A program made the translations under genes and the position numbers. The notes under the pieces are model-generated. The model was not told the DNA's origin. It did not search any database and saw only the letters and a list, made by a program, of their open reading frames with translations. DNA of 36,357 nt from Flavobacteriales bacterium. Its GTDB lineage: Bacteria > Bacteroidota > Bacteroidia > Flavobacteriales_D > JAHECK01. Location: contig JAHECK010000018.1 of assembly GCA_024641785.1 (NCBI GenBank), positions 1 through 36,357 on the forward strand. The letters are read 5' to 3'. This document shows, one piece after another, positions 1 through 36,357 of the stretch; position 1 is the first letter of the stretch, and each line of letters starts with the position of its first letter.

Positions 1-3000
1 CATTGGGTTCGAGGTTAAACACTTCGGTAGTATTAGCGGAAGCACTGTAAACTATATAATTCCCATTTCCAATTTCATAAATTCCATAATTTAAATTCCA
101 GTTGTAATTCACTAAATCTTCAGGTTCAATATTCACCGCACTATCTGCCCGGGCGATAAGGATTCTACCCGCCCCGTTTCCGTTTGTCCATGAGAGGTTA
201 ATGGAAGTAGATGTTTTGCTATTAACATAGGCATTGCTTGACTGCACCGTTGGAGCCGATAAGGTGCTTTGACTTCCTTGTAAATTCGGATTGATCAAAT
301 AATAAGTGTTGGCTCCGGTCCCATTATATTCAAATACTTTTAAAAAATAAGTTGTAAAAGGGTTTAAGCCGGTTAATGTTAAATTGATATTAGTTCCACT
401 GCCATCATATATCAAATAATTTCCATCACCCAAGGTATCTCCTTGTCCGAATGAATTATTGTAATTGTAATCCTGCCCATCAATTGGCTCTGCATCTACC
501 GGGCTACCTTCTTTTGCAACAACGATTCTTCGCGCGCCATTTCCTTTTGTAAAGACATAATTAAATCGATTTCCATCAATTGAATTGAAATTCAAATTAG
601 TCCCAGCCAGCGTTGGATGTGTTGTGGTTGTTTGGCTGGCAGTTGTTCCAGGAGTAGAAACAGGTGAGTTAGAACTTAAGAATACTTTTCCATTTGATCC
701 ATTGTATTCGAAAAGTGCAAAATAATAAGTTGTATTTGTACTAAGATTTGAAATATCAAGATTTGTTGGACCATTAGCTGGACCGCTGTTTTGATAAAGG
801 ATATAATTGCCATTTCCTATTTCGAATGAAGGATTTCCAAATCCTGAACCATTTGCTATATAGCTCTCCAGATCAACAGGCTCCACATCGACCGGACTAC
901 CTTCCCGGGCAATTAAAATACGACCATCACCATCTCCCTTTGTCCAGTGAATTCGTAAACTTTCACCTAATACATTGCTAAAAGAAATGTTGCTGGGTTG
1001 AATGCTTGGATAGCTTAAAGTTGACTGACTTGCTTCCGCGACAGGATCATTATTGATATCGGAAACGCTTAGGTAGAAAGTTTCCGTTCCAAAGCCGTTG
1101 TACTCAAATATTTTAATATAATATAAGCTTGAATGCTCTAAACCTTCCAAAAAACTTCCTGGTCCCCCTGTTCCATCATAGACAACAAAATTTCCATCTC
1201 CAAGATCCTGCCCTAATCCAAATTGAGTATCAAAGTCATAATCGATACCATCATTTGGATTTACATTTACCGGATTATCTTTTCGGGCAATTACAATCCT
1301 TCTTGCTCCATTTCCCTCATTAAAGTAGTATCTAAATCGATTCCCATCGAGCGAAGAAAAGGAGATATTTGAGGCATTTATGGTAGGTGGTGAACCGGTA
1401 TATTTACTTCCGGTAGCCCCGGGTGTTGGAATATTCGAGGCGGTCGTTAAAAATAGTTTTGTTGAGCTTCCATTATATTCGAATAGCGCAAAATGATAGG
1501 TAACATTCGGCGAGAGATTAAAAAGGTTTACCTGTGATGCACTTCCCTGGTATAAGACATAATTTCCACCTCCAATTTCATAAGAAGCATTTCCATAGCC
1601 TCCTCCGTTAGCATTATAATTAGCCAAATTCAATGGTTCAACATTTACCGCACTATCCGCGCGTGCAATTAAAATACGACCATCCCCATCCCCATTGGTC
1701 CAGTTAACCGTCATAGTAGTAGGATTGACATTTGTGAAGCTGATATTACTTGCCTGTATAAAAGGATAGAGTTGTGTAGATTCACTGGCATTAGCTACTG
1801 GATTGCTATTTGAATCAGCGCTTTTTAGATAAAATGTTTCCGTAAGGCTTCCGTTATATTCAAATACTTTGATGTAGTATGTAGTGGAAATGGCCAGCCC
1901 ATTCATAAAGGAATTTGAACCATAAATTCCGTCATAAACAACAAAATTACCTCCACCTAAGTCATCTCCTAAACCGAAAGTCGCATGGTAGTCATAATCT
2001 TGTCCATCTACCGGCAGGGCATCTACCGGACTGCCTTCCTTCGCTACGACAATTCGTCTGGCACCATTTCCGTAACTGAAAGTATAACGCAAGCGATTTA
2101 CATCAATGTAGTTAAAGCTTGCATTAGTAGCGTTTAATGTTGGATAGGCCGGAGTTAATTGATTCGCGGTCGCTCCCGGTGTAGGAATGCTGGATTCTGT
2201 TGTAAGAAATACTTTTCCGGTATTTCCATTAAATTCAAATAAAGCAAAATAGTAGGTTGTATTTGGGTCGAGATTAGAAATATTAACACTTGAACCACTC
2301 GAATTGTAGAGCACATAATTTCCCGTACCAATTTCATAGGATGCATTTCCGATGGATCCTGGGTTAGCATTATAATTTACTAAACTTGAAGGTTCAATAT
2401 CTACAGGACTATCCTCACGAATGATTAAAATACGTCCGTCCCCATCTCCATTCGTCCAGCTGGCCGTCATTGTCTCTCCCAAAATATTTGAAAAAGTGAT
2501 ATTACTTGCCTGAACGCTTGGATAACTTACAGTGCTACCACTTGCCGAGAGAATCGGGTTTCCTATCCCATCATCAGTGATCAAATAAGAAGTTTCACTA
2601 TCAGTACCATTATATTCAAATACTTTCACATAATAACTTGTGGAATGATCCAGGCCATTAACAAAGTTATTTGGGCCATAGGCTCCATCGTAGACAACAA
2701 AATTCCCATCGCCCAAGTCAGTGCCCAAACCAAAGGTAGTATTGTAGTTATAGTCGATGCCATCTAAAGGCAAAGCATCTACCGGACTGCCTTCTTTAAC
2801 AACTACAATTCTGCGTGCTCCATTACCAGCACTAAAAGTATAGCGAAGTCGGTTTCCATCAAAATAGTTAAAGCTAAGGTTAGTTGCATTAAGCGTAGGA
2901 AAGGTGGGTGTGATCTGATTGGCAGTGGCAGCAGGAGCGGGAATGGTAGAAGTGGATGTTAGGAATACTTTTCCATTACTCCCATTGTATTCAAAAAGTG

Positions 3001-4400
3001 CAAAATGATAGTTAATATTTGGATCTAAATTCGTCAAATTCACACCGGATCCACTGCTATTATAAAGTACGTAATTCCCTGATCCAATTTGATAGGAAGC
3101 ATTTCCAATAGCACCTGGGTTGGATGGATAATTCACTAAATTTATAGGCTCTGTATCTACGGGACTTCCGGCTCGTGCGATCAAAATCCGACCTTCTCCA
3201 TTCCCTGCTGTCCAATTAAGACTCATTGAAGTGCCGGTAATATTTGAAAATACGATAGTGCTAGCTTGAATAGTTGGAGAGTCCATAGTGTTTCCTGAGG
3301 CTGAAGGAATTGGATTTCCAATGCCATCATCCCCGGTTAAATAATAGGTGTTTGTTCCCGTTCCATTATATTCAAAAACTTTAAAATAATAAGTGGAATT
3401 GAAATTAAGTCCATTTACAAAGTTATTTGGGCCATAGGCTCCATCGTAGACAACAAAATTCCCTCCTCCTATGTCATCACCTAATCCAAAAGTAGCATGA
3501 TGAAAATAATCTACCCCATTAAGGGGCACTGCATCTACCGCACTCCCTTGCTTGGCAACAACAATTCTTCTTGCTCCATTCCCAGTGCTAAAAGTATAAC
3601 GAAGTCGATTTCCATCAAAATAATTAAAACTAGCATTGCTTGCATTTAAAGAGGGAGTGGAGGCTGTACTTTGACTCTCACTGCTAGCGGGGGTAGAGCC
3701 TGGAAAGGCCGTCGTTAAAAATACTTTTCCACTACTTCCATTATATTCAAATAGGGCAAAGTAATAAGTAACATTAGGATCTAAATTCGTCAGGTTCGCA
3801 CTTGAACCTGAACTGTTATAAAGGGCATAATTTCCTGAGCCAATTTCATAACTTGCATTTCCCATCGCGCCGGGATTTGATGGGTAATTTACTAGATTAA
3901 CAGGCTCTACATCTACGGGGCTACCGGCCTTTGCTAGAAGTATCCTCCCATCCCCATCCCCGTTGGTCCAACTAATGGTCATCGACTCACCTAAGATATT
4001 ACTGAAAGTTATGTTACTTGGCTGAGTTGTCGGCGGACTTAAAGTTGTTTCGTTTCCTTCTAGAAAGGTAGATGTTAAGTACTCCGTAGTTGAATTCCCT
4101 CCATTAAACTCATAAATTTTGATATAATACGTTGTATAGGGGGCCAGGCCATTGATAAAGATATTGCTGTTTCCAAGTCCTTCATACACAACAAACTCAC
4201 CGGGTTCAATTTCATTTCCCAGACCAAAATTTCCGGCTATATAATCTACGCCATCAACAGGTTCGGCTGTAACAGCGCTTCCGGCTCTGGCAATGATCAA
4301 CCTTTTTTCACCATCTCCTTTCACAAAGGACATTCGGAGACGATTACCATCCAATAAATTAAAATTTAAATTACTTGAAGGAATAGTAGGTGCTTGTCCG
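1..4400 (-). repeat. Two-unit (A/B) tandem repeat array inside the FN3-like gene
   Basis: The codons for the FEYNG-type motif recur near positions 4105, 3740, 3363, 2984, 2608, 2227, 1852, 1472, 1101, 705 and 325, so the basic period is about 375-380 bp. Two unit types alternate. Type A carries DGNRLRYTFSxGNGARRIVV, and type B carries SWTNGDGDGRILIARAGSPV. The A/B super-repeat is therefore about 755 bp (~252 codons). A 47-bp stretch is identical at 2661-2707 and 3417-3463, exactly 756 bp apart, which suggests recent duplication or gene conversion. Confidence 0.9.
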
Positions 4401-4453
4401 TTTACAGTTGATATAACAAGAAAAAGACTGAGAAAGAGTAGAATTCTTTTCAC
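1..4453 (-). CDS. Very large secreted FN3-like tandem-repeat protein (3' end outside window)
   Basis: The reverse strand is open from a GTG codon at 4453-4451 to the left edge, giving at least 1484 residues; the C-terminus lies outside. An in-frame TAA lies just upstream of the GTG and no ATG intervenes, so GTG is the likely start. The first ~20 residues (VKRILLFLSLFLVISTVNGQ) form a Sec signal peptide. The rest is about eleven full units and part of a twelfth, each ~125 residues and ending in a motif like TYYxKVFEYNG, with internal motifs like GNGARRIVVAKEGSPVDA and FGLGDDLGGGNFVVYDG. This resembles the fibronectin-III-like arrays of Bacteroidota surface adhesins. Such proteins often end in a type IX secretion sorting domain, which cannot be checked here. 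Function is not known; adhesion or cell-surface structure is inference. Confidence 0.85.
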   Translation of the reverse strand, partial: MKRILLFLSLFLVISTVNGQAPTIPSSNLNFNLLDGNRLRMSFVKGDGEKRLIIARAGSAVTAEPVDGVDYIAGNFGLGNEIEPGEFVVYEGLGNSNIFINGLAPYTTYYIKIYEFNGGNSTTEYLTSTFLEGNETTLSPPTTQPSNITFSNILGESMTISWTNGDGDGRILLAKAGSPVDVEPVNLVNYPSNPGAMGNASYEIGSGNYALYNSSGSSANLTNLDPNVTYYFALFEYNGSSGKVFLTTAFPGSTPASSESQSTASTPSLNASNASFNYFDGNRLRYTFSTGNGARRIVVAKQGSAVDAVPLNGVDYFHHATFGLGDDIGGGNFVVYDGAYGPNNFVNGLNFNSTYYFKVFEYNGTGTNTYYLTGDDGIGNPIPSASGNTMDSPTIQASTIVFSNITGTSMSLNWTAGNGEGRILIARAGSPVDTEPINLVNYPSNPGAIGNASYQIGSGNYVLYNSSGSGVNLTNLDPNINYHFALFEYNGSNGKVFLTSTSTIPAPAATANQITPTFPTLNATNLSFNYFDGNRLRYTFSAGNGARRIVVVKEGSPVDALPLDGIDYNYNTTFGLGTDLGDGNFVVYDGAYGPNNFVNGLDHSTSYYVKVFEYNGTDSETSYLITDDGIGNPILSASGSTVSYPSVQASNITFSNILGETMTASWTNGDGDGRILIIREDSPVDIEPSSLVNYNANPGSIGNASYEIGTGNYVLYNSSGSSVNISNLDPNTTYYFALFEFNGNTGKVFLTTESSIPTPGATANQLTPAYPTLNATNASFNYIDVNRLRYTFSYGNGARRIVVAKEGSPVDALPVDGQDYDYHATFGLGDDLGGGNFVVYDGIYGSNSFMNGLAISTTYYIKVFEYNGSLTETFYLKSADSNSNPVANASESTQLYPFIQASNISFTNVNPTTMTVNWTNGDGDGRILIARADSAVNVEPLNLANYNANGGGYGNASYEIGGGNYVLYQGSASQVNLFNLSPNVTYHFALFEYNGSSTKLFLTTASNIPTPGATGSKYTGSPPTINASNISFSSLDGNRFRYYFNEGNGARRIVIARKDNPVNVNPNDGIDYDFDTQFGLGQDLGDGNFVVYDGTGGPGSFLEGLEHSSLYYIKIFEYNGFGTETFYLSVSDINNDPVAEASQSTLSYPSIQPSNISFSNVLGESLRIHWTKGDGDGRILIAREGSPVDVEPVDLESYIANGSGFGNPSFEIGNGNYILYQNSGPANGPTNLDISNLSTNTTYYFALFEYNGSNGKVFLSSNSPVSTPGTTASQTTTTHPTLAGTNLNFNSIDGNRFNYVFTKGNGARRIVVAKEGSPVDAEPIDGQDYNYNNSFGQGDTLGDGNYLIYDGSGTNINLTLTGLNPFTTYFLKVFEYNGTGANTYYLINPNLQGSQSTLSAPTVQSSNAYVNSKTSTSINLSWTNGNGAGRILIARADSAVNIEPEDLVNYNWNLNYGIYEIGNGNYIVYSASANTTEVFNLEPN

Positions 4454-4796
4454 GATTAAAGTGGTTTAAGTTTAGCTTAATGCGCTGATTATAACGACTA
4501 AAAATAATGAACTTTAAACTGGAAAATGAGCTAATTTTATTAATACGAGGTGATTATGTATGGATTGTATGATGTATTGTATGTTTGAATGAGTCAATGG
4601 CTTTTATTCAAAAGCAAAGCTTTTCGTTTTTTTATTCAACTTTGCAATAGCATCTAAAAACTAACTTTTAATATGTATTTAATTTAACGATACAAGTATT
4701 AAAATGATCAGAACTATCATTATTGATCGGGAATGATGAAAAAGAAGCGATTGGAGGCTATATCGTGATAAAAATACCTGTTATATAATCGAGCTG
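4454..4796. other. 343-bp AT-rich intergenic region without a gene
   Basis: This stretch lies between the stop of the penicillin-binding protein gene and the start of the FN3-repeat gene, both on the minus strand. I see no open frame of note and no strong hairpin followed by a T run. It holds a short imperfect direct repeat: ATTGTATG at 4564-4571 and 4576-4583. It presumably contains the promoter of the FN3-repeat gene, but I found no perfect TAnnTTTG box on the minus strand. Confidence 0.6.
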
Positions 4797-7043
4797 CTAA
4801 TTAAAGATCCTTTTAAAAAGCGATTTCTTTTTTTTCTTTTTCTTCTTCTTTTGTGTAGACTTGGTCTTTTCTTTTTCTATTTTTTGCTCATCTATTTTAT
4901 TTTGAAATCGGAAACTTTCAAATAGACTTTCAAATAGACCATCTTCTTTAAAATCAGGACAATCTAATTCTTCAGCCCAATAATAGGGTAGAGGATCAAA
5001 TGCTTTATTTATCTTTTTCCGCAATTTTTTATCTTTCTGTGCCTCCACTAAAGTAAGGGCTACAAGAGGTAATGCTAGTTTGCTTCCTGAACCATAGCTT
5101 CCATTATTAAAGTGAATACTAGGAGAAGAAGCACCTACTCTTGTAGCGATAACGATCGATGGATTATAAGCGACAAACCAAGCATCTGAATAATTTTGAG
5201 AAGTACCCGTTTTTCCAGCTAATGGAAGCGTGATTCCATATCGCGATCGAATAGATACACCGGTTCCTTCATCAATAGCTTTTTGCAAGATCTCATTTAT
5301 AATGCCGGCGGTCCGATCTTCAATAATATTTATTTTTTTTGTTGGTTTGGCACTATAGATCTCCTCACCATTTGCTTGTTCTATGGAAAGGATGATCTGT
5401 GGAATGACCCTTTCACCACCATTAGCAAATGCACTATAAGCAATTGCCATTTCATACAAGCTTCCTTCCCCTGTCCCAAGGGCAGTAGAAGGAGAATCAT
5501 GTAATTCCGTTTCAAAGCCCATTTTTCCCCACAGATAATCAACCGCTTCATAACCAGTTTTAAGGTAAAGATTTACGGTAGGTACATTTAATGATCTGCT
5601 TAAGGCACCGGCCATCGAATAATTTCCCCCATAAGTATGATCATAATTTTCAGGACTCCAGTCATCATATCCTTCTATTACAATACTGTCGTTATCGAGG
5701 TAGTCACATGGGCTTATTCCTTCTTCCAGCGCTGCTGCATAAAGGAAGGGTTTAAAGGAAGATGCTAATTGTCTTTTTGCAAGTATTTGATCATAAGGCT
5801 GGGTCCGAAAATCAATTCCACCTATCCAGGCAAGAATATTTCCGTCTCCTGGATTAATTGCGATCAATCCGGCTTGTAATGATCTTAAGGAATGTTCAAT
5901 ACTATCTAGGGCAGTGATCGAATCGGTATAAAAGCCATCCCATGAAAATAATTCTCTTTTTTCAGCATCATTATTAAGGTGATTATCTTTTAACAGTTTT
6001 TCGGCCATTTTATGGATCTGCTTTTTACTTTCACCTCTTTGGTATTGTTTGTCGATCTGTTTTTGCATAAGCGATAAGTGCTTATTAAAAGCATTCAAAG
6101 CATCATTCTGCAATTGCGCATTAATGGTGGTCTTAATGATCAGGCCATCCCTTTCGAGCTGAAGATCCGTTCCGTTTTTCTTATTGTATTCTTCAATGAT
6201 CTCATTAGCTCTTCTTTTAACGAGAACTAAAAAATAATTAGCGGGTCCTTCCGATTCTAAATTTGCATAATCGAGTTTTAAAGCAAGAAGTTGCAGTGAA
6301 TCTTTTATCGCAGTGTTTATATAATCATATTTTTCCATTTGATCGAGCACTATATTTCGTCTTGCTAATGCATGTTCCGGGTATAATCGGGGATTATAAA
6401 AGGTATTAGCTTTTAATATTCCGACAAGAATTGCGGCTTCTTCAATCTTTAAATCCTCAACACTTTTATTAAAGAAGCGACCGGAAGCCGCTTCAATACC
6501 ATATACATTTTCTCCGAAGGGAACAGTATTTAAATAGAGTCGAAGGATTTCTTCTTTATTAAAAATATTCTCAATTCGATAGGCAAGTATGGCTTCTTTC
6601 GTCTTATTTATTGGAATAGAAAGAAAGCCATAGCTTTTTCTGCCGTACATGTTTTTGGCGAGTTGCTGTGTGATAGTGCTTCCTCCACCCGAACTTTTAT
6701 TGTTGAGTAAAATACTTTTGAGCAAAACCCGAAACAAACTTCTGGAATCGATTCCTTCATGTTCGAAATAGCGGGCATCTTCGGTAGCGACTAAAGCATC
6801 GATAAGATATGATGGAATTTGCTCAAAATCGATATTTGTTCTGTCTTCTGTAAAAAATTTGCCTAAGAGTTGTTCGTCACTTGAAAAAACGAGCGATGCC
6901 GTTTCGTTTTCGAAAGCTTTGATTTCTTCTTTAGTGTATAAATGGCCAAAAATGCCAAAATTAACAGCAACGATAAATAAGCTTATGCTGATGGCAAGGA
7001 AAAGTAAAATAAGTACAAGGAATTTTAAAAGCCTTTTAAGCAT
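4797..7043 (-). CDS. Class A penicillin-binding protein (PBP1A type)
   Basis: Bifunctional peptidoglycan synthase, anchored in the inner membrane and acting in the periplasm: a glycosyltransferase (GT51) polymerises lipid II and a transpeptidase cross-links the chains. One N-terminal membrane helix lies at residues ~5-28. GT51 motifs are ATEDARYFEHEGID with the catalytic Glu at 88, and GGSTITQQLAKN at ~120-131. The transpeptidase motifs are all present: SSFK (428-431, nucleophile Ser428), SLN (484-486) and KTGT (611-614). At 748 aa the length is normal. The C-terminus is odd: a run of about ten lysines precedes SLFKRIFN, coded by an A-rich tract that includes eight A in a row. The gene follows the barrel-protein gene by 70 bp and could be co-transcribed with it. 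The family is certain; the specific paralogue is not. Confidence 0.95.
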   Translation of the reverse strand: MLKRLLKFLVLILLFLAISISLFIVAVNFGIFGHLYTKEEIKAFENETASLVFSSDEQLLGKFFTEDRTNIDFEQIPSYLIDALVATEDARYFEHEGIDSRSLFRVLLKSILLNNKSSGGGSTITQQLAKNMYGRKSYGFLSIPINKTKEAILAYRIENIFNKEEILRLYLNTVPFGENVYGIEAASGRFFNKSVEDLKIEEAAILVGILKANTFYNPRLYPEHALARRNIVLDQMEKYDYINTAIKDSLQLLALKLDYANLESEGPANYFLVLVKRRANEIIEEYNKKNGTDLQLERDGLIIKTTINAQLQNDALNAFNKHLSLMQKQIDKQYQRGESKKQIHKMAEKLLKDNHLNNDAEKRELFSWDGFYTDSITALDSIEHSLRSLQAGLIAINPGDGNILAWIGGIDFRTQPYDQILAKRQLASSFKPFLYAAALEEGISPCDYLDNDSIVIEGYDDWSPENYDHTYGGNYSMAGALSRSLNVPTVNLYLKTGYEAVDYLWGKMGFETELHDSPSTALGTGEGSLYEMAIAYSAFANGGERVIPQIILSIEQANGEEIYSAKPTKKINIIEDRTAGIINEILQKAIDEGTGVSIRSRYGITLPLAGKTGTSQNYSDAWFVAYNPSIVIATRVGASSPSIHFNNGSYGSGSKLALPLVALTLVEAQKDKKLRKKINKAFDPLPYYWAEELDCPDFKEDGLFESLFESFRFQNKIDEQKIEKEKTKSTQKKKKKKKKKSLFKRIFN

Positions 7044-7113
7044 TAATGGAAATTATTCAGCAATGTAACGAAATCCATTTGCGTCTAGTATTTTGTTTCC
7101 TTTTTTAATAGTC

Positions 7114-7806
7114 TTATTTAATGATTGATGGCCCGGAAGCTGAGGCTTTGCCAAATACATAGTTCAATCCTACTGAAAACCCTGCAAGGGCATTATTTGA
7201 ACTAGTCCTTCCATTATTTTGGTAATCGAATAGCATTTCTTTGCCTTCTGCTGTTTCTATTTCAGTAAGCCCATAATCAAGCTTTACTAAAAGGTCTAAA
7301 TAAAGATTTTGAGTAAGTAAAATACTGGTTCCAAATCCAATTGCGATAGAAAAATCAAAATTTTCATAATAATTTTCACTATCTATTTCTAGGCCTGAAG
7401 TTTCATCCTTGATGGTTGAATTCATAAGAAATCCAAATTCCGGTCCAACATTAAATAAGAAAGAAGCTTTTTCACCTTCTGTTCTTAATCTGAATAATAA
7501 TGGAATTTTTAAGTAATTGTTTTTAATGTTTACTTCATCATTGTTATCGAAAAAATATTTTTGACCTTGTGGTGAATAGAGAATTCCGGTTTCAATTCCG
7601 AGCAGATCAGTAAACATATATCCTCCTGCAACAGAAAATGCTACACTAAAAGGAATACCAAAATCAAATTCACCCGAATCAAAATCATCGTTATTAAGGA
7701 TCCAAGCACTTTGAGGGATAATTCGAATACCAACAAAAGCTCCTTCTTGCGCTATGGAAGGGAAACTAAGGAAACCAACAAATAGAATAAGGATAATTTT
7801 TTTCAT
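7114..7806 (-). CDS. Outer-membrane beta-barrel protein, PorT-like
   Basis: A 230-aa protein with a clear signal peptide (MKKIILILFVGFLSFPSIAQ, cleavage expected after Ala-Gln). The mature part alternates short hydrophobic and aromatic strands typical of small 8-strand barrels: GGYMFTDLLGIETGILYSPQG, LKIPLLFRLR, FLFNVGPEFGFLMN and LAGFSVGLNYVFG. The pattern GxxxxLKIPLLFR with GPEFGFL is common in the Bacteroidota 'outer membrane protein beta-barrel' (PorT-like) family. Most members have no known function; a few, such as PorT itself, belong to type IX secretion. It lies 29 bp after clpS on the same strand, so the two may be co-transcribed. The specific role is unknown. Confidence 0.8.
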   Translation of the reverse strand: MKKIILILFVGFLSFPSIAQEGAFVGIRIIPQSAWILNNDDFDSGEFDFGIPFSVAFSVAGGYMFTDLLGIETGILYSPQGQKYFFDNNDEVNIKNNYLKIPLLFRLRTEGEKASFLFNVGPEFGFLMNSTIKDETSGLEIDSENYYENFDFSIAIGFGTSILLTQNLYLDLLVKLDYGLTEIETAEGKEMLFDYQNNGRTSSNNALAGFSVGLNYVFGKASASGPSIIK

Positions 7807-7835
7807 GATGTTTAGTATTTAATTTATACGAGATT

Positions 7836-8117
7836 TTATAATAGTTTAACCCTAAGGTCACGATCTACTAAGGCATCTTTCATTGGTCTTAGTTTTTTTT
7901 CAGGTCCTACTTTTACGCTACATTTTCCATTAAAATGAACAAGATAGGCAGATTGTTCTGCTTGTTCTGAGGAATGTTTACATACATTCATAAGTGCTTC
8001 AATCACATAGTCGAAAGTATGTACATCATCATTATATAAGACGAGTTCTTTATTTAGCTTTTTGATAACTGAAGTTTTCTCTTTGAATTCGAGTTCAGTC
8101 TCATTAGTTACTTTCAT
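7836..8117 (-). CDS. clpS: ATP-dependent Clp protease adaptor ClpS
   Basis: ClpS delivers N-degron substrates to the ClpA-P protease and binds the ClpA N-domain. The 93-aa product carries the diagnostic core LVLYNDDVHTFDYVIEALMN (Asn-Asp-Asp and the following His/Thr belong to the N-degron pocket), then VCKHSSEQAEQSAYLVHFNG, and ends GKCSVKVG. Length and core fit the family well. A box close to the Bacteroidota -7 element, TAACTTTA read on the minus strand (forward 8138-8145), lies about 20 bp upstream and may be its promoter. The next gene upstream (nos cytochrome) is divergent, so 8118-8356 holds promoters for both directions. No clpA is in the window. Confidence 0.93.
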   Translation of the reverse strand: MKVTNETELEFKEKTSVIKKLNKELVLYNDDVHTFDYVIEALMNVCKHSSEQAEQSAYLVHFNGKCSVKVGPEKKLRPMKDALVDRDLRVKLL

Positions 8118-8264
8118 TACATTTAGATTAATAACACTAAAGTTATAATTGCCTTATTAATAATCAAATTTAATATTAATAATAGATATGATCAGAAATT
8201 TTTTATTTCATTATTTCTCTTGAAATATAACGAATCATTTTTCTGACAAATCATTCTGTAAGAA

Positions 8265-8278
8265 GTGATATAAATCAT
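8265..8278 (+). promoter_or_regulatory. FNR/CRP-family box upstream of the nos cluster
   Basis: The sequence GTGAT-ATAA-ATCAT matches 8 of 10 defined bases of the FNR consensus TTGAT-N4-ATCAA and is a symmetric palindrome in its core (TGAT-N4-ATCA). Its centre is at 8271.5, about 85 bp before the cytochrome start. N2O reductase genes are commonly activated by FNR-type regulators under low oxygen or NO. The site is short and the region is AT-rich, so chance occurrence is possible. Confidence 0.45.
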
Positions 8279-8301
8279 AATTTAAATCGGATAATATGGT
8301 G

Positions 8302-8309
8302 TAATTTAC
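8302..8309 (+). promoter_or_regulatory. Possible -7 element of the nos promoter
   Basis: TAATTTAC resembles the Bacteroidota -7 element TAnnTTTG with two mismatches at its 3' end. If used, transcription would start near 8313. That puts the FNR-like box centre at about -41.5, the standard class II activator position. The spacing, rather than the box itself, is the main support. A weak box is expected for an activator-dependent promoter. Confidence 0.3.
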
Positions 8310-8356
8310 AGGATATAATAAACAACTTATTAATTGAATAATAGAATAGTATAGTC

Positions 8357-8827
8357 ATGAAAAAATCTTTGTTAGCAATCTTTATTTTAAGTATTGGTTT
8401 AGTTGCATGTGGTGGGGGAGATAGTTCTTCAACTACCGACCCGGCCACATCGACTGAAAAACCACAATCAATGATCAAAAAGGCGGTAGATCCAATGTTA
8501 GATAAAGGAGTTGGGCCTATTACCTCTCTTACTTTAGATCCCGTAATAAACCAAGAAATGGCGGCTAGAGGAGCAGAAATCTATCAAAAAATGTGTACTG
8601 CTTGTCATAAGCCTACCGAAAGATTTATTGGACCTGCACCAAAAGGGGTATTAACAAGAAGAAGTCCTGAATGGGTAATGAATATGATTCTTAATCCTGA
8701 TGGAATGGTTAAAGAAAACGATCAGGCTAAAAAACTTTTAATGGAATTTAATGGTTCACCGATGGCGAATCAAAACTTAACTGAAACAGAAGCGCGCGAT
8801 GTGCTTGAATATTTCAGAACGCTATAA
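8357..8827 (+). CDS. Lipoprotein mono-haem cytochrome c of the nos cluster
   Basis: A 156-aa c-type cytochrome that is the likely electron donor to the adjacent NosZ. The N-terminus MKKSLLAIFILSIGLVACGG is a lipoprotein signal with Cys18 as the lipidation site, so the protein should be membrane-anchored and face the periplasm. A Ser/Thr/Pro linker follows. The haem motif CTACH sits at 80-84, and Met136 in FNGSPMANQNLT is a good axial ligand. The helix ending ARDVLEYFRTL is the usual C-terminal cytochrome helix. It is first in the cluster, 22 bp before nosZ. Clade II nos clusters typically include c-type cytochromes instead of NosR; direct electron donation is inferred from this context. Confidence 0.9.
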   Translation: MKKSLLAIFILSIGLVACGGGDSSSTTDPATSTEKPQSMIKKAVDPMLDKGVGPITSLTLDPVINQEMAARGAEIYQKMCTACHKPTERFIGPAPKGVLTRRSPEWVMNMILNPDGMVKENDQAKKLLMEFNGSPMANQNLTETEARDVLEYFRTL

Positions 8828-8849
8828 CTTAATATCAAAAACCAATACA

Positions 8850-10820
8850 ATGAAAAAACTCAATTTAATTCTTTTGTTTGCCCTTGGAGTTATTCTAATG
8901 GTAAGTTGCAGTGACCCAAAAGGGGGTGCTGATAGTTTTAAGAAGCCTGGTGGTGCTTTAAGTTCAAATGCCGCTGAGCGTGTGTATGTTGCTCCAGGAG
9001 AGCATGATGAATTCTACTGTTTTATGTCAGGTGGATTCAGTGGTCAACTTTCTGTTTATGGATTGCCTTCCGGTCGATTATTAAAAGTAATTCCTGTTTT
9101 TTCTGTAGATGCAGAGAAAGCTTATGGATTTAATGAAGAAACCAAGCCAATGTTAGAAACTTCTTTTGGTTTTGTTCCATGGGATGATTCACATCATCCT
9201 GAATTATCACAAACTGATGGTACAACAGATGGGCGTTGGGTATTTATTAATGGAAATAATACCCCTCGTATTGCACGTATCAATCTTAATACCTTCGAAA
9301 CAGGTGAGATCATTGAGATCCCTAATTCAGGTGGAAATCACTCTTCTCCATTTACTACTGAGAATACTGAGTATGTTGTTGCGGGAACTCGATTTGCGGT
9401 TCCATATCCACAAAAAGATATGGCAATTAATGAATATGAAGGAAACTTTAAAGGAGCGCTTACTTATGTTAGTGTAAATCCTGAAGATGGAGATATGGAA
9501 ATTGCATTCCAGATTTTAATGCCCGGTTTCGATTATGATCTAGCCCATTCAGGAAAAGGAAAATCTCATGGTTGGACTTTCTTCACTACTTACAATACCG
9601 AAGAATCTCATTCTCTTTTAGAAATTGGAGCATCACAAAACGATAAAGATTTTATTGCTGCCGTGAATTGGAAAAAAGCTGAAGAATATATGGCTGCAGG
9701 AAAATTTAAAGAAATGCCGGCCAATTACGTGGACAATGAATATAGCGATGAAACCCATACTGCAACGACTAAGAGAAATAAAACGGTTAAAGTTTTAATT
9801 CCTGAAGAGTGCCCAGGTTTAGTCTATTTTATTCCAACACCTAAATCTCCTCATGGAGTAGATGTTGATCCAACAGGAGAGTACATTGTAGGTAATGGAA
9901 AATTATCGGCAGATATGTCTATTCATTCATTTACTAAAATGATGAATGCTATCGATAATAAATTATATGATGGAGATGCTTACGGTATTCCAATTTTAAA
10001 ATACGACGAAGTTTTAGCCGGTATCGTAAAAGATCCTGGTTTAGGGCCACTCCATACCGAGTTTGATGCTTTTGGAAACGCCTATACTACCTTCTTTATC
10101 TCTTCTGAAGTAGTAAAATGGAAAGTAGGAACATGGGAAATCTTAGATCGCGTACCTACTTATTATTCAGTTGGACACCTCGTTATACCTGGTGGAGACT
10201 CTAAAAATCCTGATGGAAAATACTTAGTTGCAATGAATAAAATAACAAAAGACCGTTATTTACCTACAGGACCTGAAATGGTTCAAAGTGCACAGCTTTA
10301 TGATATTTCCGGCGATAAGATGGAACTTTTGCTTGATTTCCCAACGATTGGTGAACCTCACTATGCACAGGCCATTCCTGCAAGCAGAGTAGTTTCTAAT
10401 AGTGTTAAGTTCTTCAAGTTAGCGGATAATAATCATCCATATAAAGTAACGAATGAGAGTGAAACCCGAATGGAAAGAGAAGGAAATACAGTTCATATTT
10501 ATATGACAACGATACGATCTCATTTTGCTCCTGATAATTTACAGGGAGTTAAAGTAGGCGACGTAGTTTATTTCCATATTACAAATCTTGAGCAAGATTG
10601 GGATGTACCTCATGGATTTGCAGTAATGGGTGCATTGAACTCTGAATTACTTATCATGCCTGGGCAAACCGAAACCTTAAGATGGGAACCAAAAACAGAA
10701 GGTGTTATCCCTATGTATTGTACTGATTTCTGTTCTGCCTTACACCAGGAAATGCAAGGTTATATACGCGTTTCAGCAAAGGGAAGTAATACAGAATTGA
10801 AATGGAGTTTGAATGAATAG
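8850..10820 (+). CDS. nosZ: Nitrous-oxide reductase, clade II (Sec-type)
   Basis: Reduces N2O to N2 in the periplasm, the last step of denitrification. I place the start at 8850 because MKKLNLILLFALGVILMVSC is a signal peptide; an upstream in-frame ATG at 8799 overlaps the cytochrome gene and would bury it. The product is 656 aa. The N-terminal propeller has all seven expected CuZ histidines: the pair in WDDSHHPELS (115-116) and those in GGNHSS, SPHGVDVDP, GPLHTEFDAFG, SVGHLVIP and GEPHYAQA. The C-terminal cupredoxin domain has the CuA motif C624-x3-C628-x3-H632-x2-M635. The signal is Sec-type with no twin arginine, the mark of clade II. The Cys at position 20 resembles a lipobox, so the enzyme may be lipid-anchored. 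Confidence 0.97.
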   Translation: MKKLNLILLFALGVILMVSCSDPKGGADSFKKPGGALSSNAAERVYVAPGEHDEFYCFMSGGFSGQLSVYGLPSGRLLKVIPVFSVDAEKAYGFNEETKPMLETSFGFVPWDDSHHPELSQTDGTTDGRWVFINGNNTPRIARINLNTFETGEIIEIPNSGGNHSSPFTTENTEYVVAGTRFAVPYPQKDMAINEYEGNFKGALTYVSVNPEDGDMEIAFQILMPGFDYDLAHSGKGKSHGWTFFTTYNTEESHSLLEIGASQNDKDFIAAVNWKKAEEYMAAGKFKEMPANYVDNEYSDETHTATTKRNKTVKVLIPEECPGLVYFIPTPKSPHGVDVDPTGEYIVGNGKLSADMSIHSFTKMMNAIDNKLYDGDAYGIPILKYDEVLAGIVKDPGLGPLHTEFDAFGNAYTTFFISSEVVKWKVGTWEILDRVPTYYSVGHLVIPGGDSKNPDGKYLVAMNKITKDRYLPTGPEMVQSAQLYDISGDKMELLLDFPTIGEPHYAQAIPASRVVSNSVKFFKLADNNHPYKVTNESETRMEREGNTVHIYMTTIRSHFAPDNLQGVKVGDVVYFHITNLEQDWDVPHGFAVMGALNSELLIMPGQTETLRWEPKTEGVIPMYCTDFCSALHQEMQGYIRVSAKGSNTELKWSLNE

Positions 10821-10847
10821 TAGTAATAATTATAGTATATAGTTTTT

Positions 10848-10884
10848 GGGTTACTCTCAGAAATGAGAGTAACCCTATTTTTTT
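10848..10884 (+). terminator. Strong intrinsic terminator after nosZ
   Basis: A perfect 12-bp stem (10848-10859 with 10864-10875; arms GGGTTACTCTCA and TGAGAGTAACCC) closed by a GAAA tetraloop is followed by TA and a seven-base T run (10878-10884). This is a textbook Rho-independent terminator. It lies between nosZ and the remaining nos genes, so it should make cytochrome-nosZ mRNA more abundant than the downstream part. Confidence 0.93.
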
Positions 10885-10899
10885 AAATAAAATCAGATC

Positions 10900-11472
10900 A
10901 TGAGTTCTAAGTCAAGAATAACAATGATAGCCGGAGCAATTCTTCTTTTCGGTGTCTTTTTGTTTCCTATTTGGAGAATTACACTTTTTGCTCCTCAGTA
11001 TCCTTCAGGACTGAGCATGGATATATGGGTAGATAAAATTACCGATGAAAACGCAATGAAGAATATTAATATTCTTAATCATTATGTTGGAATGAAAATG
11101 ATCGAGCCAGACTCAATCCCTGAGCTCACATACTTTCCAATTGTGATCTATATATTAATTGGTTTAGGTCTTTTAGCGGCAGTAATAGATCGAAAAAAGA
11201 TCTATTTAAGTTTTGTTGTTTTACTGATCCTTCTTGGAATAATGGGTGTATATGACTTCTACCTTTGGGAGTATGATTATGGCCACGATCTGTCTGAAAT
11301 GGCTCCGATAAAAGTTCCGGGACAGGCCTATCAACCCCCTCTTCTTGGAGGTAAATGGCTATTGAATTTTTATGCTACTTCTTATCCTCATTGGGGGTCG
11401 CTTTTCTTTGTTTTACCTATGTTATTTGGATCTCTGGCTTTTTTCATGAAAAAGTCAGCTGCTAAAAAATAA
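10900..11472 (+). CDS. Unknown membrane protein of the nos cluster
   Basis: A 190-aa integral membrane protein of unknown function. Membrane segments are visible near residues 8-28 (MIAGAILLFGVFLFPIW), 79-97 (FPIVIYILIGLGLLAAVID), 101-120 (IYLSFVVLLILLGIMGVY) and 165-185 (WGSLFFVLPMLFGSLAFF). Between the first two lies a soluble loop with NINILNHYVGMKMIEPDSIP, where a His-Tyr pair and two Met could bind metal or haem. A second loop contains PPLLGGKWLLNFYATSYPHWG. The gene starts 15 bp after the terminator behind nosZ and runs into nosL. Its place suggests a role in NosZ assembly, copper handling or electron supply. It could correspond to the clade II gene called nosB in other bacteria, which I cannot confirm from sequence alone. 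Confidence 0.75.
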   Translation: MSSKSRITMIAGAILLFGVFLFPIWRITLFAPQYPSGLSMDIWVDKITDENAMKNINILNHYVGMKMIEPDSIPELTYFPIVIYILIGLGLLAAVIDRKKIYLSFVVLLILLGIMGVYDFYLWEYDYGHDLSEMAPIKVPGQAYQPPLLGGKWLLNFYATSYPHWGSLFFVLPMLFGSLAFFMKKSAAKK

Positions 11473-11507
11473 TTTAAGAACTTTGGCCGCTTTAAACAAA
11501 ACGAGGA

Positions 11508-11948
11508 ATGAAGAATAGTGTATTTGTATTTTTTGTTGGCATTTTTCTAAGTGCATGCTCTGTTGAACCACAAGAAATTCTATTTGGACAAGATGCTTGC
11601 GATTTTTGTAAAATGACCATTGTTGATAGTCAACATGCAACAGAATTGGTTAGCCCAAAAGGGAAAGCATACAAATTCGATGCGATCGAATGCATGATGA
11701 ATTATCTAAATAGAAATGTAATTGAAAGTGAAAAAATGGCTTTTATTTTAGTCATGAATTATGATCAACCGGGTGAATTAATAGATGCAAAAGAGGCATT
11801 TTATATTTACTCTGAAAATATCGCTAGCCCGATGGGAGCTTTTTTAAGTGCAGTCGACAGTGAAAAAGTCGCTAATCAAATTGTTGAATTAAAAAGTGGA
11901 GAAGTTTTCGATTGGATGCTTTTAAAAGACCGTTATAAAGTAAAATAA
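11508..11948 (+). CDS. nosL: NosL copper-chaperone lipoprotein
   Basis: NosL binds Cu(I) in the periplasm and delivers it to apo-NosZ. The 146-aa product starts with a lipoprotein signal (FVGIFLSAC, Cys17). The motif CDFCKM at 31-36 supplies the conserved Cys-x2-Cys-x-Met. The segment GKAYKFDAIECMMNYLN is the conserved part where the family has F-D-[SA]-x-x-C-[ML]. Length is in the usual range for compact NosL proteins. It lies 35 bp after the unknown membrane protein and is followed at once by a terminator. A GAGG sits only one base before the ATG, too close to be a normal ribosome binding site. Confidence 0.93.
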   Translation: MKNSVFVFFVGIFLSACSVEPQEILFGQDACDFCKMTIVDSQHATELVSPKGKAYKFDAIECMMNYLNRNVIESEKMAFILVMNYDQPGELIDAKEAFYIYSENIASPMGAFLSAVDSEKVANQIVELKSGEVFDWMLLKDRYKVK

Positions 11949-11953
11949 TTGAT

Positions 11954-11989
11954 CATCCTCATTTGTTTTAATATTTGAGGATGTTTTTT
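11954..11989 (+). terminator. Intrinsic terminator between nosL and nosD
   Basis: CATCCTCA (11954-11961) pairs perfectly with TGAGGATG (11976-11983) across a 14-nt loop, and six T follow directly (11984-11989). The hairpin covers an alternative upstream ATG for nosD at 11975, which supports the nosD start at 12020. It is the second terminator inside the nos cluster; the stem is shorter and the loop larger than in the one after nosZ, so partial read-through is likely. Confidence 0.8.
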
Positions 11990-12019
11990 GAAAATAGAAA
12001 CAAGGAATTTGAACGAATA

Positions 12020-13246
12020 ATGAAGGGAATATCTTTCTTTTCTGTACTCCTATTATTACTCCCTTTTCAGCTATTTGGAAAAGTGTTTAAAGTAACGAAA
12101 CCTAGTGAACTTATCACTAATGCGATCGCCTTGGCATCTCCTCATGATACCATTATCGTTTCCGAAGGAATCTATAATCAGGGACCTATTATTATCGATA
12201 AACCGATCACAATGATAGGGGTAGATTACCCTGTTTTAGACGGTGAATTAAAAGGGGGAGTGTTGACAATAAAGGCAGATAGTGTTTGGTTTGAAGGATT
12301 TGTAATTAAAAATGTCTCAACAAGTTATATTGAAGACTTAGCCGGCATCCGAGTATCGAATTCTTCGGGTTTTACCATTATCAATAATAAATTGCACAAT
12401 ACTTTTTTTGGAGTTTTCCTGGAAGCATCTGACCATGGTTTAGTTGAGAATAATGAAGTTATCGGTGAAGCAGTAGATCAATATAATTCAGGAAACGGAA
12501 TTCATCTCTGGCAATGTAATAACATTTCTATCATCAATAATCATGTGAGCAAACATAGAGATGGTATCTATTTTGAATTTGTAGATAATAGTCGGATCAT
12601 AGGAAATAGAAGTGATCATAATCTTAGATACGGGCTGCATTTCATGTTTTCAAACCAGGATTTGTACGAGAAGAACATCTTTGAAAAGAATGGAGCTGGA
12701 GTAGCAGTGATGTTTTCGAAGTTCATCAATATGTATTATAATACTTTTAAAGATAATTGGGGACAATCATCCTACGGACTTTTACTTAAAGAGATTTATG
12801 ATGGAGAATTGATAGGAAATACATTTGATCGAAATACCATCGGGATCAATGCAGAAGGTTCCAACAGGCTTATCATTACAAATAATACATTTATCCAGAA
12901 TGGTTGGGCAGTTAAGATTTTAGGTGCTTGTTATAACAATACAATCTCAGAAAACAATTTCATGTATAATACTTTCGACGTCGCTTATTCCGGAGGACTA
13001 AATGAAAATATATTCGAAAAAAATTACTGGTCCGATTATACAGGATATGATCTGGACAGAGATGGGGTCGGAGACGTTCCCTATCGCCCGGTAAGATTAT
13101 TTACTTATGTGGTAAACCAGGTTCCGGAATCCATCATATTAATTCGTAGTTTATTCGTCTATCTTATCGATTTTTCGGAAAAAGTTTCTCCCATCTTCAC
13201 ACCCGATAATTTAGTAGATGCTCAACCAAAAATGCTGCCTTATTAG
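12020..13246 (+). CDS. nosD: NosD periplasmic copper-centre assembly protein
   Basis: NosD works with the NosFY ABC transporter to build the CuZ centre of NosZ. I choose ATG 12020, giving 408 aa, because MKGISFFSVLLLLLPFQLFG is a signal peptide; the in-frame ATG at 11975 lies inside the upstream terminator hairpin. The body is a right-handed beta-helix of the CASH/NosD type: repeated short turns with Asn ladders such as NNKLHNTFFGVFLEASDHG, NNHVSKHRDGIYFEFVDNS, GNRSDHNLRYGLHFMFSNQ and GNTFDRNTIGINAEGSNR. The family motif around NYWSDYTGYDLDRDGVGDVP is present, followed by PYRP. The stop codon is directly adjacent to the nosF start. Confidence 0.95.
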   Translation: MKGISFFSVLLLLLPFQLFGKVFKVTKPSELITNAIALASPHDTIIVSEGIYNQGPIIIDKPITMIGVDYPVLDGELKGGVLTIKADSVWFEGFVIKNVSTSYIEDLAGIRVSNSSGFTIINNKLHNTFFGVFLEASDHGLVENNEVIGEAVDQYNSGNGIHLWQCNNISIINNHVSKHRDGIYFEFVDNSRIIGNRSDHNLRYGLHFMFSNQDLYEKNIFEKNGAGVAVMFSKFINMYYNTFKDNWGQSSYGLLLKEIYDGELIGNTFDRNTIGINAEGSNRLIITNNTFIQNGWAVKILGACYNNTISENNFMYNTFDVAYSGGLNENIFEKNYWSDYTGYDLDRDGVGDVPYRPVRLFTYVVNQVPESIILIRSLFVYLIDFSEKVSPIFTPDNLVDAQPKMLPY

Positions 13247-13963
13247 ATGATTAAAATAGAGAGATTAAATAAAAAATTCGGAAAGTTAGAAGTCTTGAAA
13301 GACCTTAGCTTAGAGATCCGTAAAGGCAGTATCAATGCGATATTGGGTCCTAACGGATCGGGTAAAACGACTTTAATAAAGTGCCTGCTTGGAATGGTTA
13401 TTCCGGATAATGGGTCTATTAAAATAAATGATTTAGAAGTAAAAGATCAATGGAAATACCGCGATGAGATCGATTATATGCCTCAAATAGCAAATTTTCC
13501 TTCTAATCTTAAAGTGAAGGAGATCATTTCGATGTTGAAAGATATTCGAAACAGAGAAGCCAGAGATGCAGAATTGATCGAATATTTTGAACTGACTCCT
13601 TATTTGAATAAGCAACTGAGTTATTTGTCAGGGGGAACCAAACAAAAAGTAAATATCGTTTTAGCTTTTATGTTCGACAATCCATTATTGATACTGGATG
13701 AACCAACGAATGGACTTGATCCGGTAGCATTGATCAAATTAAAGGAATTGATCGCTAAGGAAATTAAACTTGGTAAAACCATTTTATTTACCACGCATAT
13801 TATCCGTTTAGTAGAAGAATTAGCAGAAGATATCGTCTTTTTATTAGAAGGGAAGATCTACTATCAAGGACCGGTTAGCGGGTTAATTGATAAACATAAA
13901 GAACTTGACCTTGAGCATACTATCGCTACTATTTTTAGTAAACATGTAAAAGAAGAAGCATGA
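13247..13963 (+). CDS. nosF: NosF ABC transporter ATP-binding protein
   Basis: ATPase of the NosFY transporter that energises maturation of the NosZ CuZ site. The 238-aa product has Walker A GPNGSGKTT (34-42), the Q-loop region YMPQIANFP (~78-86), the signature LSGGTKQK (127-134), Walker B LLILDEP (147-153) with the D-loop GLDP, and the switch His in FTTHIIRL. The start codon directly follows the nosD stop, and the last four bases overlap the nosY start (ATGA). This indicates translational coupling in a nosDFY unit. Confidence 0.95.
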   Translation: MIKIERLNKKFGKLEVLKDLSLEIRKGSINAILGPNGSGKTTLIKCLLGMVIPDNGSIKINDLEVKDQWKYRDEIDYMPQIANFPSNLKVKEIISMLKDIRNREARDAELIEYFELTPYLNKQLSYLSGGTKQKVNIVLAFMFDNPLLILDEPTNGLDPVALIKLKELIAKEIKLGKTILFTTHIIRLVEELAEDIVFLLEGKIYYQGPVSGLIDKHKELDLEHTIATIFSKHVKEEA

Positions 13964-14742
13964 TAAAAATACTTAAATACTCATTTTTTGATCTGATCCG
14001 AAGTCGCTGGAGTTTAATTTACTTTTCCTTCTACTTTTTACTCGCTTTTGTATTGCTTTTTCTAAATAATGATATTTCTAAAGCGATCATTACAATGATG
14101 AATGTGATCATTATTTTAGGTCCGCTGATCGGAATTGTTTTCGGAATAATGTATTATTATAATTCGTCAGAATTTACTGAATTGTTGCTGGCACAACCCA
14201 TAAAAAGAAGGTCGATCTTTCTAGGTCAATTTTTAGGACTAGCATTTTCGCTTTCATTGAGTTTAGTCTTAGGTCTGGGAATACCATTTGTTTTTTATGG
14301 CTTATTCAGATCAGAAGAGATCTTAAATTTTGCAGCCTTATTATGGATCGGCTTTATACTCACATTTATTTTTTCCGGGATCGCATTTTACATTGCTTTG
14401 GCAAATCAGAACAGAATTAAAGGATTTGGGATGGCCATTCTTTTTTGGCTTTTCATGGCGGTTATATATGATGGGGTCTTTTTATTACTACTTGTTTGGT
14501 TCCGAGAATATCCCCTTGATAATTTCGCTTTGATCTCAAGTGTATTAAATCCTATCGATCTAAGCCGGATCATGATCCTTTTAAAACTAGATATTTCTTC
14601 TTTAATGGGATATACGGGCGCGGTATTTAAGAACTTTTTTGCAAGCGGAAGCGGATTACTTGCTTCGTATTTAATATTATTAGCCTGGGCCTTTGTTCCT
14701 ATTTTAGCTATTGTTTTTAAGGCGAAAAGGAAGGATTTTTAA
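13960..14742 (+). CDS. nosY: NosY ABC transporter permease
   Basis: Membrane partner of NosF. The 260-aa protein shows about six membrane segments (near residues 17-37, 42-67, 87-112, 123-146, 155-180 and 236-256) and the ABC-2 type layout of NosY. An early cytoplasmic loop after the second segment contains SSEFTELLLAQPIKRRSIFLGQ, matching the conserved NosY loop before membrane segment 3. The gene overlaps nosF by four bases and ends the cluster; the next gene, ffh, has its own promoter. Confidence 0.93.
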   Translation: MIKILKYSFFDLIRSRWSLIYFSFYFLLAFVLLFLNNDISKAIITMMNVIIILGPLIGIVFGIMYYYNSSEFTELLLAQPIKRRSIFLGQFLGLAFSLSLSLVLGLGIPFVFYGLFRSEEILNFAALLWIGFILTFIFSGIAFYIALANQNRIKGFGMAILFWLFMAVIYDGVFLLLLVWFREYPLDNFALISSVLNPIDLSRIMILLKLDISSLMGYTGAVFKNFFASGSGLLASYLILLAWAFVPILAIVFKAKRKDF

Positions 14743-14801
14743 GTCGATTTCTTTTTCTTTAATGCAAAATGCGAGGTACTTCAATTTCTCGATGAAATAA
14801 T

Positions 14802-14809
14802 TAATTTTG
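14802..14809 (+). promoter_or_regulatory. Promoter -7 element of ffh
   Basis: TAATTTTG is a full match to the Bacteroidota -7 consensus TAnnTTTG, 21 bp before the ffh start in the 88-bp gap after nosY. I do not see a clear TTTG -33 element at normal spacing. Confidence 0.5.
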
Positions 14810-14830
14810 TTTTCTTAAAATTAGCTATAG

Positions 14831-16177
14831 ATGTTCGAGAGTTTAACGGATAAGTTTGAAAAGGCCTTTAAGGTCTTAAAGGGTCAGGGTCAGATCACCG
14901 AAATTAATGTTGCCGAAACACTAAAGGAAGTTCGAAGAGCTTTACTTGATGCCGATGTTAATTTTAAAACGTCTAAGGATTTTGCGAATCGAATAAAGGA
15001 AAAAGCACTTGGACAAGGTGTTTTAACCGCTGTTTCTCCAGGGCAATTATTAGTAAAAATAGCCCACGACGAACTTGCTGAGTTAATGGGGGGTGGTAAA
15101 GTTGACATTGATTACGCCGGAAATCCCGGGATCATTTTAATGTCTGGTTTACAAGGATCCGGAAAAACGACTTTCTCAGGGAAGTTGGCGAATTACTTAA
15201 AAACGAAGAAAGGTAAAAAACCATTATTAGTTGCTTGTGACGTTTACCGTCCGGCAGCGATAAACCAATTAAAAGTTTTAGGAGAACAATTAGGAATAGA
15301 AGTATTTGCTGATGAAGAAAGCAAAAACCCGGTTTCAATTGCTGAAAATGCGATCAAACATGCAAGGTCGAATGGATTTAATGTAGTTATTATCGATACA
15401 GCGGGTCGTTTAGCGGTAGATACGCAAATGATGGATGAAATAGCAGCCATCAAAAAAGCGGTTAAACCTAGCGAGACCTTATTTGTAGTTGATTCGATGA
15501 CGGGACAGGATGCGGTTAATACCGCGAAAACTTTCGATGAACGAATTGATTTTGATGGAGTTGTTTTAACCAAATTAGATGGAGACACTAAAGGTGGAGC
15601 AGCCTTATCGATCAAATCGGTGGTTAATAAACCGATCAAGTTTATTGGAACAGGAGAAAAGATGGAAGCCCTTGATGTCTTTTATCCTGAAAGGATGGCA
15701 GACCGAATTCTAGGAATGGGTGATGTTGTTTCTTTGGTTGAGCGGGCTCAAGAGCAGTTTGATGAAGAAGAAGCGAGGAAACTTCATAAGAAGATAGTTA
15801 AGAATAAATTTGATTTCAATGACTTTTTGAGTCAGATTTCTCAGATCAAAAAAATGGGGAATGTAAAAGACATTGTAGGAATGATCCCCGGGATGGGAAA
15901 AGCGCTTAAAAACACTGAGATCGACAACGATGCATTTAAATCGATCGAAGCGATCATTCATTCAATGACGCCTAAAGAAAGAGAAAACCCAACAATTCTT
16001 GATACATCGCGAAGAAGAAGAATCGCAGCTGGATCGGGAAATAATGTTCAGGAAGTAAATAAATTGATAAAGCAATTTGAGGATACTCGAAAGATGATGA
16101 AGTTGATGTCGAATAAAAAGAACATGATGGGCTTAATGAAAAATATGTCTAAACTAGGTGGAGGTATCCAGCGATAA
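14831..16177 (+). CDS. ffh: Signal recognition particle protein Ffh (SRP54)
   Basis: GTPase that, with 4.5S RNA, targets nascent membrane proteins to FtsY and SecYEG. The 448-aa protein has the N domain (1-90), a G domain with P-loop GLQGSGKTT (106-114), the DTAGR motif, TKLDGDTKGG and the closing GTGEKMEALDVFYPERMADRILGMGD, then a methionine-rich M domain from ~320 to the end with IPGMGK, the signal-binding loop and MMKLMSNKKNMMGLMKNMSK. Length is normal. It lies 12 bp before folD; the pair is probably co-transcribed. The SRP RNA gene is not seen in the window. Confidence 0.97.
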   Translation: MFESLTDKFEKAFKVLKGQGQITEINVAETLKEVRRALLDADVNFKTSKDFANRIKEKALGQGVLTAVSPGQLLVKIAHDELAELMGGGKVDIDYAGNPGIILMSGLQGSGKTTFSGKLANYLKTKKGKKPLLVACDVYRPAAINQLKVLGEQLGIEVFADEESKNPVSIAENAIKHARSNGFNVVIIDTAGRLAVDTQMMDEIAAIKKAVKPSETLFVVDSMTGQDAVNTAKTFDERIDFDGVVLTKLDGDTKGGAALSIKSVVNKPIKFIGTGEKMEALDVFYPERMADRILGMGDVVSLVERAQEQFDEEEARKLHKKIVKNKFDFNDFLSQISQIKKMGNVKDIVGMIPGMGKALKNTEIDNDAFKSIEAIIHSMTPKERENPTILDTSRRRRIAAGSGNNVQEVNKLIKQFEDTRKMMKLMSNKKNMMGLMKNMSKLGGGIQR

Positions 16178-16189
16178 ATTAAAATTTTA

Positions 16190-17065
16190 ATGAAAATTCT
16201 TGACGGTAAAAAGACTTCAAACGATATTAAAAATGAGATTGCAATTGAAGTTGCTGAAATTCTGAAAAAGGGAGGTCGTCCTCCACATTTAGCAGCTATT
16301 TTAGTTGGAGAAGATGGAGCAAGTTTAACCTACGTCAATAGTAAAGTCAAAGCCTGTCAAAGAATTGGATTCGAATCTACTTTAATACGACTTAGCAAAG
16401 ATATAAGTGAAGATGAATTATTAGAAGAGATCGATAAATTGAATAATGATCCGGATCTGGATGGTTTTATTATTCAACTTCCATTGCCTTCTCATTTCAA
16501 TGAAAATAAAATATTAAACGCTGTTGATCCAAATAAAGATGTCGATGGATTTCATCCGAGTAATGTGGGAAAAATGGTTTTAAATCAGCCTACTTTTCTT
16601 CCTGCGACTCCAATGGGGATCATGGAATTGCTGAAGAGATATCAAATTGAAACATCCGGAAAACATTGTGTGGTTATTGGGAGGAGTCATATTGTTGGAT
16701 CTCCGATCTCCATTCTGATGGCGCGAAATACGAATCCGGGAAATGCAACCGTGACCTTAACCCATTCTCGTACTAAAAATCTTAAAGAATTAACCTTACA
16801 GGCAGATATTATTGTTGTGGCTTTAGGTAAAGCTGAATTTTTAACCGGAGATATGGTGAAAGAGGGAGTGGTTGTTATCGATGTTGGAATAACCAGAGTG
16901 GCAGATCAAAGTAAAAAGAGTGGTTTTAAACTATATGGAGATGTTCATTTCGATGAACTAGCTGAAAAGGCAAGTTATATCACGCCTGTTCCGGGAGGGG
17001 TAGGACCAATGACCATCGCTTCTTTATTGATGAATACACTTCAATCTTATAAGACTAGAAATTAA
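16190..17065 (+). CDS. folD: FolD: methylene-THF dehydrogenase / methenyl-THF cyclohydrolase
   Basis: Bifunctional cytosolic enzyme interconverting 5,10-methylene-THF, 5,10-methenyl-THF and 10-formyl-THF. The 291-aa product has the catalytic YVNSK (48-52, Tyr48/Lys52), QLPLPSHF near 96-103 and [13 protein letters not shown]. The Rossmann dinucleotide motif GRSHIVGSP is at 164-172, and the C-terminal signature [16 protein letters not shown] is complete. Length is typical. It follows ffh by 12 bp, without a Shine-Dalgarno. Directly downstream lies the structured-RNA candidate. Confidence 0.97.
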
Positions 17066-17097
17066 TTTTCGGAATCTTTTTTTAAGCTAATTTTCTT

Positions 17098-17105
17098 TAT
17101 ATTTG
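17098..17105 (+). promoter_or_regulatory. Promoter -7 element before the RNA candidate
   Basis: TATATTTG is a full match to TAnnTTTG, 33 bp after the folD stop and about 30 bp before the first strand of the closing stem of the RNA candidate. A start site near 17112 would be expected. It could instead serve a long queE leader. Confidence 0.45.
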
Positions 17106-17111
17106 AGATAG

Positions 17112-17324
17112 AAACAATCGTTCTTATTTATATTACCCACGCAGCGACATTTTGTTTGAAAAACTAACATTATTTAAATTGGAAATTTGCTCGGGTTAAT
17201 AAAGGCGGGCCTCATCAGTCTCAGACTGATTCAATTTCGATTGGCGGAGGATTACTGCGTTACACCGGCTATTCCACTCATGTCATTTGAGTTTTTCTAA
17301 ACTTAGCTGTGTGGGTTTATTTTT
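17112..17324 (+). ncRNA. Candidate structured RNA between folD and queE (6S-like outline)
   Basis: This ~200-nt stretch folds back on itself over a long range. CCCACGCAGC (17136-17145) pairs with GCTGTGTGGG (17306-17315), ten pairs with one G-U. Inside it, GTTTGAAAAACT (17154-17165) pairs with AGTTTTTC plus AAAC (17290-17297, 17299-17302) with one bulged base. The middle holds ATCAGTC-TCA-GACTGAT (17214-17230) and CAAT-TTCG-ATTG (17232-17243), possibly enclosed by CCTC/GAGG. A T-rich tract (TTTATTTTT) follows the closing stem, and a -7 box lies upstream. The long rod with a large central open region and ~180-nt size is the outline of 6S RNA, and E. coli ssrS also neighbours a folate gene. It could instead be a queE leader. 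Family assignment is inference. Confidence 0.5.
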
Positions 17325-17325
17325 G
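17318..17325 (+). promoter_or_regulatory. Promoter -7 element of queE
   Basis: TATTTTTG fully matches TAnnTTTG and is followed by CAC, like the rpsF and aconitase boxes. It lies 37 bp before the queE ATG at 17363 and coincides with the T-rich tail that would end the upstream RNA candidate. Its position shows that the in-frame ATG at 17309 would be outside the transcript. Confidence 0.5.
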
Positions 17326-17362
17326 CACTTATTTTTACTTTAATTCAGATTTTCAGTTTCAA

Positions 17363-17989
17363 ATGATAGAGCCGCAATACAGAGGTGATAAAGTATTTTA
17401 TCCTGTGATGGAACACTTTTATACTTTGCAGGGTGAAGGAAATTATACAGGTCAGGCTGCATATTTTATACGACTTGCCGGCTGTGATGTAGGGTGTTCA
17501 TGGTGCGATGTTAAAGAAAGTTGGGCAGTGGCTAAAGATCAATACATCGATGTTGATCTATTATTACATGAAGTGGAGGCATCTGCTACAAAAATTGTAG
17601 TGATCACCGGAGGAGAGCCTGCCATGTATCATCTAGGTCCTCTTACAGAGAGCTTGAAAAAGCTCGATGTAAAGATCCATATAGAAACTTCAGGAGCTTA
17701 TCCGATCTCGGGTAATTTAGATTGGATCTGCGTTTCGCCTAAGCGATTTAAAACACCTTTATTAGAATCGATACATCTTGCTGATGAATTAAAAATGATC
17801 GTCGTGAATCGACAGGATCTCATTTGGGCAGAAGAATTATCCCTCGAATGCAAAGAAGGATGTTTATTGCTTTTGCAACCGGAATGGGATCGGGCAGAGA
17901 AAGTATATCCAATGATCATTCAGTTTATTAAGGAACATCCTATATGGAGATTATCTCTTCAACTACATAAATTTTTAAACATCCCCTAG
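17363..17989 (+). CDS. queE: QueE: 7-carboxy-7-deazaguanine synthase
   Basis: Radical SAM enzyme converting 6-carboxy-tetrahydropterin to 7-carboxy-7-deazaguanine on the way to preQ0 and queuosine tRNA modification. I choose ATG 17363 (208 aa): the conserved region begins at VMEHFYTLQGEGNYTG, and an earlier in-frame ATG (17309) lies upstream of the promoter box. The iron-sulfur Cys cluster is C41-x3-C45-x2-C48 in LAGCDVGCSWCDVKESW, with ITGGEPAMY as the SAM-binding GGE motif. The C-terminus SLQLHKFLNIP is the usual QueE ending. Length fits Bacteroidota QueE. No other queuosine gene is in the window. The next gene starts 2 bp after its stop. Confidence 0.95.
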   Translation: MIEPQYRGDKVFYPVMEHFYTLQGEGNYTGQAAYFIRLAGCDVGCSWCDVKESWAVAKDQYIDVDLLLHEVEASATKIVVITGGEPAMYHLGPLTESLKKLDVKIHIETSGAYPISGNLDWICVSPKRFKTPLLESIHLADELKMIVVNRQDLIWAEELSLECKEGCLLLLQPEWDRAEKVYPMIIQFIKEHPIWRLSLQLHKFLNIP

Positions 17990-17991
17990 AT

Positions 17992-18453
17992 ATGAATATG
18001 AAATTTCCCTTTGAAATATATCGTCAAACGAGAAAGAATATTCTTTTTTTTCTTGATGATTTAAATGAAGATAAAATAAACCTAATTCCGGAAGGATTTA
18101 AAAATAATATTGCCTGGAACCTTGGTCATATTGTAGTTACGCAGCAATTATTGTTTTACAGCAATTCCGGAAATGAAGTAAGGATACCCAAAGAATGGGT
18201 AGAAAAATATCGAAAAGGATCGAAGCCTGGAGCTAGAGTAGGCATGGAGGAATTTGAAAAGATAAAGTCGATTCTCGTTTCTTCTATTAATGATTCGGAA
18301 ATCGATTATGTTTCAGGAGTGTTTTCTTCTTATAAAGCCTATACCACCACTTATGGAATACAGTTAAATAGCATCGAAGATGTTATTCGATTTATTTATG
18401 CTCATGATGCATTTCATTGGGGGATAATTGTTGCCTTGAAAAAGATTGTTTAA
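17992..18453 (+). CDS. DinB-fold protein
   Basis: A 153-aa protein of the DinB/YfiT-like four-helix bundle family, often metal-binding with three His. Supporting features are FEIYRQTRKNILFFLDDLNE in helix 1, NNIAWNLGHIVVTQQLLFY in helix 2 (first His) and the C-terminal YAHDAFHWGIIVALKK, which has the typical H-x3-H pair. Family members include thiol transferases and many uncharacterised proteins, so the substrate is unknown. It starts 2 bp after queE and is very likely co-transcribed. ATG 17992 and ATG 17998 are both possible starts. Confidence 0.8.
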   Translation: MNMKFPFEIYRQTRKNILFFLDDLNEDKINLIPEGFKNNIAWNLGHIVVTQQLLFYSNSGNEVRIPKEWVEKYRKGSKPGARVGMEEFEKIKSILVSSINDSEIDYVSGVFSSYKAYTTTYGIQLNSIEDVIRFIYAHDAFHWGIIVALKKIV

Positions 18454-18515
18454 GTAGCTGAGCGGCAATTATATAATATATTCAATTTTTGACTGTTTTA
18501 TTTCAAATAAAGTAT

Positions 18516-18523
18516 TATTTTTG
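18516..18523 (+). promoter_or_regulatory. Promoter -7 element of the rpsF operon
   Basis: TATTTTTG, a full match to TAnnTTTG, is 37 bp before the rpsF ATG. It belongs to a 16-bp stretch, TTATTTTTGCGCCTCA (18515-18530), that recurs identically at the aconitase promoter. A TTTG at 18488-18491 is a possible but distant -33 element. Confidence 0.6.
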
Positions 18524-18560
18524 CGCCTCATTTTTAAGAAATAAAAATTAATACAAAATT

Positions 18561-18905
18561 ATGAATCGTTACGAAACTGTTTTCATATTGACTCCCGTTT
18601 TGTCTGAAGATCAGGCAAAGGAAGCAGTACAGGAATATCAAAAATTCCTTGAAAAGAACGAAGCCAAAATTGTTCATCAAGAGCATTGGGGCTTGCGTAA
18701 ATTAGCTTATCAAATTAAAAAGAAAAGCACAGGATTTTATCATTTGTTTGAGTATGAAGGTCCAGGAGAAGTAATTAACAAAGTAGAAACAGAATTTCGT
18801 CGTGATGAAAGACTGTTACGTTTTTTAACTACCCGACTTGACAAAAATGCGATCACTTATGTTGAAAGCAGAAAGAATAGAAACAAGAAAGAAGAAGTAG
18901 CTTAA
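18561..18905 (+). CDS. rpsF: 30S ribosomal protein bS6
   Basis: Small-subunit protein that pairs with bS18 on the platform. The 114-aa product begins [20 protein letters not shown], the standard bS6 opening, and contains [20 protein letters not shown] (the conserved WG-[KL]-RKLAY segment) and [14 protein letters not shown]. First gene of rpsF-rpsR-rplI. There is no Shine-Dalgarno before it, only A/T-rich leader, as is normal in this phylum. Confidence 0.96.
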
Positions 18906-18924
18906 CTTTTTAAAAGAAATTATT

Positions 18925-19191
18925 ATGGCATCAAATTCAGAAATTAGATATCTTACTCCCATAGATATTGAAACGAAACAAAACAAATATTGTCGTTTCA
19001 AAAAAATGCGTATTAAATACATCGATTATAAAGATCCTGATTTTTTATTACGTTTTGTTAATGAGCAAGGAAAAATTCTTCCACGCAGAGTAACCGGAAC
19101 TTCTGTTAAATATCAGAGAAAAGTAGCTCAAGCGGTTAAACGTGCTCGTCATTTAGCTTTAATGCCTTACGTAGGTGATTTATTAAAATAA
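18925..19191 (+). CDS. rpsR: 30S ribosomal protein bS18
   Basis: Small-subunit platform protein. The 88-aa product shows the bS18 core: [60 protein letters not shown] and YVGD. It lies 19 bp after rpsF with an A/T-rich spacer and no Shine-Dalgarno. In Flavobacterium ribosomes bS18, with bS6 and bS21, sequesters the 16S anti-Shine-Dalgarno tail, which is relevant to the strong site before the next gene. Confidence 0.96.
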
Positions 19192-19196
19192 GGAGG
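19191..19196 (+). promoter_or_regulatory. Perfect Shine-Dalgarno before rplI
   Basis: AGGAGG ends seven bases before the rplI ATG at 19204, an ideal ribosome binding site. Its first A is the last base of the rpsR stop codon. No comparable site precedes the other genes of this window that I inspected (including rpsF, rpsR, nosZ, folD, nadA, acn and aroC), so it stands out in a genome type that generally does not use Shine-Dalgarno pairing. Confidence 0.8.
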
Positions 19197-19203
19197 AAAG
19201 ATC

Positions 19204-19650
19204 ATGGAAATTATATTAAAGAAAGACGTTGATAACTTAGGGTATAAAGATGATATCGTTGTTGTTAAAAACGGTTTTGGTAGAAATTATCTAATCCCTC
19301 AAGGTTTTGGAATATTAGCTACTGAATCAGCTAAAAAAGTACTTGCTGAAAATCTTAGACAAAGAGCTCATAAAGAAGCTAAAATACAAGAAGAAGCAGC
19401 TGGGATATTAGCTAAAATTGAAGGTTTATCACTAAAAGTTGGAGCGAAAGCCGGCGAGAATGGTAAGATCTTCGGTTCTGTAAATAACATTCAATTAGCC
19501 GAAGCTTTAAAAGAAGCCGGATTCGATATTGAAAGAAGAAAGATTCATTTAAAAGATGATTCAATCAAAAACTTAGGTGAATACGAAGCGATAATTGATC
19601 TTCATAAAGAAGTGAAAGCGACGCTAAAATTCGAAGTAATAGGAGAATAA
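19204..19650 (+). CDS. rplI: 50S ribosomal protein bL9
   Basis: Large-subunit protein near the L1 stalk. The 148-aa product begins MEIILKKDVDNLGYKDDIVV, followed by VKNGFGRNYLIPQGFGILAT, the bL9 signature. A long connecting helix and a C-terminal domain with GKIFGSVNNIQLAEALKEAG follow. It is the last gene of rpsF-rpsR-rplI, 12 bp after rpsR, and has a perfect Shine-Dalgarno. A strong terminator follows. Confidence 0.96.
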   Translation: MEIILKKDVDNLGYKDDIVVVKNGFGRNYLIPQGFGILATESAKKVLAENLRQRAHKEAKIQEEAAGILAKIEGLSLKVGAKAGENGKIFGSVNNIQLAEALKEAGFDIERRKIHLKDDSIKNLGEYEAIIDLHKEVKATLKFEVIGE

Positions 19651-19673
19651 ATTTTTCTATTTATCATATTTAT

Positions 19674-19697
19674 AAGGGGGCTTCGGCCCCCTTTTTA
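19674..19697 (+). terminator. Intrinsic terminator after rplI
   Basis: AAGGGGGC (19674-19681) pairs with GCCCCCTT (19686-19693) around a TTCG tetraloop, with a T run to 19696. It ends the ribosomal-protein operon. The reverse reading has a weaker T tract, so it may serve the convergent ABC-permease gene only in part. Confidence 0.93.
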
Positions 19698-19711
19698 GTA
19701 GCTGCTAATTA

Positions 19712-20944
19712 CTATTCGTAACGTAGCGCTTCTATCGGATCCAACTTCGCCGCTTTTTGTGCAGGGTAGATGCCGGAAATGATTCCGATAACAACACAAA
19801 GTAGGACTCCGGTGATCATCCAGTCCCATGGAATAATAAAGGATGTTCCGACGATATTGGCTGTGATGTTTCCAATGATGATCCCAAAAATAATTCCCAG
19901 ATAGCCACCTAACTGACCTATAACGATCGCTTCAATCAAAAATTGACTTAAGATTGTTTTTGAAGACGCACCCAGTGACTTTCGTAATCCAATTTCTTTT
20001 GTTCGTTCCGTTACCGAAACCAACATGATATTCATTAATCCAATGGCAGCTCCAACCAATGTGATCGCTCCTATAACTGAAGCTGCGATAGTTACAGTAC
20101 TTAGATTTTCCAATAATTCTTTCGCTAAAGACTCACTTCTGGTAACTCTAAATGAGTCTTCTTTTCCTAATGGATCCTTTCTTATTTTCCGCATTAAACC
20201 GGTCGCTTCACCAATTGCATTATCTATGGTTTTAGGATTTTCTGTCTTAACATTAATATTATACCTGGTATTTTCTGTTTCAAGATTTCGTTGGGCATAA
20301 CCAACCGGAATAATAATTTGATTATCTCCTGAAAAGCCAATACTGCTTCCCTTAGATTCTAAAATACCAATGACCAAAAAGCGAGATGAACCAATAAAAA
20401 TGCTTTTTCCAATTGGATCATCTGAATCATTCATTATTTTCTCGATGATGTCCTTTCCTAAAATAGCCACATTATTCCCTTGATCAAGATCGTTTTGAGA
20501 AAATAATCTTCCTCTTTCCAGATCATAACCAGTAGTGCTTAAATAATTTTCATCACCTCCAATAACGGCAACATTTGGATTGGTCTTTTTACCATTATAC
20601 TTTATAGTAGAATTAAAAGAAACCCGACTTGAAACAGAAACAACTCCCGGATAATTGTATTCTTCTTTAAAAGCAATAGCCTGATCATAGTTGATCCTTT
20701 CATATGATTTTTGTGTCATTCCTTCGGATCTTCCGCGACTCCGCTTTTCCGATAAGGAAAAAGTATTCGCTCCAAGCCGACTAAAATCGCTAGTAATTTT
20801 GCTTTCTATTGCATCAATTGAAGTCAGAATACCAACCAAAGCAGTGATCCCAATAGCGATAATTGATATCGTTAATACTGTTCTTAGTACCTGAGCTCTA
20901 ACGGAACCAAAGGCAACATTGATATTTTCTCTAAGTAAAGACAC
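19712..20944 (-). CDS. ABC transporter permease, MacB/FtsX family
   Basis: A 410-aa inner-membrane protein of the type VII ABC (MacB-like) family. The N-terminus MSLLRENINVAFGSVRAQVL leads into a first membrane helix with RTVLTISIIAIGITALVGIL (~20-42). A periplasmic MacB-PCD domain follows (to ~270), with SVSSRVSFNSTIKYNGKKTN and FSQNDLDQGNNVAILGKDI. Three C-terminal helices complete the FtsX domain, which contains ERTKEIGLRKSLGASSKTIL, the conserved cytoplasmic loop, and ends with the family tail AAKLDPIEALRYE. Its ATPase and membrane-fusion partners are not adjacent in the window. Possible roles are export or lipoprotein handling; the substrate is unknown. It is divergent from nadA and convergent with rplI. 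Confidence 0.93.
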   Translation of the reverse strand: MSLLRENINVAFGSVRAQVLRTVLTISIIAIGITALVGILTSIDAIESKITSDFSRLGANTFSLSEKRSRGRSEGMTQKSYERINYDQAIAFKEEYNYPGVVSVSSRVSFNSTIKYNGKKTNPNVAVIGGDENYLSTTGYDLERGRLFSQNDLDQGNNVAILGKDIIEKIMNDSDDPIGKSIFIGSSRFLVIGILESKGSSIGFSGDNQIIIPVGYAQRNLETENTRYNINVKTENPKTIDNAIGEATGLMRKIRKDPLGKEDSFRVTRSESLAKELLENLSTVTIAASVIGAITLVGAAIGLMNIMLVSVTERTKEIGLRKSLGASSKTILSQFLIEAIVIGQLGGYLGIIFGIIIGNITANIVGTSFIIPWDWMITGVLLCVVIGIISGIYPAQKAAKLDPIEALRYE

Positions 20945-20995
20945 TTCTTGATATTGAATGCAACAATAATTAGCTTTTGCTAGTTAGTAAATTTA

Positions 20996-21003
20996 TAACT
21001 TTG
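20996..21003 (+). promoter_or_regulatory. Promoter of nadA
   Basis: TAACTTTG fully matches TAnnTTTG, 44 bp before the nadA ATG. A TTTG at 20976-20979 lies 16 bp upstream and could be the -33 element, a slightly short spacing. The box is in the 103-bp gap between nadA and the divergent ABC-permease gene. Confidence 0.6.
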
Positions 21004-21047
21004 CATCTATAATTAAGGACCATTCATCATAAATATTAAATCGAAAG

Positions 21048-21971
21048 ATGAATTACGCTGAAGAAATAAAAAAACTCAAAAAGGAGAAGAACGCTGTTAT
21101 TCTCGCACATTATTATCAAGTTGGAGAAATCCAGGATATAGCAGATTATGTAGGAGATAGTTTAGGACTGTCTCAGCAAGCAGCAAAGACAGAAGCGGAT
21201 ATTATTGTTTTTGCTGGAGTTCACTTTATGGCAGAAACAGCAAAGATCCTTAATCCAACTAAAAAAGTTTTGCTTCCTGATCTTGAAGCGGGTTGTTCAC
21301 TAGCGGATTCTTGTCCACCAGCGGATTTTTCAGCTTTTAAAAAACTCCATCCTGATCACATTGTAATCTCCTATATAAATTGCAGTGCAGAGATAAAAGC
21401 ACTTTCTGATATTATTTGTACTTCTTCGAATGCCAAGAAAATGGTTGAATCAGTACCTCCTGAACAAAATATTATTTTTGCTCCAGATAAAAATCTTGGT
21501 CGATTCTTAATAAAAGAAACAGGGCGTGATATGCTTTTATGGGATGGAGCATGCATCGTACATGAATCCTTTTCTATTGATAAGATTCTTGAATTGAAAA
21601 AACAGTTTCCTGAGGCACATATCATTGCTCATCCTGAGTCTCAAGAGCATATTTTAAAAGTTTCAGAATATGTAGGCTCTACTACAGGACTGCTTAATTA
21701 TGTGAAAAACTCAAAAGAAACTACTTTTATCGTAGCAACTGAATCAGGCATTCTTCATCAAATGCAAAAAGAGAACCCCACAAAGCATTTGATCGCCGCC
21801 CCTATGGATGAAGATGCTACTTGTGCTTGCAATGAATGTCCTTATATGAAAATGAATACCATGGAGAAGCTGTATCTTTGTTTATTAAATGAAACACCTT
21901 CCATAGAAATTGGTGAGGAATTAAGAAAAAAAGCGCTTGTTTCTATTGAGCGTATGCTATCGCTTTCATGA
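21048..21971 (+). CDS. nadA: NadA quinolinate synthase
   Basis: [4Fe-4S] enzyme condensing iminoaspartate and dihydroxyacetone phosphate to quinolinate in de novo NAD synthesis. The 307-aa product has [20 protein letters not shown] near the N-terminus, [13 protein letters not shown] and [11 protein letters not shown]. The three cluster cysteines are probably Cys112 ([11 protein letters not shown]), Cys169 (WDGACIVHE) and Cys264 ([13 protein letters not shown]). AHPES and [14 protein letters not shown] are further family motifs. It overlaps nadB by four bases (ATGA), so the two steps are translationally coupled. Confidence 0.97.
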
Positions 21972-23557
21972 AAGACCAAATAAAAACAGATTTTTTAGTT
22001 TTAGGTTCCGGGATAGCCGGACTTACTTTTGCCATTAAGATCGCAGAAACATTTCCTACAAAAAAGGTGCTGATCATTACCAAATCGGATGAAAGTGAAT
22101 CGAATACAAAATATGCCCAGGGAGGGATTGCCGTGGTTATCGATAAAGTAGAAGATTCATTTGAAAAACATATAGAAGATACCATGATCGCAGGTGCCGG
22201 AATCAATAATAGGGAAATTGTTGAAATGGTAGTAAGAGAAGGACCCGAAAGATTGAGGGAATTTATCGACTGGGGTGCTCAGTTTGATAAAAAAGAAAAT
22301 GGAAATATTATTTTAGGTAAGGAAGGAGGCCATTCTGAAAATAGAATTGTACATCATAAGGATATTACAGGTTTTGAATTAGAGCTAACGCTTTTAAGAA
22401 AAGTAAGTGCTTTGAAAAATATCGAAGTAAATCAGCACAGTTTTGCCATCGATTTGATCACACAACATCATTTGGGGGTCGATGTAAAAAGAAATGGAGA
22501 TATCCATTGTTTTGGTGCCTATGTTCTCGATCGAAAATCAAATGAGATCAGAACCATTATTTCGCGATTTACACTTATGGCTACGGGTGGAATCGGACAG
22601 GTCTATCTTACCACTACTAATCCAACCATCGCTACAGGAGACGGAATTGCTATGGCTTACAGAGCCAAAGCTAAAATAAGTGACATGGAATTTATTCAAT
22701 TTCATCCAACAGCTCTTTTCGAATCAGGCAAAAGTCCGGCATTTCTTATTTCAGAAGCAGTAAGAGGTTATGGCGCGTATTTAAAGAATCATCAAAACCA
22801 GCGCTTTGTTTTCGAATATGATGAAAGAGGAGAATTAGCTTCACGTGATATTGTAGCTAAAGCCATTGACTCTGAATTAAAACGATCAGGAGAAGAGTAT
22901 GTTTTTCTTGATTGCAGTCATTTAGATGTGATTGATTTTAAGATTCATTTTCCGAACATTTATGAAAAGTGCCTTTCTATAGGTATAGATCTATCAAAGG
23001 ATATGATCCCAGTGGTACCTGCAGCACATTATTTATGCGGGGGGATCAATGTCGACAAAAACGGATTAACGAGTATTGATAAATTGTATGCATGTGGTGA
23101 AGTAAGTAATACAGGACTTCATGGAGCCAATCGTTTAGCATCGAACTCATTATTGGAAGCAGTTGTTTTTGCACATCGAATTGCTGAGGAAATTACAAGA
23201 AGAGAAGCGTCTGTTTCGTTTCAAAAAAATATTCCCGACTGGGATGCAGTTGGAACAAAAGATCCAAAGGAGCTGGTTTTAATAAATCATACCCGAAGTG
23301 AAGTTCAACAGACCATGAGTAAATTTGTTGGGATCGTTCGTTCGAATGACCGCTTAGACAGAGCGGTGAAAAGACATCAATTATGGTATGAAGAAACTGA
23401 AGATCTTTATGAAAATACCACTTTGTCGGTTCCTTTATGTGAATTAAGGAATATGATATCAGTAGCTTATCTGATCACTCAGCAATCGATGAAGCGGAAT
23501 TCGAATATCGGAGGATTTTATAATATAACGCTCGACGAAAAAGAAAGCGGAGTCTAA
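21968..23557 (+). CDS. nadB: NadB L-aspartate oxidase
   Basis: FAD enzyme oxidising L-aspartate to iminoaspartate, the substrate of NadA. The 529-aa product has the FAD dinucleotide motif VLGSGIAGL at 11-19, [32 protein letters not shown] and the catalytic-site segment [20 protein letters not shown], all characteristic of the L-aspartate oxidase branch of the succinate dehydrogenase/fumarate reductase flavoprotein family. [13 protein letters not shown] is also conserved. Length is normal. It overlaps nadA by four bases. The third de novo enzyme, NadC, is not in the window. Confidence 0.97.
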
Positions 23558-23717
23558 TGAAAGCATGAATACTGGTCCACCGGCCTTTTTATTTAAGCAC
23601 AATCACACGAAGTAGGTACGCAGAACAACTAAGAGTTCACAAAAGAGTAATTTCTCCGGTCTTCGTTCATCCTTCTTATTAAGCTTCAATCTACTTTCAA
23701 TCTACGTCGAATTTGTT

Positions 23718-23725
23718 TATTTTTG
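23718..23725 (+). promoter_or_regulatory. Promoter -7 element of the aconitase gene
   Basis: TATTTTTG fully matches TAnnTTTG, 39 bp before the aconitase ATG. It is part of TTATTTTTGCGCCTCA (23717-23732), identical over 16 bp to the rpsF promoter. Just upstream, in the region where an activator or -33 element would lie, the 10-mer TTCAATCTAC occurs twice (23685-23694 and 23696-23705). Confidence 0.6.
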
Positions 23726-23764
23726 CGCCTCAATTTTACGGTTCATTAAAATAAATATATTTAA

Positions 23765-26035
23765 ATGCTTTTTGACTTAGAAATGATAAAAAAGGTGTAC
23801 CAACGTATGCCTGAACGCGTTAATGCGGCTAGAGAATTAGTTGGACGACCACTTACCTTATCAGAAAAGATATTATACTCTCATCTCTGGGATACGAAAC
23901 CGAATGAAGTATATAAAAGAGGTGTTTCTTATGTTGATTTTGCGCCGGATCGTGTTGCGATGCAAGATGCTACCGCTCAAATGGCCTTATTGCAATTTAT
24001 GCAAGCCGGTAAAAAGAAAGTTGCAGTTCCTTCTACAGTTCATTGCGATCACTTGATACAAGCTCGTATCGGAGCAGATAAGGATCTTCAGGAATCATTA
24101 AATAAAAATAATGAGGTATTCAATTTTCTTTCTTCTGTTTCAAATAAATATGGAATAGGCTTTTGGAAACCGGGAGCCGGTATTATTCATCAGGTTGTTC
24201 TAGAAAACTATGCTTTTCCAGGAGGAATGATGATCGGAACCGATTCACATACTGTGAATGCAGGTGGATTAGGAATGATCGCAATTGGAGTTGGAGGAGC
24301 AGATGCAGTTGACGTAATGGCTGATATGGCCTGGGAATTGAAATTTCCAAAGCTGATCGGAGTAAAATTGACCGGTAAATTAAATGGATGGGTTTCTCCA
24401 AAAGATGTGATCTTGAAAGTTGCCGGAATTCTCACTGTAAAAGGAGGAACCGGAGCAATCCTTGAATATTTTGGTGAAGGAGCTAAAAATTTATCAGCAA
24501 CAGGAAAAGGAACCATTTGTAATATGGGTGCTGAAATTGGAGCAACAACTTCAACTTTTGGATACGATGATTCAATGGATCGATATTTAAGAGCGACAGA
24601 CAGAAATGAAGTTGCTGATGAAGCAAATAAAATAAAAGAATATTTAACCGGTGATGCTGAAGTTTATGCAAATCCTTCCGACTATTTTGATCAGTTAATT
24701 GAAATCGACCTCTCTACTTTACAACCTTATATAAACGGACCATTTACACCGGATCTTGCCACCATTGTTGGCGATTTGAAAAGTGTAGCGGTTAAGAACG
24801 AATGGCCTTTAGATGTGGAATGGGCTTTAATAGGTTCATGTACCAATTCTTCTTATGAAGATCTGTCAAGAGCTGCTTCTATAGCGAATCAAGCATTAGC
24901 AAAGGGTTTAGAGATAAAATCATTTTTAGGGATCAATCCAGGATCTGAACAAGTTCGATTTACTGCTGAAAGAGATGGTCTTCTTAAAAGTTTTGAGGAT
25001 CTAAAGGCGACTATATTTACAAATGCTTGTGGACCATGTATTGGTCAATGGGCCAGAGAAGGTGCCGAAGATCAACCAAAAAATACCATCATCCATTCAT
25101 TTAATAGGAATTTTTCGAAACGTGCCGACGGTAATCCAAATACGCACGCATTTGTTGCCTCTCCGGAAATGGTAATGGCGGTGGCAATGTCTGGTAAATT
25201 GGGATTTAATCCGATAACAGATACGCTTACAAATAAAAATGGAGAACAGATCAAGTTAGATCCACCAACAGGATGGGAGTTGCCGCCAAATGGATTTGAT
25301 GTAGATGATAACGGATATCAAGAGCCGGCAAAAGATGGTTCAGGGATTCAGATTTTGGTTAATAAAGATTCGCAACGATTGCAATTATTAGATCCTTTTT
25401 CTCCTTGGAATGGAGAAAATGTAGAAGGTGCAATGCTCTTGATAAAAGCAAAAGGTAAATGTACTACAGATCATATTTCAATGGCCGGGCCATGGTTAAG
25501 ATATAGAGGTCACCTTGATAATATTTCCAATAATATGCTGATTGGAGCTGTAAATTACTTCAATGAAAAAAGCAATAGTATTAAAAACCAGATCGATGGT
25601 AAATATGAAGAAGTACCTGCCGTAGCAAGAGCATATAAGGCTGCCGGAATTCCTTCGATAGTAGTTGGAGACCATAATTACGGTGAAGGATCATCTCGTG
25701 AACATGCTGCAATGGAACCTCGACATCTTGGTGTACTTGCAGTTATTGTAAAGTCATTCGCTCGTATTCATGAAACGAACTTGAAGAAACAAGGGATGTT
25801 AGGTTTGACCTTTGAAAATGAAAGTGATTATGATAAAATTCAGGAAAATGACAGTTTCAATTTTATCGATCTAAAATCATTTGCTCCGGGTAAAGCACTT
25901 CATATAGAAGCGATACATTCTGATGGAAGTAAGCATGTGATTGCCTTAAACCATACTTATAACGAACAACAGATCGGTTGGTTTAGAGCAGGTTCTGCAC
26001 TTAATTTGATTAAAGAACAAAATAAGAACAGTTAA
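23765..26035 (+). CDS. acn: Aconitate hydratase (mitochondrial type)
   Basis: [4Fe-4S] enzyme isomerising citrate to isocitrate in the TCA cycle. The 756-aa length and motifs match the mitochondrial-like aconitase common in Bacteroidota rather than AcnA (~890 aa) or AcnB. The cluster cysteines are Cys359 ([12 protein letters not shown]), Cys422 and Cys425 ([10 protein letters not shown]). Other family segments are [12 protein letters not shown] (~87-98), [20 protein letters not shown] (~158-177), [20 protein letters not shown] and the swivel-domain [15 protein letters not shown]. Transcribed from its own promoter; the HD-domain gene follows after 20 bp and may be co-transcribed. Confidence 0.96.
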
Positions 26036-26055
26036 TAACTATTCAATTTAATAAT

Positions 26056-26655
26056 TTGGATAATAAGGAAGTATTAGATCGAATAGAGGCATTTGCTGCT
26101 TCGATGTTGATGTCGGATTCAGTTTGTAAGCTTTGCTACCATAATATAGATCATACTCTGAGAGTAGTTGAGAATGTGGAATATATTGCTTTGAAAGAGG
26201 GGGTAAGCGATGAAGAGATGTTTGTCCTAAAAATGACTGCCTGGCTACATGACCTTGGCTATTCAAAAAGGTACAAAGGACATGAAGATGAAAGTATTCT
26301 AATCGCTGAAGAATTATTAAAAAAGGAGAATGTTCATTCATCATTGATCGATAAAGTCATTCAAGGGATAAATGCGACAAGAGTACCTCAGCAACCAAAA
26401 AGTAAATTGGATAAGATTATCTCAGATGCAGATCTGTTCGACCTTGGGACTGAAGAATATTTCGAATTAAGCGAAAAGCTTTTTACCGAATGGAATAACT
26501 GTATTGTGCCTGACGACAATAGAAATAATTGGCTTATTTCACTCCAATTTTTAAAGGATCATCGCTATTTTACTGAATATGGGAATTCAATTCTTGAAAC
26601 TCGGAAACAGGAGAATATTCGATTATTGGAATTGAGATTGAAGATTACCGGCTAA
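26056..26655 (+). CDS. HD-domain phosphohydrolase
   Basis: A 199-aa protein of the HD superfamily, metal-dependent phosphohydrolases often acting on nucleotides. The metal ligands are visible: His33 (YHNIDHTLRVVENV), the His65-Asp66 pair in TAWLHDLGYS, His76 in YKGHEDES, and a later Asp in IISDADLFDLG. The pattern of a first His ~32 residues before HD, then H-x-D-E-S, fits the small HD hydrolases annotated as predicted metal-dependent phosphohydrolases. The substrate is unknown. The start is a TTG at 26056; no ATG is available upstream after the aconitase stop, and later in-frame ATGs would cut close to His33. Confidence 0.85.
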   Translation: MDNKEVLDRIEAFAASMLMSDSVCKLCYHNIDHTLRVVENVEYIALKEGVSDEEMFVLKMTAWLHDLGYSKRYKGHEDESILIAEELLKKENVHSSLIDKVIQGINATRVPQQPKSKLDKIISDADLFDLGTEEYFELSEKLFTEWNNCIVPDDNRNNWLISLQFLKDHRYFTEYGNSILETRKQENIRLLELRLKITG

Positions 26656-26702
26656 GGAATTTATTCGTCCATTCTACTTTCAATATCCTGTTAAAGATTT
26701 GT

Positions 26703-26710
26703 TATTTTTG
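26703..26710 (+). promoter_or_regulatory. Promoter -7 element touching the aroC start
   Basis: TATTTTTG fully matches TAnnTTTG and ends only four bases before the aroC ATG at 26715. A start site at the usual distance would fall on or next to the ATG, giving a leaderless or nearly leaderless mRNA. The box could also be a chance match in AT-rich DNA. Confidence 0.4.
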
Positions 26711-26714
26711 ATAT

Positions 26715-27803
26715 ATGTCAGCAAACTCTTTCGGAAAGCTATTTTGTGTCACAAGTTTTGGAGAATCTCATGGCCCTTTTATCGGAGGTGTGATTGATGG
26801 TTGTCCACCAAATTTTCTACTTGATCTGGATCAAATTCAAAAAGAACTTCAGCGACGAAAACCGGGGCAATCCGAAATCACCACTCAGCGTAAGGAAGAG
26901 GATAAGGTGGAGTTTATTTCCGGGATCTTTGAAGGTAGAAGTACCGGAATGCCTATCGCATTTCTAATTAAAAATGCCGATCATCGAAGTGAAGACTATT
27001 CTCATTTAAAAGATCAATTCAGACCCTCACATGCCGATTTTACCTGGCAAAGTAAGTATGGGATAAGAGATTACAGAGGGGGAGGTCGAAGCTCTGCAAG
27101 GGAAACGGCGATTAGGGTAGTCGGAGGAGCCATTGCAAAACAAATACTTACAAAATGGAATGTTTCTATTCAAGCTTACACTTATTCCATAGGAGATCTT
27201 AAACTAGAGAATAAAGAGATCACGATCGATGCAAATGATATTGAAAGTAATCTGGTCCGTTGTCCGGACAAGGAACTAAGTAAAAAAATGATCTCCCTTA
27301 TAAATGAAGTGCAAGCTAAGGGAGACACCATAGGAGGAGTTGTAGGTTGTAAGATCATAAATACACCCATTGGGCTAGGAGATCCGGTATACGAACGCTT
27401 GGAAGCTAATCTTGCTAAAGCGATGTTAAGTATAAATGCATCAAAAGGTTTTGAAATAGGATCCGGGTTTGAGGGTTCCAAAATGCTTGGAAGTGAGCAT
27501 AATGATCATTTTGATCTTCAGGACAAAAAGATCATCATGAAAAGCAATTTTTCCGGTGGTGTTCAAGGGGGCATTTCCAATGGAATGCCGATAGAATTTA
27601 AAGTGGCTTTTAAACCTGTTGCTACAATAATGAAAGATCAAAAAAGCATCGATAAAGAAGGGAAAGAAACTGTTATTAAAGGGAAAGGAAGACATGACCC
27701 TTGTGTTGTGCCTCGCGCCGTTCCTATTGTTGAAGCGATGGCAGCAATGGTAATATTAGATCATCTTATGATCAATAATAGCTTAAATTTGAAATCAGAA
27801 TAA
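26715..27803 (+). CDS. aroC: Chorismate synthase
   Basis: FMN-dependent lyase turning 5-enolpyruvylshikimate-3-phosphate into chorismate, the last shikimate-pathway step. The 362-aa product opens [20 protein letters not shown], whose GESHG (16-20) is the first family signature. [20 protein letters not shown] is the second, and [20 protein letters not shown] the third. Length is normal. The ATG at 26715 matches the conserved N-terminus, so the start is firm. The symporter gene follows after 27 bp. Confidence 0.97.
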
Positions 27804-27830
27804 TAAATTAAAAGTAAATAGAATTCCAAT

Positions 27831-29276
27831 ATGTCGGCTCCTAGAAAAAAAATAGCACTTCACATTCAGATCATTATTGGAATGGTACTAGGGTTGATCT
27901 ATGCTTTTATTTCCAGTTATTTTGGATGGAATGAGTTTACAATGAATTGGATCGATCCATTTGGTCAGATCTTTCTTAAACTTTTAAAATTCATGGCGCT
28001 GCCTTTAGTGCTTTTTTCTATTATTTCGGGGGTATCAAGTTTAACAGATATTACAAAACTTGGAAGATTGGGTGCAAAGACTCTGGCTCTCTATCTTGTT
28101 ACTACTGTGTTTTCAATCAGTTTGGGGCTTTTTCTGGTTAACATTATTAAGCCCGGAACGTTCATGGAAGATGAACAACGCGTTAAAAATAGAATGCAAT
28201 ACGAGTTATGGGTTGCAGCTACGCCTTCGGTAGAATTACTTGATGATCGGAATTATCTGGATAACCCTGATTATGCTTATTTGAAAGATCAGTTGGATTA
28301 TAATGAAGGGGATATTGATGACGAGGATATTAAAAGTAAAATAAGCGAAGCCAATAAAAGTAAAGAACAATCTCCTTTAAGTTTTGTTGTGGATATGATC
28401 CCAGATAATATCGGTAAGGCAATCTCAAGCAATCAAAATATGTTGCAGGTGATTTTCTTTGCGCTCTTTTTTGGAATTGTGCTATTGTTTATTCCAAAAG
28501 ATAAAGCAAAACCGGTGAAAGCTTTTTTCGATGGAATGAATGAAGTATTTCTTAAAATGGTGGATATGATCATGAAATATGCACCTTATTTTGTTTTTGC
28601 TCTCCTTGCCGGGGTGATCTCTAAAATGGCGGACTCTCCTCGAGAAGTATTCGAAATCTTTAAATCCTTAGGATCTTATTCTCTTGTCGTTACTTTCGGA
28701 TTGCTTATTATGATCTTCGGAATCTATCCCGGATTAGTAAGTAATATTGTTCGGAAAATAAAATACCGAACCTTTTTGAGAAATATTAGTCCGGCACAAT
28801 TGATGGCTTTTAGCACATCGTCCAGCGCAGCAACTCTTCCGGTAACGATCGAATGCCTTGAGGAAAATATGAAAGTTTCGAAAAACGTAGCGGGATTTGT
28901 TTTACCTATCGGTGCAACGGTAAATATGGACGGAACAAGTATGTACCAGGCGATTGCCGTTATTTTTCTGGCACAATTGCATATGGTTGATCTTAGTTTC
29001 GCTCAACAATTAACGATCGTATTGACAGCTACCTTAGCGTCTATTGGTTCAGCTGCAGTGCCCAGTGCAGGTTTGGTGATGCTGATCATTGTGCTTCAGT
29101 CGGTAGGTTTAAATCCAGCCTGGATCGCTATCATATTTCCTGTTGATCGTATTTTAGATATGATCCGCACTACTGTGAATGTTACCGGCGACGCCACTGT
29201 CGCTACCCTTGTTGCATACTCCGAAAAGGAGATCGACCTTAAACATGTTAATGATTATAATTCTGATAAGCAGTGA
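27831..29276 (+). CDS. Dicarboxylate/amino acid:cation symporter (SLC1-type)
   Basis: Inner-membrane transporter of the DAACS family that couples uptake of dicarboxylates or acidic amino acids to Na+ or H+. The 481-aa protein has the serine-rich reentrant-loop motif STSSSAATLPVTIECLEENM and the cation-binding NMDGTSMY (from Asn365). PSAGLVMLIIVLQSVGL and PVDRILDMIRTTVNVTGDA are the second hairpin and last helix. A hydrophilic insertion of about 65 residues (~118-185, rich in Asp and Glu) sits between early membrane helices; such inserts occur in Bacteroidota members. The substrate cannot be read from sequence. Its stop overlaps the next start (GTGA). Confidence 0.93.
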   Translation: MSAPRKKIALHIQIIIGMVLGLIYAFISSYFGWNEFTMNWIDPFGQIFLKLLKFMALPLVLFSIISGVSSLTDITKLGRLGAKTLALYLVTTVFSISLGLFLVNIIKPGTFMEDEQRVKNRMQYELWVAATPSVELLDDRNYLDNPDYAYLKDQLDYNEGDIDDEDIKSKISEANKSKEQSPLSFVVDMIPDNIGKAISSNQNMLQVIFFALFFGIVLLFIPKDKAKPVKAFFDGMNEVFLKMVDMIMKYAPYFVFALLAGVISKMADSPREVFEIFKSLGSYSLVVTFGLLIMIFGIYPGLVSNIVRKIKYRTFLRNISPAQLMAFSTSSSAATLPVTIECLEENMKVSKNVAGFVLPIGATVNMDGTSMYQAIAVIFLAQLHMVDLSFAQQLTIVLTATLASIGSAAVPSAGLVMLIIVLQSVGLNPAWIAIIFPVDRILDMIRTTVNVTGDATVATLVAYSEKEIDLKHVNDYNSDKQ

Positions 29277-32095
29277 AAAAATTCCTAAAAATACTCGGTG
29301 GATTACTGGCATTGATCCTTCTTGCCCTTATTTTAATACCTTATTTTTTTAAGGACCAGTTAGTAGAAAAGATCAAAGAGAAAGCCAATGAGCAGCTTAA
29401 TGCTGTGATGACTTTTGAAGAGGTAGATCTTACTTTCTTCGCACACTTTCCTAAACTTACCTTGAAATTAACTGAGTTTAAAATTTCAGGTATTAACCAG
29501 TTTGACGGTGTTGATCTTGTCGATATTCACTCGCTTGAAGTGACTATAGGCCTGGCAAAATTATTTAAAGGTGAAACACCTGAGATCATTGATATTTATC
29601 TAATAGAACCTCGAATCATCACAATGGTAAATGAGGACGGAAGTGTGAACTGGGATATTGTTAAGCCCTCAGAGGAGCTTCCTAATGCAGTGGATGAAAG
29701 TGAAGGCTCCGAAGACTTTAAAATGGAATTACAACACTATGAAATAGTGGATGGGTGGTTTTCTTATATCGACAAAAGTTCGCAGATCCTTTTTGCTTTA
29801 GAGAATTTTCAGCATCAAGGAACAGGCGATTTTGGAGCAAGTAATTTTAATCTTTCTACAAGTTCTCTTGTCGATAATATGATCGTTGAATATGAAGGTG
29901 AGAAATATATTGATCATTGGAAACTGGACGCTAAGATCGATATAAGTGTTGATCTGGATGCTTTTGTTTTTGTTTTTAGCGACAATGAAATTTTGATAAA
30001 TGATCTCTTGCTAAATATGGAAGGGTCGATAGCGATGCCGAATGATCCAATGGACTTCGACCTCCTGCTAAATGCCCCATCTTTCGATCTGAAACAATTG
30101 ATCTCCTTGTTTCCGCCTGAATATACCAAGGATCTTGATGGTTTCGCTTATAAAGGGACGTCAAAATTAAATTCATGGATCAAGGGTACTTATAGTGATA
30201 CCAGCTATCCCTTATTTGCGCTCGATCTGATTGTAAATAATGGTTCTTTGCAGCATAAGGATCTTCCAAAAGCAATAAAAGATGTTGAGATCAATGCCCA
30301 TATAGAACTTCCTGATGCAGTTGACCTGGATAAATTATGGATCGATATCAGTAAATTTAATCTAGATCTTGGAGGAAACCCGATCGCAGCCGGTTTCTCA
30401 CTTTATAAGCCGATGACGAGTATGGATTTTAATTCCAGGTTAAGCGCGTCGGTTGATCTAAGTAATTTAAAAGATGTACTTCCTAGTGAAAATGCAGAGA
30501 CCTATACAGGAGTTATTAATGCGAATATACAAGCAAGTGGAAGTCTGGAACAAATTGGAAAAGAGAATTATGATAATCTAAATTCAAGTGGAAAATTAAG
30601 CGCTCAATCACTTCATTATAGTTCTGAAAGCTTTACAAAACCGATTTTAATCGATAAAGCCTTATTTGAATTCAATATGAATGAGGTGAAAATGGAAGCA
30701 TTTATAGCTAAAATTGGAGAGAGCGATTTTAATGCAAGCGGACAATTGCGTGATTTTATACCCTACGTTTTACTGGATAAAGAGATCTATGGTGAATTAA
30801 ATCTTCGATCAAACTTTATGAATACTGATGAACTTATGAATCTAATGTTAGTAGACAGTACTGTGTCGGTCGTTGATACGACTACTCAAATAGCTTCTGA
30901 AAACATAAGTCAAAATAGTGATTCTATCGTTCCATTACTTCCGAAAAATATCCACTTTAAATTCAAAGCAGATATAAATAAACTTAAGTATGATGCCTAC
31001 GAATTGGATGAATTTAAGGGTGATTTGGAATTAGAGAACGGAATATTGTTTTTACGTTCAAGTTCAGCGAAAATTTTAGGAAGTGATATTACGATGAGTG
31101 GTAAGTTTGATGAAAGCATACCTGCCAGCCCATTAGCCGATTTTGATTTCTCTATTGCAGGAATGAGTATAAAAACGATAGGTGAAATGAGTCCTTTAGT
31201 ACTTAAATATGCTCCTATATGTAAATATACAAGCGGCACTTTCTCAGGTAAAATCAGATTAAGGACTACTTTGGATACCCAGTGGAATCCAATCTACAGT
31301 ACAGTTTATAGCAAAGGAAATATTAAAACAAAAGGTGTTAAAATTGAAGGATTTAAACCTTTGGAAGATCTGGCAGCGATAACTAAAACTCAAGATATTC
31401 TGCATCAGGAATTTGAAAACATGGATATCGAATTCGAGATTATTGATGGTAAAGGCTATATAAAACCATTTGAGTTCAAGATAGACCAATTAAAAGGGTC
31501 ATCTTATGGAACAATCGACCTGGAACAAAATATTGATTTTGATGTGAATATGGCTGTTCCAACCGCAATGTTAGGTTCAGCAGCTAATTTATTGATGGGA
31601 CAATTAGCGGGTAAATTAAGTGGCTTGGGTCTGGAAACTCAGATTCCTGAGAAGATCCAAATGGATATTAAAATTACGGGAACAGTTGAAAAACCTATTA
31701 TTAAACCGAATTTTTCAGGTTCAGCCTCAACTGCTGTGAAAGAAGTTATTAAACAGCAAATTCAGGAAGAGATTGAAAAAGCAAAAGAAGAAGTGATAGA
31801 CAGAGCTTCTGAAGAGGCTGAGAAAATCATGGCAGATGCTCGAAAAGAAGCGGATCGTATCTTAAAGGAAGCTCAGAAAAACATTGATCAGCTTAAAAGA
31901 GAAGGTTATGCTCAAGCCGATAAATTAGTGACCGATGCTAAAAATCCTCTCGAAAAGATAGCGGCAAAAGCAGCTGCTGTTGAAATGAAGAAACAAGTGG
32001 ATAAACAGGCAGATAATTTAATGAATGAAGCAAAGAAAAAGTCAGATAAAGTATTGCAGGATGCTCAAAATCAAGCGGACAGACTTAAAAATTAG
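29273..32095 (+). CDS. AsmA-like envelope protein with C-terminal helical tail
   Basis: A 940-aa protein with one N-terminal membrane helix (~5-26, LKILGGLLALILLALILIPY) and a long periplasmic part. Its opening block, with LKLTEFKISGINQFDGVDLV, the repeated beta-rich middle and the C-terminal segment FDVNMAVPTAMLG match AsmA-like proteins. Members of this group are thought to bridge the periplasm and move lipids or support outer-membrane assembly. From ~823 to the end the protein changes character to a charged Ala/Lys/Glu/Asp helix (AEKIMADARKEADRILKEAQ and similar heptad-like stretches), probably coiled coil. The start is GTG at 29273, overlapping the symporter stop by three bases. The tail codons overlap the next gene by 35 bp. 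Confidence 0.88.
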   Translation: MKKFLKILGGLLALILLALILIPYFFKDQLVEKIKEKANEQLNAVMTFEEVDLTFFAHFPKLTLKLTEFKISGINQFDGVDLVDIHSLEVTIGLAKLFKGETPEIIDIYLIEPRIITMVNEDGSVNWDIVKPSEELPNAVDESEGSEDFKMELQHYEIVDGWFSYIDKSSQILFALENFQHQGTGDFGASNFNLSTSSLVDNMIVEYEGEKYIDHWKLDAKIDISVDLDAFVFVFSDNEILINDLLLNMEGSIAMPNDPMDFDLLLNAPSFDLKQLISLFPPEYTKDLDGFAYKGTSKLNSWIKGTYSDTSYPLFALDLIVNNGSLQHKDLPKAIKDVEINAHIELPDAVDLDKLWIDISKFNLDLGGNPIAAGFSLYKPMTSMDFNSRLSASVDLSNLKDVLPSENAETYTGVINANIQASGSLEQIGKENYDNLNSSGKLSAQSLHYSSESFTKPILIDKALFEFNMNEVKMEAFIAKIGESDFNASGQLRDFIPYVLLDKEIYGELNLRSNFMNTDELMNLMLVDSTVSVVDTTTQIASENISQNSDSIVPLLPKNIHFKFKADINKLKYDAYELDEFKGDLELENGILFLRSSSAKILGSDITMSGKFDESIPASPLADFDFSIAGMSIKTIGEMSPLVLKYAPICKYTSGTFSGKIRLRTTLDTQWNPIYSTVYSKGNIKTKGVKIEGFKPLEDLAAITKTQDILHQEFENMDIEFEIIDGKGYIKPFEFKIDQLKGSSYGTIDLEQNIDFDVNMAVPTAMLGSAANLLMGQLAGKLSGLGLETQIPEKIQMDIKITGTVEKPIIKPNFSGSASTAVKEVIKQQIQEEIEKAKEEVIDRASEEAEKIMADARKEADRILKEAQKNIDQLKREGYAQADKLVTDAKNPLEKIAAKAAAVEMKKQVDKQADNLMNEAKKKSDKVLQDAQNQADRLKN

Positions 32096-34091
32096 TATTC
32101 TTTTTCTTTCGTTTGTTTTTTTTACTTCTGTTCCATTTTTTGGACAGGAAGAGTGTGAACAGGATTTGAATTCAAAAACGATTAAACTTCTTGAAAAAGG
32201 AAAATCGAAGAATAATTCACGACAGGAGCGAATAGATTATTTAGAAGAGGCTATTGAAATAGATGAGAACTGTTTAGAATGCAATTATTTAATTGGGATC
32301 GATTATTTTAAAAAAGCCAAGTCAGGTATTGGATCTTATAATTCCTCCGAAGAAAGTTTTAAAAGAGTAATCGAAATTTGCCCTTATTACCATTCTGATC
32401 CCTATTATTATTTAGGTATTATCTATTATGGAAGGAATAATGAAGAACTGGCATTAAAATACTTTAAGGAATATCTTTCTTTTCCAACGGATGATCCTGA
32501 AAAGTTTTCAAAAGATCAGGAAAAAAACTACGAAGATGTTAAAGAAGTGGTGAAAGATCTCGAGTTTAATGTTTCTTTTTATGGGAATCCGGTCGCTTTT
32601 AATCCCGTAAAAGTGAATAAAATATCTACCCCTGCCGACGAATATTTGCCTACCTTATCTCCTGATAATGAAATTATTTTCATCACTCGAAAGAGTATGA
32701 AAAAAGCGAAAGGAGATCTTTTTGCACGGGAAATTGAAGAATTGACCTGGGCCCGAAGGATGGATAGCCAGTCTGATTTTGATGAAGGTTTTGCACTGGA
32801 AGCTCCTTTTAATTTAGGGGATAATTATGGAGGAGTTTCTCTATCGATCAATAATAAAGAAATGTTTGTTACGGTGTGCAAACCGAGAACGGACGGCTAT
32901 AATAACTGTGATATTTTTGTTAGTCATTTCGAAAAGACCTTTGATGATAAAAGTTTGAATTGGGACTGGGGTTGGAGTGAACTTGAAAATCTGGGGCCCA
33001 ATATCAATACGCCCGATGGATGGGAAGCACAACCATCCGTTTCAGGTGATGGAATGACACTCTATTTTGCAACGGCACGAGAAAGTAGTAAGGAGCATAG
33101 TATCGATCTGTTTTATAGTGAACGTAATCCGGATCATAGTTGGTCGGAAGCAAAACCGATCAAAGGAAGTATAAATACCAAAGCTAATGAAAAATCTCCT
33201 TTTATTCACTCTGATTCAAAGACTCTTTATTTTTCGAGCGACGGAAGAAAAGGTGCAGGAGCGTATGATATTTATTATACTCGATTTCAAAAAGACAGTA
33301 CTTGGTCAGAGCCGGCCAATATAGGTTATCCAATAAATTCAGATAAAGACGAGCATGGTCTGATTGTAAGTACCGATGGGATAAGCGCCTATTATGCAAG
33401 CAACCAGATCCAAGGTCATGGAGGCTATGATATTTATCAATTCGAATTGCCAAAGGAAGCAAAACCGGAAGCGATCGTTTTATTAAAAGGAGAAGTAGAT
33501 AGAACAGAAAGCGACAATGTAGAGGATATAAAAGTGACGGTTAAGAATGTGCAAACTCAAAAGGTAAAAGAGGTGGCGCTGGATAAAGATGATGGAAAGT
33601 TTACTATCGTTATGAATGTGGAAGAAAATGATTTCATAGTTGAAATAGAAAAAGAAGGGGCACCATTTGATGCACATGTATTTACAAATGAAGATTCTTA
33701 TGAAGTGATTCCGGTAATTGAATATAAACCGGTAGAACTTACAATAAATGAGGAATATGTTATCAATGACATTCATTATAATAGTAATTCTGCCGATTTT
33801 GATAAGGCATCCGGCATAATGTTAACAGCATTTGCTGAATACCTTAAAAAAAATCCAAGTATAAAAGTCATCATACAAGGGCATACCGATAATATTGGAG
33901 ATGAGTTAGCAAACTATGCACTTTCGGCTGATCGGGCATTTACGGTAAAACAGTTTTTAGAAAGTAAAGGAATTGCTGAAAGGCGAATCGATTTTAAAGG
34001 CCTTGGTGAAACTGTACCTGTTGCTACTAATGATACTGAGCAGGGGAGAGCCTTGAATCGAAGAACCACTTTTAAGGTAGTGGCGAAGTAG
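32061..34091 (+). CDS. OmpA-family lipid/peptidoglycan-linking protein with TPR and PD40 repeats
   Basis: A 676-aa outer-membrane-associated protein. I choose ATG 32061 because MLKIKRTDLKISILFLSFVF leads into a signal peptide ending FFGQ; an earlier in-frame ATG at 32025 would place 24 polar residues before the hydrophobic core. Order of parts: TPR-like helices (~25-140, with ECNYLIGIDYFKKAKSG and DPYYYLGIIYYGRNNEELAL), PD40/WD40-like propeller blades (~165-460, with PSVSGDGMTLYFATARESSK and SPFIHSDSKTLYFSSDGRKG), a beta-sandwich linker, and a C-terminal OmpA domain with IIQGHTDNIGDELANYALSA, RAFTVKQFLESKGI and NRRTTF that binds peptidoglycan. This architecture is frequent in Bacteroidota; PorE of type IX secretion is one relative. 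It overlaps the AsmA gene by 35 bp. Confidence 0.92.
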   Translation: MLKIKRTDLKISILFLSFVFFTSVPFFGQEECEQDLNSKTIKLLEKGKSKNNSRQERIDYLEEAIEIDENCLECNYLIGIDYFKKAKSGIGSYNSSEESFKRVIEICPYYHSDPYYYLGIIYYGRNNEELALKYFKEYLSFPTDDPEKFSKDQEKNYEDVKEVVKDLEFNVSFYGNPVAFNPVKVNKISTPADEYLPTLSPDNEIIFITRKSMKKAKGDLFAREIEELTWARRMDSQSDFDEGFALEAPFNLGDNYGGVSLSINNKEMFVTVCKPRTDGYNNCDIFVSHFEKTFDDKSLNWDWGWSELENLGPNINTPDGWEAQPSVSGDGMTLYFATARESSKEHSIDLFYSERNPDHSWSEAKPIKGSINTKANEKSPFIHSDSKTLYFSSDGRKGAGAYDIYYTRFQKDSTWSEPANIGYPINSDKDEHGLIVSTDGISAYYASNQIQGHGGYDIYQFELPKEAKPEAIVLLKGEVDRTESDNVEDIKVTVKNVQTQKVKEVALDKDDGKFTIVMNVEENDFIVEIEKEGAPFDAHVFTNEDSYEVIPVIEYKPVELTINEEYVINDIHYNSNSADFDKASGIMLTAFAEYLKKNPSIKVIIQGHTDNIGDELANYALSADRAFTVKQFLESKGIAERRIDFKGLGETVPVATNDTEQGRALNRRTTFKVVAK

Positions 34092-34107
34092 AAAGAAAAA
34101 AGTTGGA

Positions 34108-34228
34108 AGCACGGTGCTCGAAGACACGAAGTAAAAAAAATGTGTTATCGAAAAGAATACTATTTTATACTAATTACCACAGAGTCACGAAGTCACAACG
34201 CCTTTTGCGCCTAAGTCGGCTCCGTGCT
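34108..34228. repeat. Intergenic element with CACGAAGT-type repeats and inverted ends
   Basis: The 238-bp gap between the OmpA-family gene and the DUF4920 gene contains AGCACGG (34108-34114) and its inverse CCGTGCT (34222-34228). CACGAAGT occurs at 34125-34132 and 34186-34193. Around the second copy there is an imperfect 8-bp tandem array, CACAGAGT-CACGAAGT-CACAACGC (34178-34201). CACGAAGT recurs in another gap at 23606-23613. The pattern recalls the CACAGAG/CACGAAG intergenic repeats seen in many bacterial genomes. Mobility is not shown. Confidence 0.4.
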
Positions 34229-34329
34229 CAAATGTAAAGTTTCATGAAAAAACAATATGGATACTAATTTTACCATTCAGAAATATGATGGTATATTTAA
34301 AAACAAATAAAAAATCGATAAATCAAAAA

Positions 34330-34833
34330 ATGAAAAAGCTAATTTACATCGGTATTCTATGTGTAGGCTTATGGTCGTGCCAAGAGAATTCAAATACAAA
34401 TGAAGAAGTTCAAGAACCTGAAGTGGTAGCGATAAACTACAGCACCTTTGGTGAAGAGATCACAGCTGAAGGAATTGTATCTTATGAAGAGTTTAAAAGT
34501 AAACTTGAATCGAGTGATACGGTAAAAGTTAAATTGGCCGGAAATATTGATAAGACCTGTACTGTAAAAGGCTGTTGGATGAAGGTGAATGTTACCGAGA
34601 ACGAAGAGCCAATGCATATTACTTTTAAGGATTATGGTTTTTTTGTTCCTAAAGAAGGGATGGAAAATAAGGCTGCTATTTTTGAAGGAATAGCTTATAT
34701 GGATACTATTTCTGTTGATATGCTTCGCCATTATGCAGAAGATGAAGGTTTGAGTTTGGAGGAAATAGAAGCGATCAAAGAACCCGAAATTACAGTAACA
34801 TTTGAGGCTTCCGGAGTTTTAATTGCCAAGTAA
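34330..34833 (+). CDS. DUF4920 lipoprotein
   Basis: A 167-aa lipoprotein; I start it at ATG 34330 because MKKLIYIGILCVGLWSCQEN is a lipoprotein signal with Cys17. An in-frame ATG at 34285 would add a polar leader before it. The mature part begins with YSTFGEEITAEGIVSYEEF and contains DKTCTVKGCWMKVNV, where the two Cys and Met in C-x4-C-W-M could bind metal. FKDYGFFVPKEG and AIFEGIAYMD follow. This order matches the uncharacterised Bacteroidota family DUF4920. No function is known. It has a clear terminator downstream and so is probably monocistronic. Confidence 0.85.
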   Translation: MKKLIYIGILCVGLWSCQENSNTNEEVQEPEVVAINYSTFGEEITAEGIVSYEEFKSKLESSDTVKVKLAGNIDKTCTVKGCWMKVNVTENEEPMHITFKDYGFFVPKEGMENKAAIFEGIAYMDTISVDMLRHYAEDEGLSLEEIEAIKEPEITVTFEASGVLIAK

Positions 34834-34855
34834 AAAGTATTCGAAAATCTATTGA

Positions 34856-34881
34856 GGGTTCTGTTTATGCAGGACCCTTTT
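34856..34881 (+). terminator. Intrinsic terminator after the DUF4920 gene
   Basis: GGGTTCTG (34856-34863) pairs with CAGGACCC (34870-34877) around a six-base loop, eight pairs with one T-G wobble, followed by TTTTCTTT. It lies 22 bp after the stop codon. Confidence 0.85.
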
Positions 34882-34935
34882 CTTTATATTTATCCTGGAT
34901 TTACTTTTTAAATCTCAGAATATAGAATCCATCAT

Positions 34936-36330
34936 TTGACTTTACTGGACGTCATATTAATGTTGCTTTATTTTGTATTAGCCGTTTCGATCGGGCTGAT
35001 CATCAGAAGGCGTTATATATTAAATCCCTTATACAAGAAGTTTTTCATACCAGGTTTATTGGTTAAACTCTTAGGGGGAATCAGTTTCGGACTAATACAT
35101 ACCTATTACTTTACATACGGAGGGGATACGAAAACTTACTTTCATGATATGAGTATTATAACGGATTACTTTTATCAGGACCCCTATGCAACCCTTTCTT
35201 ACCTTTTTGGGAAGTATTCCTATTTGAATAATGAAATAGCCCAATACACTTATTTTAATTTTGGAACGAAAGAGTTTTTCTTAGTCCGTTTTGCATCATT
35301 TATAAATATTCTGGGACTGAATTCATATTGGTCGACCACAATTTTATTTGCTTCATTTTCTTTTGTTGGAACATGGCAATTATTTCTCGTATTTGCGCGG
35401 AAATACCCTGCCATTTGGAAACAAATGGCCTGGGCAGCTTTGTTTTTACCCTCTTTCATTTTTTGGGGTTCTGGGATCATGAAAGATACATTGGGTGTCG
35501 GTTTTTTGGGGATTTTCCTTTTCGCTGTCCATCATATTTATGAAAGAGGAAAGTTGAGCCTCTGGTATTTATTGCTTATAGCATTGAGTAGCTATGTTAT
35601 TTTTTCGGTGAGAGCCTATATCATTTTCGGTCTTGTTCCTGCAATGTTTATATGGATCTCTTTGGGCTTTAATCAGCGAATTAAAAATGGCTTGATCAAG
35701 ATGATCTTTATGCCTTTTATGCTCATTGTAATGGTCATTTCAATTGGGGCTTCTTTTACTTATTTAGGAAAATACAACTCTCAATTCTCGATCGATAATG
35801 TAATTGGAACAGCATGGTCGTATCAGCACTGGCATTATGTAGAAGGAGAAAATACCAGTGAAGAACATGGTCGTGGATCGAGCTATACATTGGGAGAGTA
35901 TGATCCTACTCCATTAGGAGTGATAAAAATGTTTTTTCCGGCTGTCAATGCTGCTTTATATCGCCCCTATTTCTGGGAGGTAAAAAACCCTGCAATGGCG
36001 ATTTTAGCAATAGAATCATTTGCCTTTTTTATGATGACCTTGTACATTCTATTTAAAGTAGGTCCCCTCGTATTGATTCGTGCTGCAAGTAAAGATTCGT
36101 TTCTATTGATGAGTCTGGTGTTTTCCATCTTTTTTTCCTTTGCAGTAGGATTTTCCACCTACAATTTTGGTGCATTATCGAGGTATAAAATTCCAGCCCT
36201 TCCGTTTTATGCTTTATCATTACTTGTTCTCAATTATTATGCGGATTATTATCGCGAATTGCGTAAAAAAGGAAAGGCTTCCCGAGATTTAGGGGAAGCC
36301 ATCCAAAAAGGTAGGGCAGTAAGTGTTTAG
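34936..36330 (+). CDS. Polytopic membrane protein, unrecognised
   Basis: A 464-aa integral membrane protein with roughly ten hydrophobic segments. Visible features are an N-terminal helix (LLDVILMLLYFVLAVSIGLI), a short basic loop RRRYILNPLYKKFF, a second helix, then TYGGDTKTYFHD at ~58-69, a polar motif that could be catalytic or ligand-binding. FWGSGIMKDTLGVGFLGIFL near the middle and a large periplasmic loop with SYQHWHYVEGENTSEEHGRG follow. The C-terminus is basic. The outline recalls membrane glycosyltransferases or polysaccharide polymerases, but I recognise no firm motif. The frame begins at TTG 34936; ATG 34960 is an alternative that removes eight residues. Confidence 0.8.
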   Translation: MTLLDVILMLLYFVLAVSIGLIIRRRYILNPLYKKFFIPGLLVKLLGGISFGLIHTYYFTYGGDTKTYFHDMSIITDYFYQDPYATLSYLFGKYSYLNNEIAQYTYFNFGTKEFFLVRFASFINILGLNSYWSTTILFASFSFVGTWQLFLVFARKYPAIWKQMAWAALFLPSFIFWGSGIMKDTLGVGFLGIFLFAVHHIYERGKLSLWYLLLIALSSYVIFSVRAYIIFGLVPAMFIWISLGFNQRIKNGLIKMIFMPFMLIVMVISIGASFTYLGKYNSQFSIDNVIGTAWSYQHWHYVEGENTSEEHGRGSSYTLGEYDPTPLGVIKMFFPAVNAALYRPYFWEVKNPAMAILAIESFAFFMMTLYILFKVGPLVLIRAASKDSFLLMSLVFSIFFSFAVGFSTYNFGALSRYKIPALPFYALSLLVLNYYADYYRELRKKGKASRDLGEAIQKGRAVSV

Positions 36331-36357
36331 CTTGTGTTGCGCAATGAATTATTTTAC

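Follow-up and report, generated by a model that had tools for sequence, protein, structure and literature searches.

Does a single nos cluster produce nitrous-oxide reductase and the proteins that mature it in different amounts, and at which junction would such a difference be set? The question is raised by a 36,357-nt contig of a Flavobacteriales bacterium (GenBank assembly GCA_024641785.1, contig JAHECK010000018.1), referred to here in its full length as the window. Two hairpins with trailing T-tracts lie between its nos genes. The original prediction read them as intrinsic terminators that split the cluster into three expression tiers, with the cytochrome and NosZ in excess, the following membrane protein and NosL at an intermediate level, and NosDFY at a low level.

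Results

Organization of the nos cluster

The window carries a clade II nos cluster on its forward strand, in the order cytochrome c gene, nosZ, nosB, nosL, nosD, nosF and nosY, followed by ffh (Table 1). NosZ scores above the cut-off of TIGR04246 and below that of TIGR04244, and NosB motifs are present, as in clade II clusters. The 190-residue protein encoded behind nosZ, predicted originally as an unknown membrane protein, can now be given a name. Searches of Pfam and NCBIfam with this protein returned no match. Judged by its motifs, it is NosB, because they are close to the stretches LNHYIGM and YGHN given for flavobacteria in PMC9697520, and because the gene sits at the usual place of nosB. 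The mechanically called reading frame of nosD starts at a TTG at position 11975, within the second hairpin; the ATG was used as the start instead. An Rfam search of the window at gathering score gave no match. The same-strand gap between nosY and ffh (14743-14830) contains no convincing terminator (best score -30), so nos transcripts may run on into ffh.

Table 1 Features of the nos cluster, in window coordinates
Feature	Position	Strand	Description
Crp/Fnr-type box TGATATAAATCA	8266-8277	+	upstream of cytochrome gene; presumed main promoter region
cytochrome c gene	8357-8827	+	first gene in cluster; PF00034
nosZ	8850-10820	+	Sec-type (clade II) nitrous-oxide reductase; TIGR04246, 928.6 bits (cut-off 625)
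hairpin 1	10848-10884	+	stem 10848-10875, T-tract 10878-10884; putative leaky terminator and 3' protector at nosZ-nosB
nosB	10900-11472	+	190-aa membrane protein; LNHYVGM and YGHD motifs
nosL	11508-11948	+	PF05573
hairpin 2	11954-11989	+	stem 11954-11983, T6 11984-11989; possible weak species-specific terminator
nosD	12020-13246	+	ATG start; TIGR04247, PF05048
nosF	13247-13963	+	ABC ATPase; PF00005 and position; name from cluster context
nosY	13960-14742	+	ABC-2 permease; PF12679 below cut-off and position; name from cluster context

Structure of the two hairpins

Both hairpins are present as predicted. Hairpin 1, between nosZ and nosB, has the structure of an intrinsic (Rho-independent) terminator, a G+C-containing stem-loop with a T-rich tract on the sense strand. 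Its stem is formed by 12 perfect pairs, six of which are G-C, and is closed by a GAAA loop. The letters directly after the stem are TATTTTTTT, with the T7 tract set off from the stem by TA. The folding energy is -19.9 kcal/mol for the stem alone and -21.1 kcal/mol with flanks (z -6.45), and none of 200 shuffles was equally stable. The d'Aubenton-type terminator score is 31.3. Hairpin 1 heads the list of eight terminator-like sites between positions 5000 and 20000. This total is not above chance (9.4 expected), so the evidence from the single site is modest and the comparative evidence decides. As a control, gaps of 40-300 nt were taken from 20 stretches of the same genome, about 0.2 of 3.3 Mb. 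Scores above zero were obtained for 9/32 same-strand and 6/15 convergent gaps, and the score of hairpin 1 falls within the range of these 15 positive sites.

Hairpin 2, between nosL and nosD, is likewise a stable stem-loop with a T-rich tract, here T6. Eight outer pairs enclose a 14-nt interior, which is predicted to add three pairs and a 4-nt loop. It has a folding energy of -11.9 kcal/mol, a z of -2.85 (1/200 shuffles equally stable) and a terminator score of 12.8, lower than all 15 positive sites of its own genome. It is missing from the list of terminator-like sites, the scan for which has a loop limit of 8, and a weak promoter-like site overlaps it.

The hairpins in the nearest relatives

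The nearest set consists of 94 loci chosen by similarity, namely the window (L001), 80 loci and a further 13. The order nosZ, nosB, nosL, nosD, nosF, nosY is retained in them as far as the contigs reach, with some longer gaps; L019 stops after nosZ. The junction of L082 is identical to that of L002, and is included in the count of 93 loci and left out of the counts of 92. In L003 the start of nosB was set too early by our rule (gap 2), and the locus was counted as a miss.

Terminator scores above zero are concentrated at the nosZ-nosB junction, where they occur in 68/93 loci (67/92 without L082) versus 2/279 shuffles. The corresponding counts are 10/81 (shuffles 0/243) at nosB-nosL, 2/82 (shuffles 0/246) at nosL-nosD, 4/77 between the cytochrome gene and nosZ, and 0/76 at both nosD-nosF and nosF-nosY. 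Hairpins of -14 kcal/mol or better, called strong below, follow nosZ in 86 of the 92 near loci. In flanking gaps of the same loci, delimited by open reading frames with starts at the nearest ATG, they were found in 25/118 same-strand, 11/26 convergent and 4/61 divergent cases. Behind nosZ, the sister species (87% NosZ identity) carries a longer hairpin, with T8, that is unrelated to hairpin 1.

The two nosL-nosD loci with terminator-like hairpins are the window and L045, and the sister species, a member of the same genus, has no hairpin there. Three tiers are therefore at best a trait of the window species. Hairpin 2 is local to it and uncertain, and the proposed intermediate level of NosB and NosL relative to NosDFY finds no support among the relatives. 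In five relatives (L068, L076, L038, L063, L066) the nosL-nosD gap measures between several hundred bases and roughly 1.7 kb, which is so long that genes seem to have been inserted.

Terminator-like hairpins at nosB-nosL belong mostly to a few related-looking loci (L055, L061, L065, L070, L075, L086-L089, L094) and are absent from the window; a further step was therefore gained at another junction in other lineages. A few junctions resemble degenerate short repeats (L009, L011, L027, L047).

Conservation of the nosZ-nosB hairpin across Bacteroidota

Since the nearest set was selected by similarity, we drew a phylum-wide set of 395 evenly sampled Bacteroidota genomes. Of these, 129 contain nosZ, and 127 loci were retained after leaving out the window and a fragment (G387). 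In all 127, nosZ is followed by a NosB match, as in one conserved cluster. A strong hairpin lies at the nosZ-nosB junction in 101/127 loci, compared with 58/381 shuffles, and in 55/240 same-strand, 19/58 convergent and 6/71 divergent ordinary gaps of nine genomes. Its occurrence depends on gap length: 101/112 gaps longer than 35 nt have one, and 0/15 shorter gaps do. Several of the 11 long-gap misses (L173, L182, L202, L205, L209) are longer or interrupted stems beyond the 46-nt limit of the hairpin search. The 101 strong hairpins form 71 sequence clusters, and no junction is identical between the nearest and the phylum set. The position of the hairpin is thus conserved in these sequences and its sequence is not. 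The hairpin is dispensable, as the 15 short-gap clusters manage without one. The comparison of related Bacteroidota at both junctions, suggested with the original prediction, bears out the nosZ-nosB hairpin near and far, and fails for nosL-nosD.

In 29/127 phylum loci (for example L172, L175, L176, L184 and L196), nosB and nosL share one reading frame. These apparent fusions reach far past the flavobacteria described in PMC9697520. A rule that fused nosB-nosL lacks the hairpin was rejected: fusions account for 7 of the 15 short-gap loci, but another 22 have a longer gap. Two nosZ genes are disrupted, one in two overlapping pieces (L267, G520:C144) and one by an in-frame TAG (L176, G481:C50); both are broken genes or assembly errors.

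Promoter motifs and space behind the hairpin

We looked for the Bacteroidota promoter element TAnnTTTG and for Crp/Fnr-type boxes built on the Crp/Fnr half-site. The sequence TTGA-N6-TCAA in PMC11539149 agrees with the half-site used. Upstream of the cytochrome gene, Crp/Fnr-type boxes were found at 43/75 loci (1.2 expected) and TAnnTTTG at 35/75 (11.1 expected). The boxes suggest that clade II nos clusters are under Crp/Fnr control across Bacteroidota. The box of the window lies within a block that is conserved with the sister species (8266-8310). At the inner junctions neither motif is enriched. The counts for box and TAnnTTTG, respectively, are 3/92 (1.2 expected) and 8/92 (9.8 expected) upstream of nosB, 2/90 (0.7) and 10/90 (12.1) upstream of nosL, and 0/81 (0.7) and 4/81 (8.7) upstream of nosD. 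The motif test is insensitive: roughly half of the presumed main promoters escape it, among them the window's own, which matches the -7 element poorly. The result therefore counts against internal promoters as a general feature, but single species may still have one. A sigma-70 style promoter scan was of no use (51 found, 54.1 expected).

The distance from the hairpin end to the nosB start has a median of 31 nt and is 40 nt or less in 75/101 phylum loci; the window has 15 nt between its T-tract and the start codon of nosB. For comparison, 5' UTRs of Bacteroides thetaiotaomicron have a median length of 32 nt (PMC7366714). A separate promoter before nosB would hardly fit in most clusters or in the window. 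Room for a promoter, at least 60 nt behind the hairpin, exists in 24/72 loci, and there TAnnTTTG occurs in 3/24 (2.4 expected) and the Crp/Fnr box in 0/24. Given the enrichment of promoter motifs ahead of the cluster alone and the usually short distance between hairpin and nosB, this gene and those downstream of it probably rely on readthrough.

T-tracts behind the nosZ-nosB hairpin

Terminator scores above zero are found more often on the sense than on the antisense strand, in 67/127 versus 17/127 phylum loci and in 67/92 versus 23/92 near loci. This preference of T-tracts for the sense strand favours termination. The score allows the end of the stem to vary. It replaced a simple T-count behind the lowest-energy hairpin (five or more T in 30/86), which was set aside because long stems take the T-tract into pairs. 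In the phylum set, 36 of the 101 strong hairpins fail to reach a score above zero. The share is about equal to that at ordinary gene ends of the control genomes, where 36/55 same-strand and 11/19 convergent strong hairpins, summed over genomes, score above zero. Strong hairpins without T-tracts are common at ordinary gene ends also in the lineages whose nosZ hairpins lack them, as far as the small counts per genome indicate.

nos clusters outside Bacteroidota

Outside the phylum we examined 18 of 144 plasmid records that match nosZ, a small and non-random sample. Thermomicrobium roseum, Gemmatirosa kalamazoonensis and Deinococcus ficus encode Sec-type or closely similar NosZ. Directly behind nosZ, and before a NosB-matching gene, each has a hairpin of -31 to -33 kcal/mol, and none of the three hairpins is followed by a T-tract. 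Clade I (TAT-type) clusters of Proteobacteria resemble the window in that maturation genes lie 3' of nosZ on the same strand. They differ in that the next nos gene is nosD in 13 annotated plasmid records; the gap measures only 1-3 nt in 8 of the 13, and a clean intergenic hairpin is present only in Azospirillum and Pseudoalteromonas. The clade I junctions of S. meliloti, Paracoccus and Chelatococcus are GC-rich and were left out of the interpretation; the S. meliloti record is unannotated, and its arbitrary 80-nt stretch probably enters nosD. In the archaeon Haloferax larsenii (L297), a NosB-profile match (E 4.9e-23) begins 3 nt behind a TAT-type nosZ, with no hairpin. NosB thus also occurs outside Sec-type clusters.

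Among clade II organisms of other phyla, Nitrosophilus labii shares with the window a nosZ accompanied by nosB and Crp/Fnr control, but there nosB has a separate, predicted start and a Crp/Fnr site ahead of it (PMC11539149). The hairpin and readthrough solution is hence not universal. The nosZ-hairpin-nosB arrangement, combined with readthrough adjusted by the cell, might be a general design of bacterial clade II operons (Bacteroidota, Gemmatimonadota, Deinococcota, Thermomicrobiota) that sets NosZ output apart from the capacity for maturation by NosB, NosL and NosDFY, a conjecture to which we attach little probability.

Discussion

We propose, with moderate confidence, that a leaky terminator that also protects the 3' end of the upstream mRNA follows nosZ and yields NosZ in excess, with one promoter upstream of the cluster and readthrough into the downstream genes. 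A single Crp/Fnr-type promoter ahead of the cytochrome gene would drive transcription from there through nosZ, nosB and nosL to nosDFY. The hairpin behind nosZ would halt a share of the transcripts made by RNA polymerase, and the same hairpin would shield the 3' end of nosZ mRNA. The remaining transcripts would continue into nosB and the assembly genes, so that cytochrome and NosZ would be plentiful and the maturation proteins few. Hairpin 2 may add a small drop ahead of nosDFY, in the window species only. The sequences themselves display the hairpin structure, its conserved position, the strand bias of the T-tracts, the lack of enriched internal promoter motifs and the lack of promoter space in most clusters. 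From these we infer that transcription terminates and how efficiently it does so, that the mRNA is protected, and in what ratio the proteins are made. Of the predicted tiers, the step after nosZ is thus retained, on a position-conserved hairpin and no sign of general internal promoters, and the step after nosL is not. The predicted excess of cytochrome and NosZ over the downstream products agrees with the phylum-wide conservation, and part of it may come from protection of the mRNA end, given the strong hairpins that do not score above zero.

About a third of the nosZ hairpins have no good T-tract, which makes stabilisation without termination a live rival. The hairpin would then terminate little and would block 3' exonucleases after the transcript is cut downstream, so that the nosZ segment outlives the rest; the outcome would be the same and the mechanism different. 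The T-less hairpins of Thermomicrobium, Gemmatirosa and Deinococcus and the segmental stability reported from the Rhodobacter puf operon (PMC6238624) are in keeping with such a barrier. However, a mere barrier has no need of the sense-strand bias of T-tracts, and T-less hairpins make up a similar share at ordinary gene ends of the control genomes. We consider this explanation unlikely.

Were the hairpin instead a full terminator, nosB, nosL and nosDFY would be transcribed as a separate unit from a promoter of their own, as the predicted start and Crp/Fnr site before nosB of N. labii (PMC11539149) and the one third of loci with enough space behind the hairpin could suggest. Neither the region upstream of nosB nor the sequence behind long-gap hairpins is enriched in promoter motifs, however, and the 15 nt available in the window leave little room, which renders a separate unit quite improbable. 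The hairpins could also be neutral and play no part in expression, for instance as short inverted repeats or remnants of a repeat insertion; the repeat-like junctions of four near loci and the absence of hairpin 2 from the sister species point in this direction. Against neutrality, a structure kept in 101 of the 112 clusters with sufficient space, while its sequence changes fast, is hard to explain without selection, and control gaps contain far fewer strong hairpins. We regard a neutral origin as very improbable, and retain partial termination combined with 3' protection as the preferred reading.

Devices of this kind are already known. In cellulolytic Clostridia, stem-loops with few U follow the binding-protein gene of ABC importer operons, where they cause partial termination and affect the abundance of the upstream transcript (PMC9045158). 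Like the nosZ hairpin, they follow a first, highly needed gene, often have few U behind a long stem, are accompanied by few promoters in the gap, and leave the upstream protein in excess (PMC9045158). They differ in operon and phylum, and partial termination was measured there with Northern blots and reporters (PMC9045158), whereas it is deduced for nosZ. By analogy, a double action of partial termination and an effect on the upstream transcript would be most likely at the nosZ hairpin too. An intercistronic hairpin also occurs in Rhodobacter capsulatus, in the puf operon, and is not known to have a T-tract bias. Like the hairpin behind nosZ, it lies between genes whose products are required in different quantities, but it works by giving segments of the mRNA different stability, with cleavage by RNase E (PMC6238624). 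Our search of the open-access literature found no report of a nosZ-nosB hairpin or terminator, nor of its positional recurrence in clade II nos operons.

Biological removal of nitrous oxide depends on NosZ, and carriers of clade II enzymes such as Bacteroidota are widespread. The nosZ-nosB hairpin offers a testable site at which the amount of NosZ would be set against its maturation, either of which may limit N2O reduction. Counts of nosZ transcripts may accordingly overstate the amount of mature enzyme.

Follow-up and report, generated by a model that had tools for sequence, protein, structure and literature searches.

6S RNA in the Bacteroidota

6S RNA sets how RNA polymerase is shared between growth and starvation. 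In the Bacteroidota, both the primary sigma factor and the promoters on which it acts (-7/-33) differ from those of E. coli. The known 6S RNAs are built from a closing stem, a central bubble, and an apical arm, which together imitate an open promoter and so hold back RNA polymerase. Synthesis of a product RNA from the 5' side of the bubble unwinds stem P2, and in E. coli a hairpin made from the 3' bubble and the P2 3' strand drives release (PMC8876501). Two Rfam families concern the Bacteroidota specifically. Both were introduced by Weinberg et al. 2010 (PMC2864571), RF01693 (Bacteroidales-1) as a motif without a known function and RF01685 (6S-Flavo) as a 6S RNA of Bacteroidetes; Rfam now describes the former as "6S-Bacteroidales RNA suggested". 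A 6S RNA together with two classes of product RNA has been detected by dRNA-seq in Bacteroides (PMC7366714), in a text that does not use the name RF01693, such that equating this RNA with RF01693 is a reading of Rfam's description. 6S RNA is also expressed in Flavobacterium psychrophilum (PMC9723704).

The stretch of DNA analysed here, called the window, comprises 36,357 nucleotides from a Flavobacteriales bacterium. Its folD-queE gap (17066-17362), which is flanked by FolD (16190-17065) and a QueE-type protein (17363-17989), very probably contains the only 6S RNA gene in the genome of this member of the Bacteroidota. The RNA is an unannotated member of a known RNA kind, and is almost certainly a 6S RNA. 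The features of the locus, all on the plus strand, are as follows.

17098..17105, plus strand: -7 promoter box TATATTTG, an exact match to the consensus TAnnTTTG
17112..17135, plus strand: predicted 5' leader of the transcript, its start placed by spacing from the box
17119-17125, plus strand: GTTCTTA element in the leader, possibly boxA-like
17136..17315, plus strand: 6S RNA core, positions 1-182 of family models R1/R2, from the RF01693 match, the R1 score, and covariation
17136..17145, plus strand: 5' arm of closing stem P1, CCCACGCAGC, partner 17306-17315
17154..17165, plus strand: 5' arm of stem P2, GTTTGAAAAACT, partner 17290-17302
17166..17179, plus strand: 5' side of the central bubble, AACATTATTTAAAT, unpaired in the predicted fold
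17180..17203, plus strand: 5' side of the apical arm P3/P4, partner 17256-17276
17204..17211, plus strand: internal-loop strand of the apical arm, GGCGGGCC, conserved across the phylum
17214..17243, plus strand: two apical hairpins in the MFE fold, 17214-17230 and 17232-17243
17249..17255, plus strand: internal-loop strand of the apical arm, GGATTAC, conserved
17277..17289, plus strand: 3' side of the central bubble, CTCATGTCATTTG, which includes CATGT, unpaired in the predicted fold
17288..17305, plus strand: alternative local hairpin UGAGUUU-UUCU-AAACUUA, incompatible with P2
17290..17302, plus strand: 3' arm of P2, AGTTTTTCTAAAC, partner 17154-17165
17306..17325, plus strand: 3' arm of P1, GCTGTGTGGG (17306-17315), then the T-tract TTTATTTTT, a predicted terminator-like end
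17318..17325, plus strand: TATTTTTG, candidate -7 box of queE by its match to TAnnTTTG

The last of these, TATTTTTG, directly follows the RNA and could be the queE promoter. Elsewhere in the window (11508-14742), a NosL-like protein, an ABC transporter ATPase, and a weak match to an ABC-2 membrane protein are encoded in a row that resembles a nos-type accessory cluster.

Relation to the described RNA families

At the curated cut-offs of Rfam, no RNA is matched anywhere in the window. At a permissive threshold, RF01693 matches positions 17140-17322 over its full length (model positions 1-179) with a score of 44.5 bits (E = 3e-6 for a search of 421 nt, 5.8e-6 for one of the whole genome), and this is the sole match in the organism's own 3.3 Mb draft genome. 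The score does not reach the RF01693 gathering cut-off of 60 bits, which is a curation threshold and not a biological feature. The congener scores 57.1 bits with the same model, and several other relatives score 37-46 bits. The gene is unannotated because the copy in this lineage falls below the cut-off of the public model. Judged by this score, the window RNA is a homologue of RF01693 and not a listed member of it. With RF00013, the general 6S model, nothing is found in the organism's own genome at E <= 10, nor in a Bacteroides control genome in which RF01693 does match. RF01685 also gives no match in the organism's own genome at E <= 10, and is linked to the window RNA only via the model R2 described below, while the preQ1 families have no match in the window or the gap. 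Matches of TUG1_2, MIR1514, and sR14 on the gap were weak (E 0.4-5) and were discarded as chance.

Relatives' loci were collected by searching 100 genomes of the order with QueE. The congener and members of several other families carry, ahead of queE, a block made up of AAxGGCGGGCC, two hairpins, and GAGGATTAC. Crocinitomicaceae are among the genomes of the order, as judged from 100% identity between one locus and a named record, which places the organism in that part of the Bacteroidota. Two models were built: R1 from 11 sequences of this lineage only, with no Bacteroides sequence in its training, and R2 from 39 sequences. The window scores 156.7 bits with R1 by construction, since it belongs to the training set. 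R1 matches exactly once in each of 72 of 199 genomes of the order and, with strict filters, not at all in 127; for the latter, either a single model does not span the divergence of the family, or some genomes lack the RNA. In the phylum sample, R1 recovers two Bacteroides loci of RF01693, G238 (E 6e-10) and G230 (E 2e-7), at coordinates identical to those given by RF01693; E-values of both R1 and R2 are rough by the tool's own statement. These reciprocal matches establish homology to an experimentally supported 6S RNA. R2 has one match each in 126 of 297 genomes of the phylum, and lands on RF01685 loci of genomes outside its training set, such as G130, G134, G182, G234, G242, and G029. Finally, at locus L006 RF01685 scores above its cut-off, and RF01693 matches there too. 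From the cross-matches of R1 and R2 and from L006 we conclude that RF01693, RF01685, and the window RNA in all probability form one family, single-copy wherever it is found. RF01693 and RF01685 overlap, and have no common clan in the Rfam listing. R1 also gives weak scores (25-28 bits) on the reverse strand of L120, L122, and L124, which is due to the symmetry of the rod.

The first-pass annotation had described a likely novel structured RNA, possibly the 6S RNA of its lineage, and had proposed a search with 6S and preQ1 models. That search returned RF01693 and neither RF00013 nor a preQ1 family. The identity as an independent 6S RNA of the lineage is well supported by this match, by covariation, and by the R1/R2 cross-matches; the label "undescribed" was wrong at the level of the family, whose relatives are covered by RF01693, RF01685, and the dRNA-seq work on Bacteroides (PMC7366714).

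Common ancestry with Bacteroidales-1 and 6S-Flavo could also belong to an independent, Bacteroidota-specific RNA that does not act as a 6S RNA, for instance one whose GGCGGGCC/GGATTAC loop works on another partner. Such an RNA would account for the apical internal loop, and not the central bubble, being the most conserved part of the molecule, and for the want of an RF00013 match at the sequence level; the 6S label of both Rfam families also comes mainly from shape and from dRNA-seq product RNAs in one species. It is nevertheless improbable in view of the rod with its closing stem and central bubble, the release-type hairpin in most homologues, the product RNAs of the Bacteroides 6S RNA (PMC7366714), and the zapA neighborhood in Flavobacteriaceae-type genomes. 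A survey of 6S RNA across bacteria was reportedly made by Wehner et al. in 2014, and the 6S RNA of this lineage may already be listed in it.

Genomic position and the link to queE

The RNA lies directly upstream of queE in 18 of the 48 genomes of the order in which both genes were located, and on another contig or far from queE in the other 30. Many queE genes in the order are not preceded by this RNA. With one copy per matching genome, the RNA is independent of any one downstream gene. In Flavobacteriaceae/Chryseobacterium-type genomes, it is found between zapA and rny, and in one Bacteroides locus beside dnaJ. zapA also neighbors ssrS in Proteobacteria. In the organism's own genome (L179, contig C200), zapA and rny are directly adjacent and leave no room for an RNA, and the gene must therefore have moved at least once. 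No conserved downstream neighbor was found in other families of the order, where unrelated genes (IMPDH, DUF4139, DUF4301) follow.

Attention had earlier been drawn to a folate gene beside E. coli ssrS as a parallel to folD at this locus. Only two genomes of a single genus, the window's own and that of its one congener, have folD upstream of the RNA. In other relatives the RNA accompanies queE without folD or lies elsewhere, and in other parts of the phylum folD and queE commonly adjoin with no such RNA between them. Folate linkage was consequently rejected as evidence for a 6S RNA, and the link looks coincidental.

The other reading offered at the outset was that of a regulatory leader of queE, that is, a cis-acting element or riboswitch of the queuosine/preQ1 type that controls translation or termination into the gene. 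The 18 genomes with the RNA directly upstream of queE are in keeping with it. Against it stand the 30 genomes with the RNA elsewhere, which rule out a fixed role as queE leader, the zapA-rny or dnaJ neighborhood in other groups, the queE genes that lack the RNA, the lack of a preQ1 match, and the T-tract that closes the RNA before queE is reached. A queE leader is very unlikely on these grounds.

Fold and covariation

Two nested long-range stems had been recognized in the first-pass annotation, and both are present in the predicted fold and backed by covariation among relatives. Stem 1 (17136-17145 with 17306-17315) has 10 paired positions, including one G-U, and stem 2 (17154-17165 with 17290-17302) has 12 paired positions and one bulged base. 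The local hairpins ATCAGTC-TCA-GACTGAT (17214-17230) and CAAT-TTCG-ATTG (17232-17243), the -7 box, and the T-tract after the closing stem likewise lie where they had been placed. The minimum free energy of 17130-17325 is -54.7 kcal/mol, compared to -39.4 +/- 3.8 kcal/mol for 200 dinucleotide shuffles (z = -3.98), none of which folds as well.

In a plain MAFFT alignment of 11 sequences, 93.3% of the cells in the proposed helices are paired, and both partners are changed in 25 of 42 pairs, a count that none of 500 shuffles reaches (12.5 +/- 1.9). Sliding the partner by 1-3 columns lowers pairing to 34-51%. The significance from shuffles is inflated by the relatedness of the sequences, a weakness from which the slide control is free. 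In the closing stem alone, 9 of 10 pairs are changed on both sides. Among 39 homologues, in an alignment that was fitted to the model and is biased towards it, 92.5% of cells are paired and 42 of 43 pairs show pair-preserving changes on both sides (0/500 shuffles reach this), with 403 changed cells as opposed to 120 in shuffles; when the partner is slid, pairing falls to 37-48%. All pairs are changed on both sides in P1 (10/10, with 98.7% of cells paired), in P2 (12/12, 93.6%), and in helices 3 and 4 (15/15). Since covariation is seen in both the 11- and the 39-sequence alignments, the two stems are real RNA helices. Chance inverted repeats in an AT-rich gap, for which nothing speaks beyond the low score relative to the Rfam cut-off, can be dismissed in the light of the z of -3.98 and the pair-preserving changes across 39 genomes.

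The MFE fold and the covariation across the 39 homologues agree on a rod of ~180-200 nt with a closing stem, a large central bubble, and an apical arm. Across the phylum, conservation is highest in GGCGGGCC and GGATTAC, the latter invariant in the 11-sequence alignment and nearly so in the 39. CTAACA at the border of P2 and the bubble is strongly conserved across families, and caTgT in the 3' side of the central bubble is conserved. The apical hairpins vary in length and sequence, and each relative forms its own pair.

A proposed 6S cycle and the 3'-strand hairpin

The mechanism that we infer for the window RNA is modelled on other 6S RNAs. The predicted fold is a rod in which the closing stems P1 and P2 lead into the central bubble (17166-17179 / 17277-17289) and then into an apical arm, which bears two hairpins in addition to the GGCGGGCC/GGATTAC loop. 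In nutrient-poor cells, the RNA would imitate a melted promoter and bind the RNA polymerase that carries the primary sigma factor. The polymerase would make a short product RNA with the 5' bubble and P2 strand as template, unwinding P2, whereupon the freed 3' strand could snap into a hairpin of its own and the polymerase be released. By analogy with other 6S RNAs (PMC8876501), the template is probably the P2 5' arm with the adjoining AACA (17154-17169). The predicted product RNA complementary to this segment would be 5'-GUUAGUUUUUCAAAC, or near to it.

Release through a hairpin that competes with P2 is the E. coli type, and is not universal in 6S RNAs. The window's hairpin overlaps the P2 3' arm and therefore excludes P2. 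Between P3 and P1, a hairpin of at least 6 bp is found in the 3' strand of 28 of 39 homologues, against a shuffle mean of 8.4 and a maximum of 15, even as the stem sequences differ greatly among homologues. The mean folding z is -2.3 for the 3' strand and -0.2 for the 5' strand. The competing hairpin is a feature of the homologues as a set that is weak in the window alone, where it is modest (-3.4 kcal/mol, p = 0.05), and it is absent from the Bacteroides members.

Predicted transcription unit and leader

Transcription from the -7 box at 17098-17105 would give an RNA of about 185-210 nt that ends in the T-tract after P1. TATATTTG occurs with the same spacing upstream of the RNA in the congener (L088), many homologues have a TAnnTTTG/TTCG box 24-39 nt ahead of stem P1, and almost all have a T-tract immediately after P1. 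GTTCTT is present within 60 nt of the RNA on its upstream side in 13 of 55 homologues from several families, compared to 2.5% of background windows; carriers of GTTCTT(T) include L134, L146, L152, L163, and L165-L168. A similar AAGTTCTTTGACA lies between the tRNAs and the 23S gene in 3 of 8 loci of the order that were checked. GTTCTT(T) in the leader may be a boxA-like element common to rRNA and 6S RNA genes.

A more speculative and rather doubtful proposal combines these elements and makes the Bacteroidota 6S RNA a distinct sub-type. Here, GGCGGGCC/GGATTAC, about 21 nt from the 3' bubble, would contact the unusual primary sigma factor of the phylum and so replace the -35-like contact of E. 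coli 6S RNA, while the boxA-like AAGTTCTTT in the leader, which resembles an element between the 16S and 23S rRNA genes, would tune synthesis.

The two Bacteroidota models of Rfam and the general 6S model all miss the RNA of this lineage at cut-off. Merging RF01693, RF01685, and the lineages in between would provide a better search model and a covariation-tested structure, and would single out a few conserved elements as targets for mutation in a phylum whose sigma factor and promoters are unusual.

Comparison with known systems

The closest relative is RF01693 (Bacteroidales-1), which shares with the window RNA the full-length 1-179 match, the blocks AAACU..., GGCGGGCC, GGATTAC, and GAGTTT, an equivalent closing stem, and a reciprocal match by a model never trained on RF01693. 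It differs in its genomic neighbors (dnaJ, at one Bacteroides locus) and in that its Bacteroides members are without the 3'-strand hairpin. The outer stems are not annotated in its Rfam structure.

RF01685 (6S-Flavo) is tied to the family in that R2 and RF01685 match the same single locus in many Flavobacteriaceae-type genomes, and L004 and L006 are each matched by both models. In contrast to the window RNA, its model has only 108 positions and no outer stem, and its RNAs lie between zapA and rny.

The canonical 6S RNAs of RF00013, such as E. coli ssrS and B. subtilis 6S-1, differ in that their covariance model has no match here at E <= 10. To our knowledge, a conserved GGCGGGCC/GGATTAC apical loop is no known feature of canonical 6S RNA. 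The likeness to these RNAs is found in the length, the rod, the closing stem, the central bubble, and the apical arm, and extends to a 3'-strand hairpin in competition with P2, which recalls the release mechanism of E. coli (PMC8876501).
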